From assembly GCF_014652235.1 (NCBI RefSeq), contig NZ_BMYK01000004.1:62001-126000 (forward strand): a stretch of DNA of 64,000 nt, given 5' to 3'. Each line of letters begins with the position of its first letter. Positions within the stretch are counted from its first letter, which is position 1. A program made the position numbers and the translations under genes. Positions 1-64,000 of the stretch are shown one piece after another. Under the pieces are notes generated by a model. That model saw only the letters and a program-made list of their open reading frames with translations. It searched no databases and was not told where the DNA came from. The stretch comes from Pseudorhodoferax aquiterrae (lineage in GTDB: Bacteria > Pseudomonadota > Gammaproteobacteria > Burkholderiales > Burkholderiaceae_C).

Positions 1-963
1 CCGGGCGGAGAAGCCCTGGATCGAGCCGTCCAGCATCATCTTGACGAGGCCGTAGCGCAGCCGGTCGGTGTTGCGCGCCATCAGCGCCTTCACATGCTCG
101 GCGCCGGCCTGGGCCGCGTGCGTGCCGTGGAAGGCCTGGAAGGCCGGCAGGATGCGGATGGAGACGGCGTCGTCGGCCAGCGCCGCCTCGAGCACGCGCA
201 CATCGTCCTCGCCCAGCTTGTTGACGAGGTCGGTGGCGGTGGTCACGCCCTGGCGGCAGGCCAGCCGCGCGAACGAGCGCACGCCGGCCTCGGTCATGGG
301 CGCCAGCAGGCCGGCATTGCCGATCTTGCGCAGCACCAGGAACATGGCGGCCGGTTCCTGCAGTTCGCCCGTGGGCTCGCCGGCCCGGGCATGGCCGGCC
401 GCGAACTTGACCACGCCTTCGACCTCGTTGTCGCGCGTGATCTCGGCGATGCGCAGCATGGCCGTGTTCACGTTCATGAGGTGGCCGTTGGCGTGCGCGA
501 TGATGATGGGCCGCGTGGTGCTGGCGCGGTCCAGGTGTTCCACCGTCATGCGCTCGCCGCCGAAGTAAATCGGGTCAAAGCCCCAGGCGATCAGCGGCGC
601 GCCAGCGCCCTGGCCCGCGGCGTCCATGCGCGCCGAGACCTCGGCCAGGCGCGCGACCACGGCGTCCATCGAGCGCAGGCCCGGCCAGACCTGGCCGTCG
701 GGGTCGCGCCGGTCGAACCAGCCCGTGTACGTCCACTCCCACATGCTGCCTTCCTTGAGGTGGCAGTGGCCTTCGACCAGCCCGGGCATCAGCACCTTGT
801 CGGCGAAGCGTTCGTCCAGTTCGTAGGGGCCCCAGGCGGCGCAGCGTTCCAGGTCGCCGACGGCCAGGATGCGGCCCTCGCGCACGGCCACGTGGGTGGC
901 TTCGGGTTGGCCGGCTTCGAGCGTGATGATCTTGCGGGCGCGGTAGACGGTGGTCGTGGTCAT
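1..963 (-). CDS. Amidohydrolase (YtcJ-like, amidohydrolase-3 family), 3' end beyond window
   Basis: Reading leftward from an ATG at 963 the frame stays open to base 1, giving 321 residues with no stop, so the gene runs off the window. The N-terminus has the beta-sandwich entry typical of amidohydrolases (RARKIITLEAGQPEATHVAV). The metal-binding HxH follows at about residue 66 in LVEGHCHLKEGS, and KMMLDGSIQGFSA near the truncation is typical of the YtcJ-like group, which hydrolyses amide or carbamate bonds in a metal-dependent TIM barrel. It lies 15 bases downstream of a peptide ABC transporter on the same strand, so it probably acts on the imported compound. Substrate unknown; family call is firm. 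Confidence 0.85.
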   Translation of the reverse strand, partial: MTTTTVYRARKIITLEAGQPEATHVAVREGRILAVGDLERCAAWGPYELDERFADKVLMPGLVEGHCHLKEGSMWEWTYTGWFDRRDPDGQVWPGLRSMDAVVARLAEVSARMDAAGQGAGAPLIAWGFDPIYFGGERMTVEHLDRASTTRPIIIAHANGHLMNVNTAMLRIAEITRDNEVEGVVKFAAGHARAGEPTGELQEPAAMFLVLRKIGNAGLLAPMTEAGVRSFARLACRQGVTTATDLVNKLGEDDVRVLEAALADDAVSIRILPAFQAFHGTHAAQAGAEHVKALMARNTDRLRYGLVKMMLDGSIQGFSAR

Positions 964-978
964 GCGGTGGAGGGGCTT

Positions 979-2003
979 TCAGGCTGGCATGGCCAGCGGT
1001 GCGACGGGCGAGCCGCCATGGTTCTCGACGCGGATGCAGCGCACCCAGTGGCCCGGCGCGGCCTCGCGCAGCGGCGGCAGCTCGGCCGCGCAGGCCGGCA
1101 CGGCCACCGGGCAGCGGCCGGCGAAGCGGCAGCCCGGCGGCGGGTTGATCGGGCTCGGTGGATCGCCCGTGAGCTTGATGCGCTGCGCGGCGCGCTGGCG
1201 CCCGCCACCCACCGTGGGCACGGCCGACATCAGCGCCACGCTGTAGGGGTGCAGCGGCTGGGCGAAGAAGGTCTTGCGCGGTGCGCGTTCCACGATCTGG
1301 CCCAGGTACATCACGGCGATGTCGTCGCAGATGTGTTCGACCACGGCCATGTCGTGCGAGATGAACAAGAAGGTCAGGCCCAGCTCCTTCTGCAGCCTGG
1401 CCAGCAGGTTCAGGATCTGCGCACGGATGGCGATGTCCAGGGCCGACACGGGTTCGTCGCAAACCACCAGCTCGGGGTTGGTGGCCAGCGCGCGCGCGAT
1501 GTTGATGCGCTGGCGCTGCCCGCCCGAGAACTGGTGCGGGAACAGGTGCTGTTGCTCGGGCCGCAGCCCGACCTGGGTGAACAGCTCGGCCACGCGCGCC
1601 TCGCGCTCGCTGGGCGTGCCGACCTGCATGAGGTCCAGCGGCGCGCGCACGGCGGCGCCGGCGCGCTGGCGCGGGTTCAGCGAGGAGAACGGGTCCTGGA
1701 ACACGATCTGCATGCGCCGGCGCGCCTGGCGCAGGGCCTCGCCGGACAGTGCGGCCAGGTCGGTGTCGCCCAGCCGCAGGCGGCCCGCCGTCACGGGCGC
1801 CAGCCGCATCACGGCCAGCGCCGTGGTGGTCTTGCCCGAGCCCGATTCGCCGACCACGGCCAGCGTGCTGCCGCGGCGCACGCTGAAGGACACGCCGTCG
1901 ACGGCCTTGACCACCTCGGGCGGCTGGAACATGCCGCTGCGCGGCCGCGGGAAATGCACCTGCAGGTCGTCCACCTGCAGCAGGGTGTCTTCGGTGCGCG
2001 CGT

Positions 2004-2007
<4 letters not shown>
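979..2007 (-). CDS. Dipeptide/oligopeptide ABC transporter ATP-binding protein (DppF/OppF type)
   Basis: A 342-residue cytoplasmic ATPase that would power peptide import as one half of a DppDF pair. Walker A GESGSGKT lies at about residues 53-60, the signature SGGQRQR at about 161-167 and Walker B LVVCDEP at about 180-186. The C-terminal oligopeptide-transporter extension with CRFAGRCP is present. The start is the ATG at 2007: it forms a 4-base ATGA overlap with the stop of the upstream ATPase, showing translational coupling. A longer in-frame opening upstream is only a shadow of that neighbouring gene. Length matches DppF/OppF proteins. Confidence 0.92.
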
Positions 2008-3025
<1,018 letters not shown>

Positions 3026-3026
<1 letters not shown>

Positions 3027-3931
3027 CACCGCTCCCGGAGTTTGGGGTTGAGCGCATCGTTGAGGCCGTCGCCGATCAGGCTGACGGCCAGCACCGTGAC
3101 GAAGATCGCGGCGCCCGGGAAGGCCACGGCCCACCAGCACGACAGCACGTACTGGCGCGCCGAGCCGATCATGAGACCCCAGCTCATCTGGTTCGGGTCG
3201 CCCAGGCCCAGGAAGGACAGGCCGGCCTCGAACAGGATCGCGGCGCCCACGGCCAGCGTGGCCGACACCACCAGCGAGGGCAGAGCGTTGGGCAGGATCA
3301 CCTTCCAGATGATGCGGGCGTCGCGCGCGCCGATGGCACGCTCGGCGCGCACGAATTCCAGGCTCTTGGTCTTGAGGAACTCGGCCCGCGCGAGCCGCGC
3401 CGTGCCGGGCCAGCTCACGATGCCGATGGCCAGCGTGACCGTGACGAGCGAGGGCGAGAACAGCGTGACCACCACCATCGCGAACAGCAGCGCCGGCAGG
3501 ACCTGGAAGAACTCGGTCACGCGCATCAGCAGCGCGTCCACGCGGCCGCCGTAGTAGCCTGCCAGCGCGCCCAGCGAGACGCCGATGGCCACCGACAGCA
3601 GTGCTGCGAAGGCGCCCACCAGCAGCGTGGCGCGGCCGCCGTAGACGATGCCGGTCAGCACGTCGCGGCCGAGCTGGTCGCTGCCCAGCCAGGCCTCCTC
3701 GCTGAAGGGCGGCGTCAGCGGCATGGTGCGGATCTCGAAGGGGTCGGCCGGGTAGACCCAGGGGCCTGCGATGGCCACGAGCAGCACGGCGGCCAGCATG
3801 ACCAGGCCGGCGATGGCCGCGGGATTGCGCAGGAACATGCGCAGCGCTTCGCGCGCCGGGTGTTCTGCCTGGACGGCCGTGGCCGGCCGTGCGGCGGGCA
3901 GCGGGGAGACGGGTGGGGCGGTGGTGCTCAT
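3026..3931 (-). CDS. Dipeptide/oligopeptide ABC transporter permease (DppC/OppC type)
   Basis: A 301-residue inner-membrane permease. After a proline/alanine-rich cytoplasmic N-terminus comes the first transmembrane segment ([20 protein letters not shown]), a periplasmic loop ([18 protein letters not shown], a DppC hallmark) and a core of about five further helices. The EAA-type loop contacting the ATPases is visible around [24 protein letters not shown]. Its stop overlaps the dppD-like start by one base, and its own start lies 10 bases after the dppB-like stop, so translation is tightly coupled. Substrate class peptide-like by family; the exact ligand cannot be read. Confidence 0.92.
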
Positions 3932-3941
3932 GGTCGTGCCT

Positions 3942-4919
3942 TCAAGCGGTCTTGATGCGGGGGTCGATGAGGCGGTAGGCGAGGTCGGTGAGCAGGTTCA
4001 TGACCACCACCACGATGGAGGAGAACAGCAGCACGCCGAGGATGGTCGGGTAGTCGCGCCGCAGCACCGAGTCGAAGGCCAGGCGGCCCAGGCCGGGCCA
4101 GTTGAAGACCGTCTCCACGATGATGGCGCCGGCCATCACGTTGCCGAACTGCAGGCCCAGCATGGTGACCACCGGCAGCAGCGCGTTGCGCAGCGCGTGC
4201 TTGTAGAGCACCACGTGGTCTGCGAGGCCCTTGGCGCGCGCGGTGCGGATGTAGTCCGAGCCCAGCACGTCCAGCATGGACGAGCGCGCCAGCCGGCTGT
4301 ACTGCGCGAGGTAGACCAGGGCCAGCGTGACGGTGGGCAGCACCAGGTGGTGCAGCACGTCCAGCACGTCGGCCAGGCCGCTGGCGCCGACCGAGTCGGC
4401 CGAGCGCATGCCGGCCACGGGCAGGATGGGCAGCCAGGACGCGAACAGCAGCACCAGCATCATGCCGGTCCAGAACACCGGTGCGGCGAAGCCCACCAGC
4501 GAGAGCACCGTGATGCACTGCGACAGCAGGCCGTTGGGCCGGCGCGCCGACAGCACGCCCAGCAGCGTACCGGCCAGAAAGGCCAGCAGCACGGCCGAGA
4601 CCACCAGCAGCAGCGTGGCGGGCACGCGCTCGAAGATCATCTGCGCCACCGGCAGGTTGAAGAAGTACGAGTAGCCCAGGTCGCCGCCCAGCACGCGTCC
4701 CAGGTAGATGCCCAGCTGTGCAGGCAGCGAGCGGTCCAGGCCGTACTGGGTACGCAGCTGGGCCATGAGTTCGGGGCTCATGCCGCCGCTGGCGCCGGCG
4801 ATGGTCTCGACCGGATCGCCGGGTGCGGCATGCACCAGCATGAAGTTCAGCACCACCACGGCCAGCACCAGCAGGAAGCCCTGGAGCAGGCGGGTTGCAA
4901 GAGCACGCAGCATGTTCAT
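3942..4919 (-). CDS. Dipeptide/oligopeptide ABC transporter permease (DppB/OppB type)
   Basis: A 325-residue membrane permease with the DppB layout: an N-terminal helix, then the periplasmic region with HAAPGDPVETIAGASGG and LGYSYFFNLPV, then five helices. The EAA loop reads YIRTARAKGLADHVVLYKHALRNALLP and the C-terminus YRLIDPRIKTA is typical of the family. The start is taken as ATG 4919 (MNMLRALATR); an ATG two codons later at 4913 is equally possible. The frame extends upstream to 5192, but that stretch is low-complexity, not family-like, and lies in the gap after the binding protein. Confidence 0.92.
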   Translation of the reverse strand: MNMLRALATRLLQGFLLVLAVVVLNFMLVHAAPGDPVETIAGASGGMSPELMAQLRTQYGLDRSLPAQLGIYLGRVLGGDLGYSYFFNLPVAQMIFERVPATLLLVVSAVLLAFLAGTLLGVLSARRPNGLLSQCITVLSLVGFAAPVFWTGMMLVLLFASWLPILPVAGMRSADSVGASGLADVLDVLHHLVLPTVTLALVYLAQYSRLARSSMLDVLGSDYIRTARAKGLADHVVLYKHALRNALLPVVTMLGLQFGNVMAGAIIVETVFNWPGLGRLAFDSVLRRDYPTILGVLLFSSIVVVVMNLLTDLAYRLIDPRIKTA

Positions 4920-5208
4920 GTCATCGAAGGGGTGGGTGGGTGGAGGGAGGGGCCAGTAGGGGCAGTGTGTGCAGGCCGTTTGAACCGGGACTTCGCCCAT
5001 GCGCTGCATGCGCAAGCGGCACGCCGTCGGCTGACGCGGTGCACGCGAGCGCGGGCAGGAGCACCCGCGTCGGCGGCATGTCCGGGCACCCGGTCCCGCC
5101 GGCGCAGAGGCCGCCGTCGCGCGATGCCGCCCGCGTGGCGAACAGCGGCCTGCGCGTGCTGCAATGGACCGGCCAGGCGCATGTCGGCACAAGGCTGGCG
5201 CCGTCCGC

Positions 5209-6807
5209 TTACTTCAGGAAGACCTCGTCGTACGGGGCCGCGGGTCCCCAGATCGTGGTCGGCACGTTGCCCACGTTCTTGCGCGTGGCCGTGTAGTAGG
5301 GCGAGTTGTTGATGAAGACGATGGGCACCTCGTCCGTCACGATCTTCTGGAAGGTGGCGTAGTAGGCCTTGCGTTTGGTCTCGTCCATGATGCCGCCGGC
5401 CGTGTTGAGCAGCTCGTCGACCTGTGCGTTCTTGTACGACTGGGTGTTGGTCCAGACCACCGGCTTGATGTTGGTGGACAGGTAGGTGCGGTGCACGCCG
5501 ATCACCGGGTCGCCCCAGTTGAACACTGTGTCCATGGACAGGTCGAAGTCGTGCGTGGCCAGCCGCTTGGCCCAGGCCGGGAAGTCGGCCGAGGCGCGCA
5601 CCTCCACCGTCACACCGATCTTCTTGAGCTGGGCGCGCACATACTCGGCGACGTTCTTCTGCTGCTCGTCCACGCCGGGCAGGTAGTCGATGCTGATCTT
5701 GAAGCGCTCGCCGTTGCCGCCCGCCTTGAGGCCGGCCTCGTCCAGCAGCGCGGCGGCCTTCTTGAGGTCCACCGGATAGCGCACGAGGTCGGCCACCGCG
5801 AACGGGCTGCTGGCCACGAGGGGGCCGTCGGCCGGCGCGGCGAAGCCGCCCATCAAGGCCTTGGTGATGAAGTTCTTGTCGATGGCATAGGCGATGGCCT
5901 TGCGCACGCGCACGTCGTCCAGCGGCTTCTTGGCGGTGTTGATGGCCAGCCAGTTGATGGCGCCGATGCCCTCGAAACCCTTGTTCGTGAGCGCGATGTT
6001 GGGGTTGTTCTGCAGCCGCTTGAGATCGATGGAGACGGCCACGTAGGGCACCATCTGGATGTCGCCGCGCTCCAGCCCCAGCAGCAGGCTGGAGGTGTCG
6101 GGCACGATGTTCATGATGACCTTGTCCAGGTAGGGCTTGCCGGGCAGGAAGAACTTGTCGAAGCGCTCCATCACGATGCGCTGGCCGGCGCGGAACTCGA
6201 CCAGCTTGAACGGCCCGGAGCCCACGACGTCGGCCGTGTTGCGCGGGTGGGCCTTGAGGTCGGTGCCGTCGCCGTACACGTGCTTGGGCAGGATGGGCGC
6301 GAGCGCCGGGCTCATCGCCAGCAGGATCGCCGGGTGCGGCTGGCTCATGCGGATGATGGCCGTGTACGGGTCCGGCGTCTCGACCTTCTCCACCGGCGCC
6401 AGCATGGTCTGGAACGGGTGGTTGGCCTTGACGGCCATGATGGAGAAGGCCACGTCTTCCGAGGTGATGGGCTTGCCGTCGTGGAACACGGCGTTCTTGC
6501 GCAGGTTCAGCGTGAGCGACTTGCCGTCCTCCGCCAGCTTCCACGATTCGGCCAGGTAGGGCTGGGGCTGCCACTTGTCGTCGTAGCGCAGGGGGCTGGC
6601 GAACAGCTGCGTGGAGGGCATGGCCGTGGCGATGCCGGACTGCACCGCACCATTGAGGTGGCGTGGCACCTGGGTGCTGCCCACCACCAGCGTGCCGCCC
6701 TTCTTGGGCTGCTCCTGGGCCTGGGCCGGCAAGGCCGCCGCGGCCAGCGCTGCGGCGGCGAGAGCGATGCTGCCGAGGGCGCGGCGGCGCAGGGAAAACG
6801 AACGCAT
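5209..6807 (-). CDS. ABC transporter periplasmic peptide-binding protein (DppA/SBP family 5)
   Basis: A 532-residue extracytoplasmic binding protein that delivers ligand to the permease pair encoded downstream. The start at 6807 is set by a strong AGAGGAG ribosome site 6 bases before it and by an immediate signal peptide (MRSFSLRRRALGS, then an alanine-rich core ending ALPAQA before QEQPKKGG). The mature chain has the family pattern KKGGTLVVG, KWQPQPYLAESWKLAEDGKSLTLNLRKNAVFHDGKPITSEDV and KAIAYAID. About 289 bases without a gene separate it from the permease genes, more than elsewhere in the operon. The ligand could be a peptide or another amide that the adjacent amidohydrolase then cleaves. 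Confidence 0.92.
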   Translation of the reverse strand: MRSFSLRRRALGSIALAAAALAAAALPAQAQEQPKKGGTLVVGSTQVPRHLNGAVQSGIATAMPSTQLFASPLRYDDKWQPQPYLAESWKLAEDGKSLTLNLRKNAVFHDGKPITSEDVAFSIMAVKANHPFQTMLAPVEKVETPDPYTAIIRMSQPHPAILLAMSPALAPILPKHVYGDGTDLKAHPRNTADVVGSGPFKLVEFRAGQRIVMERFDKFFLPGKPYLDKVIMNIVPDTSSLLLGLERGDIQMVPYVAVSIDLKRLQNNPNIALTNKGFEGIGAINWLAINTAKKPLDDVRVRKAIAYAIDKNFITKALMGGFAAPADGPLVASSPFAVADLVRYPVDLKKAAALLDEAGLKAGGNGERFKISIDYLPGVDEQQKNVAEYVRAQLKKIGVTVEVRASADFPAWAKRLATHDFDLSMDTVFNWGDPVIGVHRTYLSTNIKPVVWTNTQSYKNAQVDELLNTAGGIMDETKRKAYYATFQKIVTDEVPIVFINNSPYYTATRKNVGNVPTTIWGPAAPYDEVFLK

Positions 6808-6951
6808 GCGGAACTCCTCTGGTCGGTTGGCCACGCCCATCGCGGCCTTGCGCCAACGATACGCAGGAAGCACACCAAGCACGCATGCCACAGGCGATGA
6901 ACTGCTGGTGCCAGAGGGGCAGTGTTTTCCCTGCCACGCACCTTCGCTGTG

Positions 6952-8382
6952 CTATTTCTCGTCGCGCAGCCAGTACCACTTGTAGAGCGCGCGCTGGCCC
7001 ATGCGCCGGAACGGCGCCAGCAGCGGCGAGCGCAGCACGCCGAAGGCGTTGGGGTACTCCAACGGCCCGTCGTAGATGGGCAGGGAGAATACCGCGCGCT
7101 CGGCGTCCTGGCCCGTCACGCGCTGGGCCAGTCGCTTGCCGGCCCAGGTGGAGAAGGACACGCCGTTGCCGCCGTAGCCCACGGCGTACCAGATGGTCTG
7201 CGCCGGGTCGGGCCGCGTGATGCGCGGCATCATGTCGTGGCTCACGTCCACCCAGCCCCACCAGGAGTGGTCGATCGCGATGCCGGCCAGCGGCGGGAAC
7301 TTGCGCGCGATCGCATCCGTCAGCAGCTTGAGGTGCACGGGCGCCTCGGCATCGGCGCCCGTGACGGCGCTGCGGCTGCCCAGCTGCAGCCGGCGGCCAG
7401 GCAGGAAGCGGTAGTAAAAACGCAGCGTGCGCGTGTCGGTCAGGAAGGTCTCGTTGCGCACGCCGCAGGCCGCCAGCTCCGCGGCCGTCAGCTCGCGCGT
7501 GACGACCGAGTTCGACAGGATCGGCATGATCTTGTTCTTGAGCAGCGGGTGCAGCCGCTGGCCGGTGTAGCCGCCCGTGCACACGGCCACGCGGCGCGCG
7601 CGCACGGTGCCGCCCGGCGTGCGCAGATGGTGCACGCCGGCAACCGTCTTCCAGCCCTGCACGGGGCTGGCCGGATGCACCTTCACGCCCAGCGCACGCG
7701 CGCGGCGCATCAGGCCGAAGGTGAACTTGAGCGGATGGATGCCGATGCCGTGCTCTTCCCACATGGCACCGGCGGCCTCGCGTTCGCCGCAGAACTCCTC
7801 GTGGATCTGGCCGGGCGTGAGCATGCGCGTGCGGTAGCCGAACTGCTCGTTCATCACGCGCGACTCGCTGCGCAGGTAGTCCATCTTCTCGGGCCGGTGC
7901 GCCACGTAGAGATGGCCGCCGTCGTAGGCATCGCAGTCGATCTGGCGCGTGAGCTCGGCGAAGTTCTCGAAGCCCGTGCGGATCTCGCGGTCCAGCGCGC
8001 GCGCGGTGTCCAGGCCCCAGCGTTCTATCCACTGGCCGCGTTTGAGCCGGCCGCTGGCGTTCTGGCCCTGGCCGCCGCTGCGGCTGGAGCAGCCCCAGGC
8101 GGTCTGGTTGGCCTCCAGCACCACGGCGGCGATGCCGTGCTCCTGCGCGAGGTACAGCGCGGTGGACATGCCGGTCGCGCCGGCGCCGATGACGACCACG
8201 TCGGCATCGAAGTCGCCGCGCACGGGGCCGTCGTCGGCCGGCGGCTGGCCGGCGCTGGCCACCCACCAGGTCGGTGCGTAGGCACGCCCCGCACCAGGGT
8301 CGGGTGCGACCAGCGGGTCGTAACGTGGGTCGTAGCGCCGCTCGGCCGGACTGTCGGCCGTGGGGAAGGGCAGGCTGCTCAT
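6952..8382 (-). CDS. tauY: FAD-dependent oxidoreductase, probable taurine dehydrogenase large subunit TauY
   Basis: A 476-residue DadA/DAO-type flavoprotein. The FAD-binding Rossmann fingerprint VIGAGATGMSTALYLAQ lies at about residues 64-80, followed by WGCSSRSGGQGQNASG, the second flavin contact typical of amine-oxidising members. It has no signal peptide. Family alone would allow gamma-glutamylputrescine oxidase or another amine dehydrogenase. The taurine call comes from context: it follows a small NTF2-fold gene by 4 bases, and a MocR regulator plus tauABC lie divergently beside it, as in known tauR-tauABC-tauXY clusters. TauXY deaminates taurine to sulfoacetaldehyde with a cytochrome-type acceptor. 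Fold certain, substrate inferred. Confidence 0.72.
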   Translation of the reverse strand: MSSLPFPTADSPAERRYDPRYDPLVAPDPGAGRAYAPTWWVASAGQPPADDGPVRGDFDADVVVIGAGATGMSTALYLAQEHGIAAVVLEANQTAWGCSSRSGGQGQNASGRLKRGQWIERWGLDTARALDREIRTGFENFAELTRQIDCDAYDGGHLYVAHRPEKMDYLRSESRVMNEQFGYRTRMLTPGQIHEEFCGEREAAGAMWEEHGIGIHPLKFTFGLMRRARALGVKVHPASPVQGWKTVAGVHHLRTPGGTVRARRVAVCTGGYTGQRLHPLLKNKIMPILSNSVVTRELTAAELAACGVRNETFLTDTRTLRFYYRFLPGRRLQLGSRSAVTGADAEAPVHLKLLTDAIARKFPPLAGIAIDHSWWGWVDVSHDMMPRITRPDPAQTIWYAVGYGGNGVSFSTWAGKRLAQRVTGQDAERAVFSLPIYDGPLEYPNAFGVLRSPLLAPFRRMGQRALYKWYWLRDEK

Positions 8383-8386
8383 CGTC

Positions 8387-8785
8387 TCAACGCGCCGGCA
8401 GGTTGGGGCGCGTCTTGCGGAACACGTTCTTCAGGTGGATCTTGCCGTTCCTGAAGGTGAACAGGTCCACGCCGTCGACCTCCACGCGCGTGCCGTCGGC
8501 GGCGGTGCCCGTGAAGGTCCATTCGGACACGCCGAAATCGCCCTGCACGAAGTGCTTGCCGTTGCGCCACTGCGCGTCGGGCATGGTCTCCCAGGCCACC
8601 GGGAAGGCCTTGCGCACCGCCGCCGCGCCCACATGGCGCGTGCCGCAGGCGTCCGGTCCGCCGGCGGTCTGGAAGATGCAGTCCTCGGTCATGAAGGACA
8701 TCAGGGCCTCGAGATCGTGGCGGTTCCAGGCATCGCTGAAGGCGGCCAGGGTGGCTTCGGTGACGGGCGGGTGGGTGGTGCTCAA
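8387..8785 (-). CDS. tauX: NTF2/SnoaL-fold protein, probable taurine dehydrogenase small subunit TauX
   Basis: A 132-residue protein of the NTF2-like cone fold: AFSDAWNRHDLEALMSFMTEDCIFQTAGG at the N-terminus, and WTFTGTAADGTRVEVDGVDLFTFRNGKIHLKNVFRKTRP as the C-terminal sheet. It is the first gene of a two-gene unit and ends 4 bases before the FAD oxidoreductase, so the two are co-translated. On its own it would be a SnoaL-like protein of unknown role. Beside tauY, tauR and tauABC it fits the small subunit of the heterodimeric taurine dehydrogenase. It is transcribed away from tauR across a region with a 10-base direct repeat. Confidence 0.7.
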   Translation of the reverse strand: MSTTHPPVTEATLAAFSDAWNRHDLEALMSFMTEDCIFQTAGGPDACGTRHVGAAAVRKAFPVAWETMPDAQWRNGKHFVQGDFGVSEWTFTGTAADGTRVEVDGVDLFTFRNGKIHLKNVFRKTRPNLPAR

Positions 8786-8843
8786 GACGCTCTCCTGTTC
8801 AGGTTGCGTCGCAGGTTAGGCAATTGATCCGCGCGGCGATAGT

Positions 8844-8876
8844 GCCAGTGGGCCCCAATCCACCACGCCAGTGGGC
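8844..8876. promoter_or_regulatory. Direct-repeat candidate operator for the MocR regulator (tauX-tauR intergenic)
   Basis: The 10-base word GCCAGTGGGC occurs exactly at 8844-8853 and again at 8867-8876, 23 bases apart, about two helical turns. It lies in the 130-base gap between the divergent tauX and tauR starts. MocR-type regulators commonly bind pairs of direct repeats spaced by about two turns, so this is a reasonable binding site controlling both directions. The repeat is seen directly; the role is inferred. Confidence 0.5.
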
Positions 8877-8915
8877 GGTCGGCGGGGCGCGCGCTGGCGC
8901 TAGACTGCGCCTCCC

Positions 8916-10439
8916 ATGAGCACCCCCGGCGCCGACGCGCACCACCAATGGGCCAGGCTGTTCGTCGTGCCCGAGCAGCCCGGCCTGCCGCTGCAGGGCC
9001 GCCTGCGGCTGGCCATCGTGCAGCCCATCCTGGAGGGGCGGCTGCCGGCTGGCGCGGCGATGCCGTCCTCGCGCGAACTCTCGCGCCTGCTGGGCCTGTC
9101 GCGCAACACGGCCACGGCGGCCTACCAGCAGCTGATCGACGAAGGCTTCCTGGAGGCGCGCGCGCGCAGCGGCGTGTTCGTGGCGCGCAACGCGCGGCCC
9201 GCCAGCGTGGGCGCCACGCCGCCGGCCAGCTTCGGCAGCGGCGGCGGTGTGGCACCGGACTGGGGCGCGCGCGTGCTGCGCTCGCTGGCCGATGCGCCCA
9301 CGCTGTCCAAGCCCGAGCGCTGGCGCGAGGTGCCCTATCCCTTCGTCTATGGCACGCACGATCCCGAGCTGTTTCCGATCGAGGGTTTCCGCGAATGCTG
9401 CACGCGCAGCCTGGCGCGTGCCCAGCTCGCGCAATGGACGCCGGACTTCGAGACCGACGACGTGCCCGACCTGATCGAGCAGATCCGCCTGCACCTCCTG
9501 CCCAAGCGTGGCGTGTTCGCGCTCAAGGAAGAGATCCTCGTCACCGTGGGCGCGCAGCAGGCCTTCCAGCTGCTGGCCGATGCGCTGCTGGACGAGCGCC
9601 AGCGCCTGGGCTTCGAGGAGCCCGGCCACCCGCATGCGCGCAACACCTTCTCGCTGCGCCGGCCGCGCTGGGTGCCGGTGGCGGTGGACGGCGAGGGCGT
9701 GGTGGTGGACACGCTGGCGCCGCTGGACTATCTGTTCGTCACGCCCTCGCACCAGAGCCCCACCACGGCCACGCTGTCGCTCACGCGGCGCGAGTGGCTG
9801 CTGCGCAAGGCCGAGCTGGCCAACTTCGTGATCATCGAAGACGACTACGAGGCCGAGAACCTCTACGAGGGCGCGCCCATGCCCGCGCTCAAGAGCCTGG
9901 ACAAGAGCGGCCGCGTGGTCTACGTGGGCTCGCTGTCCAAGAGCCTGTCGCCGGCCATGCGGCTGGGCTACATCGTCGCGCCGCGCGCGCTGATCCGCGA
10001 GTTGCGCCTGCTGCGCCATGCCATGGTGCGGCACCCGAGCGCCTTCCTGCAGCATGCCTACGCGCTGTTCATCTCGCTGGGCCACCATGAATCGCATGCG
10101 CGCCGCGTCAACCTCGTGATGCAGGAGCGCGTGCAGCAGGTGGCGCGCGCGCTGCGCACGCAGCTGCCCGACTTCGCGTTCGAACTGCCGCGCGGCGGCG
10201 CCTCGATGTGGGTCAACGCCCCGGCCTGGGTGGACGGCGCCGAGCTGGCCACCATCGCGCAGCGCCACGGCGTGCTGATCGAGCCGGGTGACGTGTTCTT
10301 CCAGCACCCGCCCTATCCCTGCCCGCATTTCCGGCTGCGGCTGTCGTCCATCCCCACCGAGCGCATCGACGATGGCATCGCCGCCTTGGCCAAGGCCGTG
10401 GACGAACTCGCGGCGGCGCGCGGCGCGCGACGCGCCTGA
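8916..10439 (+). CDS. tauR: MocR-family (GntR HTH + aminotransferase domain) regulator, probable TauR
   Basis: A 507-residue fusion regulator. Residues about 20-95 form a GntR winged helix (PLQGRLRLAIVQPILEGRLPAGAAMPSSRELSRLLGLSRNTATAAYQQLIDEGFLEAR). The remainder is a fold-type-I aminotransferase-like domain with the pyridoxal phosphate lysine in VYVGSLSKSLSPAMRLGYIV and the ligand contacts IIEDDYEAE. MocR proteins sense PLP or an amine-PLP adduct; TauR of alphaproteobacteria activates taurine genes. Here it lies between the tauXY-like pair and tauABC, supporting that assignment. PdxR or GabR would be the alternatives by sequence alone. Confidence 0.78.
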   Translation: MSTPGADAHHQWARLFVVPEQPGLPLQGRLRLAIVQPILEGRLPAGAAMPSSRELSRLLGLSRNTATAAYQQLIDEGFLEARARSGVFVARNARPASVGATPPASFGSGGGVAPDWGARVLRSLADAPTLSKPERWREVPYPFVYGTHDPELFPIEGFRECCTRSLARAQLAQWTPDFETDDVPDLIEQIRLHLLPKRGVFALKEEILVTVGAQQAFQLLADALLDERQRLGFEEPGHPHARNTFSLRRPRWVPVAVDGEGVVVDTLAPLDYLFVTPSHQSPTTATLSLTRREWLLRKAELANFVIIEDDYEAENLYEGAPMPALKSLDKSGRVVYVGSLSKSLSPAMRLGYIVAPRALIRELRLLRHAMVRHPSAFLQHAYALFISLGHHESHARRVNLVMQERVQQVARALRTQLPDFAFELPRGGASMWVNAPAWVDGAELATIAQRHGVLIEPGDVFFQHPPYPCPHFRLRLSSIPTERIDDGIAALAKAVDELAAARGARRA

Positions 10440-10451
10440 ACGGGTCCGCGC

Positions 10452-10478
10452 GCGGCGCACGGCACCGGTGCGTGCCGC
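10452..10478 (+). terminator. Imperfect GC hairpin just after tauR, possible terminator
   Basis: Thirteen bases after the tauR stop the sequence can fold with GCACC pairing GGTGC, GCAC pairing GTGC and an outer GCG/CGC pair, interrupted by small bulges. There is no following run of T, so it is not a standard intrinsic terminator. It may only slow or separate transcription between tauR and tauA. Confidence 0.25.
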
Positions 10479-10641
10479 ACCAAACCAAGGGTTCACCCTG
10501 GTTCCCTGGCCCCATGGGCGGGCGCACGCTGGTTCTTTTGTGTCGTGTGCCTTTGCTGCACATTGGCCCGGCTCGCCCGCCCGGCGCCGCAGGTCTGCGG
10601 TGGCCGCATGTGTTCCCGTTCGGACCCAGGAGATCTCCACG

Positions 10642-11643
10642 ATGCTCAACCGTCGATCCATGCACCGCGCGGCCGTCGCCGCCGCGCTCGTCCTCGCAGC
10701 CGGGGCCCAGGCCCAGACCAAGGAAGTGACCTTCGCGCACCAGGACATGCTGGTGCCGCTGCGCCTGGTCATGGAATCCGGTGAGGTCGAAAAGGCCACC
10801 GGCTACAAGATCCACTGGCGCATGTTCGGCGGCGGCGGCGACGTGATCCGCGCCATGGCATCGGGCAATGTGCAGATGGGCGAGGTCGGCTCCAGCCCGC
10901 TCACGGCGGCGGCCAGCCAGGGGCAGGACATCCGGCTGTTCTGGGTCTCGGCCGACATCGCCGACGCCGAGGCCCTGGTGGCGCGCAATGGCTCCAACGT
11001 CAACACCCTGGCCGACCTCAAGGGCAAGCGCGTGGGCGTGCCCTTCGTCTCCACCGCGCACTACCAGCTCATGGCCGCGCTCAAGGCCGCGGGCGTGGAC
11101 GCGCGCCAGGTCAACGTCAACAACATGCGCCCGCCCGAGGTGGCCGCGGCCTGGGAGCGCGGCGACATCGACGCCACCTTCATCTGGGACCCGGTGTTGA
11201 CCAAGGTCAAGGGCAATGGCAAGGTCATCGCCACCTCCGGCAGCATCGGCAAGCAGGGCCACCCGACCTTCGAGGGCATCGTCGTCGACGCCAAGTGGGC
11301 GGCGGCCAACGAGGCCTTCATGGTCGCTTTCGTCAAGGCACTGGACCGCGCCAACGCCGAGGTGCGCGCAGGGCTGAAGGGCTGGACGCCCGACTCGCCG
11401 CAGGTCAAGGCCGTCGCCAAGTGGACCAAGGCCGATGCCAAGGACGTGCCGGCCGGCATGGCGCTGTACACCTTCCCCACGCTGCAGGAGCAGCTCTCGG
11501 CCACCTGGCTGGGCGGCGGCGCGGCCAAGGCCATGGCCGGCACCGCGGAGTTCCTCAAAGAGCAGGGCCGCGTGCAGGAGGTCAAGCCGAGCTACGCCAA
11601 CTTCGTGACCGACGTCTACATCAAGAAGGCCCTGGGCCAGTAA
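10642..11643 (+). CDS. tauA: Taurine/sulfonate ABC transporter periplasmic binding protein
   Basis: A 333-residue binding protein with a clear signal peptide ([24 protein letters not shown], cleavage before QT). The NMT1/TauA-type core is visible in [59 protein letters not shown] and in [19 protein letters not shown]. The ATG at 10642 has AGGAGA just upstream; the longer frame to 10288 overlaps tauR and is a shadow. It would bind taurine in the periplasm and hand it to TauC. It heads the tauABC operon, with tauB only 8 bases downstream. Aliphatic sulfonate or nitrate-type ligands are possible by family; the neighbours favour taurine. Confidence 0.88.
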
Positions 11644-11651
11644 GGCAGTCC

Positions 11652-12449
11652 ATGCCCACGCTCGACATCCGTGAGCTGACGGTGAACTACGCCGTCAAGG
11701 GCGGCACGCTGCAGGCGCTGGCGCCCGTCAACCTGCGCATGCAGGGCGGCGACTTCGTGGTCGCGCTCGGCGCCTCGGGCTGCGGCAAGACCACGTTGCT
11801 CAACTGCATCGCGGGCTTCCTGCCACCTTCCTCGGGCCAGGTGCTGCTGGATGGCAAACCGGTGCAGGGCCCGGGTGCCGAGCGCGGCGTGGTGTTCCAG
11901 AAGCACGCGCTGATGCCCTGGCTCAACGTGCGCGACAACGTGGCGCTGGGCCTGCAGCTGCGCGGCGTGCCGGCAGCCGAGCGCGCGCGCATCGCCGAGG
12001 GCAAGCTGGCGCTGGTGGGCCTGGCCAAGTACGCCGACCGTGCCGTGTACGAGCTGTCGGGCGGCATGCAGCAGCGCGTGGGCATCGCGCGCGCGCTGGC
12101 CAACGACCCGGCCGTGCTGCTCATGGACGAGCCCATGGGTGCGCTGGACGCCTTCACGCGCGAGCAGGTGCAGGAGATCCTGCTGCGCGCCTGGTCGGCC
12201 ACCCAGAAGATGGTGTTCTTCATCACCCACGACGTGGAAGAGGCGCTGTTCCTGTCCACCCGGCTGATCGTCATGAGCCCCAGCCCGGGCCGCATCTCGC
12301 ATGTCTACGACGCCGTGCCGTTCTCGCGCCAGTTCCTCGCGCACGGCGACGCGCGCAAGGTCAAGTCCGAGCCGGCCTTCATCCGCATGCGCGAGGAGGT
12401 GCTGGCCATCATCCACCACCGTGAAGCGACGGAGCCCGCCCATGCCTGA
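11652..12449 (+). CDS. tauB: Taurine ABC transporter ATP-binding protein
   Basis: A 265-residue ATPase of the taurine/sulfonate/nitrate branch. It shows Walker [10 protein letters not shown] near residue 41, [20 protein letters not shown] (the Q-loop region typical of TauB/SsuB), the signature [15 protein letters not shown], and Walker [12 protein letters not shown]. The start is ATG 11652, just after the tauA stop; the track-like opening from 11295 lies within tauA. Its stop overlaps the tauC start by 8 bases. It supplies energy for the TauA-TauC importer at the inner membrane. Confidence 0.9.
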
Positions 12450-13311
12450 CAGCGCATCCACCCTGGCCGGGCCGGTGGCGCCCGCCGCCCCGGCCGCTGC
12501 GCCGTCCACCGCAGCGCTCAAGACCAGCCGCTTCCGCACGCCCGGCGAGGGCCACAGCGGCGCCATCAGCGTGGCCACGGTGGTCGTGCTGCTGGTGCTG
12601 TGGACGCTGGTCACCAACATGGGCTGGGTCAAGCCGCTGTTCCTGCCCACGCCGCAGGCCGTGTTCGAACAGTTCTGGGCCTACCTGAGCGGCCAGGCCA
12701 ACGACAAGCCGCTCTGGCAGCACTTCCTGGCCAGCATGTTCCGCGTGTTCTCGGCCTTCTTCCTGGCCTGCGTGACGGCGATTCCGGTCGGCATCGCCAT
12801 GGGCATGAGCCGCTGGGCGCGCGGCATCTTCGACCCGCCGCTGGAGTTCTACCGCCCGCTGCCGCCGCTGGCCTACCTGCCGCTCATCATCATCTGGTTC
12901 GGCATCGACGAGCTGCCCAAGGTGCTGCTGATCTTCCTGTCGTGCTTCGCGCCGCTGGCGCTGGCCGCGCGCTCGGGCATGCGCAGCGCCGCGCAGGAGC
13001 AGATCAACGCCGCCTATTCCATGGGCGCGAGCTACTGGCAGGTGGTGCGCCACGTGGTGCTGCCCGCGGCCATGCCCGAGATCCTGGTGGGCATGCGCAT
13101 CGCGATCGGCTTCGGCTGGACCACGCTGGTGGCGGCCGAGATGGTGGCGGCCAACATGGGCCTGGGCCAGATGGTGCTGAACGCCTCGAACTTCCTGCGC
13201 ACCGACATCGTGATCATGGGCATCGTGGTGATCGGCGTGGTGGCCTATCTGTTCGACCTGCTGATGCGCTGGGTCGAGCGCCGCGTCGTGCCGTGGAAGG
13301 GCCGCATGTGA
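12442..13311 (+). CDS. tauC: Taurine ABC transporter permease
   Basis: A 289-residue permease. A proline/alanine-rich cytoplasmic leader of about 45 residues precedes the first helix ([19 protein letters not shown]). The core has about six helices and the EAA-type coupling loop [52 protein letters not shown], a close match to TauC/SsuC. The start at 12442 overlaps the end of tauB, so the three transporter genes are translationally coupled. The stop is followed within about 50 bases by a TauE-type exporter gene in the same direction. Confidence 0.9.
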
Positions 13312-13363
13312 GGGTGCGGCGCTGACGGCCGCGTCGCTCGCGCCGCCGCTGGCCGGCTGGCCC

Positions 13364-14116
13364 TTGCTGGCCGCGTTGGCCGTGGTGCTGGGCGCCGGCT
13401 TCGTGCGCGGCTTCGCGGGCTTCGGCTTCTCGGCCTTCGGCGTGGCCGGTCTGTCGCTGCTGGTCGCGCCCGCGGCCGTCATCCCGTCCATCTTCCTGCT
13501 GGAGATCCTGGCCAGCCTGCACATGCTGCGCCTGGGCCTGCGCGACGCCGACTGGCCCTGGTTGCGCGCGCTGGTGGCCGGCCAGGTGCTGGGCGTGCCC
13601 ATCGGCGTGGCGCTGCTGGCCTGGCTGCCGGAGAGCGGTCTGCGCCTCGTGATCGGTGGGCTGCTGGTGATGGCCGTGCTGGCGCTGCGCAGCGGCGTGC
13701 GGCCGGCGCTGGAGCCCACGCCGCGCGTGCGCTTCGGGGTCGGCACGCTGTCGGGCGTGGTCAACGGCGTGGCCGCGATCGGCGGCATCGTGGTCGCCGT
13801 GCTGCTGAGCGCCACGCGCATGGCGCCGGCCGCGCTGCGCGCGACCATGGTGCTGATGCTGCTGTGCTCCGACGTGCTGGCGCTGGCCTTCGCGGCCCTG
13901 CTGCCACGGGCCGGCGATGCGGGGGCGCTGGTGGGGGCAGACACCTGGCGCTGGGCCGCATGGCTGGCGCCGGCCATGGTGGCTGGCATCTGGCTTGGCA
14001 GCCGCGCGTTCGCGCGCGTATCGCCGGAGCAGTTCCGGCGGCGGCTGCTGGATCTGTTGGGCGTGCTGGCGGTGCTGGCGCTGGGGCGGGCGGTGTGGGG
14101 GGTGTTGGCGATGTGA
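13364..14116 (+). CDS. TauE/SafE-family sulfite or organosulfonate exporter
   Basis: About 250 residues, almost wholly hydrophobic with 7-8 predicted helices. The family start motif GAGFVRGFAGFGFSAFGVAGLSLLVAP and a second internal repeat beginning FGVGTLSGVVNGVAAIGGIVVAVLL are visible. TauE/SafE proteins (TauZ in taurine clusters) are thought to export sulfite released by Xsc or related sulfur anions. No ATG is available: TTG 13364 falls within the first helix, while CTG 13322 has a GAGGG sequence 7 bases upstream and would give a more natural 14-residue leader. The start is therefore uncertain. It follows tauABC by about 50 bases, which supports a sulfite role. Confidence 0.8.
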   Translation: MLAALAVVLGAGFVRGFAGFGFSAFGVAGLSLLVAPAAVIPSIFLLEILASLHMLRLGLRDADWPWLRALVAGQVLGVPIGVALLAWLPESGLRLVIGGLLVMAVLALRSGVRPALEPTPRVRFGVGTLSGVVNGVAAIGGIVVAVLLSATRMAPAALRATMVLMLLCSDVLALAFAALLPRAGDAGALVGADTWRWAAWLAPAMVAGIWLGSRAFARVSPEQFRRRLLDLLGVLAVLALGRAVWGVLAM

Positions 14117-14148
14117 TGCCAAGCAGGCGCGCCACGGGCGGCGCGCCG

Positions 14149-14817
14149 CTACGACGCAGCGCGGCGGCGCGTCGCAGCTTGCGGCGCGGATGGCTTGGCG
14201 CGGTGACCGGTGGACGGGGCGGCCTCAAAGGCCGAGGTTCGCAAACCCGAGACCATGGCCACAAAGGCTTCGATCACCTGCTCTGACGCCGCCTGGGGAT
14301 CGTCGGCATTGGCGATCCACTGGGACGCGCCAAGCAGCGCGCCCATGACCAGGCGTGCGGTGGCAAGGGCGTCCACGGACTGGACGACGCCTTCCGCGAT
14401 GAGCTTGTCGATGCTGCGTCTGGTGCTTTCAATGCAAGCGTTCTGGATGGGCCAACCCGAGGGGTCGCCCAGCACGGCCGGGCCGTCCCGAAAGACGATG
14501 CGCTGGATCTCGGGTTCCAGGGCCATGTGGATGTAGGCGATGTTCTCGTCGATGAAGCCTTGCCACGTGTCGCTCGCCGAGTCGACGATTGCCGTGAGGC
14601 GCGTCACCATCTCGGCGTCGATCTGTGCGATCACCGCCTCCAGCAAGCCCTTCTTGTCGCCGAAGTGGTGGTAGAGCGCGCCGCGCGTGAGGCCGGCTTG
14701 CGCTGTCAATTCGTCCATGGAGCTCTGCGCAAATCCGCGCTCGGCAAATGCCTGCCGCGCCACCGTGATCAGCTTGGCACGGGTCTCCTGCTTCATGTCT
14801 GCTCGCGTCTGCCGCAT
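14149..14817 (-). CDS. TetR/AcrR-family transcriptional regulator
   Basis: A 222-residue repressor-type regulator. The N-terminal helix-turn-helix is complete: MKQETRAKLITVARQAFAERGFAQSSMDELTAQAGLTRGALYHHFGDKKGLLEAVI. The C-terminal ligand domain includes VARL-type helices (SVDALATARLVMGALLGASQWIANADDP). The ATG at 14817 is preferred over the ATG at 14838 because AGGAGG lies at the right distance (8-9 bases) before it; ATG 14796 is another option. It is divergent from the NAD kinase-glycine decarboxylase operon. The 137-base gap carries two identical-arm dyads that suit TetR dimers, so autoregulation and repression of that operon are likely. Confidence 0.9.
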   Translation of the reverse strand: MRQTRADMKQETRAKLITVARQAFAERGFAQSSMDELTAQAGLTRGALYHHFGDKKGLLEAVIAQIDAEMVTRLTAIVDSASDTWQGFIDENIAYIHMALEPEIQRIVFRDGPAVLGDPSGWPIQNACIESTRRSIDKLIAEGVVQSVDALATARLVMGALLGASQWIANADDPQAASEQVIEAFVAMVSGLRTSAFEAAPSTGHRAKPSAPQAATRRRAAS

Positions 14818-14869
14818 GGGCCATTCCTCCTGATCCACATCCTCTCATTCACATGCATCGCGTAGGTCA

Positions 14870-14899
14870 TTGACATACGTTGTGTATGCCAACTACTAT
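14870..14899 (+). promoter_or_regulatory. Sigma-70-like promoter of the kinase-gcvP operon
   Basis: TTGACA at 14870-14875 is a perfect -35 box. TACTAT at 14894-14899, 18 bases further, is a good -10 box, placing transcription start near 14906, about 48 bases before the kinase ATG. In this GC-rich region the AT-rich stretch stands out. One operator dyad covers the -35 edge and spacer and the next covers the start site. Confidence 0.6.
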
Positions 14900-14920
14900 A
14901 TCTCGCATACGCCGCGTATG
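14874..14920. promoter_or_regulatory. Twin operator dyads CATAC-N5-GTATG for the TetR regulator
   Basis: Two inverted repeats with identical arms: CATAC gttgt GTATG at 14874-14888 and CATAC gccgc GTATG at 14906-14920. Their centres are 32 bases apart, three helical turns, so bound dimers would sit on the same DNA face. They bracket the -10 box of the rightward promoter, a layout expected for repression. Arms seen directly; the protein partner is inferred from the adjacent divergent tetR gene. Confidence 0.7.
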
Positions 14921-14953
14921 TGAAATGCGGCCAAGGTCGATGTCGCGCAGGAG

Positions 14954-16174
14954 ATGCAGGACGTGCAGGACGAACTGGAAGCCCCAAGGCAGATCGCCAA
15001 CCGCGGTACCGCTGCCGCATGCAAGGCTGCGGCCCATCCTGGTCACGCGCCGGCCAGGCCTCGGAGGATCGGTTTGCTGGTGAATCCCATCGCCGGCATG
15101 GGTGGACGGGTGGGACTCAAGGGCACCGACGGCGCCCAAGTGCTGCAGGAAGCCAGGCGGCGCGGCGCGCAGCCGATCGCAGGCACCCGCACCCTCCTGG
15201 CCCTGCAGCGGCTGGCGGCAACGAGCCGCCCGTTCAGCCTGGTGACTGCGGCCGGAGCGTTGGGCGAGCAGGCGGTCCAAGCCGCCGGGCTGCGTGCCCG
15301 CGTGGTCTATCGGCCCACGCCAGGCGCGAGCGGGCCGGTGACCACGCAGGAAGCGGTACGCGCCTTCATGCGTGCGTCGGTCGATCTGGTCCTGTTCGCC
15401 GGCGGTGACGGCACCGCCCGCGATGTGATGGGCGCGGTCGATCCGCAGGTTCCGATCCTCGGCGTGCCCACAGGCGTGAAGATGTATTCCGCCGTCTTCG
15501 GCACCTCGCCGGCCAACGCCGGGCTGCTGGCGGCCCGCTTCGTCGATGCGCACCCGACGGTGTGCCTGCGCGACGCCGAGGTCATGGACGCCGACGAGGC
15601 CGCGATCCGCGAAGACCGCATCTCGGTGCAGCTCTTCGGCTACGCCACAAGCCTCTATGCACGTGCGCTTGCGCAGAACGCCAAGTCCGGTACGCGGGAT
15701 GCCGCAGACGTTGCGCTGCAAGCGGCCTGCCACCAGATGGCGCGCAGCTTGCGCCCGGGCGCGCTCTACCTCTTCGGCCCCGGCACCACCACCCGGCGCG
15801 TGCTGGCGGCGTTGGGCCTGCCGGCCACGCTGCTGGGCGTGGACGCCGTCCTGGACGGTGCACTCGTCGGCAAGGACCTGCACGAAGACGCGTTGCTTGC
15901 CCTGATGCAGGGGCGCGAGACCCATCTCGTGCTCGGCGTGCTGGGCGGCCACGGCACCTTGCTCGGCCGCGGCAACCAGCAGCTCAGCCCCCAGGTTCTG
16001 CGCCAGGTGGCCCGCGACCACATCCATGTGCTCGGCAGCGTCGAGAAGCTGGCGACCCTGAATGGCGCCAGCCTGCATGTCGACACCGGAGACGCCGAGC
16101 TCGATGCCTGCCTGCTCGGCTATCTGCCCGTTCGTACCGGTGCGGACCGGTCCGTTCTCCTTCGCGTGCGCTGA
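14954..16174 (+). CDS. ATP-NAD kinase family protein (AcoX/COG3199-like)
   Basis: A 406-residue protein with the kinase-fold nucleotide motifs IGLLVNPIAGMGG (about residue 40) and DLVLFAGGDGTARDVMGAV (about residue 147), where GGDGT is the NAD-kinase signature. The C-terminal half (HLVLGVLGGHGTLLGRGNQQLSP) matches the AcoX-type group rather than housekeeping NadK. These proteins are predicted to phosphorylate NAD, or another small molecule, with ATP or polyphosphate. The only usable start is ATG 14954; the first 38 residues are not family-like and may be a variable leader. It is first in an operon with gcvPA and gcvPB, so its product may feed or regulate an amino-acid cleavage pathway. Confidence 0.8.
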   Translation: MQDVQDELEAPRQIANRGTAAACKAAAHPGHAPARPRRIGLLVNPIAGMGGRVGLKGTDGAQVLQEARRRGAQPIAGTRTLLALQRLAATSRPFSLVTAAGALGEQAVQAAGLRARVVYRPTPGASGPVTTQEAVRAFMRASVDLVLFAGGDGTARDVMGAVDPQVPILGVPTGVKMYSAVFGTSPANAGLLAARFVDAHPTVCLRDAEVMDADEAAIREDRISVQLFGYATSLYARALAQNAKSGTRDAADVALQAACHQMARSLRPGALYLFGPGTTTRRVLAALGLPATLLGVDAVLDGALVGKDLHEDALLALMQGRETHLVLGVLGGHGTLLGRGNQQLSPQVLRQVARDHIHVLGSVEKLATLNGASLHVDTGDAELDACLLGYLPVRTGADRSVLLRVR

Positions 16175-16207
16175 GGCGCACCCCGCTTTCCAACCACCCC
16201 AAGCACC

Positions 16208-17610
16208 ATGCCCCTCCCTACCGCCCATCCCTACATGGCCAACTCCGTGCCGGCGCTCCAGCAGGAGATGCTGGCCGCCATTGGCGCACCCAGCATCGAC
16301 GCGCTGTTCGCCCAGATCCCCGCGGCGCACCGTCTGCAACGCCCGCTCGCATTGCCGCCAGCGCTCTCGGAAAGCGAACTGCGCCGCCATCTGCTCGGCA
16401 TCCTAGCCAAGAACCGCAGCGCCGAGCAGACGCTGAGCTTCCTGGGGGCCGGAAGCTGGCAGCACCACGTGCCTGCCGCCTGCGACGAGGTGGTGCGCCG
16501 CAACGAGTGGCTGACCTCAGTGTTCGGCGAGCCCAGCTCGGACCATGGCCGCAACCAGGCATGGTTCGAGTACTGCAGCCAACTCGGCGAACTGCTGGAC
16601 ATGGACCTGGTGGGCCTGCCCGTGCGCAGCTGGGGCGCGGCCGCCGGCCACGCCTTGCGCATGGCGGCCCGCATCACGGAGCGCAGCGAGGTCGTCGTGG
16701 TGCGCGCCATCGATCCGGAGCGCCTGTCCGTCATCCGCAACCTGTGCGAGCCACCGGAGATGGCCAACCACATCGCCGTGCGCTGCGTCGACTACGAGCC
16801 TGTGACGGGCCAGGTCGACTTGGCGCACCTGCGCCGCCTGGTCGGCCCGCAGACCGCCGCGTCTATTTCGAGACGCCTTCCTACCTGGGCGTGATCGAGC
16901 AGCATGGCGCCGAGATCGCAGCGATCGCCCATGCCGCCGGTGCCGAACTCATCGTGGGCGTCGACGCGATCTCGCTGGGCGTGCTGGCGCCGCCCGTGCA
17001 CTACGGCGCCGACATCGTGGTCGGCACCACCCAGCCGCTGGGCGTGCACATGCATGGCGGCGGTGGGTCGAGCGGATTCATCGCGTCGCGCGACGAGCCA
17101 CGCTACGCCCACCAGTACCCCACGCTCTTCATCAGCATGTCGGAGACCACCCAGCCGGGCCAGTACGGCTTCGGCCTCAGCCTGTTCGAGCAGTCTTCCT
17201 ACGGCTTGCGCGACAAGGGCAACGACTGGACCGGCCACTCGGTCTACATGTGGGCCATCGCCAACGCCGTCTACATGGCCATGATGGGGCCACAGGGCAT
17301 GCGCGAGGTGGGCGAGCAGATCCTGCAGAAGGCCCGCTATGCCGCGCGCCTGATCGCGGACATCCCCGGCCTGCGCGTGCTGTTCCCTGACGGCGCGTTC
17401 AAGGAGTTCGTCGTCAATTTCGACGCCACCGGGCTAGGCGTGCAGCACATCCATGCCGCGTTGCTGGCCCAAGGCATCTTCGGCGGCAAAGACCTCACGG
17501 CTGATTTTCCCGAGCTCGGCGCCAGCGCCCTGTTCTGCGTCACGGAGGTGCACAGCGCCGCCGACATCGAACGCCTCGCCACCGCCCTTCAGAAAGTGAT
17601 CGCAGCATGA
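16208..17610 (+). pseudogene. gcvPA: Glycine decarboxylase P-protein subunit 1 (gcvPA), frameshifted
   Basis: The first frame (ATG 16208) gives the normal GcvPA N-terminal part: QEMLAAIGAPSIDALFAQIP, PLALPPALSESELRRHL, SFLGAGSWQHHVPA. It breaks after LVGPQTAA at about 16861. The family continues immediately in the -1 frame with VYFETPSYLGVIEQHGAEI and runs to TGA at 17610, ending ATALQKVIAA. Restoring one G after 16861 gives about 467 residues, close to the usual 440-460. So one base is missing, either a real mutation or a sequencing error. No slippery heptamer lies at the break, so programmed frameshifting is unlikely. GcvPA plus GcvPB form the PLP-dependent P-protein that decarboxylates glycine. 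Confidence 0.85.
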
Positions 17611-19202
17611 ACAAGCCACTGCCCAACTACCACGCCCCGGTCTGGAACGAACCGGTCATCCTCGAAATGGGCCACCCGGGCCGCCGCGGCGTGCTGTTGC
17701 CGGCCCTGGAGCAGCGCGTGCAAGACGCCGTCGGCCCGGCGGCCGGGCTGGTCCCGCCCAGCGCGCGGCGCGCGCGCGGCCCGGCCTTGCCCGAAATGTC
17801 CGAGCCCGAGGTGCTCTACCACTACCTGCGCCTGTCGCAGCAGACGCTGGGCATGATGAACATCAGCCTGTTCGGCACCTGCACGATGAAATACAACCCG
17901 CAGATCAACGAGGCGATGGCCTGGCGTCCGGAGATCACGCACCTGCACCCCTACCAGGACGAGAGCACGCTGCAGGGCGCGCTGGAGATCGTGCACAGCC
18001 TGGACCTGATCCTGCGCGAGCTGTCCGGCATGGACCAGTTCGTCTTCCAGGCCGGCGGCGGCGCCGACGCGGCCTACACCAGCTGCGCCGTCACACGCGC
18101 CTACCACGCGGCGCGTGGCGAACTGGCCCAGCGCGACGAGATCATCACCACCATCCAGACGCACCCCAGCAGCGCCGCCACGGCGGCAGCGGCGGGCTTC
18201 AAGGTCATCACCCTGATGATCGAAGACGATGGCTACCCGTCGCTGGAGGCGCTCCGGGCCGCGGTATCGCCACGCACCGCTGCACTGATGATCAACAACC
18301 CCGACGACATGGGCGTCTACAACCCGGAGATCCGCGAGTGGACCCGCACCGTCCACGAAGCCGGCGGCCTGTGCTTCTACGACCATGCGAACTTCAACGG
18401 GGTCATGACCAAGGTGCGGGCGCGCGAGCTCGGCTTCGACGCCTGCATGTTCATGCTGCACAAGACCTTCGGCGCGCCCAAGAGCGGCGTCGGCGGGCCC
18501 GCCGTGGGCGCCTATGGCTGCAGCGAGGTACTGGCGCCCTTCCTGCCCAAGCCGGTCGTGCGGCGCGACGGCGAGCGCTACACGCTGGACTACGACCGCC
18601 CACGCAGCTGCGGCAAGATCCGCGAGTTCTGGGGCAACCTGCCGGTGATCCTGAAGGCCTATGCCTGGTGCCGCTCGATGGGCGCGCAGGGCATGGCCGA
18701 GGCCTCCGATCTCTCCGTGCTGGCCAACAACTACATGGAGCGCCGGCTGCTGGAGATCCGCGGTGTCACGCGCTCGCACCCCGATGCGAAGAGTCCGCGG
18801 CTGGAGATGACCCGCTACAGCCTGCAGCAGCTCAAGGAGGAGACCGGCGTGGAGGTGCATGATGTGCAGCACCGCATGTCGGACTTTGGCATCGACCCCA
18901 TGTGGACCAGCCACCACCCCTGGCTGATCCCCGAGCCCTTCACGCCCGAGGCCGGCGAGATGTACGGCAAGGAGGCGCTGGACACCTGGATCGACGTGCT
19001 GGCGCACATCTCGCACGAGGCCTACACCACGCCGGAGATCGTGAAGACGGCGCCGCACCGGCAGGCGATCCACCGGCTCGCCAACGCCCACATCGACAGC
19101 CCCGAGCGCTGGGCCATGACCTGGCGCGCATGGCAGAAGAAGCGCGCGAACCCGCCAGCGGCGCACACGTCGGCGGACAACACCAACGCCACTGCCAGTT
19201 GA
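17607..19202 (+). CDS. gcvPB: Glycine decarboxylase P-protein subunit 2 (PLP subunit)
   Basis: A 531-residue PLP enzyme subunit. The cofactor lysine lies in FMLHKTFGAPKSGVGGPAVGAYG. Other family marks are SLFGTCTMKYNPQINE, LHPYQDESTLQGALEI, PSSAATAAAAGFKV and HHPWLIPEPFTPEAGEMYGKEALD. The start overlaps the gcvPA stop by 4 bases (ATGA), so expression depends on the frameshifted partner being translated. Unlike normal gcv operons there is no T-protein, H-protein or lipoamide dehydrogenase nearby; the operon partner is a NAD-kinase-like protein. The pair may therefore work on housekeeping H-protein or on a different amino acid. The C-terminal 40 residues are longer than usual. Confidence 0.9.
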   Translation: MNKPLPNYHAPVWNEPVILEMGHPGRRGVLLPALEQRVQDAVGPAAGLVPPSARRARGPALPEMSEPEVLYHYLRLSQQTLGMMNISLFGTCTMKYNPQINEAMAWRPEITHLHPYQDESTLQGALEIVHSLDLILRELSGMDQFVFQAGGGADAAYTSCAVTRAYHAARGELAQRDEIITTIQTHPSSAATAAAAGFKVITLMIEDDGYPSLEALRAAVSPRTAALMINNPDDMGVYNPEIREWTRTVHEAGGLCFYDHANFNGVMTKVRARELGFDACMFMLHKTFGAPKSGVGGPAVGAYGCSEVLAPFLPKPVVRRDGERYTLDYDRPRSCGKIREFWGNLPVILKAYAWCRSMGAQGMAEASDLSVLANNYMERRLLEIRGVTRSHPDAKSPRLEMTRYSLQQLKEETGVEVHDVQHRMSDFGIDPMWTSHHPWLIPEPFTPEAGEMYGKEALDTWIDVLAHISHEAYTTPEIVKTAPHRQAIHRLANAHIDSPERWAMTWRAWQKKRANPPAAHTSADNTNATAS

Positions 19203-19360
19203 GCCCGGGCGCCGGACGCTGCAGCCGCGCGTCGGATTTCGCAGGTGTTCCTGAACATTGCCCGGCTGGGCGGGCGGTGTTGGGGGGGGTGGGCGCGGTG
19301 TGAAGTGCGTACCCGGGCCGACGCGGGCCGCGTCGAGCGACTCCTCGCAAACCGGAGCGT

Positions 19361-20257
19361 TCACCTGCGATCTCTCAGAAGAGCTTTCAACCACCGACAG
19401 AAGTCCTGTGCCAGCTGCGTGTGCGAGCTCAGCGCGTTCAGATACGCGATGTAGCTCGCGCCCGAACTCACGGTCAGTTCGTCCGCCAACTGGAGCGTGC
19501 CGTCTCGCAGCTGGTCCTGCACCAACAGCTGGGGCACGACGAGGAAGCCGGTTCCGCCAATGGCGGCGGTCACCGCCAGGAACAGGTGGTCGTACGTGGC
19601 CACGACATGCAGCCTGTCGGGCGCCAAGTTCATCGCGAGCGCCCACGACGCCAGTATCTCCGGGCGCGATCTGGCCGCCACCATGGGCCAATGCGTCTTG
19701 GCAGCGGACCGGTGCGCGGCGACCAGTGGCGGCGAGCCGACGCAGATCAGTTCCTCGCGCAGCAGTTCCCAACTCTCCGTGCCGCCAAGGCTGAGGTCGC
19801 GCGTGATCAACACATCGAAATCGTCGGACGGCAGCGGTGGCGACAGCGAGGTGATGAGATCGACCTGCGCCCCGCTGGCGGCGGAGAAACCGCCGAGCGC
19901 CGGCACCACGACCGTCATCGCAAAGCTTGGCATGGACGTGCGCACACGCAGCCTGTCATGCCGCTTGCCCTTCTGCGCCAGCAACTGCATCGTCAACTCG
20001 ATCGTCGACATCGCGTCCTTCACCGCTTCGAAGAGTTGAAGACCGGCCGGTGTCATCTCGACGAGCGCGCCACGCCGCGCGAACAACTGCGTGCAGGCAA
20101 ATGCCTCGAGCACGGCGATGTGGCGGCTGACCGCACCCTGCGTGATGCCCATGGCGCTGGCTGCCCGTGTGAACTTGCCATGCCGGCCCACCATCACGAA
20201 CGCGCGCAGCGCCTTCAACGGCATCTCGGCGTGTTCAGTATTAGCTTTTTTCATCAT
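19361..20257 (-). CDS. LysR-family regulator of the phosphonoalanine cluster (PalR-like)
   Basis: A 298-residue LysR regulator. The winged helix is at about residues 14-72 (LKALRAFVMVGRHGKFTRAASAMGITQGAVSRHIAVLEAFACTQLFARRG), followed by the linker helix and the two-lobed ligand domain (VDLITSLSPPLPSDDFDVLITRDL). A second ATG at residue 12 (MPLKALRAF) is possible. It is divergent from the importer-palB-palA operon across 101 unusually AT-rich bases. In Variovorax sp. Pal2 a LysR-type PalR controls phosphonoalanine genes, so the same job is inferred here. Confidence 0.85.
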   Translation of the reverse strand: MMKKANTEHAEMPLKALRAFVMVGRHGKFTRAASAMGITQGAVSRHIAVLEAFACTQLFARRGALVEMTPAGLQLFEAVKDAMSTIELTMQLLAQKGKRHDRLRVRTSMPSFAMTVVVPALGGFSAASGAQVDLITSLSPPLPSDDFDVLITRDLSLGGTESWELLREELICVGSPPLVAAHRSAAKTHWPMVAARSRPEILASWALAMNLAPDRLHVVATYDHLFLAVTAAIGGTGFLVVPQLLVQDQLRDGTLQLADELTVSSGASYIAYLNALSSHTQLAQDFCRWLKALLRDRR

Positions 20258-20313
20258 GAACCGGCAAATAAGAATACTGTCACATTCGAGTCGTTGATTC
20301 TATTTGGATGAAT

Positions 20314-20332
20314 TGGAAGAATAAATTCCAAG
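20314..20332. promoter_or_regulatory. Perfect dyad TTGGAA-N7-TTCCAA, candidate LysR operator
   Basis: A perfect 6-base inverted repeat with a 7-base AT-rich spacer lies 26 bases before the ATG of the binding-protein gene. It overlaps a weak promoter candidate (TTGATT 20295-20300, AAGAAT 20318-20323, 17-base spacing). LysR sites typically show an interrupted dyad of this kind. The location between divergent lysR and operon supports a regulatory role; binding itself is inferred. Confidence 0.45.
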
Positions 20333-20358
20333 TTCAGACTCCAATGGGGTGTAGATAA

Positions 20359-21342
20359 ATGCTTCTAGTAACCGTCAAATTATGTTCTGCACTCATTTTG
20401 GCCGGGGCCGTTCTGGGGCCCGCCTCGGCCGGGACGGTGGTTCTTTATTCGTCCAACAACGTTGAGACGGTGAACGGAGTCGTCGACCAGTTCACCAAGG
20501 AGAACCCGGACATCAAGGTGTCCGTCGTGCGCGCCGGGACAGGAGCGCTGATGCAGCGCATCAAGGCAGAGGCGGCCAATCCGTTGGGCGACATCTTCTG
20601 GAGCGGCGGCCTGTCGACCATCGGCGAATTCCGCGACCAGCTCGCGCCGTATGTGTCTGCGCAAGCAAGCGCTGTACCCAGCGCCTACCGTGGACCGGAC
20701 GGACTGTGGCTCGGCACCAACACGCATGTGACCGTGCTGATGACCAATGTGCGCCAGGCACCCGCAGCGCAGCCGCCCCGGACCTGGACAGAACTCGCAG
20801 ACCCCAAGTGGAAGGGCAAGGTGGTCATACCCGACCCCGAGCGCAGCAGTGCTTCCTTCGTCGCGCTCTACGGCCTGCGCTCGCTGCTGGGTCAGGAGGT
20901 GCTGGATGGAATCGCCAGGAACGCAGTCATCGTCGGCACCACCTCCGCGGCCTACGAGAGCGTTGCCAAGGGCGAGTTCGCAGTGGCGGTCACGATGGAG
21001 TACGCCGCGTACGAGTACGTCGCTGGCGGGCTAAAGGACATCCGCATCGTCTATCCGGCGGAGGGCACATTCCTGTCGCCCGAAGGCATGGCCTTGATCA
21101 AGGGGGGCAAGAACCCGGCGGAAGCGCGCAAGCTGTACGAGTTCCTGGCGTCCAAGAGCGTCCAGACGAAGGTGTTCCAGTCCGCCTACCGGCGCCCGCT
21201 GCGCGAGGACATCGACGTCAGCAGCCTGTCCGACCTTCCTGCACTGTCCAGCATCAAGGTTGTTCGGCTGGACGACGCCCGGATGGGCTCGGAGCGCGCG
21301 GCATTCATCGCGCAATGGCGACGAACCATCAGCGCGCGCTGA
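20359..21342 (+). CDS. ABC transporter substrate-binding protein (iron/2-aminoethylphosphonate type), phosphonate uptake
   Basis: A 327-residue binding protein of the AfuA/PhnS group. It has a signal peptide (MLLVTVKLCSALILAGAVLGPASA before GT), then VVLYSSNNVETVNGVVDQFTKENPDIKVSVVRAGTGALMQRIKAE and NPLGDIFWSGG, which are typical of that group. By family it could bind ferric ion or a phosphonate. The phosphonoalanine enzymes encoded downstream in the same direction favour phosphonoalanine. It is separated by 31 bases from the ATPase gene. Codon use is slightly less GC-extreme at the very start than in its neighbours. Confidence 0.85.
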   Translation: MLLVTVKLCSALILAGAVLGPASAGTVVLYSSNNVETVNGVVDQFTKENPDIKVSVVRAGTGALMQRIKAEAANPLGDIFWSGGLSTIGEFRDQLAPYVSAQASAVPSAYRGPDGLWLGTNTHVTVLMTNVRQAPAAQPPRTWTELADPKWKGKVVIPDPERSSASFVALYGLRSLLGQEVLDGIARNAVIVGTTSAAYESVAKGEFAVAVTMEYAAYEYVAGGLKDIRIVYPAEGTFLSPEGMALIKGGKNPAEARKLYEFLASKSVQTKVFQSAYRRPLREDIDVSSLSDLPALSSIKVVRLDDARMGSERAAFIAQWRRTISAR

Positions 21343-21373
21343 TGCCCTTTTGCACGACCCCCGAAGCGCCCCG

Positions 21374-22438
21374 ATGAAAATTTCGTTCAAGGCCATTGCA
21401 CAGAGCTATGGCGGCCAGAAGCTGTTTGAGCAGCTGGACCTGAGCATTCCCAGCGGCACCTTCTTCACACTGCTGGGCCCGTCGGGTTGCGGCAAGACCA
21501 CGCTGCTGCGGATGCTGGGTGGATTCGTCCGCCCCGACTCCGGCGCCATCCTGTTCGGGGACGAGGACGTCACCCATGTTCCGGTGCACAAGCGCAATGT
21601 GGGCATGGTGTTCCAGGACTACGCGCTGTTTCCGGACCGCACCGTCCTGGCCAATGTCTGCTATGGCCTGACAGCGCGCGGCGTGCCGAACGCGGCGGCG
21701 CAAGAGCGGGCCCTGGCGATGCTGCGCCGCGTGGGCCTGGCCGACTTCGCCGACCGGGCGCCGGCCGCGCTGTCCGGAGGCCAGCGCCAGCGCGTCGCGA
21801 TGGCACGCGCCCTGGTCATCGGGCCGCGCCTTCTGCTGCTGGACGAGCCCTTGTCCGCCCTGGATGTGAAGCTGCGCGTCGGATTGCGCAGCATGATCCG
21901 GGAACTGCAGCGCGAGGCCGGCATCACCACCTTGTTCGTGACGCACGACCAGGAGGAGGCGCTGGCCATGTCGGACCAGATCGCCGTGATGGACCGCGGT
22001 CGCATTGTCCAGATCGGCTCGCCTCAGGACATCTACAGCCGTCCGACGACAGCGTTCGCGGCCGACTTCGTCGGGGGCGCCAACCTCATCGCCATCGACT
22101 CCGAACTGCCCCCGGATGCAGCGGGCCGACGCCGTCTCAAGTGCGGCGATGCCATCCTGCTGACGACGAGCGAGGAGCCGCTCCAGGTGGGTTCGCAGCT
22201 GGCCGTCCGGACCGAGGACGTGGCATTTGGCGAGGCCGTGGACGCTGGGCCCGGCGCACTGCCCGGGGTTGTGGAGCATGTCGAATTCCGTGGCAGCACC
22301 ACCGGCTACGCCGTCCGCACGGCGGTCGGGGTGGTCCGTCTGGATGCCCGAAACGGGACCCTGGCGCACGGACCGGTGCGCGACGAACGGGTCATGCTGC
22401 GCGTGCCGCCGAGCGCTCGCATCGTTCAGGGGACATGA
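21374..22438 (+). CDS. ABC transporter ATP-binding protein for the phosphonate importer
   Basis: A 354-residue ATPase of the PotA/FbpC type. Walker A GPSGCGKTT is near residue 36, the Q-loop region reads VGMVFQDYALFPDRTV, the signature LSGGQRQRVAMARAL and Walker B LLLDEPLSALD. The C-terminal TOBE-like regulatory domain (LQVGSQLAVRTEDVAFGEAV onward) is present. The start is ATG 21374, since the longer opening from 21260 lies in the binding-protein gene. Its stop overlaps the permease start (ATGA). It energises uptake through the fused permease. Confidence 0.88.
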   Translation: MKISFKAIAQSYGGQKLFEQLDLSIPSGTFFTLLGPSGCGKTTLLRMLGGFVRPDSGAILFGDEDVTHVPVHKRNVGMVFQDYALFPDRTVLANVCYGLTARGVPNAAAQERALAMLRRVGLADFADRAPAALSGGQRQRVAMARALVIGPRLLLLDEPLSALDVKLRVGLRSMIRELQREAGITTLFVTHDQEEALAMSDQIAVMDRGRIVQIGSPQDIYSRPTTAFAADFVGGANLIAIDSELPPDAAGRRRLKCGDAILLTTSEEPLQVGSQLAVRTEDVAFGEAVDAGPGALPGVVEHVEFRGSTTGYAVRTAVGVVRLDARNGTLAHGPVRDERVMLRVPPSARIVQGT

Positions 22439-24093
22439 TGCTGGGCACACTTCGTCGCGATCCGGCATGGCTGGCGCTCGGGATCGGCGCCATCGTTCTT
22501 CTGCTGGTCTTTCTGGGGTGGCCGCTCGTCGGCATGCTGGCCAAGTCGCTGGTCGATGCGGATGGCCATGTGGGCCTGGGCGGCTACGTGCGGTTCTTCA
22601 CGGACCGCGCCTACCGTGAGGTCTTCAACAACACGCTGATCCTGGGTGTCGCGGTGACGTTGACCTCGATGCTCGTGGGCGGATGCCTGGCCGTGGTCGT
22701 GGCCCGCTGCAGGTTTCCGTTCGCCGGACTCGTCACGGCGCTCCCGCTCATCACGCTCGTCATTCCCGACGTGGTGGTGGCAGCGGCATGGCTGCTGATC
22801 CTGGGCAAGCAGGGCCTGGTCAACGCGGTGCTGGCTCCCTTCGGCATCGAGCTGCCGACCCTGTACTCCTGGTGGGGCATGGTCTTCGTGATGACGCTGA
22901 ACAACTACGTGTACGCCTTCGTCGCGGTGCTCGTGGGCCTGAAGTCCATGGACCGCAACCTGGAGGAGGCCGGCCTGAGCCTCGGCCGGCCGCTCTCGCG
23001 GGTGATCGGCGGCGTGACGCTGCCGCTGCTGATGCCCTCGGTGTTTGCCGGCGCCCTGATCGTCTTCACCCATGTGATCGGCAGCTTTGGTGTGCCTGCC
23101 ATCCTGGGCGCCCGCACACCGGTGCTGGCCGTGAAGGCCTACAACGAGTTCGTCAGTGAGATGGGCGGCAACCCCCAGATGCAGACCACGATGGCGTCAC
23201 TGCTGGTGTTCCTGGGCGCGGGGCTGCTGCTCGTCCAAAAGTTCATCGTGGAGCGACGGCAGTTCCAGATGGAGGCGGGCCGTGCGCCCCACGCGTTCGA
23301 CATACGAGGCGTCCCTGCGGCCCTGGCCAGCGGCAGCGTGCTGTTCGTCGTCGCGCTCTCGCTGCTGCCGGCGCTGGTGGTCGTGCTCACGGCCTTCACG
23401 CCGTCCGTGGGGCCGGTGCTGCGCTACGGCGGCTTCACGCTGGCGCATCTGCAGTACGCCTTGGTCCGGGCGCCGGAGCCGCTCTACAACTCGCTGTTCC
23501 TGGCATCGATCGCGACGGCGGCAGGCGTGCTGTTCTCCGTGGTCTCGGCCTACCTCATCGTCAAGCGCCGATCCGCCCTCACGCATGTGCTCGACGTGCT
23601 GGTCATGCTGCCGCTGACGATTGCGGGCACGGTGCTGGGCATTGCGCTCATCAACGCGTTCAACACCGGCTGGCTGGTGCTGACGGGGACCTGGGTGGTG
23701 ATGGCCCTGGCGTACTTTCTCCGTCGCGTTCCCACGAGCGTGCGCGCCGCGGTGGGGCCTCTTCACAACCTCAAGGACTCCATCGAGGAAGCCTCGATGA
23801 GCCTGGGCGTCAGCCCGCTCAAAAGCTTCTTCCGCGTGGTGCTGCCGGTCATCGGACCTTCCGTTGTCGCTGCCGCCGTGCTGATGTGGGTCACCACGCT
23901 GTCGGAACTCTCGGCAACGGTGGTGCTGTATTTCGGCGGCATGAACACCATGCCGATCGAAATCTTCCAGCAGATCGACAGCGGACGGATGGCTCTGGCA
24001 TGCGCCTACAGCCTGGTGCTGCTGCTGACCATCTTCGTGCCGCTGGGAATCGCGCGCTGGCTCTTCAGGCTCAAGGTCGGAACTCTTGATTGA
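22435..24093 (+). CDS. ABC transporter permease, two fused permease domains
   Basis: A 552-residue membrane protein containing two binding-protein-dependent permease units in one chain, about 12 helices in all, as in FbpB/ThiP-type importers. The EAA loops are visible in both halves: LEEAGLSLGRPLSRVIGGVTLPLLMP near residue 185 and IEEASMSLGVSPLKSFFRVVLPVIGPS near residue 455. The start is one of two adjacent ATGs (22435 or 22438), the first overlapping the ATPase stop. The internal fusion means no separate second permease gene is needed. The stop is followed within 5 bases by palB. Confidence 0.88.
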   Translation: MMLGTLRRDPAWLALGIGAIVLLLVFLGWPLVGMLAKSLVDADGHVGLGGYVRFFTDRAYREVFNNTLILGVAVTLTSMLVGGCLAVVVARCRFPFAGLVTALPLITLVIPDVVVAAAWLLILGKQGLVNAVLAPFGIELPTLYSWWGMVFVMTLNNYVYAFVAVLVGLKSMDRNLEEAGLSLGRPLSRVIGGVTLPLLMPSVFAGALIVFTHVIGSFGVPAILGARTPVLAVKAYNEFVSEMGGNPQMQTTMASLLVFLGAGLLLVQKFIVERRQFQMEAGRAPHAFDIRGVPAALASGSVLFVVALSLLPALVVVLTAFTPSVGPVLRYGGFTLAHLQYALVRAPEPLYNSLFLASIATAAGVLFSVVSAYLIVKRRSALTHVLDVLVMLPLTIAGTVLGIALINAFNTGWLVLTGTWVVMALAYFLRRVPTSVRAAVGPLHNLKDSIEEASMSLGVSPLKSFFRVVLPVIGPSVVAAAVLMWVTTLSELSATVVLYFGGMNTMPIEIFQQIDSGRMALACAYSLVLLLTIFVPLGIARWLFRLKVGTLD

Positions 24094-24098
24094 AAAAA

Positions 24099-25319
<1,221 letters not shown>

Positions 25320-25338
25320 ATTTCTTCCAAGGCTGCAG

Positions 25339-26211
25339 ATGACCAAGAACCAGACACTCCGCGCTTCGTTGACCAGTGGCAAGCTCTTCACGGCCATGGC
25401 CGCGCACAACCCTCTGGCAGCCAAGCTGGCCGAAGAGGCCGGCTTCGGCGGCATCTGGGGCAGCGGCTTCGAGCTGTCGGCCAGCTATGCCGTGCCCGAT
25501 GCCAACATCCTGTCCATGGGCACGCACCTGGAGATGATGCGTGCCATCGCGGGCACTGTGGACGTCCCGCTGATCGCCGACATCGACACCGGCTTCGGCA
25601 ATGCCGTGAACGTGCACTACGTCGTGCCGCTGTACGAAGCGGCCGGGGCCTCGGCCATCGTCATGGAAGACAAGACCTTCCCAAAGGACACCAGCCTGCG
25701 CGCGGATGGGCGTCAGGAGCTGGTGCGCATCGAGGAGTTCCAGGGCAAGGTAGCCGCCGCGGTGGCTGCGCGCAAGGACCGGAGCTTCACCGTGATCGCG
25801 CGTGTCGAGGCCTTGATCGCAGGCCTGGGCCATGAGGAGGCTTGGGCACGGGGGCTGGCCTACGAGGAGGCCGGCGCAGATGCCGTCCTGATCCATTCCA
25901 AGCAGCCAACGCCGGACGAGATTTTGGCGTTCATCGACGGTTGGAAGGGGCGCGTCCCGCTGGTGCTGGTGCCGACGGCCTATCCTCAGTTGACCGAGGC
26001 GGACATCGCGGCCCTGGGCAAGGTCGGTATCGTGATCTACGGAAACCATGCGATCCGCGCGGCTGCAGGTGCCATGCGCCAGGTGTTCGCCAGGATTCGC
26101 GCAGATGGCGGCATCCGCGATGTCGATCGGACGCTGCCCGCAGTGAAGGACATCATCCGGCTCCAGGGCGACGAGCACATGCGACGCGTTGAGGCCAGCT
26201 TCCTGAAGTAG
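25339..26211 (+). CDS. palA: Phosphonopyruvate hydrolase
   Basis: A 290-residue PEP mutase/isocitrate lyase superfamily enzyme, the length of the Variovorax sp. Pal2 hydrolase. It hydrolyses the C-P bond of 3-phosphonopyruvate to pyruvate and phosphate. Key pieces are WGSGFELSASYAVPDANILS (from residue 40), the Mg-binding DIDTGFGNAVNV (81-92) and EDKTFPKDTSL (110-120). Threonine at position 118 is diagnostic: hydrolases have Thr where PEP mutase has Asn in its EDKxFPKxNS loop. It ends a single-direction operon of importer, palB and palA. Recognised from the family, with high confidence. Confidence 0.93.
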   Translation: MTKNQTLRASLTSGKLFTAMAAHNPLAAKLAEEAGFGGIWGSGFELSASYAVPDANILSMGTHLEMMRAIAGTVDVPLIADIDTGFGNAVNVHYVVPLYEAAGASAIVMEDKTFPKDTSLRADGRQELVRIEEFQGKVAAAVAARKDRSFTVIARVEALIAGLGHEEAWARGLAYEEAGADAVLIHSKQPTPDEILAFIDGWKGRVPLVLVPTAYPQLTEADIAALGKVGIVIYGNHAIRAAAGAMRQVFARIRADGGIRDVDRTLPAVKDIIRLQGDEHMRRVEASFLK

Positions 26212-26740
26212 CAGGACGCTCACCCGGCGCGTGGCGGTCCGCCAGACCCTCGCCTCGCGCCTGCTCTGACAGGCGATGCCTGACGATCCGCCGCCGTCGC
26301 AACACCGGCGGTGCGCACCAGGATCTTCCCGGCCACCACACGGCCCGCCAAGGCCTGCAGCGCCTGCACCGCCTCGCCCAGCGCATCGGTACGGCCGATC
26401 AGCGGCTTGCAGGATGCGGTGCAGCAGGCTCGAAGTTCTGCTGACAGAATTCCTGCGACTCGGTCTGGCGTGGCGGCATGGGCACTGCCGGCCACACGAC
26501 GTCGTTCCGATCCCCGCGGACGAACGTCTTCTCCCTCCTGTTGCGGTCCCCTCGAACTTCCCCAGTGGCTTGAACCCGGGGGGCACTGCGCCCGGCGTTT
26601 TGCCATGCGACCGCCGACTGGCGGAGTCGCTGCTTTTGCATCCAACCCCCGGACCGCCCGATGAGACCAGCCATTGAGGGTTTGCGCTAGCAGGCCCAAG
26701 TATTGCGCTGATCGTCTTGTTGTCATTAAAATATAAACAC
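26212..26740. other. 529-base non-coding, decayed stretch
   Basis: No reading frame here has protein-like composition on either strand. The only recognisable content is a 96-base remnant of a quinone oxidoreductase gene (26311-26406, listed separately). The rest, 26407 to about 26690, matches nothing I can name and may be eroded coding or mobile DNA. The last 40 bases turn AT-rich and carry a possible promoter for the next gene: TTGCGC 26703-26708, then TAAAAT 26727-26732 with 18-base spacing. Confidence 0.6.
26311..26406 (-). pseudogene. Remnant A of a quinone oxidoreductase gene (C-terminal part)
   Basis: On the minus strand these bases read KPLIGRTDALGEAVQALQAL then AGRVVAGKILVRT. This matches the C-terminal residues RPLIGRTYALGEAVQALQAL then EGRGVAGKILVRT of the intact gene at 48555-49574. 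By eye, about 86 of 96 bases agree with 48598-48693. The frame is preserved but no start or upstream domain remains, so it is a dead fragment. A second remnant from an earlier part of the same gene lies at 45345-45463, same strand. Confidence 0.8.
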
Positions 26741-27667
26741 ATGAACACGAAACAGACTCTCCTTCGGAGCCCGTCATTGCGAGACATGCTGGACTCTCCC
26801 GGCTTGACCGTGGCCCCCGGCGCGTACGACGGCATCGGCGCCAGGCTGATTGCCCAAGCCGGCTTCCGCGCGGTCTACATGACGGGCGCGGGCACGGCCA
26901 TGGCGCGGGGTTTTCCGGACTTCGGCCTGCTGACGCAGACCGAGATGGCGGACAACGCCGGCGTGATGGCGCGTTCCGTCGACCTGCCGGTCATCGCCGA
27001 CGCGGACACGGGCTACGGCAACGAACTGAACACCGCGCGCACGGTGCGCGAGTACGAGGCGCGCGGCGTGGCGGCCATCCACATCGAAGACCAGGTGGCG
27101 CCCAAGCGCTGCGGCCATCTCCAAGGCAAGGAGGTGGTCGCGCGCGCCGAGTTCGTGTCCAAGATCCGCGCCGCCGTCGAGGCGCGCCGCTCCGCGGAGT
27201 TCCTCATCATCGCGCGCACCGATGCCCGGGCCATGCTCGGATTGGACGAAGCCATCGCCCGCGCAAACGCCGCGCTCGACGTTGGCGCCGACATCGCCTT
27301 CGTCGAGGCGCCGCAGACCGTGGAGGAGGTGGAGCGCATACCGCGCGAGGTGCACGGCGCCTGCCTGCTCAACATCGTCGGCGGCGGCCGCACGCCGGTG
27401 TTCGATACCGCCGTGGCCGAGTCCATGAGCTACAAACTGGCGATCGTGCCAGGCCTGTTGGTCAGCGCCGCCATCGAGGCCGGCGACGCCGCGCTCGCGG
27501 CGCTGCGCGCCACGCGCAGGGTGCCGGCCGTCGCGGCCAGCGTCGGCGCCACCTTCCAGCGCTTCGGCGCCGACGACTGGGACGCCATGCGCCGCCGCTT
27601 CGATGCCGGCGCCAGCGCGATCGACACCACCGTGCCGGCGCTCGGCACCCAGGGCGAAGGCCGCTGA
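26741..27667 (+). CDS. Isocitrate lyase/PEP mutase family C-C lyase (methylisocitrate or dimethylmalate lyase-like)
   Basis: A 308-residue TIM-barrel lyase. The Mg site DADTGYGNELN starts at about residue 87 and the catalytic cysteine is in PKRCGH (Cys about 124), the lyase form of the family motif KKCGH. This rules out a mutase or hydrolase like palA 500 bases upstream. Typical reactions are 2-methylisocitrate or 2,3-dimethylmalate cleavage to pyruvate plus an acid. The next two genes encode an aconitase-type hydratase, the enzyme class that makes such hydroxy-diacids, which supports a hydratase-lyase module. No ribosome site precedes ATG 26741, and the mapped promoter candidate would place the message start within 2-3 bases of it. 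Confidence 0.82.
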   Translation: MNTKQTLLRSPSLRDMLDSPGLTVAPGAYDGIGARLIAQAGFRAVYMTGAGTAMARGFPDFGLLTQTEMADNAGVMARSVDLPVIADADTGYGNELNTARTVREYEARGVAAIHIEDQVAPKRCGHLQGKEVVARAEFVSKIRAAVEARRSAEFLIIARTDARAMLGLDEAIARANAALDVGADIAFVEAPQTVEEVERIPREVHGACLLNIVGGGRTPVFDTAVAESMSYKLAIVPGLLVSAAIEAGDAALAALRATRRVPAVAASVGATFQRFGADDWDAMRRRFDAGASAIDTTVPALGTQGEGR

Positions 27668-27670
27668 GCC

Positions 27671-29071
27671 ATGGCCGGCCGCACACTCTTCGACAAGATC
27701 TGGGACGCGCACGTGGTGCGCGAGCTCGGCGATGGCTGGGCCCTGCTGCACATCGACCGCCACCTGCTGCACGACCTGTCCGGCTCCGCTTCGCTGGCCG
27801 ACATGGCCGAGCGCGGCCTGGCCGTGCACGACCCCGATCTCGTGTTCGCGACGCCGGACCACGCCGTCTCCACCCGACCCGGGCGTGACGGCATGACCTA
27901 CGTGCCGGGCGGCAGGCTCTGGTCCGCATTGCGGCAGGGCGCGCAGCGCTTCGGCATCCGCCTGTTCGATCTCGGCGAATCGGGCCAAGGCATCGTCCAC
28001 GTGGTGGGGCCGGAGCAGGGCATCGTGTTGCCCGGCCTGACCATGGTCTGCGGCGACAGCCACACCTGCACCAACGGTGCACTGGGCGCGCTGGTCCTGG
28101 GCGTGGGCTCGAGCGAGAGCACGCACGCCCTGGCGACGCAGACCCTGCGCCTGCAGCGGCCCAGGCACATGCGCATCCGCTGCGAGGGCGCGCTGGCACC
28201 GGGCGTCACGGCCAAGGATCTGGCGCTGCACATCATCGGCCTGCTGGGCGCCGATGCCGGCGTGGGCCACGCCGTGGAATACGCGGGTTCGACCATCGAG
28301 GCGCTCGAGGTCGAGGCGCGGCTGACCCTGTGCAACCTGACCGTCGAACTCGGCGCGCGCTCCGGTGTGATCGCGCCGGACGAACGCACCTTCGCCTACG
28401 TCCAGGGCCGCCGCTTCGCACCGCAGGGCGCCGACTTCGAGGCCGCGGTCGCCGCATGGCGGGAACTGCACTCCGATCCGGACGCCCGGTTCGACCGCGA
28501 GGTGCAGATCGACGCCGGCACGGTCGCACCCACCGTGACCTGGGGCACCAGCCCCGAGCACGCGATCGCCATCGACGCACGCACCCCCGACCCGCGGCAG
28601 GCGGCCGGGCAGGGCGCCGACGCCATCGCCCAGGCGCTCGATTACATGGGCCTGGCCGCAGGCGCGCCGATCGCCGGCACGCCGGTCGACTGGGTGTTCA
28701 TCGGCTCGTGCACGAACTCGCGCCTGTCCGACCTGCGCGCCGCGGCCGACATCGCGCGCGGCCGCCGGGTCGCGCCCCAGGTGCGCGCCTGGGTCGTGCC
28801 CGGATCGGAAGACGTCAAGCGCGCGGCCGAGGCCGAAGGCCTGCACGAGGTCTTCGCCGCGGCCGGCTTCGAGTGGCGCGAGCCCGGCTGCGGCATGTGC
28901 GTCGCGGCCAATGGCGAGCAGGTGCCGCCCAAGGCGCGCTGCGTCTCGACCTCGAACCGCAACTTCGTCGGCCGCCAGGGGCCGCAGGCCCGCACCCACC
29001 TGGCCAGCCCCGCGATGGCGGTGGCGGCTGCCGTGGCGGGCCACCTGTGCGACGTGCGGACCCTGGCCTGA
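27671..29071 (+). CDS. Aconitase/isopropylmalate isomerase family hydratase, large subunit
   Basis: A 466-residue LeuC-like protein. The 4Fe-4S cysteines are at about 347 (FIGSCTNSR), 407 and 410 (EPGCGMCVAANGE). Substrate-loop motifs TPDHAVSTRP and VCGDSHTCTNGALGALVLGVGSSES are intact, so it should be active. It starts 3 bases after the lyase stop and is followed by its small subunit. A leucine role (3-isopropylmalate dehydratase) is possible, but no leuA or leuB is here. The lyase neighbour suggests a catabolic hydratase, for example dimethylmaleate or citraconate type. Isomerase versus hydratase cannot be settled from sequence. Confidence 0.85.
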   Translation: MAGRTLFDKIWDAHVVRELGDGWALLHIDRHLLHDLSGSASLADMAERGLAVHDPDLVFATPDHAVSTRPGRDGMTYVPGGRLWSALRQGAQRFGIRLFDLGESGQGIVHVVGPEQGIVLPGLTMVCGDSHTCTNGALGALVLGVGSSESTHALATQTLRLQRPRHMRIRCEGALAPGVTAKDLALHIIGLLGADAGVGHAVEYAGSTIEALEVEARLTLCNLTVELGARSGVIAPDERTFAYVQGRRFAPQGADFEAAVAAWRELHSDPDARFDREVQIDAGTVAPTVTWGTSPEHAIAIDARTPDPRQAAGQGADAIAQALDYMGLAAGAPIAGTPVDWVFIGSCTNSRLSDLRAAADIARGRRVAPQVRAWVVPGSEDVKRAAEAEGLHEVFAAAGFEWREPGCGMCVAANGEQVPPKARCVSTSNRNFVGRQGPQARTHLASPAMAVAAAVAGHLCDVRTLA

Positions 29072-29086
29072 CCGGAACACCACGCC

Positions 29087-29704
29087 ATGCAAGCCTTCAC
29101 CACCGTCACCGGCTGCGCCATTCCCTTCCTGCGCGCGAACGTCGACACCGACCTCATCGTGCGCATCGAGCGCCTGACCAGCCTGCCCAAGGACCAGCTC
29201 GGCCCGTACGCGTTCGAGTCCTTACGCTACCGGCCCGACGGCAACCCCGACCCCGACTGCATCCTGAACGCCGCGCGTTTCCGGGACGCGCCCTTCCTGC
29301 TGGCCGGCGACAACTTCGGCTGCGGCTCTTCGCGCGAGGGCGCCGTCTGGGCGCTCATGTGCCTGGGCATTCGCGCCGTCATCGCGCCCAGCTACGGCGA
29401 CATCTTCTTTGCCAACTGCTTCCAGAACGGCGTGCTGCCGGTGCGGCTGCCGCTCACGCAGATCGAGGCGCTGGCCGCGCACTGTGCCGATGGCGCGCCG
29501 CTCACCGTCGACCTGCAGGCCTGCGAGATCCGCGCCGGCGATGGGGCCGTGCAGCCCTTTGCGATCGACGCGACACGCCGCGAAGGCCTGCTGAGCGGGC
29601 TCGACGCCATCGGCCTGACGCTGCGCGACGACGCGGCGATCCGCGCCTGGCAGGCGCGCGACCGCGTGCAGCGCCCCTGGGCCTGGCAGCCCGTGTGCAC
29701 CTGA
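29087..29704 (+). CDS. Aconitase/isopropylmalate isomerase family hydratase, small subunit
   Basis: A 205-residue LeuD-like swivel domain. Motifs: IPFLRANVDTDLIVRIERLTSL at the start, then LLAGDNFGCGSSREGAVWAL, the substrate-binding loop, and IAPSYGDIFFANCFQNGVLPV. It lies 15 bases after the large subunit and closes the active site over its iron-sulfur cluster. The pair shows full-length, undamaged motifs. The downstream gap to the YrdC-domain gene is only 47 bases, so one transcript is likely. Confidence 0.87.
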   Translation: MQAFTTVTGCAIPFLRANVDTDLIVRIERLTSLPKDQLGPYAFESLRYRPDGNPDPDCILNAARFRDAPFLLAGDNFGCGSSREGAVWALMCLGIRAVIAPSYGDIFFANCFQNGVLPVRLPLTQIEALAAHCADGAPLTVDLQACEIRAGDGAVQPFAIDATRREGLLSGLDAIGLTLRDDAAIRAWQARDRVQRPWAWQPVCT

Positions 29705-29751
29705 ACTTCGGACTTTCCACCACCATCCTCAACCACACCAGGAGACTGACC

Positions 29752-30486
29752 ATGCCCACCCTCGACATTGCCGGCGACGCCCGGCGCATCATCGATGTCG
29801 TCAAGAACGGCGGCATCGCCCTCGTGCCGCAGCACACCGGCTACGCCATGTGCGGCGCCTCCATGGCGCCGCTGCGCAAGATCTTCGACACCAAGCAGCG
29901 CGGTGGCCACAAACGCAATGCCATGGCGGCCGACCTGCCGATGCAGCGCGACCTCATGACGCTGGACAAACGCGCGCAGGAAATGGTGGAGGCCATCGTG
30001 CTGGACTACGACCTGCCGCTGGGCGTGATCGGCCCGTTCCGGCCCGACCATCCGCTGCTGGCCAGGCTCGGGGACGAGGCGCTGAAGGCTTCCTCGGCCG
30101 GCGGCACCATCGGCAACCTGCTCAACGCCGGCCCGCTGCACAAGGAGCTGACGCGGATCTCGCGCGAGGAACTGGTGCCGCTGTTCGGCTCCTCGGCCAA
30201 CATCTCGGGCACCGGCTCGCGCTTCACGATCGAGGAGGTCCAGCCCGAGCTGCGCGCGATCGCCGACATCCAGGTCGACCACGGCCTGTGCCGCTACCAC
30301 ATGTACGGCCGCTCGGGCACGCTGATCAACTTCCAAACCATGCAGGTGATCCGCTTCGGCGCGTGCTATGACCTCATCGCCGACGTGCTGCGGCGCTGGT
30401 TCCGCGTGGAGCTGCCCCAGGACCCCGGCATGGCGGCACTGCCTTCGGGCCACGTCAACGAGTTCGCGCTCAGCAACGTCGCCTGA
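29752..30486 (+). CDS. Sua5/YciO/YrdC-domain protein
   Basis: A 244-residue protein with the YrdC nucleotide-binding fold: DVVKNGGIALVPQHTGYAMCG, the KR-rich pocket FDTKQRGGHKRNAMAADL and GSSANISGTGSRFTIEEV. The start is ATG 29752, with AGGAG about 8 bases before it. Housekeeping members make threonylcarbamoyl-AMP for tRNA. This one sits in a catabolic operon and differs from TsaC in the N-terminal motif, so it may be a specialised carboxylate- or nucleotide-binding relative. Function not recognised beyond the fold. Confidence 0.75.
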   Translation: MPTLDIAGDARRIIDVVKNGGIALVPQHTGYAMCGASMAPLRKIFDTKQRGGHKRNAMAADLPMQRDLMTLDKRAQEMVEAIVLDYDLPLGVIGPFRPDHPLLARLGDEALKASSAGGTIGNLLNAGPLHKELTRISREELVPLFGSSANISGTGSRFTIEEVQPELRAIADIQVDHGLCRYHMYGRSGTLINFQTMQVIRFGACYDLIADVLRRWFRVELPQDPGMAALPSGHVNEFALSNVA

Positions 30487-30539
30487 GCACCCGCGCAGGC
30501 CAGGCGCCTGCGCCCACCCCCACTTTCAGGAGCCAAGCC

Positions 30540-32156
<1,617 letters not shown>

Positions 32157-32219
32157 CGCCGCGCCACCGGACGGCCGCCTGTGCACGGGCGGCCGCCCCA
32201 TGACAACGAGGAGACCGCC

Positions 32220-33215
32220 ATGCACACCCCATCCCCCCAACCGCTGCGCGGCATGACGCGCCGCAGCGCGGCCGCCCTGGCCGCCGGTGCCCTGGCCGCG
32301 CCCTGGGTGCGCGCGCAGAAGGCCTGGCCGCAGCAGCCGATCAAGTTCGTCATCGGCTACCCGCCGGGCGGCGGGGGCGACGGCGTGGGCCGGCCCCTGG
32401 CCCTGGGCCTGGAGCGCCACCTGGGCGTGCCGGTGGTGCTGGACTACCGGCCCGGCGCCGGTGGTGCGATCGCCGCGCAACTGGTGGCGCAGTCGGCCGC
32501 GGACGGCTACACCCTGTACCTGGCCGACAACGGCGCCATCTCGGTCACGCCGGCCTACCGGTCGGTGGGCTACCGGCCGGCCGACTTCAGCTACGTCGGC
32601 GGCATCGGCGAGTTGCCGATGGTGCTGGTGACGCATCCCGCCGTGGCGGCCAAGGACATCCACGAACTGGCGGCGCTCTCGCATGCCCGGCCGCAGGGTC
32701 TGTCCTATGCCTCCGGCGGCGTGGGCAGCATCCCGCACCTGGAGGGCGAGATGATGCGCATGGCCGCGCGCATGAACATCACGCACGTGGCCTACAAAGG
32801 TTCCGGCCAGGCCAGCACCGATCTGATCGCCGGCACGGTGGACATGGCGTTCTTCGCGCCCACGGGCATCGTGCAGCACGTGCAATCGGGTCGGCTCAAG
32901 GCGCTGGCGGTCACCACGGGCCAGCGGCTCGCCGTCCTGCCCGGCGTGCCGACGGTGGCGGAACTCGGCTTCCCGGCGCTGCAGGCCACCTACATGAGCG
33001 GCGTGCTGGCGCCGCGCAACTTGCCGGCGCCCGTATTCGAGCGCCTGAGCGCGGCGCTCGCGGCGGTGCTGGCCGATCCGGAGGTCGTGCGCACCCTGGA
33101 GGGCACAGGCCTGCTGGTTGGCCACCGTGCACCGGCACAGGCGCGCAAGGCATTCGAAGACGATCTGGTCAGGTGGCGCGACCTGATCCAGGCGGCCAGA
33201 CTCAAGCTGGATTGA
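32220..33215 (+). CDS. Bug/TctC-family tripartite tricarboxylate receptor
   Basis: A 331-residue periplasmic binding protein. The leader has a twin-arginine-like start ([22 protein letters not shown] before QK). The Bug fold motifs are [43 protein letters not shown] and [11 protein letters not shown]. The ATG at 32220 has GAGGAG before it; the frame continues upstream without family similarity. Bug proteins bind carboxylates, and no TctA/TctB membrane partner is encoded nearby. It is the first of three such receptors in 3.2 kb and follows the CoA ligase by 63 bases. Confidence 0.88.
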
Positions 33216-33260
33216 AACGCGCATCGACTTCCCCCTGGAACTGCAGCAAAGGACAAGACC

Positions 33261-34256
33261 ATGGTGTCGACGACATCGCGTGTGAAGCAACTGTTCGCGC
33301 TCTGCGCGCTGGCGCTGGGGGCCGCGGCCGCCGTGCCGGGCGCAGCATCCGCGCAGGCCCAGCCCTGGCGGCCTGCCAAGCCGGTGACCGTCGTCGTGCC
33401 CTACGCCCCGGGCGGCGGGACGGACACCGTCGCCCGCGCCGTATCCCGGCAACTGGCCCTCATCTGGCAACAGCCGGTCATCGTCGAGAACATCCCGGGC
33501 GCCGACGGCCTGATCGGCACGCGCCGCGTCATGGACGCCGCGCCCGATGGCAGCAGCCTGCTGCTGCAGGTGCCATCGATCGCGCTGACCCGGTACACGC
33601 CGGGACTGCGCGGCATCGACCCGCTGCAGCGGCTGCTGCCCGTCACTGCCATCGCGCAGGCGTCCAACGCCATCGTCGTGAGCGCGAAGATGCCCGTGAA
33701 GACCGTGGCCGAGTTCGTGGCGTACTGCGGACGTGCGGCGCAGCGCTGCGCGCTCGGCACCACCGACAACCAGTCGCGGCTGATGTCGAACCAGTTTGTC
33801 GCGGAGGCGAAGCTCGCGGACGCGGTCGTCGTCAACTACCGCGGCACCAGCGCCGTCGTGGCGGACCTGGTCGCGAACAACGTCAACATGTCCTTCACCG
33901 GCATCGCCGCCGCGCTGCCCCATGCCAGGGCAGGCACGCTGCGCTTCCTGGCCACCACCGGTGACAGGCGCGCGGCCGTGCTGCCGGAGGTGCCGACCGC
34001 GCAGGAGGCGGGTTTCGGCGCATTCCGTTCCGTCAACTGGTTCGGCGTCTTCGCGCCGGCCGGGCTGCCCGCGCACGTGGCCCACGCCATCGCCGCAGCG
34101 CTGCGCGAAGCGGTGCAGGATCCCGACGTGCAGCGGACCATCGCGGCCGCGGGCGCGGAGCCGGTGGTCAACACGCCCGCCGAGTTCGCGGCCCAGGTGC
34201 GGCAGGAGAGCGCACGGCTCGGTTCGCTGGTCCAGCGTTACCCGCTGGAGCCGTGA
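33261..34256 (+). CDS. Bug/TctC-family tripartite tricarboxylate receptor
   Basis: A 331-residue receptor with a Sec signal (VKQLFALCALALGAAAAVPGAASA before QAQ). Family motifs are PVTVVVPYAPGGGTDTVARAVSRQLALIWQQPVIVENIPGADG, DGSSLLLQVPSIALT and LPEVPTAQEAGFGAFRSVNWFGVFAPAGLP. It differs from the neighbouring receptor at 32220-33215 over most of its length, so the two are old paralogs and not a recent duplication. It is 45 bases downstream of it on the same strand. Ligand probably a small carboxylate. A pair of receptors may serve alternative substrates of one operon. Confidence 0.88.
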   Translation: MVSTTSRVKQLFALCALALGAAAAVPGAASAQAQPWRPAKPVTVVVPYAPGGGTDTVARAVSRQLALIWQQPVIVENIPGADGLIGTRRVMDAAPDGSSLLLQVPSIALTRYTPGLRGIDPLQRLLPVTAIAQASNAIVVSAKMPVKTVAEFVAYCGRAAQRCALGTTDNQSRLMSNQFVAEAKLADAVVVNYRGTSAVVADLVANNVNMSFTGIAAALPHARAGTLRFLATTGDRRAAVLPEVPTAQEAGFGAFRSVNWFGVFAPAGLPAHVAHAIAAALREAVQDPDVQRTIAAAGAEPVVNTPAEFAAQVRQESARLGSLVQRYPLEP

Positions 34257-34300
34257 CGGCGCCGGGAGCGGCCGACCGTCCCCGGCCGCCGCCGGGTCTC

Positions 34301-35317
34301 TCAGCGTGTTGCCGGTGCCCGGCCGATGCCGTTGCCGATCTGCACCTCCTCCTGCAGCTCGCGCAGCAGCGGGGCCCCTTGCAGCGCTTCGGGGATGAGC
34401 CCGCGCTCGCGCAGGGCGTCCTGCAGCATGCGCTCCTGCGCCACCTCCGTGAACAGGTCCGACAGCGCCGACCGCACGGCCGCGGGGACGTTGCTGTTGG
34501 CGAACACGATGAAGCGCGACTGGATGGCCAGGTCCGCGCCGACTTCGCGCAGCGTCGGCACCTCCGGATGGCTGGGCATGCGCGACTTGGTCACGGCAAC
34601 GACCACCTTGGCCCGGTGGGCGCGTTCGAGCGGTACGTGGCTGCCCGCAGACATCGCCAGGTCCAGCGTGCCGCCCAACAGTTGCTGGTTGATCTCGCTG
34701 CTGCCGCGGAACGGCACCGCGATGATCTCCATCTTCAGCAGCCGCGCCAGCCGCTCACCCACCCATTCGAACGGCGGTGACACGCCGAAGGTCAGAGCTT
34801 GCCCGGCGGCAGCCTTGCGCCGCCAGTCGTCCACGGTGTCGAGCCTGGCATCGGGGCGCGCCATGATGCACACGGGCAGGGCAGCGATGCTGCACAGGGC
34901 GTCGAACGCCTGCAGGCGGTCGGTCTGCAGCCGCTCGCCGACCGGGTAGGTCAGCTCGTAGCTCGCGCCGAAGCCGACCGTGTGGCCGTCGGTCTTGGAG
35001 GACTTCAGCGCGTTCTGCAGGACGAGGCCACCACCGCCCGGCCGGTTCACGACGACGTTCTGCCAGCCGTGTGCCTTGCCCAGGCGGTCGCCCAGCAGGC
35101 GTGCCAGGGTGTCTGCGGTGCCCCCGGCCGGAAAGCTCACCAGCATTTCCAGCGGCCGCGTCGGCGACCACGCGGATGGGGCGGCTGCGGCTGCGCCGCA
35201 GGCCAGTGCCGCGGCGCAGCCGAGGACACTGCGTCGGGACAGGGCTCCTGCGTGCGCGGCGCTGTGCGGCGCCACGCCGGTTGTGCGCCGGGCGTCGAGG
35301 GCGAGTGGGTGCGGCAT
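34301..35317 (-). CDS. Bug/TctC-family tripartite tricarboxylate receptor
   Basis: A 338-residue receptor on the opposite strand, converging with the previous one. A signal with an RR pair (ALSRRSVLGCAAALACGAAAAAPSA) precedes RPLEMLVSFPAGGTADTLARLLGDRLGKAHGWQNVVVNRPGGGG, the Bug signature. The ATG at 35317 has AAGGAG before it; the 25 extra in-frame codons upstream lie over the operator region and are discarded. It is divergent from a GntR regulator across 115 bases with a strong dyad, so it is probably that regulator's target. An RRSVLG-C motif could also indicate Tat export or a lipobox. Confidence 0.87.
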   Translation of the reverse strand: MPHPLALDARRTTGVAPHSAAHAGALSRRSVLGCAAALACGAAAAAPSAWSPTRPLEMLVSFPAGGTADTLARLLGDRLGKAHGWQNVVVNRPGGGGLVLQNALKSSKTDGHTVGFGASYELTYPVGERLQTDRLQAFDALCSIAALPVCIMARPDARLDTVDDWRRKAAAGQALTFGVSPPFEWVGERLARLLKMEIIAVPFRGSSEINQQLLGGTLDLAMSAGSHVPLERAHRAKVVVAVTKSRMPSHPEVPTLREVGADLAIQSRFIVFANSNVPAAVRSALSDLFTEVAQERMLQDALRERGLIPEALQGAPLLRELQEEVQIGNGIGRAPATR

Positions 35318-35369
35318 CGGTGTCTCCTTGTGATGTCCCCGGCGCGCTACGCACACGCATGCCGAGGGA

Positions 35370-35392
35370 TTGTCATCATAATCATATGACAA
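35370..35392. promoter_or_regulatory. Dyad TTGTCAT-N9-ATGACAA, candidate GntR operator
   Basis: A perfect 7-base inverted repeat lies between the divergent Bug receptor and GntR genes, 53 bases from the receptor start. A further half-site, GTTGTCAAC at 35401-35409, follows ten bases later. The segment is markedly AT-rich compared with its surroundings. HutC-type GntR regulators bind short dyads of this kind. Site seen; protein match inferred. Confidence 0.5.
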
Positions 35393-35432
35393 CCTCAGGT
35401 GTTGTCAACGGTGCGATGCATGTCCTGGCGGT

Positions 35433-36326
35433 ATGACGACACAAACACAGACCGAGCGGCTATGCTCGGCCGCCTCCGCACCTCTGTCCTGCCCGTCGAT
35501 GAAGTCCGCGAACGCCCTGGCCGATGTCGCTTCCAGCCCCATGCCCCGTGCCCCTGGCACCTCGCTGCACCGGCAGCTCTTCGTGGTGCTGCGCGACGAG
35601 ATCCTGCGCGGCGTGTATGCGGGCTCCGGCCTGTTGCCCAAGGAGGAGTCCTTGTGCGAGCGCTTCGGTGTGTCGCGCATCACCGTGCGGCGCGCGCTGG
35701 CCGATCTGGCGGCGCAAGGCTTCGTCGAGCGGCGCCATGGCCGGGGCACCTTCGTCCGGCAGGACAAGCTGCCCTTGGCGCGGCCGCGGCCCAGCCTGTC
35801 GCTGATCGACAGCCTGCGCAAGACGGCGGCGGAGACGCAGGTGCAGGTGCTGCGGGTCGAGCAGACCGAGGCCCCACCCGACGTTGCCGCGCTGCTGCAG
35901 CTCGCGCCCGGCGAGAAGGCGGTGCACGCGCTGCGTCTGCGCAGCGTGGACGGAACGCCCGTCATGCTGTCCGACGCGTGGGTGCCGGCCCGCCTGGGCA
36001 AGCAGGTCACCGCGGCGTCGCTGCGCAAGCATGCGCTCTACGAGATCCTGCTGGCCCAGGGCGTGAAGTTCGGCCGCGTGATCCAGGAGGTCACGGCCGA
36101 ACTCAGCGACCCGCTGCAGGCCAGGCTGATGCAGACGGACGTGGGCGCGGCCCTGCTCAAGATCGTGCGCGTCATCCACGATCCCGATGCGCGCCCCGTG
36201 GAGTACATCACCGTCACCATGACGCCCGAGCGCAGCCGCATGCTCATGGACATCCCGGGGGAGACGGTCAACACGCTGAGCGGTGGCCACTTCGTCCATG
36301 AGGTGGGCGGCCGCCCACGCTCCTAG
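35433..36326 (+). CDS. GntR-family regulator with UTRA ligand domain (HutC type)
   Basis: A 297-residue regulator. The GntR winged helix begins near residue 43 (SLHRQLFVVLRDEILRGVYAGSGLLPKEESLCERFGVSRITVRRALADLAAQGFVERRHGRGTFV). The UTRA domain follows (LQLAPGEKAVHALRLRSVDGTPVMLSDAWVPARLG and VGAALLKIVRVIHDPDARPVEYITVTMTPERSRM). UTRA domains bind small effectors such as urocanate or sugars. A start further in (ATG at residue 23 or 37) would remove the poorly conserved leader. It is divergent from a Bug receptor, and the dyad between them suggests local control of carboxylate uptake. Confidence 0.88.
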   Translation: MTTQTQTERLCSAASAPLSCPSMKSANALADVASSPMPRAPGTSLHRQLFVVLRDEILRGVYAGSGLLPKEESLCERFGVSRITVRRALADLAAQGFVERRHGRGTFVRQDKLPLARPRPSLSLIDSLRKTAAETQVQVLRVEQTEAPPDVAALLQLAPGEKAVHALRLRSVDGTPVMLSDAWVPARLGKQVTAASLRKHALYEILLAQGVKFGRVIQEVTAELSDPLQARLMQTDVGAALLKIVRVIHDPDARPVEYITVTMTPERSRMLMDIPGETVNTLSGGHFVHEVGGRPRS

Positions 36327-37741
36327 CGCGCGATCCGGGGCTTTCGGCTCAACGACGCTGCCAGCGCCAGGCCCGCAGCGATGGCCAGCGATGCGACCGG
36401 GAAGGCGGCTTTCACGGCGTCCGGCCCGGTGCCTCGCGACGACAGCGCGAAGAACAGTCCGCCGATGGTGGCCGTCGACACGGCCGCGCTGATCTGCAGC
36501 GTGGCATTCACGAGGCCCGCTGCCAGGCCAGCCCAGCGTGCGTCCACCTGGTCCACGTTGAGCCGCACCAGCGCGGGCAGCGCGATGCCCTGGCCCAGCC
36601 CGATGAGGAACAGCGGCGCTACCAGCCACGTGGGTGCATCGGCCCAGGCCAGGCCGGCCGCAGCCAGCGCGCCGACCGCCTCCAGGCCCATGCCGAAGGC
36701 CGCCGTGTCGGCCTTGAGCCGCTGTGCCAGGGGTGCGCTGCAGAGCGGACCGAGCAGGAAGCCGATGCCGAGCGGCAGCACGGCCAGGCCCGCGGCCAGG
36801 GGGCCATGGCCCAGTCCGGCCTGCTGGTAGACCGCGAACACCAGGAAGAACGGCGCCAGGGTGTAGAAGAAGAACGTCGCGGCGAGGCTGCGCCGCAGCC
36901 CTGGTGACGCCAGCGCGGACGGCGGGACCAGCGGCGTGCCCTGCCTGCGCTCCAGCCGCTGTTCGCAGCACCAGAACGCGAGCAGCAGCGGCGGGCCCAG
37001 GGCCAGCAGGCCGATGCACCACGCCGGCCAGCCGCGCTCGCGCCCTTCGATCAATGGCACGACCAGCGCCAGCAGGCCTGCGGCCAGCAGCAGCGCGCCC
37101 ACGATGTCCAGGCGCGCTGCCTGCTCGGAGCGGCTGTCGCGCACCCAGGAGATCGCCGCCGGCACGGCCAGCGCGATGACCGGCAGGTTGATCAGGAAGA
37201 CCATGCGCCACCCCAGCCCGAACAGATCGGCCGAGACCAGCAGGCCGCCCAGCAACTGGCCGGCCACGGAGGCTGCGCCGAAGGTGGCGCCATAGATGCC
37301 CAGTGCACGTGACTTTTCCCGGTCCGGGAAGAGGGCATGGATGGACGCCAGCGACTGCGGTGCCATGACCGCGGCGCTGATGCCTTGCAGCAGCCGGCCC
37401 GCGACCAGCACGCCCGGCGAGGGCGCGCAGCCGCACAGGGCCGATGCGAGGCCGAATCCCAGCATCCCGACGAGGAACATCCGCTTGCGCCCATAGAGGT
37501 CGCCCAGGCGCCCGCCGAGGATCAGCGTGACGGCATAGGCCGCCGCGTACACGGACACGACCAGCTGGGCCAGCGCAGGCGTCGCCTGCAGGTCCGCCTG
37601 GATGGCGGGCAGCGCCACATTGACGACGAAGAAGTCCAGCGGCGGCAGCAGCGTGCCGGCCAGCAGCACGCACAGGGCCAGCCAGCGGCGGGGATCGACG
37701 CTGCCTTGTTCGGGCGCCGCGAGCACCATGGCCGCCTTCAT
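36323..37741 (-). CDS. MFS drug/metabolite exporter, DHA2 (EmrB/QacA) type
   Basis: A 472-residue major facilitator. The first helix carries the DHA2 motif LPPLDFFVVNVALPAIQADL. Motif A is GGRLGDLYGRKRMFLVGMLGF, and about 13-14 helices follow. The ATG at 37741 overlaps the upstream dehydrogenase stop by 4 bases, so the two are co-expressed. Such transporters export hydrophobic drugs or aromatic compounds with proton antiport. Its end converges on the GntR gene, overlapping its last 4 bases. Regulation is probably by the LysR gene divergent from the dehydrogenase. Confidence 0.87.
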   Translation of the reverse strand: MKAAMVLAAPEQGSVDPRRWLALCVLLAGTLLPPLDFFVVNVALPAIQADLQATPALAQLVVSVYAAAYAVTLILGGRLGDLYGRKRMFLVGMLGFGLASALCGCAPSPGVLVAGRLLQGISAAVMAPQSLASIHALFPDREKSRALGIYGATFGAASVAGQLLGGLLVSADLFGLGWRMVFLINLPVIALAVPAAISWVRDSRSEQAARLDIVGALLLAAGLLALVVPLIEGRERGWPAWCIGLLALGPPLLLAFWCCEQRLERRQGTPLVPPSALASPGLRRSLAATFFFYTLAPFFLVFAVYQQAGLGHGPLAAGLAVLPLGIGFLLGPLCSAPLAQRLKADTAAFGMGLEAVGALAAAGLAWADAPTWLVAPLFLIGLGQGIALPALVRLNVDQVDARWAGLAAGLVNATLQISAAVSTATIGGLFFALSSRGTGPDAVKAAFPVASLAIAAGLALAASLSRKPRIAR

Positions 37742-38592
37742 GACGCTTGCCCCCCTTCGTCGTGCGCGAAGTCGGTCGCGATGGAGACGTCTCGCCACGC
37801 CGCGATGTCGGCGCGGAAGGCGTCCAGCTTGCGTTCGGCGGTCCGGTGTGCCGCCGGCCCGAGCGGCAGGTGCAAGGGCGGGTCCTCTGCATCGACGGCC
37901 CGCAGCACGACGGCGACGGCCTTGGCCGGATCACCGGCCTGCCGGCCATCGTTGCGTGCGCGGTAGTGGTGGCGGGCATGCGCCGTCTGGGCGTAGGCGT
38001 CGATCTGGCGGGCCGCCGAGGCGATCGAGCGCCCCAGGAAGTCGGTGCGGAAAGGCCCGGGCTCGACGATGACCACCCGCACGCCCAGGGGCGCGAGTTC
38101 CTCGGCCAGCGCTTCGGACAGCCCTTCCACCGCGAACTTGGTCGCGTTGTAGAAGCCGGAGCCGGCCGAACCCGCAATGCCCGCGCCGGACGACAGGTTG
38201 ACGATGCGCGCTCCCTTGCGTCGGCGCAGGGCCGGCAACGCGGCGCGGGTGGTTTCGATCAGGCCGAACACATTGGTCTCGAAGACCGGCCGGTATTCGT
38301 GGGGCTCGCCTTCCTCGATGGCCCCGATGAAGCCGATGCCTGCGTTGTTGACGAGAACGTCCAGCCCGCCGAAGCTGCGCTCTGCCAAAGCCACCGCCCG
38401 CGCGGCGTCGCCAGGTCGGGTGACGTCGAGCGCGACCGCCTGCACGGTGTCGGGGTAGCGGTCGCGCAGGTCTTCCAGGGCCGCGGCAGACCGTGCGGTG
38501 GCGACCAGTCGGTCACCGCGCGCGGCCACGGATTCGGCGAGTGCGCGGCCCAGGCCGGCCGAGCAGCCCGTGATCAACCATGTCTTGTCCAT
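37738..38592 (-). CDS. Short-chain dehydrogenase/reductase
   Basis: A 284-residue classical SDR. The NADP loop TGCSAGLGRALAES lies near residues 8-21, the Asn motif is VNNAGIGFIG, and the catalytic pair YNATK follows NLSSGAGIAGSAGSG. ATG 38592 (MDKTWLITG) puts the nucleotide loop at its usual distance, with AGGA upstream; ATG 38610 is an alternative. The gene is divergent from a LysR regulator, which probably controls it together with the MFS exporter downstream. Substrate unknown; the long C-terminal part resembles SDRs acting on ketones or retinol-like molecules. Confidence 0.87.
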   Translation of the reverse strand: MDKTWLITGCSAGLGRALAESVAARGDRLVATARSAAALEDLRDRYPDTVQAVALDVTRPGDAARAVALAERSFGGLDVLVNNAGIGFIGAIEEGEPHEYRPVFETNVFGLIETTRAALPALRRRKGARIVNLSSGAGIAGSAGSGFYNATKFAVEGLSEALAEELAPLGVRVVIVEPGPFRTDFLGRSIASAARQIDAYAQTAHARHHYRARNDGRQAGDPAKAVAVVLRAVDAEDPPLHLPLGPAAHRTAERKLDAFRADIAAWRDVSIATDFAHDEGGQAS

Positions 38593-38717
38593 GTCTTCCT
38601 TTCGATGCATTGCGGGGCCTGGTGCGGCACCGCCATGCAACGAATCTAGCGGTCTGAATCTGTTCGACAACTGACAATGCTGTACGCTCGCCGTTCATTT
38701 CTGAAAGGGGCCGTGGC

Positions 38718-39578
38718 ATGGAGTGGAGCGATGTCCGCATCTTCCTGGCCGTCGTGCGGGCGGGCACCCTGGGCGGTGCGGCGCGCGCCTTGCAGCTGAG
38801 CCATCCGACCATCGGGCGCCGCCTGCGGGCACTGGAGCAGGCCGTGGGCCACACGCTGTTCCAGCGCACGGCCGATGGTTTCGTGCCCACCGACGAGGGC
38901 GCGGGCATCGTCGCGTTGGCCGAGCAGATGGAGGAAGGCGCGCTGGCGATGGAGCGGCGCCTGGCGGGCCGGGAAGAGAAGCTGCAAGGCAGCCTGCGGA
39001 TCTCGTCGGCAGACTGGTTCGGCGCCTATGTGTTGCCGCCGATCGTCGCGGACTACGCCAGGTCCTATCCGCACGTCGACGTGGAGGTGCTGACGGGAAC
39101 ACGCCTGTTCAACCTGGCCCAGCGCGAGGCCGACATCGCGTTCCGCATCGTGCCCTTCAACGCGCAGGACGTGGTGCAGCGCAGGCTCGTCCGCCTGCCG
39201 TACGGGGTCTACATCGCGGTGGACTCGCCCGACCCGGTGTTCGGCGATGGCGCCGGGCACCGGCTCATCACGCACGACACCTCGACCGGCCAGTTCCCCG
39301 ACATCGCCTGGCTGAAGGACAGCTTCCCCAACGCCAGGCCGCTGCTGGCATCCAACAACCGCAACGTACAGGCGCGCATGTGCGCCCAGGGCATCGGCAT
39401 CGCCGTGCTGCCGCAGGTGGTGGGCAACCAGGTGGGCGGTCTGCGCCGGCTCCAGTTGCCGGTCGAGCCGCCGACCAGGGACATCTGGATGGGTTACCAC
39501 CGCGATCTGCGACGGCTGAACCGCCTGCGCGCCTTCATCGCGACGGCGAACGAGCACATTGCCCATCTGCAGGGCTGA
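38718..39578 (+). CDS. LysR-family regulator
   Basis: A 286-residue LysR protein. DNA-binding domain at residues 1-60 (MEWSDVRIFLAVVRAGTLGGAARALQLSHPTIGRRLRALEQAVGHTLFQRTADGFVPTDEG); effector domain from about 90 (LQGSLRISSADWFGAYVLPPIVADYARSYPHVDVEVLTG). The start is at the expected distance from the helix-turn-helix, preceded by GAAAGGGG. It faces away from the SDR-MFS pair, the normal layout for a LysR target. A second SDR gene follows it in the same direction after 131 bases. Confidence 0.9.
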   Translation: MEWSDVRIFLAVVRAGTLGGAARALQLSHPTIGRRLRALEQAVGHTLFQRTADGFVPTDEGAGIVALAEQMEEGALAMERRLAGREEKLQGSLRISSADWFGAYVLPPIVADYARSYPHVDVEVLTGTRLFNLAQREADIAFRIVPFNAQDVVQRRLVRLPYGVYIAVDSPDPVFGDGAGHRLITHDTSTGQFPDIAWLKDSFPNARPLLASNNRNVQARMCAQGIGIAVLPQVVGNQVGGLRRLQLPVEPPTRDIWMGYHRDLRRLNRLRAFIATANEHIAHLQG

Positions 39579-39610
39579 ACCTGCGCCCCGGCCGTGTTCA
39601 AAAACGTACG

Positions 39611-39637
39611 GACACGGTGCAGGAATGGCAGTGTCCA
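39611..39637. promoter_or_regulatory. Dyad GGACAC-N15-GTGTCC upstream of the second SDR gene
   Basis: A perfect 6-base inverted repeat lies 73-99 bases before the SDR start. A third half-site, GTGTTC at 39594-39599, lies upstream. The arrangement suggests a dimer-bound operator in the LysR-SDR intergenic region, and the adjacent LysR protein is the nearest candidate to bind it. No promoter boxes are convincing. Confidence 0.35.
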
Positions 39638-39709
39638 AACGCCGGTGTAGGCACCATGATTCGCGTTCTCGCTGGTCCATGCCGGACCGGCCTCCAGAGG
39701 AACGCATCC

Positions 39710-40456
39710 ATGAACGGATTGAAGGACAAGGTCGCGCTCGTCACAGGCGCGTCCAAAGGCATCGGGGCGGGCATCGCCCGCAGACTCGCGGCAGAAGGCG
39801 CGAAGGTGGTCGTCAACTACGCCCGGAACAAGAGCGATGCGGACGCGGTGGTCGCCGACATCGAAGCCGCTGGCGGCAGCGCCGTGGCGGTGGCGGCCGA
39901 CGTCACCGACCGGGCGCAGGTCGCGTCACTGGTCCAGGCGGCCATCGACCATTTCGGGCGCCTGGACATCGTCGTGAACAACGCGGGGATCTACCAGTTC
40001 GCCCGGATCGAGGAGACCACCGAAGCGCTGTACCGCCAGCAGTTCGACACCAATGTGCTCGGCCCGCTGCTGGTCTGCGGGGCCGCTGTACCGCATCTGG
40101 CGCAGGGTGGCAGCATCATCAACATCGGTTCGAACGTCACCAGCGTCCTGCCCGCCGAGAGCGCCATCTACACCGGAACGAAAGGCGCGATCGATGCCAT
40201 CACGGGCGTGCTGGCGCGCGAGCTGGGTCCCCGCGGCATCCGCGTCAACGCGGTGTGCCCCGGCCTGGTCGAGACCGAAGGCACGCACGCGGCCGGCGTG
40301 GTCGGTTCGGCCTTTCAGGCGTGGAACGAGGAACGCACGCCGCTGGGCCGCATCGGCCAGGTCCAGGACATCGCTCCGATCGTGGCGTTCCTCGCGTCGG
40401 ACGATGCGGGCTGGGTGACGGGCGAGGTGATTCTGGGGTCGGGCGGCATGCGTTGA
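39710..40456 (+). CDS. Short-chain dehydrogenase/reductase (FabG-like)
   Basis: A 248-residue SDR close to 3-oxoacyl-ACP reductase and glucose dehydrogenase types. Motifs: TGASKGIGAGIARRLAAEGAKVVVNYA for NADP, VNNAGIYQFA, INIGSNVTSV with the catalytic YTGTKGAID, and the C-terminal WVTGEVILGSGGMR. AGAGGAA lies about 8 bases before ATG 39710. It stands alone between the LysR gene and the two-component system, so its substrate cannot be guessed beyond a keto or hydroxy compound. Confidence 0.88.
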   Translation: MNGLKDKVALVTGASKGIGAGIARRLAAEGAKVVVNYARNKSDADAVVADIEAAGGSAVAVAADVTDRAQVASLVQAAIDHFGRLDIVVNNAGIYQFARIEETTEALYRQQFDTNVLGPLLVCGAAVPHLAQGGSIINIGSNVTSVLPAESAIYTGTKGAIDAITGVLARELGPRGIRVNAVCPGLVETEGTHAAGVVGSAFQAWNEERTPLGRIGQVQDIAPIVAFLASDDAGWVTGEVILGSGGMR

Positions 40457-40515
40457 CATGCTGGCCGTGCGACGCGCTTTACCGATGGCTGCGGAGCGGG
40501 ACCGCTGCCTGCCAG

Positions 40516-40546
40516 GCTAATGCCCGCCTAACGCAGGCCCGCTAAG
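40516..40546 (+). promoter_or_regulatory. CTAA direct repeats before the response regulator gene
   Basis: Three copies of a (G/C)CTAA word occur at 40516-40520, 40527-40531 and 40541-40545, immediately before the response regulator ATG at 40556. The same word recurs as a pair 22 bases apart before the gene at 42737. OmpR-type regulators bind direct repeats spaced by about one or two turns, so autoregulation is plausible. Confidence 0.4.
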
Positions 40547-40555
40547 CTGCAGCCC

Positions 40556-41224
40556 ATGCGTGTATTGCTGGTCGAGGACGACGAGATGATCGGGCACAGC
40601 CTGCGCGAGGCGCTGACGCGCCAGGGCTGGTCGGTGGACTGGGTCAAGGACGGTGTGCTCGCCCAGAGCGCCCTGGCCGATGGCGGCTATGCCTGCGTGC
40701 TGCTGGACCTGGGACTGCCCCGGCGCGATGGCGTGGAAGTGCTGCGCCGTGCCCGTGCCGCGGGCGAAACCACGCCGGTGGTGGTGCTGACCGCGCGCGA
40801 TGGGCTGGACGACCGTGTCGACGGCCTCGACCTTGGCGCGGACGACTACCTGGTCAAACCCTACGAGCTGCGTGAGTTGCTGGCACGCATGCGTGCCGTG
40901 ATCCGGCGCCGCGACGGCGCAGCGCATTCGCTGATCGGCGAGGAAGGCGCGCTGCAGCTGGACCTCGGCACGCGCGAGGTGCTGGTACGCGGCGTGCGCG
41001 CGCAGTTGTCTGCGCGAGAGTTCGCGCTGCTGCATGCGCTGATGGAGCGGTCCGGCGCCATCCTGTCGCGCGAGCAGTTGGAGAACCGCATCTACGGCTG
41101 GGGCGAGGAGGTCACCAGCAATGCCGTGGACGTGCTGATCCACGGCATGCGCCGCAAGCTCGGCCCGGATACCATCCGCAACGTGCGCGGCCTGGGCTGG
41201 CGCGTGGTGGCGCCATCGCCATGA
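40556..41224 (+). CDS. OmpR-family response regulator (QseB/TctD-like)
   Basis: A 222-residue regulator. The receiver domain shows the acidic pair in VEDDE (residues 7-9), the phosphorylation Asp at 51 (LLDLGLPRRDG), and Lys at 101 (VKPYE). The C-terminal winged helix contains ARTVLV-type strands and NRIYGWGEEVTSNAVDVLIHGMRRKLGPDTIRNVRGLGWRV. Its stop overlaps the kinase start (ATGA). The operon sits directly upstream of a periplasmic protein, cytochrome b and molybdopterin oxidoreductase, and shared upstream repeats suggest these are its targets. Confidence 0.92.
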   Translation: MRVLLVEDDEMIGHSLREALTRQGWSVDWVKDGVLAQSALADGGYACVLLDLGLPRRDGVEVLRRARAAGETTPVVVLTARDGLDDRVDGLDLGADDYLVKPYELRELLARMRAVIRRRDGAAHSLIGEEGALQLDLGTREVLVRGVRAQLSAREFALLHALMERSGAILSREQLENRIYGWGEEVTSNAVDVLIHGMRRKLGPDTIRNVRGLGWRVVAPSP

Positions 41225-42564
41225 GCCCGCTGGTGGGGAGCGGCCGCATGCGCTCGATCCGCGGCACGCTCATGGCCTGGCTCGTGCCCACCTTCCTGGC
41301 GGTGGCGCTGGCCTCCGCCGGGCTGTCGTACCGCATGGTCACGCACATGGCGGCCGGCTTCCTGGACGACCAGATGGTGCAACTCGGCGATGCGATGGCC
41401 CGGCAGGGCCATCCCGGCCAGGCGCCGGAACTCAGCGCCGAAGACGTGCACGGGCGCGGCCTGTATGTCCTGCAGTTCTTCGCCGCCGATGGCCAGCCCC
41501 TGATGGCCTCATGGAACGGGGTGGTGGCACGGCGCATGCCGCACCCGGGACTGCAGGACCTCGAGGACAGTGGACAGCGCTGGCGGGTCTATGCGGCTGC
41601 GACGCGCGATGGCCAGATGGTCCAGGTGCTGCAAAGTGCCAGCTTCCGCGCCGGCCTGGCCTTCGGCCGCGCTGGCGAAGCCGCCTTGCCCGTGCTGTTG
41701 CTGTTGCCGCTGTCGATGCTGGTGCTGTGGGGCGTCGTGCGTGCCATCTCCGGCCGGCTGCGCGCCATCGGCCAGCAGGCAGCACAGCAGGACGCGCAGA
41801 GCATCGCCGAGCTTCCGCTGGAGCGCGTGCCGGACGAGATCCGCCCGCTGGTCGCGTCCTTCAACCACCTGCTGGCGCGGCTGCGCGACAGCTTCGCCGC
41901 GCAGCGCCTGTTCGTGCAGGACGCGGCGCACGAATTGCGCACGCCGATCGCCGCCGTCGGTCTGCAACTGGAGAACCTGCGCGAAGACCTGGCGGCCGGA
42001 CCGGCGGCGCAGCGCTTCGAGCAGCTGGAGGCCGGCGTCGGCCGCGCCAAGCGGCTCGTGGACCAGCTGCTCAAGATGTCGCGCCAGGAGGCGGCCCCGG
42101 CGGACAGCGGCGCCAGCGTGGACGTGCAGGCGCATGTGCGCGAGAGCATCCGCACGCTGATCGCGCTGGCCGACCAGCGCCGCATCGACCTGGGCTTGGT
42201 GGCGGCCGAGGGCATGGGGCCCTTGCGGCTGGGCTGCAGCGCCGGCGACCTGCGCAGCGCGCTGGACAACCTCATCGAGAACGCGCTGCGCTACACGCCC
42301 GAAGGGGGCGTGGTGGACGTGCGTCTGGTGCACACACCGGGACGCACCGTGGTGGAGGTGGTCGACACCGGCCCCGGCATCGCCCCCGAACTGCTGGGCC
42401 GGGTGTTCGACCGCTTCTACCGTGTGCCCGGCAGCGCCCCGGGCGGCAGCGGCCTGGGCCTGGCCATCGCACAGGCCGCCGCGCAACGCTGCGGCCTGAC
42501 GCTGAGCCTGCACAACCGGGACGACCGCAGCGGTCTCGTCGCGCGGCTCGAGTCTGCCGGCTGA
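41221..42564 (+). CDS. Sensor histidine kinase (QseC-like)
   Basis: A 447-residue membrane kinase. Helices lie at about 17-37 and 155-175, flanking a periplasmic sensor of roughly 115 residues. A HAMP-like linker is followed by the phosphorylated histidine in QDAAHELRTPIAAVG (His about 237). The N box NLIENALRYTP, DTGPGIAPELLGRVFDRFY and GSGLGLAIAQAAA complete the ATP domain. It pairs with the response regulator just upstream. By analogy with kinases next to MsrPQ-type genes it might sense oxidative or metal stress in the periplasm, but no ligand is visible. Confidence 0.91.
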   Translation: MSPLVGSGRMRSIRGTLMAWLVPTFLAVALASAGLSYRMVTHMAAGFLDDQMVQLGDAMARQGHPGQAPELSAEDVHGRGLYVLQFFAADGQPLMASWNGVVARRMPHPGLQDLEDSGQRWRVYAAATRDGQMVQVLQSASFRAGLAFGRAGEAALPVLLLLPLSMLVLWGVVRAISGRLRAIGQQAAQQDAQSIAELPLERVPDEIRPLVASFNHLLARLRDSFAAQRLFVQDAAHELRTPIAAVGLQLENLREDLAAGPAAQRFEQLEAGVGRAKRLVDQLLKMSRQEAAPADSGASVDVQAHVRESIRTLIALADQRRIDLGLVAAEGMGPLRLGCSAGDLRSALDNLIENALRYTPEGGVVDVRLVHTPGRTVVEVVDTGPGIAPELLGRVFDRFYRVPGSAPGGSGLGLAIAQAAAQRCGLTLSLHNRDDRSGLVARLESAG

Positions 42565-42581
42565 CCTTCGGCTCACGCCGG

Positions 42582-42610
42582 GCTAAGAAACCCCTCAGCG
42601 TCCGCTAAAG
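42582..42610 (+). promoter_or_regulatory. GCTAA direct repeat pair before the DUF5666-like gene
   Basis: GCTAAGA at 42582-42588 and GCTAAAG at 42604-42610 lie 22 bases apart (two helical turns), about 130 bases before the next start codon. They match the repeats before the response regulator gene. This supports control of the periplasmic protein and possibly the redox genes after it by the adjacent two-component system. Inference from word sharing only. Confidence 0.4.
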
Positions 42611-42736
42611 GGCGTTCCCTACAGTGCGAGCACGGTGATGCAGACCCGCATCGCCGCATCGCGGTGCCCTCGACGCCATGGCCGAGCAGCACCGCGCCCT
42701 ACCCATCCGCGACCCCGGTCGCACAGGAGAACACCC

Positions 42737-43381
42737 ATGCACATCGCACGCCACACCAAGTCCCTCCACCGCGGGCTCGCCGCCGCGCTGCTCGCCGTCG
42801 GCACCTTCGCCAGCCTCGGCAGCGCCGTCGCCGCCGAGCCGGCCGCGCAGAAGCTCCGCGTGCGCGGCACCGTCGTGGCGCTGGCCGGCGAGCAACTGCA
42901 GGTCAAGGCGCGCGAGGGCAACACCGTCAGCATCGCGCTCCAGCCCGGCTGGTCGGTCGCTGCAGTCGCCAAGGCCAGCGTGAACGACATCAAACCGGGC
43001 GATTACGTCGGCATCGCCTCGCTGCCCAGGTCGGAGGGGGGTGATGGCGCGCTCGAAGTGCTGATCTTCCCGCCGCAGATGAAGGGCGTCGGCGAAGGCA
43101 GCTTCGGCTGGGACCTGCAACCCAACAGCTCCATGACCAATGCCACCGTGGCCGATGCGGTCAAGTCTGTGCAGGGCAGCGTGGTGACCGTCAGCTACCA
43201 CGGCCGGGACAAGAAGATCTCCATCCAGCAGGACACGCCGGTCGTCACGCTGGCGCCGGCCACGGCCGAAGATCTCAAGCCCGGCGCCGTGGTCTTCGTG
43301 TCTGCCGAGAAGGCCGCGAACGGTGCCATCCGTTCCGGCCAGGTGATCGTGGGCAAGAACGGCGTCGTGCCGCCGATGTGA
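42737..43381 (+). CDS. Exported protein, DUF5666-like beta-barrel (OB-fold) repeats
   Basis: A 214-residue secreted protein. It has a Sec signal (HRGLAAALLAVGTFASLGSAVAA before EPAAQ), then two similar beta-rich halves: LRVRGTVVALAGEQLQVKAREGNTVSIAL with DIKPGDYVGIASLP, and VKSVQGSVVTVSYHGRDKKISIQ with DLKPGAVVFVSAEK. This pattern is seen in DUF5666-like domains of unknown role. AGGAGA precedes ATG 42737. Its position after the sensor kinase and before a cytochrome-Mo enzyme pair suggests a periplasmic accessory, perhaps metal-related. No catalytic residues are seen. Confidence 0.75.
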   Translation: MHIARHTKSLHRGLAAALLAVGTFASLGSAVAAEPAAQKLRVRGTVVALAGEQLQVKAREGNTVSIALQPGWSVAAVAKASVNDIKPGDYVGIASLPRSEGGDGALEVLIFPPQMKGVGEGSFGWDLQPNSSMTNATVADAVKSVQGSVVTVSYHGRDKKISIQQDTPVVTLAPATAEDLKPGAVVFVSAEKAANGAIRSGQVIVGKNGVVPPM

Positions 43382-43444
43382 GCGCATGGGCCGGCCAAGG
43401 TGCGCTGCAGCGCAATTTCCAACCCACCCGATGCATGGACTGTC

Positions 43445-43603
43445 ATGACGTCACCTCTTTCACTCCTGGACGCCATGCACGCCGCCATCAGCCTGGTGCC
43501 GGTCGCCGCCGGCCTGTACGGCTTCGTGCGGCATGGCGCGATCGACCCCTGCGCCGCGGTGCAGCTCCGGATGATCCGGACGCGCTGCGCGGGGCGTCCG
43601 TAG
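43445..43603 (+). pseudogene. Truncated small membrane protein
   Basis: A 52-codon frame (MTSPLSLLDAMHAAISLVPVAAGLYGFVRHGAIDP) has one convincing transmembrane helix. It then turns into low-hydrophobicity sequence and stops. The opening resembles the first helix of small multi-helix membrane proteins found near cytochrome b genes, so I read it as the 5' remnant of such a gene. It lies just before the cytochrome b start. It could alternatively be a genuine single-helix peptide. Confidence 0.35.
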
Positions 43604-43627
43604 GACCACGCCATCCGGGCGAGTGCC

Positions 43628-44491
43628 ATGCATCTTCCACCCCAATCCACCACCGCGGCGCACACGCGGCCGGCGCGGCGCCAGCTCATCCGGCGGCATG
43701 CGCTGACCGTGCGCATCACCCACTGGCTCAACATGGTGTGCCTGTCTCTGCTGCTGATGAGCGGCCTGCAGATCTTCAACGCGCACCCGCGGCTGTACTG
43801 GGGCCGGTCCGGTGCCGATGCGGACGCCGCGTGGATCGCCATCGGTGCCGAGCCGCAGGGCGGTGCCGCGCGGGGCTTCCTCGAGATCGGCCCGCTGCGC
43901 ATCGAGACCACGGGCGTGCTCGGCGTCTCCGACGAGAACGGCGCGGCGACCGCGCGGGCCTTCCCGGCCTGGCTCACGGTGCCGTCCTACCACGACCTGG
44001 GGGCTGGCCGGCGCTGGCACTTCTTCTTCGCCTGGCTGCTGGTGGTCAACGGGCTGGTCTATCTGCTGCACGGGTTCTGGCAGCGGCACTTTCGGCGCGA
44101 TCTGCTGCCCAGCCGCGACCAACTGGCGCCGGGCCACCTGTGGCAGGAGATCCGCGACCACGCGCGCCTGCGCTTTGCCCGGGGCGAGGCCGCGCGGCGC
44201 TACAACGCGCTGCAAAAGCTCAGCTACCTCGGGGTGGTCTTCGGGCTGCTGCCCATGATGGTGCTCACCGGACTCACGATGTCGCCCGGCCTCGACGCAG
44301 CCTTCCCGTTCCTGGCCGACCTGTTCGGCGGCCGGGCCTCCGCGCGCAGCCTGCATTTCATCAGCGCCTCGCTGCTCGTGCTGTTCGTCGCCGTGCACGT
44401 GGCGATGGTTGTCGCCTCGGGGTTCTGGAACAACCTGCGGTCCATGCTCAGCGGCCGCTACGCGATCACGGTCGATGGAGACAAGCCATGA
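43628..44491 (+). CDS. Cytochrome b561-type membrane subunit
   Basis: A 287-residue b-type cytochrome with about four to five helices. Candidate haem histidines are in HALTVRITHWLNMVCLSLLLMSGLQIF, GRRWHFFFAWLLVVNGLVYLLHGFW, and SLHFISASLLVLFVAVHVAMVV. The layout is that of Ni-Fe hydrogenase or thiosulfate-reductase cytochrome b subunits. Its stop overlaps the molybdopterin gene start, so it is the membrane quinone-linked electron partner of that periplasmic enzyme. The role parallels MsrQ in the MsrPQ system, though the family differs. Confidence 0.87.
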   Translation: MHLPPQSTTAAHTRPARRQLIRRHALTVRITHWLNMVCLSLLLMSGLQIFNAHPRLYWGRSGADADAAWIAIGAEPQGGAARGFLEIGPLRIETTGVLGVSDENGAATARAFPAWLTVPSYHDLGAGRRWHFFFAWLLVVNGLVYLLHGFWQRHFRRDLLPSRDQLAPGHLWQEIRDHARLRFARGEAARRYNALQKLSYLGVVFGLLPMMVLTGLTMSPGLDAAFPFLADLFGGRASARSLHFISASLLVLFVAVHVAMVVASGFWNNLRSMLSGRYAITVDGDKP

Positions 44492-45270
44492 TGAAGCCAA
44501 CCCAATTCTCTCGCCGCCGCCTGCTGATGGGTCTGACCGCCGGTGTGGGCACCATGGCACTCGCGGGCTGCGATGGCCTCGCCCAGAACGCGCAGGTGGA
44601 CGGTGTGCTGCGGCAGACGGAGAAGCTGACCTTGCGTGGCCAGCGCCTGCTGTTCGGCCGGCAGGCCCTGGCGCAGGAATTCAGCGAAGCCGACCTCTCG
44701 CCGGTGTTCCGTGCCAACGGCACGCAGATGCCGGACTCCGACGCCTACGCGCGTCTGCTGGAGCATGGCTTCGCGGACTGGCGCTTGCAGGTGGACGGCC
44801 TGGTGCAGCGCCCGCAGCGCCTGTCCCTGGCCGATCTGCGGCGTTTCGCGTCCCGCACGCAGATCACCCGACACGACTGTGTCGAGGGCTGGAGCGCCAT
44901 CGGCCAATGGCAGGGCGTGCCGCTCGGCCTCGTGCTCGACGCTGCAGGCGTGAGGCCGGGCGCGCGCTATGTCGTCTTCCACTGCGCGGACGAGCTGGAG
45001 CGCACGCTGGACGGCAGCGGCCGTTACTACGAGAGCATCGACCTCGTCGACGCCTACCACCCGCAGACCATCCTGGCCTACGGCATGAACGGCAAGGACC
45101 TGCCGGTGGCCCACGGGGCGCCGCTGCGGCTGCGGGTGGAGCGGCAGCTCGGCTACAAGCAGGCGAAGTACCTGATGCGCATCGAGGTCGTCGATGCGTA
45201 CAGCGGCCTGTGGGGTGGCAAGGGCGGATTCTGGGAGGACCGGGGCTACGAGTGGTACGCGGGCATCTGA
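44488..45270 (+). CDS. Periplasmic molybdopterin-dependent oxidoreductase (sulfite oxidase/YedY-like)
   Basis: A 260-residue enzyme of the sulfite-oxidase fold. The N-terminus is a Tat signal (SRRRLLMGLTAGVGTMALAGC), whose Cys also fits a lipobox. The molybdenum-ligating cysteine is in TRHDCVEGWSAIGQW. Further cofactor motifs are FHCADELERTLDGSGRYYESIDL and GAPLRLRVERQLGYKQAKYLMRIEVV. It overlaps the cytochrome b gene by 4 bases. Together they form a quinone-coupled reductase, possibly repairing or reducing sulfoxide- or N-oxide-type substrates in the periplasm. The two-component genes upstream give a regulation parallel to the E. coli MsrPQ/HprRS system. Confidence 0.87.
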   Translation: MMKPTQFSRRRLLMGLTAGVGTMALAGCDGLAQNAQVDGVLRQTEKLTLRGQRLLFGRQALAQEFSEADLSPVFRANGTQMPDSDAYARLLEHGFADWRLQVDGLVQRPQRLSLADLRRFASRTQITRHDCVEGWSAIGQWQGVPLGLVLDAAGVRPGARYVVFHCADELERTLDGSGRYYESIDLVDAYHPQTILAYGMNGKDLPVAHGAPLRLRVERQLGYKQAKYLMRIEVVDAYSGLWGGKGGFWEDRGYEWYAGI

Positions 45271-45344
45271 GCCACACCGCTGGTAGCGACCGCCGACGCG
45301 TGGCTGCTGGCGTGTGTCGCGCCGCCCTTCCATCCGCCCTCCGG

Positions 45345-45463
45345 CCTGGCACCGAGCGTGCGGATGCCCAGCGCCGCCAGCGCCGCGATCTGCTGCGGAT
45401 CCGTCGCGGTAGCGATCACCTCGGCCCCCAGATGCTGGCCGAGTCGCGCGCAGGCATGGCCCA
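45345..45463 (-). pseudogene. Remnant B of a quinone oxidoreductase gene (middle part)
   Basis: These 119 bases match 48990-49108 of the intact quinone oxidoreductase gene with about five differences by eye (about 96%), on the same strand. The block holds the dinucleotide-binding region but no start, stop or flanking domain. It lies in a 227-base gene-free gap between the Mo-enzyme gene and ligJ. With remnant A at 26311-26406 it keeps the order and direction of the parent gene. Confidence 0.85.
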
Positions 45464-45497
45464 GTGGGCGATGCGCTTCACGGCGCTCTGATGTTCC

Positions 45498-46523
45498 TCA
45501 GCGCCCCTGAGACCTCAGCAACGCGTCCAGCCGCGGATAGACGCGCCGCGCATTGCCTTCGAACACGCTGTGCAGATCGCGCGGCCCCAGGCCCTGCACG
45601 GCGTCCACGTAGCGGCGGGTGTCGTCGTAGTGGAACCCGGTCCGGGGGTCCACCCCTTTGACGGCACCGTGGATCTCCGAGGCGAACAGCACGTTTTCCA
45701 CCGGAACCACCTCCAGCAGCAGATCGACGCCGGGTTGGTGGTAGACGCAGGTGTCGAAGAACACGTTGCGCAGCAGCTCCTCCATGGGCGGGCGGCCCAG
45801 TTGCTGCGCCAGCCCCCGGTAGCGGCCCCAGTGGTAAGGCACGGCACCACCGCCGTGCGGGATCACCAGGCGCAGTCCCGGGAAGTCCTTGAACACGTCC
45901 GATAGCACGAGCTGCATGAACACGGCCGTATCGGCGTTCAGGTAGTGGGCGCCGGTGTGGTGGAAGTTCGGGTTGCACGAGCAGCTCACGTGCACCATGC
46001 CGGGCACGTCGAGTTCCACCATCTTCTCGTACAGCGGGTACCAGTGCCGGTCGGTCATCGGCGGGTCGGTCCACATGCCGTCGGTGGGGTCGGGGTTGAT
46101 GTTGCAGCCGACGAAGCCCAGCTCGGTGACGCAGCGTTCCAGTTCCGCGACGCTGGCCGAGAGTCCCGTGCGCGGCGACTGCGGCAGCTGGCAGACACCC
46201 GCGAAGGCGCGCGGGTAGAGCTGCGTCACGCGGTGCACCAGGTCGTTGCAGGCCTGGGTCCAGTGCCGGCTCGTCTCTTCGTTGCCCACGTGGTGCGCCA
46301 TGGCGCTGGCCATGGGCGAGAGCACGGTCATGTCCACGCCGCGCCCGCGCTGCGTCGCCAGCTGGTTGGGCTCCAGGCTGTCGCGGATCTCGTCGTCGCT
46401 GATGCGCACGTCCGGCGCCAGCGCCGGTGCGCCGGGCTCGGCCAGGCGGGCTTTCTGGCGCTGACGGTAGTCACCCAGGGCCTTGGGCGCGGTCGTGTAG
46501 TGGCCGTGGCAGTCGATGATCAT
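45498..46523 (-). CDS. ligJ: 4-oxalomesaconate hydratase (LigJ-type amidohydrolase)
   Basis: A 341-residue metal-dependent TIM-barrel hydratase of the ACMSD amidohydrolase group, the same length as Sphingobium LigJ. It hydrates 4-oxalomesaconate to 4-carboxy-4-hydroxy-2-oxoadipate in protocatechuate/gallate 4,5-cleavage. Recognised stretches: MIIDCHGHYTTAPKAL with the metal HxH, VDMTVLSPMASAMAHHVGN, RCVTELGFVGCNINPDP, VIPHGGGAVPYHWGRYRG and FFDTCVYHQPG. It lies 9 bases downstream of a Bug receptor gene and near an IclR regulator. The other lig genes are absent from the window. Confidence 0.9.
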   Translation of the reverse strand: MIIDCHGHYTTAPKALGDYRQRQKARLAEPGAPALAPDVRISDDEIRDSLEPNQLATQRGRGVDMTVLSPMASAMAHHVGNEETSRHWTQACNDLVHRVTQLYPRAFAGVCQLPQSPRTGLSASVAELERCVTELGFVGCNINPDPTDGMWTDPPMTDRHWYPLYEKMVELDVPGMVHVSCSCNPNFHHTGAHYLNADTAVFMQLVLSDVFKDFPGLRLVIPHGGGAVPYHWGRYRGLAQQLGRPPMEELLRNVFFDTCVYHQPGVDLLLEVVPVENVLFASEIHGAVKGVDPRTGFHYDDTRRYVDAVQGLGPRDLHSVFEGNARRVYPRLDALLRSQGR

Positions 46524-46532
46524 GGGCTGCCG

Positions 46533-47507
46533 TCAGTTCAGCTGGATGTTGGCCGCACGGATCACCTTGTCCCATTCGGCGCTTTCCTTGCGCGTGCGGT
46601 CCGCCAGTTCCTGCGGCGAACTCAGGTGCAGGTCCACGCCCTGCTCGCGCAAGCGATTCTCGAAATCCTTGTTCGCCGCCAGCTTGGCCAGCGCACTGCC
46701 CAACCGGGTGGTCACAGCCGTCGGCAGGCCGGCCGGGCCGTAGATGCCGTACCAGGTCTGGTACTCGAAGCCGGGCACGCCGGCCTGCTTGATCAGCGGG
46801 ATGTCCTTGTACGCTGGCGAGGGCGAGGCGGCGCTGACCCCGATCACGCGCAGCAGGCCCTTGTCGACCATGCCCTTCATCGAAGGCAGGCTGCTGAACA
46901 TGGCCTGGACCTGGCCCGACGCCAGGTCCGTCATGGCCTGCGACGAGCCCTTGTAGGCGATGTGGCGGGCCTCGATGCCGGCGGCCCGCATGAACAGTTC
47001 GGAGGCGAGATGGGCCAGGCCGCCCACGCCGGCCGATGCGAAGTTCACGCTGCCAGGGTTCGCCTTGGCGTAGTCGGTGAACTCCTTGACCGTCTTCACC
47101 GGCAGCTTGCTCGACACGACCAGCACATGCGGGCTGGTGGTCACCATCGCCACGGGCGACAGCTGGGTCAGGATGTCCACGCGCTTGCTGCTCAGCAGCG
47201 GCTGGATGACGACGTTGCCCGATGCCGCGAACAGCAGCGTGTGGCCGTCGGCCGGCGACCGCGCCACCGTGTTGGTGGCCGGCACGCCGGCCCCGCCACC
47301 CATGTTCTCGACCACCACGCCCTGGCCGAGCTCCTGGCCCAGCGCCTGCGCCATCTCGCGGGCGACGACGTCGGCCGGACCGCCCGCGGCGAACGGCACG
47401 ATGACGCGGATGGTCTTGTTGGGATAGGAGGCCGGCTGGGCCAGAGTGAGAGAGGTGGCGAGGCCGGCGCAAAGGGCGGCGCAGAGCAGGGCGCGCTTGG
47501 TGGGCAT
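46533..47507 (-). CDS. Bug/TctC-family tripartite tricarboxylate receptor
   Basis: A 324-residue receptor with a Sec signal (ALLCAALCAGLATSLTLA before QPAS). Bug motifs are KTIRVIVPFAAGGPADVVAREMAQALGQELGQGVVVENMGGGAG, DGHTLLFAASGN, and IPLIKQAGVPGFEYQTWYGIYGPAGLP. The ATG at 47507 has GGAGA upstream; ten further in-frame codons are not family-like. Directly upstream of ligJ, it may bind an aromatic acid or a dicarboxylate of the 4,5-cleavage route. No membrane partners are nearby. Confidence 0.88.
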   Translation of the reverse strand: MPTKRALLCAALCAGLATSLTLAQPASYPNKTIRVIVPFAAGGPADVVAREMAQALGQELGQGVVVENMGGGAGVPATNTVARSPADGHTLLFAASGNVVIQPLLSSKRVDILTQLSPVAMVTTSPHVLVVSSKLPVKTVKEFTDYAKANPGSVNFASAGVGGLAHLASELFMRAAGIEARHIAYKGSSQAMTDLASGQVQAMFSSLPSMKGMVDKGLLRVIGVSAASPSPAYKDIPLIKQAGVPGFEYQTWYGIYGPAGLPTAVTTRLGSALAKLAANKDFENRLREQGVDLHLSSPQELADRTRKESAEWDKVIRAANIQLN

Positions 47508-47615
47508 GGATGTCTCCGGGATCCGGGCCCGCAACATGGGGCCGTGGCGGCGATGGTAGGAAGCCGTGCCGTGCGCGCCAACACCGTTACGGCAGGCGTA
47601 ACGCGCGTACCCTCC

Positions 47616-48341
47616 TCATTCCGGATGCCAGCGCGAACGCAACGCTGCCACGGACACGCCGCCCAGCTTCCAGGAGATCTGCGCCGCGGCCTGCAGCAGG
47701 GCCGGTGCGTGGGCACGCAGCTGCGCCTTGGTGAGCCGTTCGACGGGCCCGGACACGCAGAGCGAGCCCAGCACCGCGCGGTTGGCACCGTGCACGGCCG
47801 CCGAGATGCTGGCGGCGCCGGCACTGCGTTCACCGCGCGTCACGCTGAAGCCTTTGCGCCGGATCTCGTCGTAGGCTGGGCCTGCTCTGCCGAGCGCAGC
47901 CAGGATCACGTGGCCAGCCGAGCCCCTGTCCAACGGCAGCACTTCGCCGGAGCGTACGTGGCGGCGGATGCCGCGGGGCCCTTCGAAGCGCAGCAGGCAG
48001 CTGCGGATGTCGGCCTCGTAGACGTAGAAGGAGGCGCTCTCGCCCGTTGCGGCTGACAGGGCCATGAGCTCCGGTTCAATGATGGCGTCGACGTCGAACT
48101 GGGCCTGGTAACGCGCGCCGAGCGAGCCGGCGCTGGGGCCGAGCCGCCAGGCACCATCGTTGCGGTACACGAGGAAGCCCTCCGCAGCGAGGGTGCGCGC
48201 GAGCCGCAGCACCGTGGGTTTGTGCATGCCCGTGCGGCGTGCCAGCTCGGCCAGTGCGACGAAGCTTTCGTCGCCCGAGAAGGCCTTGAGCACCGCCAGA
48301 GCCCGGGAGACCGAAGCGATCTGGCCGGAGAGATCCGTCAT
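47616..48341 (-). CDS. IclR-family regulator
   Basis: A 241-residue regulator. The winged helix is SVSRALAVLKAFSGDESFVALAELARRTGMHKPTVLRLARTLAAEGFL. The effector domain contains RFEGPRGIRRHVRSGEVLPLDRGSAGHVILAALG and ISAAVHGANRAVLGSLCVSGP. The start is ATG 48341 (MTDLSGQIASV); the longer frame to 48434 has no family similarity. It lies 108 bases upstream of the receptor-ligJ pair on the same strand, so local control of aromatic acid catabolism is likely. About 213 bases upstream have no gene and no clear motif. Confidence 0.88.
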   Translation of the reverse strand: MTDLSGQIASVSRALAVLKAFSGDESFVALAELARRTGMHKPTVLRLARTLAAEGFLVYRNDGAWRLGPSAGSLGARYQAQFDVDAIIEPELMALSAATGESASFYVYEADIRSCLLRFEGPRGIRRHVRSGEVLPLDRGSAGHVILAALGRAGPAYDEIRRKGFSVTRGERSAGAASISAAVHGANRAVLGSLCVSGPVERLTKAQLRAHAPALLQAAAQISWKLGGVSVAALRSRWHPE

Positions 48342-48554
48342 CGGGCGGCGCTCACCGGATGGTGCGCCGCGATGGCGCGACGCCATTGCCGAGGGGACGG
48401 TCCGAGGCCACCATCCTGGAGGGGGCAGCGCCACCGCTGCAGCGCCGCTTCTGCAACCCTGTCATGCGGCCAAGGATATCCCCGCGGTGGGGCCGTCGAC
48501 CACGCCGGGGCGGCGCAACCGGCCCGGTGTGCCGACGCACGGAGTGCCACGCGG

Positions 48555-49574
48555 TCAGAGCCGGCCGCCCGCCGCTGGCGCCGCCGAGGCGTCGGCCGTG
48601 CGCACCAGAATCTTCCCGGCCACCCCGCGGCCTTCCAACGCCTGCAGCGCCTGCACCGCTTCGCCCAGCGCGTAGGTGCGGCCGATCAGCGGCCGCAGCA
48701 CGCCCTGGTTGGCCAGGGCTTCCACGCGCGCGAACACTTCGGCGCGCTGCTGCGGATGGCGGCGCAGGTATTCGCCGGCGCGCACGCCGAAGACGGCCAG
48801 GCCCTTGATCAGCGCCCGGTTGGTGGCCAGCGTCGCGATGCGGCCGCTGGCGAATCCCAGCACCAGCAGCCGGCCGCCCCAGGCCACGGCCCGCAGGGAT
48901 TCGTCGAACACGTCGCCGCCGACCGGATCGACGACCACGTCGACGCCGCGCCCGTCGGTGTGCTGCAGGACCGCGTCCCGAAAGCCGGGCCTGGCACTGA
49001 GCGTGCGGATGCCCAGCGCCGCCAGTGCCGCGATCTGCTGCGGATCCGTCGCGGTGGCGATCACCTCGGCCCCGAGATGCTGGCCGAGCCGCGCGCAGGC
49101 ATGGCCCACACCGCCCCTCGCCCCGTGCACCAGCAGGCGTTCGGACGGCCGCAGCTTGCCGATCACCTCCAGCGCGACCACGGCCGTCAGGCCGGCCACG
49201 TGGTGGCAGGCGGCCTCGTCCAGGTTCAGCTGTTCCGGTCGTCGCCGCAGCGCCGTGGCGGGCAGCACGATCTCCTGCGCCAGGGCGCCCGTCTTCTCGT
49301 TGAAGCAGACCTCGTCGCCAGGCCGCCAGACCGACACCTGCGCACCGCATTCGAGGACCGTGCCGCTGCCCTCCATGCCCGGCACGAAGGGCAGCTCCGG
49401 CTTGAACTGGTAGCCGCCACGGGCCATGAGCAGGTCGGGGAAGTTCAGGCCTGCGCCGTGGATGCGCACCCGCACCTCGGACGGCGCCAGCGCACGGCGT
49501 GCCATGGCGCGCAACTGCAGGCCCGACAGGTCGTCGGAGAGCCGGTTGCAAACGAGGGCGAGGTAGGTCGACAT
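48555..49574 (-). CDS. NADPH:quinone oxidoreductase family (zinc-less MDR) protein
   Basis: A 339-residue medium-chain dehydrogenase/reductase of the QOR group: VRVRIHGAGLNFPDLLMARGGYQFKPELPFVPGMEGSGTV at the N-terminus, cofactor loop LLVHGARGGVGHACARLGQHLGAEVIATA, then DPVGGDVFDESLRAVAWGGRLLVLGFASG. No structural zinc cysteines. It reduces quinones or enoyl-CoA-like compounds with NADPH. ATG 49574 is taken because the frame further upstream lies in the next gene. Two degraded pieces of a near-identical gene occur at 26311-26406 and 45345-45463, so this family has been duplicated or carried by recombination here. Confidence 0.89.
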   Translation of the reverse strand: MSTYLALVCNRLSDDLSGLQLRAMARRALAPSEVRVRIHGAGLNFPDLLMARGGYQFKPELPFVPGMEGSGTVLECGAQVSVWRPGDEVCFNEKTGALAQEIVLPATALRRRPEQLNLDEAACHHVAGLTAVVALEVIGKLRPSERLLVHGARGGVGHACARLGQHLGAEVIATATDPQQIAALAALGIRTLSARPGFRDAVLQHTDGRGVDVVVDPVGGDVFDESLRAVAWGGRLLVLGFASGRIATLATNRALIKGLAVFGVRAGEYLRRHPQQRAEVFARVEALANQGVLRPLIGRTYALGEAVQALQALEGRGVAGKILVRTADASAAPAAGGRL

Positions 49575-49648
49575 GCGCCGGAGCTTAGTGCCCGGGGGCA
49601 GGGCGGTGCGTCGTCCATTGCGACGAAAGCGCCGCCCCGTCGCCTGGG

Positions 49649-50437
49649 TTACAGCAAGCTGCGCATCCGCGCCGCCGCCGCATGCAGGAACGGCAGCTTC
49701 TCGCGCGCCTGCGCCAGCGACATGCGCGCCGTGGGCGCATGCACCGCGATCGCGGCCCTCGGCCGCCCCTGGCCATCCAGCACCGGCACGGCCACGGCGA
49801 TCAGCCCGGCAATGAACTCGCCGCGGTCGTCGGCATGGCCTTGCGCCGCGATCTGCGCGCACTCGGCGCGCAGCGCCTGCGCGTCGGTCAGCGTCTCGGG
49901 CGTGAGCCGCTCCAGCACCAGCTGGCCGATCAGCGCATCGCGCTCGGCCGCCGGCATCAGGGCCAGGAACAGCTTGCCGCTGGCCGTGGCGTGCAGCGGC
50001 ACGTGCGAGCCGACCTCCAGCGTGAGCCGCAGCGGCCAGTGCGCCTCCACGCGGTCCAGGTAGAGCACGCGCACGCCGTCCAGCGTGGTGAAGTTGCAGG
50101 TTTCGCCGACCTCTTCGACGAGCCGTGCCAGCACCTCGTGGCGCAGTCCGCGCGCGGCGCCGTGGTTCAGCGTGTCGAAGGCCAGCTGGCCCAGCGCCGG
50201 ACCGACCACGAAGCTGCGCTCGTCCACGTCGCGCGCCAGAAAGCCGCTGTCCTGCAGCTGGCCGCACAGCCGGTGCACCGTGGGCTTGGGCAACTCCAGC
50301 CGCTCGGCCAGCTCGGCCAGCGTGAGCGCATGGCCGGCCTTGGCCACCGTTGCCAACAGGCGCAGGCTGCGGGCTGCGGAGGAATCGGGCGCGGACGAGG
50401 GGATGGGCGCTGGCACGGGCTTGCTCAGGGTAATCAT
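49649..50437 (-). CDS. IclR-family regulator of the GMC-TRAP operon
   Basis: A 262-residue IclR protein. DNA-binding domain: ARSLRLLATVAKAGHALTLAELAERLELPKPTVHRLCGQLQDSGFL. Ligand domain: RVLYLDRVEAHWPLRLTLEVGSHVPLHATASGKLFLALMP and GLIAVAVPVLDGQGRPRAAIAVHAPTARM. It is divergent from the GMC oxidoreductase-TRAP operon across only 73 bases, which hold two repeat elements. Family practice makes it the regulator of that operon. Confidence 0.9.
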   Translation of the reverse strand: MITLSKPVPAPIPSSAPDSSAARSLRLLATVAKAGHALTLAELAERLELPKPTVHRLCGQLQDSGFLARDVDERSFVVGPALGQLAFDTLNHGAARGLRHEVLARLVEEVGETCNFTTLDGVRVLYLDRVEAHWPLRLTLEVGSHVPLHATASGKLFLALMPAAERDALIGQLVLERLTPETLTDAQALRAECAQIAAQGHADDRGEFIAGLIAVAVPVLDGQGRPRAAIAVHAPTARMSLAQAREKLPFLHAAAARMRSLL

Positions 50438-50440
50438 GAA

Positions 50441-50507
50441 GAAACGGAACGTTTCATTCCAAGAATAATCGCCGCCAGTCCATTTCGGAAGAAGACGTTC
50501 CGGAAAT
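50441..50507. promoter_or_regulatory. IclR-type operator elements between iclR and the GMC gene
   Basis: GAAAC-ggaac-GTTTC is a perfect dyad at 50441-50455, just 3 bases from the iclR start. A second, imperfect dyad at 50482-50507 has ATTTC-GGAA facing TTCC-GGAAAT. The two also share an inverted GGAACGT/ACGTTCC word (50446-50452 and 50495-50501). They overlap both divergent starts, a layout suited to repression in both directions. Sites seen, binding inferred. Confidence 0.5.
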
Positions 50508-50510
50508 CCA

Positions 50511-52136
50511 ATGTCCGAGGTGTTCGATCACATTGTCGTGGGTGCCGGCTCCGCTGGCTGCGTGCTGGCGGCGCGGCTGTCCGAGGACCCGGGCACGCGT
50601 GTGCTGCTGCTGGAGGCCGGCCCGCCCGACCGCTCGCCCTGGATCCACCTGCCGATCGGCTACGGCAAGACCATGTGGAGTCCCGCGGTGAACTGGTGCT
50701 ACCACACCGACCCGGACCCGAACATGAATGGCCGGCGCATCTACTGGCCACGCGGCAAGACGCTGGGGGGCAGCAGCTCCATCAACGGGCTGATCTACAT
50801 CCGCGGCCAGCAGGAGGATTACGACCACTGGGCCGCGCTGGGCAACACCGGCTGGAGCTACGAGGAGGTGCTGCCCTACTTCGTGAAGTCCGAGTGCAAC
50901 CAGCGTGGCGCGATCCCGCTGCACGGCGATGCCGGGCCGCTGCGCGTGTCGGACATCGGCGCGCGGCACCCGCTCATCGAGGCTTTCATCGCCGGGGCCG
51001 GCGAGATCGGCGTGCCCCGCACCGACGATTTCAACGGCGCGCGCCAGGAGGGCGCGGGCTACTACCAGCTGACCACGCACCGCGGCCTGCGCGTCAGCGC
51101 GGCCAAGGCCTACCTCAAGCCCGCGCGCGGGCGGCCCAACCTGCGCGTGGAGACCGGCGCTTTCGCGGCCGGCGTGTTGATGGAAGGCAAGCGCGCCGTG
51201 GGCGTGCGCTGGCGGCAGAACGGCGTGCTGCGCGCGGCGAAGTGCCGTGGCGAGGTGCTGCTGGCCGCCGGTGCGCTGCAGTCGCCCCAGCTGCTGCAGC
51301 TCTCGGGCATCGGCCCGGCCGCGCTGCTGGCCGAGCACGGCATCCCGCTCGTGCACGACGCGCCCGGCGTGGGCGAGAACCTGCAGGACCACCTGCAGAT
51401 CCGCCTGATCTACGAGTGCACGAAGCCCATCACCACCAACGACCAGTTGCGCAGTGTGTGGGGCCAGGCCCGGCTCGGCCTGCAGTGGCTGCTGGCGCGC
51501 AGCGGGCCGCTGGCCGTGGGCATCAACCAGGGCGGCTGCTTCATGCGCGCGCTGCGCGGACCCGACGGCCTGCCCGTGGCGACCACGCCCGACATCCAGT
51601 TCCACGTGGCCACGCTGTCGGCCGACATGGCCGGCGGCAAGGTGCATCCGTTCTCGGGATTCACGTTGTCGGTGTGCCAGCTGCGGCCCGAGTCGCGCGG
51701 GCGCGTGCGCATCCGTTCGGCCGACCCGTTCGAGCCGCCCTCGATGCAGCCCAACTACCTCGCCACCGCGCTGGACCGGCGCACGGCCGTGGCCGGCATG
51801 CAGGCGGCCCGCGCGATCGCGGCCGCGCCCTCGATGCGGCCTTACGTGCGGCGCGAGGTCAAGCCCGGGCCGGACGCCGCGGACGAGGCGGCGCTGCTGG
51901 CCTTCTGCCGCGACCACGGCGCGACCATCTTCCACCCCAGCGGCACCTGCCGCATGGGCGTGGACGCAGGCGCGGTGCTGGACCCGCGGCTGCGCGTGCG
52001 CGGCACCGAGGCGCTGCGTGTGGTGGACTGCTCGGCCATGCCCACGCTGGTCTCGGGCAACACCCATGCGCCGGCGGTGATGATGGCCGAGAAGGCCGTG
52101 GACATGATCCGGGAGGACGCGCGCAGGCGGCCCTGA
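50511..52136 (+). CDS. GMC-family FAD oxidoreductase (choline dehydrogenase-like)
   Basis: A 541-residue flavoprotein. The FAD loop is HIVVGAGSAGCVLAARLSED near residue 8. GMC signature 1 is WPRGKTLGGSSSINGLIYIRGQ; signature 2 includes GALQSPQLLQLSGIGP. The C-terminal active-site pair is in IFHPSGTCRMG and SGNTHAPAVMMAEKAVDMI. It oxidises an alcohol to aldehyde or acid, passing electrons to the respiratory chain or oxygen. It starts the operon that continues with a TRAP transporter, so the substrate is probably the imported compound, such as an alcohol acid or polyethylene-glycol-like molecule. Confidence 0.9.
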   Translation: MSEVFDHIVVGAGSAGCVLAARLSEDPGTRVLLLEAGPPDRSPWIHLPIGYGKTMWSPAVNWCYHTDPDPNMNGRRIYWPRGKTLGGSSSINGLIYIRGQQEDYDHWAALGNTGWSYEEVLPYFVKSECNQRGAIPLHGDAGPLRVSDIGARHPLIEAFIAGAGEIGVPRTDDFNGARQEGAGYYQLTTHRGLRVSAAKAYLKPARGRPNLRVETGAFAAGVLMEGKRAVGVRWRQNGVLRAAKCRGEVLLAAGALQSPQLLQLSGIGPAALLAEHGIPLVHDAPGVGENLQDHLQIRLIYECTKPITTNDQLRSVWGQARLGLQWLLARSGPLAVGINQGGCFMRALRGPDGLPVATTPDIQFHVATLSADMAGGKVHPFSGFTLSVCQLRPESRGRVRIRSADPFEPPSMQPNYLATALDRRTAVAGMQAARAIAAAPSMRPYVRREVKPGPDAADEAALLAFCRDHGATIFHPSGTCRMGVDAGAVLDPRLRVRGTEALRVVDCSAMPTLVSGNTHAPAVMMAEKAVDMIREDARRRP

Positions 52137-52205
52137 CGGATGGCGGAGCGCGCCCGCCAGCGGACGGCGCGCGGTTCTTCAACGAGCGACGAGAAGGAGA
52201 CAACC

Positions 52206-53324
52206 ATGGCGAAACTGACACGGCGCGGCGCCCTCGGCGGCGCGGCCTCGGCCCTGGCGGCGGCCGGCCTCGCGGCACCCGCGGTGGCCCGCGCGCAGAG
52301 CACGGTGCGCATGAAGATCCAGACGGCGGTGCCCACCTCCAGCATCTACTTCGACCTCATGAAGAAGATGGGCGAGCGCTGCGACAAGATGTCCGGCGGC
52401 AAGATCAAGATGGAGATGCTGCCCGACGGCGCGGTGGTCAATGCCTTCGAGATGCTGGACGCGGTGGACAAGGGCGTGGTGGACGGTGGCTACTCGTGGA
52501 CGCACTACTGGTCGGGCAAGAACACGGCGGCCGGCCTGTTCTCCAACCCGGCGGCCGGTGCCGGCACCGGCATGGACCAGATCTCGCACGTGGCCTGGCT
52601 GCTGCAGGGCGGCGGCATGACGCTGTACAAGCGCTTTTACGCCGAGGTGCTCAAGCTCAACATCGAGCCGCTCATGGTGCAGCCCATGGGGCCGGACCCG
52701 CTGGGCTGGTTCAAGACGCCCATCGCCTCGCTGGAGGACATGCGCAAGCTCAAGTACCGCGCGCCTCCGGGCCTGGTCGGTGAGATCTTCAAGGAGATGG
52801 GCATCAACGCCGTGGCCATGCCGGGCGGCGAGATCGTGCCGGCGGCGCAGCGCGGCGTGATCGACGCGGCCGAGTGGATCGGCCCGGCGGACGACCTGGC
52901 ACTGGGCTTTCACACGGTGTTCAAGCACTACTACCTGCAAGGCCTGCACCAGTCCACCGACGTGGGCGAGGTGCTCATCAACAAGCGCGTGTGGGACAAG
53001 CTTGCGCCCGAGCACAAGGCCATCGTCGAGACCGCGGCGCTGGCCTGCATGACCGAGACCTACAGCTACAACGTGCAGCGCAACGCGCAGGCGCTGCAGA
53101 AGATCCAGGGCGAGTTCAAGGTCCAGGTGCACGACACGCCCAAGGACATCTTCCCGGCCTTCATCAAGGCCACCAACCTGGTGTACGACCGCGAGGCCGG
53201 CAAGAATCCCTTCTTCAAGGAGGTGCTGGAGTCGCAGCGGCAGTTCGCCAAGCTGGTCGTGCCGTACTGGAACAAGATCGTCGGCCTGTACTACAACCTG
53301 GGCATCGATTCGCCCTACAAGTGA
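52206..53324 (+). CDS. TRAP transporter substrate-binding protein (DctP/TakP-like)
   Basis: A 372-residue periplasmic receptor with a twin-arginine-type leader (TRRGALGGAASALAAAGLAAPAVARA before QST). It contains the TRAP P-subunit pattern IYFDLMKKMGERCDKMSGGKIKMEMLPDGAVVNAFEMLDAVDKGVVDGGYSWTHYW, which resembles the alpha-keto-acid binding TakP branch more than C4-dicarboxylate DctP. AAGGAGA precedes ATG 52206. It delivers ligand to the DctQM pair encoded directly after. Ligand class is tentative. Confidence 0.88.
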   Translation: MAKLTRRGALGGAASALAAAGLAAPAVARAQSTVRMKIQTAVPTSSIYFDLMKKMGERCDKMSGGKIKMEMLPDGAVVNAFEMLDAVDKGVVDGGYSWTHYWSGKNTAAGLFSNPAAGAGTGMDQISHVAWLLQGGGMTLYKRFYAEVLKLNIEPLMVQPMGPDPLGWFKTPIASLEDMRKLKYRAPPGLVGEIFKEMGINAVAMPGGEIVPAAQRGVIDAAEWIGPADDLALGFHTVFKHYYLQGLHQSTDVGEVLINKRVWDKLAPEHKAIVETAALACMTETYSYNVQRNAQALQKIQGEFKVQVHDTPKDIFPAFIKATNLVYDREAGKNPFFKEVLESQRQFAKLVVPYWNKIVGLYYNLGIDSPYK

Positions 53325-53378
53325 ACGGCGTGCCGCAGGGCCGCCGGGCGGCTCCGCGGCATCCGGACGGAGGAACGG

Positions 53379-53936
53379 ATGCAAGCCACGGAGACGGGAC
53401 TGCTGCGCGCCGCGCGCGCGCTCGACCGCGTCGCCATCGTCTCGGGCCACCTCGTGGCCTGGATGATCGTGCCGCTGGTGCTCGCGCTGAGCTACGAGGT
53501 CGTGGCGCGCTACTGGTTCAACGCGCCCACCCAATGGGCCTACGACATGACCTTCATGCTGTACGGCAGCTTCTTCATGCTGGGCGCGGCCTACACGCTG
53601 CAGCGCAAGGGCCATGTGCGCACCGACAGCTTCTACGCGAACTGGCCGCCGCGGCGCCAGGCAGCCGTGGACCTGGCCGGCTACCTGCTGATGTTCTTCC
53701 CCTTCGTGGGCGTGCTGCTGTTCGTGGGCTGGGGCTACTTCTGGAAGGCCTTCGTCACCCACGAAACCTTCGTCAGCAGCTCCTGGCAGCCCATCACCTG
53801 GCCGTTCAAGCTGGCGCTGCCGGTGGCGGGCGCGCTGCTGGCGCTGCAGGGCATCAGCGAATGCCTCAAGTGCCTGCACACGCTGCGCAGCGGGGCCTGG
53901 CCGGGCCAGGACGCGCCGCCCGAGATCGCCGTATGA
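53379..53936 (+). CDS. TRAP transporter small permease subunit (DctQ)
   Basis: A 185-residue inner-membrane protein with four helices. The DctQ hallmark is in the middle: YEVVARYWFNAPTQWAYDMTFMLYGSFFMLGAAYTLQRKGHVRTDSFY. GGAGGAACGG precedes the ATG. The stop overlaps the large subunit start by 4 bases. It scaffolds the large subunit DctM in sodium-driven uptake. Typical length and topology. Confidence 0.9.
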   Translation: MQATETGLLRAARALDRVAIVSGHLVAWMIVPLVLALSYEVVARYWFNAPTQWAYDMTFMLYGSFFMLGAAYTLQRKGHVRTDSFYANWPPRRQAAVDLAGYLLMFFPFVGVLLFVGWGYFWKAFVTHETFVSSSWQPITWPFKLALPVAGALLALQGISECLKCLHTLRSGAWPGQDAPPEIAV

Positions 53937-55246
53937 GCGACGAAGTCCTCGGCATCGTTGCGCTGCTGGTCCTGTTCGGCGCGATCTTCATCGGCTTTCC
54001 GATTTCGTTCACGCTCGGCGCGCTGTCGCTGGCCACGGGCTACATCGCGCTCGGCCCGGTGGTGTTCGACCTGGCCATCCTGCAGACCTTCTCGGTCATG
54101 CGCGACACCGTGCTGGCCTCCATCCCCTTCTTCCTGTTCATGGGCTTTCTGCTCGAGCAGTCCGGGCTCATGGAGCGGCTGTTCCGCGGCATCCAGCAGT
54201 TGCTGGCCGGCGTGCGCGGCTCGCTGTACATCGCGGTCATCGTCACGGCGACGATCTTCGCGGCCGCCACCGGCATCGTCGGTTCCTCGGTCACGCTGCT
54301 GGGCGTGATGGCCGGGCCGTCCATGATCAAGAGCGGCTACGACCCCAAGCTCAGCGCCGGCGCCATCACCGCCGGCGGCACGCTGGGCATCCTGATCCCG
54401 CCCAGCGTGATGCTGATCGTGATGGGCCCCGTGGTCGGCGTGCCGGCCACGGACCTGTTCGCCGCCGCGGTGCTGCCGGGCCTGCTGCTGTCCACGCTGT
54501 TCCTGGTCTGGTGCCTGCTGCGCTGCTGGCTCAATCCGGCGCTGGGCCCGGCGCTGCCGCCCGAGCTGCGGCCGACCGCGCTGGGGCCGGTGGTCAAGGA
54601 CCTGGTGCTGGGCGTGCTGCCCGTCATCGTCGTCATCATGGCCACGCTGGGCGTGATCCTGTTGGGCATCGCCACGCCCACGGATGCCGGGGCCGTGGGC
54701 TGCGCCGCCACCTTCTTGCTGACCGTGGGATCGGGCCGCATGCGCTGGCCGCAGATCCGAAAGTCCATGCTGCAGACGCTGGAGGTCTCCTGCATGATCC
54801 TGTTGCTGGTCGTGGCCAGCAACCTGTTCGGCGCCGTGTTCGCCCGCCTGGGCAGCCCGGAGTTCATGGCCGAGTGGCTGCTGGGCCTGTCGCTGCCGCC
54901 CATGCTGATGCTGGGCCTGATCCTGGGCCTGATCTTCGTGCTGGGCTGGCCGCTGGAATGGGTGCCCATCGTGCTGATCGTGGTGCCCGTGGTGCTGCCC
55001 ATCGTGCAGGCCGCCGGTATCGACCTGCTGTGGTTCTGCACGCTGGTGGCCGTCACGCTGCAGACGGCCTGGCTGTCGCCGCCGGTGGCGCTGTCGGCCT
55101 ACTTCCTCAAAGGGGTGGTGCCACAGTGGGAGCTCACGCAGATCTATGCCGGCATGCTGCAGTTCATGGGGCTGCAGGTGCTGGCGGTGATCATCCTGAT
55201 GCTGTTCCCGGCGCTGGCCACCTGGTTGCCGCGCGTGGCGGGCTGA
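53933..55246 (+). CDS. TRAP transporter large permease subunit (DctM)
   Basis: A 437-residue membrane protein with about 12-13 helices that forms the transport channel. Family stretches: FGAIFIGFPISFTLGALSLATGYIAL, SIPFFLFMGFLLEQSGLMERLF, AATGIVGSSVTLLGVMAGPSMIKSGYD, GGTLGILIPPSVMLIVMGPVVGVPATDLFAAAVLPGLLL, and VVLPIVQAAGIDLLWFC. The start is ATG 53933, coupled to dctQ; the longer opening from 52874 is a shadow of the earlier genes. It converges on pta with a 19-base gap. Confidence 0.9.
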   Translation: MSDEVLGIVALLVLFGAIFIGFPISFTLGALSLATGYIALGPVVFDLAILQTFSVMRDTVLASIPFFLFMGFLLEQSGLMERLFRGIQQLLAGVRGSLYIAVIVTATIFAAATGIVGSSVTLLGVMAGPSMIKSGYDPKLSAGAITAGGTLGILIPPSVMLIVMGPVVGVPATDLFAAAVLPGLLLSTLFLVWCLLRCWLNPALGPALPPELRPTALGPVVKDLVLGVLPVIVVIMATLGVILLGIATPTDAGAVGCAATFLLTVGSGRMRWPQIRKSMLQTLEVSCMILLLVVASNLFGAVFARLGSPEFMAEWLLGLSLPPMLMLGLILGLIFVLGWPLEWVPIVLIVVPVVLPIVQAAGIDLLWFCTLVAVTLQTAWLSPPVALSAYFLKGVVPQWELTQIYAGMLQFMGLQVLAVIILMLFPALATWLPRVAG

Positions 55247-55265
55247 GAAGAGTCGAGGCGCCCCG

Positions 55266-56201
55266 TCAGCCCGCCGCCAGCACCGCCAGCGCCACCGAGG
55301 CGATGCGCGCGCCGGCCGAGTCCGCGCGCGAAGTCACCACCACCGGCACGCGCGCGCCGAGCACCAGGCCGGCGCAGTCGCCGCCGCCCAGGTAGACGAA
55401 GCTCTTGTAGAGCATGTTGCCCGCGTTGAGGTCGGGCAGCAGCAGCAGGTCGGCGTCGCCCGGCACCTGGCCTGCGATCTTCTTGATGCGCGCGGCTTCG
55501 GCCGAGATCACGTTGTCGAAGCCGAACGGGCCTTCCACGACGGCGCCTGGCCAGGCGCCGGCCTGGGCCTGCGCCACCAGCGCCTGCGCGTCCAGCGTGG
55601 CCGGAATGGCCGCCGTGACGGTCTCCACCGCGGCCACGATGCCGACCTTGGGCCGGGGGTTGCCCAGCTTTTGCAGCAGCGCGATGGCATTGCCCAGGAT
55701 GTCCTGCTTGGTGCGCAGGTCCGGCGCGATGTTGACCACGCAGTCGGCCATCGCCAAGAGCTTGGGGTAGTGCGGCAGGTCGAACAGGAACACATGGCTG
55801 ATGCGGCGCTCGCCGCGCAGCCCGTTCTCCTTGTGGACCACGGCGGACATCAGCTCGTCGGTGTGCAGCGAGCCCTTCATGAGCACATCGACCTGGCCGT
55901 TGCGCGCCAGCCGGGTGGCTTCCAGCGCGGCGGCGGGGCCGCTGTCGGCGGTGTCGACCAGGGCCATGCCGGCCAAGTCCACGTCGGTTGCCTCTGCAGC
56001 CTGGGCGATGGCGGCGCGGGGGCCGACCAGCACGGGCTGGCCGATGCCGCTGGCCGCGATGCGCCGGGCCGCATCCAGCGCCAGCGCATCGCAGGGGTAG
56101 ACCAGACCGATGCGCGGCAACCGCGCGGCGGCGCCGGCACGGGCCCGCGCGATCAGCGCGGCCAGGCGCGGATGGGCCTGGAGGTCGGGAAGGGGCTGCA
56201 C
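55266..56201 (-). CDS. pta: Phosphate acetyltransferase (PTA/PTB family), taurine pathway
   Basis: A 311-residue enzyme of the phosphate acetyl/butyryltransferase family. Recognised parts: RIGLVYPCDALALDAARRIAASGIGQPVLVGP, VDVLMKGSLHTDELMSAVV, SHVFLFDLPHYPKLLAMADCVVNIAPDL, and GPFGFDNVISAEAARIKKIAGQVPGDADLLLLPDLNAGNMLYKS. It turns acetyl phosphate into acetyl-CoA. It lies 16 bases downstream of xsc, which produces acetyl phosphate, so the two work in sequence. It is the short form without a regulatory domain. Confidence 0.9.
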   Translation of the reverse strand: MQPLPDLQAHPRLAALIARARAGAAARLPRIGLVYPCDALALDAARRIAASGIGQPVLVGPRAAIAQAAEATDVDLAGMALVDTADSGPAAALEATRLARNGQVDVLMKGSLHTDELMSAVVHKENGLRGERRISHVFLFDLPHYPKLLAMADCVVNIAPDLRTKQDILGNAIALLQKLGNPRPKVGIVAAVETVTAAIPATLDAQALVAQAQAGAWPGAVVEGPFGFDNVISAEAARIKKIAGQVPGDADLLLLPDLNAGNMLYKSFVYLGGGDCAGLVLGARVPVVVTSRADSAGARIASVALAVLAAG

Positions 56202-56217
56202 GCGTCCCCTCCCGGCG

Positions 56218-58035
56218 TCAGACGTAGTCCTTGTACTTGTCCAGGAAGCGGACCGGCTTGCTCAGCGCATCGCGGCGGAACGGGTCGCCCAGTTCGCGCG
56301 TGCACATGATCTCGATGACGCAGGTCTTCTTCTCGTTCATCTGCAGATCGATCGCCTTTCTGAGCGCGGCGCCCACCTGGGCCAGATCGTCGACCACGAT
56401 GCCTTCTGCGCCCATGCTCTGCGCGATGCCCGCGAAGCTCGGGCTCTCCAGCTCGCCGGCGACGAAGCGGCGGTTGTAGAAGTCCACCTGGTTCTTCTTC
56501 TCCGCGCCCCATTGCCGGTTGTGGAACACCACGGCCGTGACCGGGATGCCGTGGCGCACGGCCGTCATGATCTCGGTCATGCTCATGGCCCAGGCGCCGT
56601 CGCCCGCGTAGGCGATGGCCGGGCGGTCCGGGCAGGCCAGCTTGGCGCCGATCATGGTGGGCAGCGAGTAGCCGCAGTTGCCGAAACTCATGGGCGCGAA
56701 GAAGCTGCGCGGCTCCTCGAAGCGCAGGTAGCTGTTGGACACCGCGTTGATGTTGCCGATGTCGGTGGACACCATCACGCGCGGCGGCATGGCCTTCTCC
56801 AGCTCGCGCAGCACCTGGCGCGGGCTCAGGTACTGGCCGCCGTTGAAGGTCTTCTCGCCCTTGGCCTCTTCGATCATGTCCTGGCTGAAGGCGTCGCGCT
56901 CCTGCGTCCACTCGGTCAACTCCTTCTCCCAGGCGGCCTTCTCGGCGGCGATCTTCTGGGCGCGCTCGCCCTTGGTGGCGTCGCAGGCCAGGGTCTGGCC
57001 GCCGATGCGCGCGAGCAGCGCCTTGGCCACGGCCTTGGCGTCGCCGTGGATGCCCACGTGGATCTTCTTGACCAGGCCCAGGTTGGTGTGGTCGGCCTCC
57101 ACCTGGATGATCTTGGCGTCCTTGGGCCAGTAGTCCATGCCGTGCTGGGGCAGGGTGCCGAAGGGCCCCATGCGCGAGCCCAGCGCGATGACCACGTCGG
57201 CCTGGCTGATCAGCTTCATGGCGGCCTTGCTGCCCTGGTAGCCCAGCGGGCCGGCCCACAGCGGGTGGCTGGCGGGGAAGCTGTCGTTGCGCAGGTAGCC
57301 GTTGCAGACGGGGGCGCCCAGGCGCTCGGCCAAGGCCTTGGTCTCCTCGACCGCATCGCCCAGCACCACGCCGCCGCCGGCCAGGATCACGGGGAACCTG
57401 GCCTTGGCCAGAAGCTCGGCCGCGGCCGCCATGCTCATCTCGCCGCCCGCACCGCGCTCCACGCGCATGGGCTTGGGGATCTCGCACTGGATCTCGCCGT
57501 AGAAGTAGTCGCGCGGGATGTTCAGCTGCGTGGGCGCCATCTCGCTCATCGCCCGGTCGAAGCAGCGCGCGGTGAACTCGGCCATGCGCTTGGGGTTGGT
57601 CACATGGCCCTGGTACTTGGTGAACTCCTGGAACATCGGCAACTGGTTGGCTTCCTGGAAGCCGCCCAGGCCCATGCCCATGGTGCCGGTTTCGGGCGTG
57701 ATCATGACGACCGGGCTGTGCGCCCAGTAGGCCGCGGCGATGGCCGTCACGCAGTTGCTGATGCCCGGGCCGTTCTGGCCGATCACCACGCCGTGCCGGC
57801 CGCTGGCGCGGGCGTAGCCGTCGGCCATGTGGGCCGCGCCCTGCTCGTGCACCACCGGGATCAGCGTGATGCCGGCCGGCGCGAAGATGTCCATCGCGTC
57901 CATGAAGGCCGAGCCCATGATGCCGAAGATGTGGCGCACGCCGTTGGCGACCATGGTTTCGACGAAGGCTTCGGAAGGCGTCATCTTCTGCACGCCGGCA
58001 ACGACGCTGCGGCCGTCGGTGGTGGTCTGGCTCAT
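56218..58035 (-). CDS. xsc: Sulfoacetaldehyde acetyltransferase
   Basis: A 605-residue thiamine-diphosphate enzyme that cleaves sulfoacetaldehyde with phosphate to acetyl phosphate and sulfite. Xsc features: VRHIFGIMGSAFMDAMDIFAPAGITLIPVVHEQGAAHMADGYARASG with the catalytic Glu, QNGPGISNCVTAIAAAYWAHSPVVMITPETGT, and the ThDP site YAGDGAWAMSMTEIMTAVRHGIPVTAVVFHNRQWGAEKKNQ. ATG 58035 has a GGAGA ribosome site; 18 codons upstream are discarded. Length matches known Xsc proteins (about 600). It is followed by pta and divergent from an IclR regulator, giving an inducible desulfonation unit that completes the tau locus 42 kb away. Confidence 0.93.
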   Translation of the reverse strand: MSQTTTDGRSVVAGVQKMTPSEAFVETMVANGVRHIFGIMGSAFMDAMDIFAPAGITLIPVVHEQGAAHMADGYARASGRHGVVIGQNGPGISNCVTAIAAAYWAHSPVVMITPETGTMGMGLGGFQEANQLPMFQEFTKYQGHVTNPKRMAEFTARCFDRAMSEMAPTQLNIPRDYFYGEIQCEIPKPMRVERGAGGEMSMAAAAELLAKARFPVILAGGGVVLGDAVEETKALAERLGAPVCNGYLRNDSFPASHPLWAGPLGYQGSKAAMKLISQADVVIALGSRMGPFGTLPQHGMDYWPKDAKIIQVEADHTNLGLVKKIHVGIHGDAKAVAKALLARIGGQTLACDATKGERAQKIAAEKAAWEKELTEWTQERDAFSQDMIEEAKGEKTFNGGQYLSPRQVLRELEKAMPPRVMVSTDIGNINAVSNSYLRFEEPRSFFAPMSFGNCGYSLPTMIGAKLACPDRPAIAYAGDGAWAMSMTEIMTAVRHGIPVTAVVFHNRQWGAEKKNQVDFYNRRFVAGELESPSFAGIAQSMGAEGIVVDDLAQVGAALRKAIDLQMNEKKTCVIEIMCTRELGDPFRRDALSKPVRFLDKYKDYV

Positions 58036-58109
58036 GGGAGTCTCCGGTAAAAGCGGGTGGGTCGAATCGCCCGCGGATTCTGAAAGCACCGCCGAAAAAC
58101 GTCAACAAA

Positions 58110-58124
58110 TTTCGAAAATCGAAA
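58110..58124. promoter_or_regulatory. Perfect dyad TTTCGA-AAA-TCGAAA between xsc and iclR
   Basis: A 15-base perfect inverted repeat sits in the 112-base AT-rich gap between divergent xsc (start 58035) and the IclR gene (start 58148). Its size and half-site resemble IclR-type operators. It is the likely control point for xsc-pta. Repeat observed, partner inferred. Confidence 0.55.
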
Positions 58125-58147
58125 CTTATTGGTCCGAATAACGGAAT

Positions 58148-58996
58148 ATGAGAACATCCAGCACCATGCACATCGTTCCCCCCTCCCTGCCCGCCGGCAG
58201 CGCGGCCGAGCTTGCCGGCGACACGCCCACGATGCGCTTGTTCGCGCTGCTGGAGGTGATCGCCGCACGCGACCAGTTGTTCACGCTGCAGTCCCTGGTC
58301 GACGAGACCGGGCTGCCCAAGCCCACGCTGCACCGCATGCTGCAGCAGCTCGAAGGCGCCGGCCTGCTGCAGCGCGAGGGCGATGGGCGCCACTACGGCA
58401 CCGGCGTGCGGCTGCGCCGCCTGGCCGAGAACCTGCTGCGCAACGACACCTTCCACGGCGCGCGCCATGCGGTGCTGCGCCGGCTCGTGGAGGAGGTGGG
58501 CGAGAGCTGCAACATCACGGCGCTGGCCGGCGACGAGGTGGTCTACCTCGACCGGGTGGAGACCGCGGCGCCGCTGCGCTTCTACCTGGCGCCCGGTTCG
58601 CGCGTGCCGGCGCACTGCTCGGCCAGCGGCAAGCTGCTGCTGGCGCAGATGAGCCCGGCGCAGCGCCAGCGCCTGCTGGGCCATGCGCCGCTGATGGCCT
58701 ACACGCCCAAGACCGTGACCGACCTGGCCCAGCTGGAAACCGCGCTCAAGGCCGTGCGCCGCGCCGGCCATGCGCTGGACGACGAGGAGTTCCTGCCCGG
58801 CCTGCTGTGCGTGGCCGTGCTGGTGCCCTCGGACAGCGGCCGCTCCAACCTGTGCGTGGCCGTGCAGGCCCCCGTGATGCGGCTGCCGCGCGACAAGGCC
58901 GAGAGCGTGCTGCCCGCGCTGCGGCGCGCGGCCCAGGCGCTGGCCGACATCGAGCACGCCGTGCCGCGCCAACATGCGGCCGAGACGCTGCCATGA
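58148..58996 (+). CDS. IclR-family regulator, divergent from xsc
   Basis: A 282-residue IclR protein. HTH: TMRLFALLEVIAARDQLFTLQSLVDETGLPKPTLHRMLQQLEGAGLL. Effector domain: VVYLDRVETAAPLRFYLAPGSRVPAHCSASGKLLLAQMSP and GLLCVAVLVPSDSGRSNLCVAVQAPVMRL. Starts at 58148 and 58166 are both possible; neither has a strong ribosome site. The next gene, a CobS-like ATPase, overlaps its stop by 4 bases (ATGA), an unusual coupling of a regulator with an AAA ATPase. It probably senses sulfoacetaldehyde or a related metabolite. Confidence 0.88.
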   Translation: MRTSSTMHIVPPSLPAGSAAELAGDTPTMRLFALLEVIAARDQLFTLQSLVDETGLPKPTLHRMLQQLEGAGLLQREGDGRHYGTGVRLRRLAENLLRNDTFHGARHAVLRRLVEEVGESCNITALAGDEVVYLDRVETAAPLRFYLAPGSRVPAHCSASGKLLLAQMSPAQRQRLLGHAPLMAYTPKTVTDLAQLETALKAVRRAGHALDDEEFLPGLLCVAVLVPSDSGRSNLCVAVQAPVMRLPRDKAESVLPALRRAAQALADIEHAVPRQHAAETLP

Positions 58997-59958
58997 CCGA
59001 CGAACCGGGCCTCGTCCCCGACACCCAGGTCAGCGTGCGCGAGGTCTTCGGCCTGGACAGCGCGCTGCGTGTGCCCGCCTTCCGCACGGCCGACGCCCAT
59101 GTGCCCGAGATCGACCCGGCCTACCGCTTCCAGCACGACGTGACGCTGGCGCTGCTGGCTGGCTTCGCGCACAACCGGCGCGTGCTGGTGCAAGGCCTGC
59201 ATGGCACGGGCAAATCCAGCCACATCGAGCAGGTGGCGGCGCGGCTGAACTGGCCCTGCCTGCGCGTGAACCTGGACGGGCACGTGGGCCGGCTCGACCT
59301 GATCGGCCGCGATGCCGTGGTGCTCAAGGATGGCCAGCAGGTCACCGAATTCCAGCCCGGCATCCTGCCCTGGGCCCTGCAGCGGCCCGTGGCCCTGGTG
59401 TTCGACGAGTACGACGCGGGCCGGCCCGACGTGATGTTCGTGATCCAGCGGGTGCTGGAGCAGGGCGGCCGGCTCACGTTGCTGGACCAGAACACCGTGC
59501 TCACGCCGCACCCGGCGTTCCGCCTGTTCGCCACCGCCAACACCGTGGGCCAGGGCAACCTCAACGGCCTGTACCACGGCGTGCAGCGGCTCAACCACGC
59601 GCAGATCGACCGCTGGAACATCGTCGCCGCGCTCGACTACCTGCACCCGGCCGAGGAAGAGGCCATCGTGCTGGCCCGCGTGCCGGCGCTGGGCGACGAG
59701 GCCGGCCGCCGCCTGGTGGCGCAGATGGTGGCGCTGGCCGGGCTCACGCGCAAAGGCTTCGCGGCGGGCGACGTGTCCACGCTGATGTCGCCGCGCACCG
59801 TGATCACCTGGGCCGAGAACCTGCAGATCTTCGGCGACGTGGCGCTGGCGTTCCGGCTCTCCTACGCCAACAAGTGCGACGAGGCCGAGCGCCCCGTCGT
59901 GGCCGAGTACTTCCAGCGCTGCCTGGACCGCGAGCTGGAACCGTCGGGCGCCCCATGA
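58993..59958 (+). CDS. CobS/MoxR-type AAA+ ATPase
   Basis: A 321-residue AAA+ protein. Walker A GLHGTGKS is at about residues 68-75, Walker B ALVFDEYD at about 134-141, and sensor 1 RLFATANTVGQGN follows. The N-terminal VSVREVFGLDSALRVPAF resembles CobS, the ATPase subunit of cobaltochelatase. CobS with CobT helps insert metal into a target with a third subunit, CobN, which is absent here. Start ATG 58993 overlaps the iclR stop, and its own end overlaps the VWA gene. It may remodel or metallate an enzyme of the surrounding catabolic genes. Confidence 0.85.
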   Translation: MTDEPGLVPDTQVSVREVFGLDSALRVPAFRTADAHVPEIDPAYRFQHDVTLALLAGFAHNRRVLVQGLHGTGKSSHIEQVAARLNWPCLRVNLDGHVGRLDLIGRDAVVLKDGQQVTEFQPGILPWALQRPVALVFDEYDAGRPDVMFVIQRVLEQGGRLTLLDQNTVLTPHPAFRLFATANTVGQGNLNGLYHGVQRLNHAQIDRWNIVAALDYLHPAEEEAIVLARVPALGDEAGRRLVAQMVALAGLTRKGFAAGDVSTLMSPRTVITWAENLQIFGDVALAFRLSYANKCDEAERPVVAEYFQRCLDRELEPSGAP

Positions 59959-61739
59959 CCCCGCGGCACTGGCCCGCGCCACCGCGCGCCGACGCCGCCG
60001 GCGTGCCGCCGACGCCGCCGCAGCTCGCGCGCTGGCACGAACAGGTGGAGGAACTCAGCGCCGGCGCCATCCGCGCGCTGAGCGGCGAGGCCGACCTGCA
60101 CTACCGCGGCCGGCGCCTGCACCGCGGCCGCCAACCGCTGCCGCTGTTCGGGCCGCACCTGGCGCCGGCGCTGGAGCAGGGTGACGACGCCGGCTCCTTC
60201 CGCGGCGCGGCCGACGGCATCGCGCTGCGGCTGGCCCACAGCGATGCGGCCCTGCACCGGCGCCTCTGCCCGCAGCCACCGGTGGAGCGGCTGCTGTTCG
60301 AGCTGCTGGAGCAGCTGCGCTGCGAGTCGCTCGCCGATCCCGCCATGCCCGGCGTGGCGCGCAACCTGCGCCACCGCTTCGACGCCTGGTCGCGCGCCTA
60401 CCACCATGCGCGGCTCAACGAGACCACGCGCGGCATGCTGCTCTACACCGTGGCCCAGATCGGCCGCTCGCGCGTGACGGGCGAGCCGGTCATGGAGGAG
60501 ACGGAAGACCTCATCGAAGGCACGCGCGCCGAACTCGTGCCGCAGCTGGGCACCGACCTGGCCGGCCTGCGCCGCCAGCGCCGCGACCAGGCCGCCTACG
60601 CGCAGCATGCGCTGGCCATCGCGCGCGCCGTGGCCGCCATGCTGGCGCACGGTGCCGAGGCGGCCGAGCAGCAGGCTGCCGAGCGCGAAGGCGATGACGA
60701 AGACAACGCCGCCGGCTTCCGCGTGCTGATGGACTTCGACCCGCCGGCCGGCGAGGCCGGCCGCCTGGCCCAGGCCGGCGATGCCCGCGTGCTCGAAGGC
60801 GGATCCGAGGCCTACCGGGTCTTCACGCGCGCCTACGACCGCGAGGTGGCCGCCGCCGCCCTGGTGCGCCCCGACGCACTGCGCGAACTGCGCGAGCGGC
60901 TGGACGCGCGCATCGCGCGCCAGGGCGTGCAGCTGCCCTGGCTGGTGCGCGCGCTGCAAGCCCTGCTGGCGCGCCCGCGCGAGGACGGCTGGCACGATGG
61001 TCAGGAGGAAGGCCTGCTCGACGGCCGCCGCCTGGCCCGGCTGGTGGCGCAGCCGACCGAGCGCCGGCTGTTCCGCGCCGCGCGCGACCAGCCGCTCGCA
61101 GACTGCGCCGTCACGCTGCTGCTCGATTGTTCGGCCTCGATGAAGGAGCATGCCGAGTGGACGGCCATGCTGGCCGACGTGCTGGCCCGTGCGCTGGAGC
61201 GCATCGGCGCGCGCTGCGAGGTGCTGGGCTTCACCACGGGCGCCTGGAACGGCGGCCGTGCCCAGCGCGACTGGCAGCGCGCCGGCCGGCCCGCGCGGCC
61301 GGGCCGGCTCAACGAGCTGTGCCACATTGTGTTCAAGGACGCGGCCACACCCTGGCGCCGTGCGCGGCCCGGCCTCGCCGCGCTGCTCAAGCCTGACCTG
61401 TTCCGCGAAGGCGTGGACGGCGAGGCCCTGCAGTGGGCCGCCGGCCGGCTTGCCGCGCTGGACTCCGACCGGCGCATCCTGCTGGTCTTCTCCGACGGCT
61501 GCCCCATGGACGGCGCCACGCGCCTGGCCAACGGCGCCCACTGTCTGGACCGCCACCTGCAGCAGGTGGCGCAGCGCATCGAGCAGCAGGGGCGGATCGC
61601 GCTCTACGGCGTGGGGGTCGGGCTGGACCTGAGCCCCTATTACGCGGCCAGCCATGTGCTGGACCTGGCCCACGCTGGCGCGGGCAACGCGGTGTTCCGC
61701 GAAGTGGTGGGGGTGCTGGGCGGGCGGGGGCGGCGCTGA
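59955..61739 (+). CDS. CobT-like VWA-domain protein
   Basis: A 594-residue partner of the AAA+ ATPase. The N-terminal half is a helical cobaltochelatase-CobT-like region (VEELSAGAIRALSGEADL, RCESLADPAMPGVARNLRHRFDAW) with an acidic spacer AEREGDDEDN near residue 240. The C-terminal VWA domain has an intact metal-ion adhesion site starting at residue 391 (LLLDCSASMKEHAEW) and LLVFSDGCPMDGATRL. It is translationally coupled to the ATPase (ATGA). Such pairs act as metal chelatase or maturation machines. Confidence 0.85.
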   Translation: MTPRHWPAPPRADAAGVPPTPPQLARWHEQVEELSAGAIRALSGEADLHYRGRRLHRGRQPLPLFGPHLAPALEQGDDAGSFRGAADGIALRLAHSDAALHRRLCPQPPVERLLFELLEQLRCESLADPAMPGVARNLRHRFDAWSRAYHHARLNETTRGMLLYTVAQIGRSRVTGEPVMEETEDLIEGTRAELVPQLGTDLAGLRRQRRDQAAYAQHALAIARAVAAMLAHGAEAAEQQAAEREGDDEDNAAGFRVLMDFDPPAGEAGRLAQAGDARVLEGGSEAYRVFTRAYDREVAAAALVRPDALRELRERLDARIARQGVQLPWLVRALQALLARPREDGWHDGQEEGLLDGRRLARLVAQPTERRLFRAARDQPLADCAVTLLLDCSASMKEHAEWTAMLADVLARALERIGARCEVLGFTTGAWNGGRAQRDWQRAGRPARPGRLNELCHIVFKDAATPWRRARPGLAALLKPDLFREGVDGEALQWAAGRLAALDSDRRILLVFSDGCPMDGATRLANGAHCLDRHLQQVAQRIEQQGRIALYGVGVGLDLSPYYAASHVLDLAHAGAGNAVFREVVGVLGGRGRR

Positions 61740-61750
61740 CGGGCCTGCGG

Positions 61751-62155
61751 TCAAGCTCGCCAGAGCCTGAACGGCACATGGCGAGCGGCGTGGACGAAAT
61801 CCAGGTCGGTCGAAAGCAGGGTCAGTTCGTGCCGGCCGCAGAGTTGGATCAACAGCGCATCGATGGTTCCGATCTGCACGCCCGCCCTGCGGCAGGTGTT
61901 TCGCACCTCGGCGGCGGCAATGTGGTCCTGCCGGTCCGGCGCGATGATGGGCAAGGCCTGGAAGCGTTCGATCAGGGCCGCAGCGGCGCGCGGGCCGTGG
62001 AAGCCCTGCAACAGCTCCTGCAGCACCAGGCCTGTCGTCACGACCGTGTCTGCCCCGGCGAGCGCCTCGCGCAGCAGCTGAACTTCCGGCGCCGTCGCGG
62101 TTCCGTCGCGCCGCAGCGCAAGCGACCACACGCTAGTGTCGACCAGCAGGCTCAC
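61751..62155 (-). CDS. vapC: VapC-type PIN-domain toxin (ribonuclease)
   Basis: A 134-residue PIN nuclease. The acidic metal residues are Asp6 (LLVDTSVWSLALRRD), Glu in TGLVLQELLQGF, Asp in IGTIDALLIQLCGRH, and Asp in LLSTDLDFVHAARH. It cleaves RNA when freed from its antitoxin. The start is GTG 62155; no in-frame ATG fits the family start. The upstream vapB stop is 119 bases away, occupied by a tandem repeat. GTGA here overlaps the stop of a 41-codon frame inside that repeat, so translation may still be coupled to vapB. Confidence 0.87.
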   Translation of the reverse strand: MSLLVDTSVWSLALRRDGTATAPEVQLLREALAGADTVVTTGLVLQELLQGFHGPRAAAALIERFQALPIIAPDRQDHIAAAEVRNTCRRAGVQIGTIDALLIQLCGRHELTLLSTDLDFVHAARHVPFRLWRA

Positions 62156-62277
62156 GGAGTACCTTCGCGCTGCGCGCTGCGGTGCTGAGCACCTCGGAGC
62201 GGCCCGGCGGTGCTCACTGGAGTACCTTCGGCTTCGCCTGCGGTGCGAGCGCCTTCGGGCGGCCGGGCGGCGCTCAT
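62152..62277 (-). CDS. 41-codon frame inside the vapBC spacer repeat
   Basis: The frame starts at ATG 62277, overlapping the vapB stop as ATGA, and ends at TGA 62152-62154, overlapping the vapC GTG as GTGA. Its product begins MSAARPPEGARTAGEAEGTP and continues VSTAGPLRGAQHRSAQREGTP. Nothing suggests a folded protein. Its value may be to carry ribosomes from vapB to vapC across the insert. Whether it is translated is unknown. Confidence 0.35.
   Translation of the reverse strand: MSAARPPEGARTAGEAEGTPVSTAGPLRGAQHRSAQREGTP
62155..62276. repeat. Two-unit tandem repeat inserted between vapB and vapC
   Basis: Two related units, 62155-62216 (62 bases) and 62217-62276 (60 bases), each begin with GGAGTACCTTCG after one or two bases and end in GGCGGTGCTCA or GGGCGGCGCTCA. 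The word GCTCA marks the boundaries (62150-62154, 62212-62216, 62272-62276). Removing both units would join vapB and vapC in a simple ATGA overlap, with vapC starting ATG-AGC. The element therefore looks like an insertion, perhaps a short interspersed repeat of this group of bacteria. Confidence 0.7.
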
Positions 62278-62474
62278 GCGCGGCTGCGTTCCGCCTTGTG
62301 GTCGTAGCTGGCATCCCAGTCGAGCTTGCCGAACAGCTCCGCCAGCTTGTGCTGTTCACGGCGTGCCACGAATTCCTTCAAGGCCAGTGTGACGGCGGCC
62401 TTCTTGGTCGGCTCTCCACTGAGTTCCAGAACCTGGTCCAGCAGCCGGGGATCGAGTGCAAGGTTGGTTGCCAT
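62274..62474 (-). CDS. vapB: VapB-type antitoxin
   Basis: A 66-residue antitoxin. MATNLALDPRLLDQVLELSGEPTKKAAVTLALKEFVARREQHKLAELFG is the ribbon-helix-helix-like VapB pattern; the C-terminal tail LDWDASYDHKAERSRA would bind the toxin. The start at 62474 is preceded by AAGGAGG-type sequence. It normally overlaps vapC but here is separated by the repeat. It would repress its own operon. Confidence 0.85.
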   Translation of the reverse strand: MATNLALDPRLLDQVLELSGEPTKKAAVTLALKEFVARREQHKLAELFGKLDWDASYDHKAERSRA

Positions 62475-62561
62475 GTGTGCCTCCTTGTGTGGAAGTCTAC
62501 ACACGCCGTTCCGACGTTGCGAGGGGCAGGGGCATCGGCGTTGCAGGACGCCTGTGCGAGC

Positions 62562-63104
62562 ATGCAGGCCATGCCCGATCTGCGCCAGCTGTCCCGCCAG
62601 TTCCCCCATGCCGGCCGCGTGCAGGCCATCGTGCTGCGGCCCGCGCGCGACGCGCCGGCGCTGTCGGTGCAGCGTGCGCTGGCGCTGCCGGAGCGCGGCC
62701 TGCAGGGCGACCGCAGCGCCGCGCGGCCTTCCGCGCGCCCGGGTGGCGGCAAGCGGCAGGTCACGCTGCTGCAGGCCGAGCACCTGCCGCTGCTCGCGGC
62801 ATGGACCCGGTTGCCGCACATCGCGCCCACGCTGCTGCGCCGCAACCTCGTGGTCGAAGGGCTGAACCTCGTCGCGGCACGCACGCTGTTCGCCGACCAG
62901 GCGCTGGAACTGCACATCGGCGCAGCTGTGGTGCTGCAGCTGACCGGCCCCTGCGATCCCTGCTCGAAGATGGAGGCTGCGCTGGGGCCGGGCGGCTACA
63001 ACGCACTGCGCGGCCATGGCGGCATGACGGCACGCGTGCTGCAGGGCGGGGAGATCGCGGTGGGGGATGCGGTGCGGGTGGTGGCCGTGCCGGCCGGCAC
63101 CTGA
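62562..63104 (+). CDS. MOSC-domain protein
   Basis: About 180 residues of the MOSC fold found in molybdenum cofactor sulfurases and YiiM-like enzymes: GRVQAIVLRPARDAPALSVQRALALPERGLQGDRS, KRQVTLLQAEHLPLLAAWTR, LLRRNLVVEGLNLVAARTLF and the cysteine motif LTGPCDPCSKMEAALGPGGYNALRGHGGMTARVL. Such proteins carry sulfur or use Mo-cofactor. ATG 62562 or 62571 may be the start. It is a single gene divergent from vapB. Confidence 0.85.
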   Translation: MQAMPDLRQLSRQFPHAGRVQAIVLRPARDAPALSVQRALALPERGLQGDRSAARPSARPGGGKRQVTLLQAEHLPLLAAWTRLPHIAPTLLRRNLVVEGLNLVAARTLFADQALELHIGAAVVLQLTGPCDPCSKMEAALGPGGYNALRGHGGMTARVLQGGEIAVGDAVRVVAVPAGT

Positions 63105-63134
63105 CCGGCCACTTCGTCGGCGCGCAGGGCCGCC

Positions 63135-63698
63135 TCAGCCCTCTGCCGACTCCTGCAGCGCGCGGATCTCGGCCTCGCTCCAGCGCGGCGTGATGTGCTG
63201 CGGGCAGTTCCAGTCGAAGGCCTGCAGCCGCAGCCGCACGATGCGCTCGGGCCGGCCGCGGTAGCCCGGCACCGCGACCCGGGCGGTCAGCGCCGGGTCG
63301 GCGTCGAGCGCGAGCGTCTCGGCGTGGGCGTAGACCTTGAGCCGCGCGCGGCGCCGGTAGTCCATCAGGAACAGGCAGACCTTGTCGCTGGCCTGCAGGT
63401 TGCCGGTGCTGATGTACTGCCGGTTGCCGCGGAAGTCGGCAAAGGCCAGCGTGCGCTCGTCCAGCAGCTTCAGGAAGCCGCGCGGCCCGCCGCGGTGCTG
63501 CATGTAGGGCCAGCCCGTCTCCGACACCGTGGCCATGTAGAAGCTGTCGCGCTCGGCGATGAAGGCGGCCTCGGCTTCGGTGAAGCGGTCGAAGCTGCGG
63601 TCGTCCCGCACGTCGGTCCACAGGTGGTCGGCGCCCATCGCCGCCTGCGCGGCGCGCACGCTGGGGGTGATGGCGATGTCGAGGAATCCGTAGGACAT
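63135..63698 (-). CDS. Pyridoxamine 5'-phosphate oxidase-fold flavin protein
   Basis: A 187-residue split-barrel flavin-binding protein: DRFTEAEAAFIAERDSFYMATVSETGWPYMQHRGGPRGFLKLLDERTLAFADFRGNRQYISTGNLQASDKVCLFLMDYRRRARLKVYAHAE. This is the common general-stress/PNPOx-like form, not true PdxH. It probably reduces or binds a flavin substrate; the precise reaction is unknown. GGAGA precedes its ATG at 63698. It is divergent from a LysR gene, its likely regulator. Confidence 0.87.
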   Translation of the reverse strand: MSYGFLDIAITPSVRAAQAAMGADHLWTDVRDDRSFDRFTEAEAAFIAERDSFYMATVSETGWPYMQHRGGPRGFLKLLDERTLAFADFRGNRQYISTGNLQASDKVCLFLMDYRRRARLKVYAHAETLALDADPALTARVAVPGYRGRPERIVRLRLQAFDWNCPQHITPRWSEAEIRALQESAEG

Positions 63699-63802
63699 GG
63701 TGTTCTCCTGGTGGAGTTGCCATGGTGCACCTTTCCATCTGATTTGATAATCCGGTTCTGGGAAGAATCAGTCTCCCGAAATCTGGAAGGATGCGCCGGC
63801 CC

Positions 63803-64000
63803 ATGGACCGTCTGAAAGCGATGGCGATGCTCGTGAAGGTCACGGAGACCGGCAGCCTGTCGGCCGCCGGACGGGCGCTGCAGATGCCGCTGGCCACGCT
63901 GAGCCGCCGCATCTCGGACCTGGAGGCGCAGCTGGGCACGCGGCTGTTGACCCGCACCACGCGCAAGCTCACGCTGACGGATGCGGGCCAGGCCTACGTG
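63803..64000 (+). CDS. LysR-family regulator, cut by window end
   Basis: The first 66 codons of a LysR protein are present and open to the window edge. The helix-turn-helix is clear: MDRLKAMAMLVKVTETGSLSAAGRALQMPLATLSRRISDLEAQLGTRLLTRTTRKLTLTDAGQAYV. ATG 63803 gives the usual LysR N-terminus; ATG 63791 would add four residues but abuts the GGAAGG site. It is divergent from the flavin-fold gene, across 104 bases that include an AT-rich stretch at 63741-63751. Confidence 0.85.
   Translation, partial: MDRLKAMAMLVKVTETGSLSAAGRALQMPLATLSRRISDLEAQLGTRLLTRTTRKLTLTDAGQAYV

Follow-up and report, generated by a model that had tools for sequence, protein, structure and literature searches.

The insert that parts vapB from vapC in the window, a 64,000-nucleotide stretch of Pseudorhodoferax aquiterrae DNA, is, on the evidence of its sequence, composed of two units of a dispersed Betaproteobacterial intercistronic repeat family. 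Units of this family lie at the junctions of codirectional genes, nearly always in one orientation, and a comparison of the copies with their neighbouring genes makes it probable, at roughly 0.75, that they work like the MIRUs of mycobacteria, relaying ribosomes between one gene and the next. The adjacent genes encode a VapB_antitoxin domain and a PIN domain, both above the Pfam cut-off, which marks the pair as a type II VapBC toxin-antitoxin system. The features of the junction are as follows.

62274..62474, minus strand: vapB antitoxin gene, 66 amino acids, ending in ATGA (Pfam PF09957 VapB_antitoxin, E 1.8e-13)
62152..62277, minus strand: relay frame of 41 codons, with its ATG on the vapB stop and its TGA on the vapC GTG
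62218..62277, minus strand: repeat unit 1, 60 bases, GAGCGCC subtype
62247..62275, minus strand: hairpin 1 of unit 1, arms GAGCGCC / GGCGCTC, beginning within the vapB stop codon (from sequence)
62224..62229, minus strand: GAAGGT, a Shine-Dalgarno-like motif at the end of unit 1
62156..62217, minus strand: repeat unit 2, 62 bases, GAGCACC subtype
62187..62215, minus strand: hairpin 1 of unit 2, arms GAGCACC / GGTGCTC (from sequence)
62161..62166, minus strand: GAAGGT, a Shine-Dalgarno-like motif 5 bases short of the vapC GTG
61751..62155, minus strand: vapC toxin gene, PIN domain, with a GTG start overlapped by the relay-frame stop (Pfam PF01850 PIN, E 1.2e-13)

Read along the minus strand from 62277 to 62152, the insert has the form ATGAGC...TCCA-GTGAGC...TCC-GTGA. 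The original prediction, that a tandem repeat of two units separates the two genes, is confirmed in its main part, with units of 60 and 62 bases on the minus strand. These are not a perfect duplicate, but divergent subtypes that agree in 53 of 64 aligned columns (83%). The array has the highest Tandem Repeats Finder score of the window (174, against 61 for the runner-up), and GAAGGTACTCC is found twice in the 64 kb at up to one mismatch, where 0.15 occurrences are expected. The predicted 41-codon frame is likewise present in the sequence: its ATG overlaps the vapB stop as ATGA at 62274-62277, its TGA overlaps the vapC start as GTGA at 62152-62155, and between them it encodes MSAARPPEGARTAGEAEGTPVSTAGPLRGAQHRSAQREGTP, followed by TGA. 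The SAARPPEG/EGTP peptide is the element's own translation, and in copies that read in frame it would, to judge from their sequence, lengthen the downstream protein at its N-terminus. A scan of positions 61000-64000 gave no Rfam match to the insert region up to an E-value of 1, and phages searched for a match gave none.

Comparison with relatives reveals how the vapBC junction appears when the insert is missing. A search of 399 genomes from the family gave 31 with VapC homologues at E of 1e-15 or below, P. aquiterrae itself among them; one matched genome was without a locus, and of the 29 relatives compared two were without a vapB match, leaving 27 readable loci. None of the 27 carries the insert. 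Instead, 19 have a bare 4-base overlap and seven have gaps of 1 to 14 bases, while in one (L055) the start is miscalled. Five of the 27 are distant members (VapC 38-39%); the closest relative (VapC 84%, VapB 89%) reads CCCATGACA at the junction. The assertion that vapB and vapC would otherwise overlap as ATGA is in line with the 19 bare 4-base overlaps, and the long spacer, which would have counted against a mobile insert had all relatives shared it, is present in none of the 27 readable loci.

Similar empty sites are seen at other junctions. Between prfA, the gene of release factor 1, and prmC, a unit is present in P. aquiterrae with a 59-base gap; the five congeners comprise three with a bare GTGA, one whose unit is degenerate and lies in phase 1 (57-base gap) and one with a shortened unit. 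Beyond the genus, a 4-base overlap is found in four of 21 readable loci and unit-free spacers of tens of bases in many; the set of 30 prfA-prmC loci from which these counts derive includes three without an upstream match and one that was wrongly joined. At the junction annotated as GTP cyclohydrolase II-like/DUF1688, the spacer in P. aquiterrae is 77 bases, and the five congeners show a bare ATGA (three), a 1-base gap (one) and two tandem units (one). The mnhF-mnhG junction, between two antiporter subunit genes, holds in P. aquiterrae and in one congener a unit with a 3' half that contains a G run. The remaining congeners have a 10-base gap (two) or a different insert (two), so that none of the five shows a bare overlap; outside the genus, the bare overlap occurs at seven of 16 loci, and one locus carries a unit with another 3' half at the same base. 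The different inserts of the two congeners (L342 and L344, gaps of 117 and 103) are located at the same ATGA and share GAGGACGAGGGGCCCCGCTTGC, and their presence suggests that this junction has been hit repeatedly. Finally, at the acyl-CoA dehydrogenase/ligase junction, the congeners have gaps of 4 to 5 bases (three) or 22 to 24 bases (two) and no overlaps.

At four of five junctions, therefore (vapBC, prfA-prmC, mnhF-mnhG and GTP cyclohydrolase II-like/DUF1688), at least some insert-free relatives possess an xTGA overlap. Because these relatives show the bare 4-base overlap, a filled site carries the xTGA overlap twice, once for each gene. It is from such empty sites, that is, from sequence comparison, that we infer the insertion event itself. 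The overlap is followed by GC in 39 of 71 filled sites and in 14 of 48 element-free 4-base overlaps (p 0.008), and this excess gives a mild hint of a target preference.

The family to which the two units belong extends well beyond this genome. A pattern for the 3' half, in which neither end was included, was scanned over 84,980 species, each represented by one genome, and matched at least 119 stretches. The matches listed comprise 80 named loci with 87 copies; all 80 stand under Betaproteobacterial organism names, mostly Variovorax, with Xenophilus, Rhodoferax, Aquabacterium, Hydrogenophaga and others also represented. Outside the family, an exact pattern of the 3' half gave no match in the 146 genomes scanned from the rest of the order. 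For 79 copies among the matches listed, the spacing between the two starts is most often 65 (47 copies) or 62 (20), and more rarely 63 (five), 66 (five), 61 (one) or 67 (one). Seven plasmid records contain a match (five from Variovorax, one each from Diaphorobacter and Rhodoferax), and the four plasmid copies viewed with their annotation each lie between two codirectional genes. On a plasmid of Variovorax sp. SRS16 (L034, 2007-2073), the start of PhnK is annotated at the element's own 5' ATG. Aquabacterium sp. A7-Y has two or more tandem units at each of four places (L120, L129, L132 and L137).

A second pattern, restricted to the 5' half, was found at 53 places, spread over 24 of the 250 family genomes scanned, and several different 3' halves follow it. 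Three of these are the window's own, one that ends in GAAGGGTGCACCAATGA, and one with a G run before the ATG.

Among the matches listed, an xTGA lies 27 to 39 bases ahead of the core in 83 of 87 3'-half copies (ATGA in 78), and a start codon lies 0 to 4 bases past the core in 83 of 87. Of the places located by the 5' half, 52 were scored, and at 48 of them the upstream frame closing at the TGA outscores the other five. Merging the matches listed gave 127 arrays, of which 11 near locus edges were left out, and annotated plasmid genes served to seed the codon model by which the frames around the other 116 were scored. The original prediction had named a unit found mostly away from gene junctions as evidence against it; in fact, the TGA of the element is the stop of the best-of-six upstream frame in 101 of the 116 arrays, where chance would give one in six, whereas the other 15 arrays have an upstream frame that closes elsewhere. 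The best downstream frame shares the strand of the upstream one in 100 of the 101.

The reading phase across the element is also biased. Twelve of the 101 arrays were left out because they contained an in-frame stop, scored low or had an antisense frame downstream; the 89 confident arrays that remained among the matches listed divide into 70 in phase 2, 15 in phase 0 and four in phase 1. In every one of the 70 phase 2 arrays, the stop of the relay frame overlaps the xTGA that opens a stop-free downstream frame. Of the phase 0 arrays, 13 read open into the next gene, and the relay frames of the other two (L114 and L120) stop; together with the four in phase 1, six of the 89 arrays thus have neither geometry. 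Among those in phase 1, two are tandem (L262 and L272), and another, L069, has a weak score and a call that is contradicted by another scoring. Against a random third for each phase, the scarcity of phase 1 has a p-value of 3.6e-11. Since the copies share ancestry, however, the bias partly reflects fixed element lengths. Spacers were accordingly clustered at 85% identity within phases, those of phases 0 and 1 being trimmed to 66 bases, and phases 2, 0 and 1 then account for 19, seven and three of 29 clusters. The p-value of 0.0045 for phase 1 in this clustered test is far weaker than that of the unclustered one. The relay clusters span eleven lengths (62, 65, 68, 77, 86, 89, 92, 131, 143, 149 and 158). 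The proposal of a mobile repeat that keeps stop-start geometry is, as far as sequence can speak to it, mostly supported by the 70 relay arrays and 13 in-frame arrays, set against six with neither.

Taken as a relay, the element would operate in the following manner. It would insert at xTGA and duplicate it; a ribosome that stops at the end of the upstream gene would then restart at the overlapping ATG and read the short relay frame, and at the next xTGA a Shine-Dalgarno motif would aid restart on the downstream gene. Every insertion would renew the xTGA target, and tandem units would therefore be expected, as at vapBC. There, the relay would tie translation of the toxin to that of the antitoxin across a 118-base gap. 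In the reporter work of PMC10666635, a 38-nt gap cost two E. coli gene pairs 80-90% of their reinitiation and left a third pair with none. As a gap of that size removes most or all of the coupling in those pairs, vapB and vapC should be uncoupled by a 118-base spacer that had no relay.

The signals for restart were assessed in 33 relay arrays that had not been selected on their 3' end. Pairing with the anti-Shine-Dalgarno sequence averages -7.8 kcal/mol in these arrays and -4.9 kcal/mol in letter shuffles, and it reaches -5 in 26 of the 33, compared with 49% of shuffles. A role for hairpin 2 in hiding the Shine-Dalgarno motif was considered and rejected, as the mean unpaired value on folding was 0.41 with the 5' part and 0.46 without it (69 arrays).

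Such a motif also admits an explanation in which the relay frame is idle. The element could be a selfish repeat whose usual length happens by chance to be 2 mod 3, and which survives at junctions as it is harmful elsewhere, with the Shine-Dalgarno motif alone restarting translation of the downstream gene. Many copies do carry a strong Shine-Dalgarno-like motif, and 67 of the 79 3'-half copies measured among the matches listed are 62 or 65 long. The six arrays of 89 with neither geometry, as well as the phase 1 unit between prfA and prmC in one congener, also speak for a passive repeat. Yet the relay phase is also kept by other 3' halves and by composites, with spacers of 77, 89, 131, 143, 149, 158 and others, and the departures from it fall mostly into phase 0, where 13 of 15 open into the next gene. 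A passive passenger of this kind is judged unlikely, and the relay reading is retained.

A further question is whether the element acts as an RNA structure, in the manner of a REP-like hairpin that affects mRNA stability, processing or differential operon expression, with the coding phase as a side effect. In an alignment of 69 copies, the arms of hairpin 1 co-vary in many, for example as GAGC/GCTC, GAAC/GTTC, GATCACC/GGTGATC and GAGCCCC/GGGGCTC, so that arms which differ between copies remain complementary; one pair of hairpin 2 covaries as well (UA in 55 and CG in 11 of the 69). However, the outer stem of hairpin 1 has three pairs or fewer in 13 of the 69 copies, the covarying pair of hairpin 2 is one of seven, and a control slid by +3 scores equally high. 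Strong RNA structure in the window insert was likewise rejected, since with a z of -0.62 it is no more stable than its shuffles. An RNA hairpin would, moreover, leave the phase bias unexplained, and we regard it as a very improbable account of the family.

The genome also contains a related element of about 85 bases, family B (L217-L240), whose hairpin arms vary between copies, being complementary in many and mismatched in others. In two copies (L229 and L231), one arm appears to hold the start codon of the neighbouring gene, and it may be that insertion copies the arms out of the target. Family B bears on the least credible of the alternatives, namely that the units are REP elements mobilised by a RAYT (a Y1 transposase, PF01797): the single PF01797 match of the genome does have a family B copy directly ahead of its start codon (L067, 1828-1907), but the hairpin motif occurs at none of 43 other distinct PF01797 loci, those of five congeners among them, and RAYT mobilisation is therefore not supported. 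Two of these loci had been sampled twice and are counted once in the 43, and several are probably IS200-type transposases rather than RAYTs; the motif recovers 21 of the 24 loci of family B and, among loci with the unit, 67 of 80, such that some diverged copies could escape it. No mobilising enzyme was found among the PF01797 loci examined.

The range of 3' halves raises a broader possibility, which is put forward tentatively and with less than even confidence. Betaproteobacteria may have arrived, independently of mycobacteria, at modular mobile translational relays, in which a palindromic 5' half at the upstream stop is joined to interchangeable 3' halves and the phase is held, so that insertion re-spaces operons and retunes their coupling. 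If so, the landing at vapBC would retune the ratio of toxin to antitoxin. The natural copies, the empty sites of congeners and the varied 3' halves together offer a ready test of relay distance and phase. There is also a consequence for annotation, in that in-frame copies pass for N-terminal extensions, PhnK of Variovorax sp. SRS16 being an example.

Among known systems, the closest likeness is to MIRUs, which target DTGA, overlap the neighbouring genes at both ends and occur as tandem copies. The Betaproteobacterial unit similarly lies between codirectional genes and runs parallel to them (upstream in 101 of 116 arrays, downstream in 100 of 101), its internal frame forms a 4-base overlap with the neighbouring gene in 70 of 89 arrays and in the vapBC window, and, in parallel with DTGA, an xTGA coupling site appears to be its insertion target at four of five junctions. 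In the summary that PMC12548453 gives of Supply et al. 1997, MIRUs are apparently mobile, insert at start codons and contain an internal frame coupled at -4, a design thought to allow insertion with little effect on expression. The two differ in host phylum, and the Betaproteobacterial family, set beside MIRUs by description, has a palindromic hairpin as well as several 3' halves, and its units end in a Shine-Dalgarno-like motif.

Other repeats are more distant. The BRE is described in the available portion of Hot et al. 2011 (PMC3110155) as a short GC-rich repeat of Bordetella and Comamonadaceae, some 90 bp long and ranging from 75 to 91 bp in Bordetella; it is usually intergenic, at times tandem, and in some places runs a few bases into the end of a gene; no function or junction rule is proposed for it there. 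By description, it may be the same as the family B element of about 85 bases. REP, BIME and REPIN sequences, to the extent that they are covered by the parts of PMC2817692 and PMC3733652 consulted, are, like the present units, small palindromic dispersed repeats. Unlike them, the present units show no RAYT association at the PF01797 loci examined and are biased in orientation and phase relative to genes, and no GTAG or CGTC tag is apparent by eye in the unit consensus. The bicistronic design outlined in PMC12548453 also employs a short frame to bring ribosomes to a downstream gene, but that design is engineered, whereas the present units are natural and dispersed.

Literature searches, limited to open-access papers, brought up none that places a repeat family of this kind at stop-start junctions in Burkholderiales. 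By analogy with MIRUs, as they are summarised in PMC12548453, the working principle of the putative relay is itself already known and is not new. What looks new is a Betaproteobacterial set that combines a palindromic hairpin with several exchangeable 3' halves. After MIRUs, these units would be the second example, from a phylogenetically distant group, of repeats hitting stop-start overlaps while keeping the hand-over of reading from one gene to the next.
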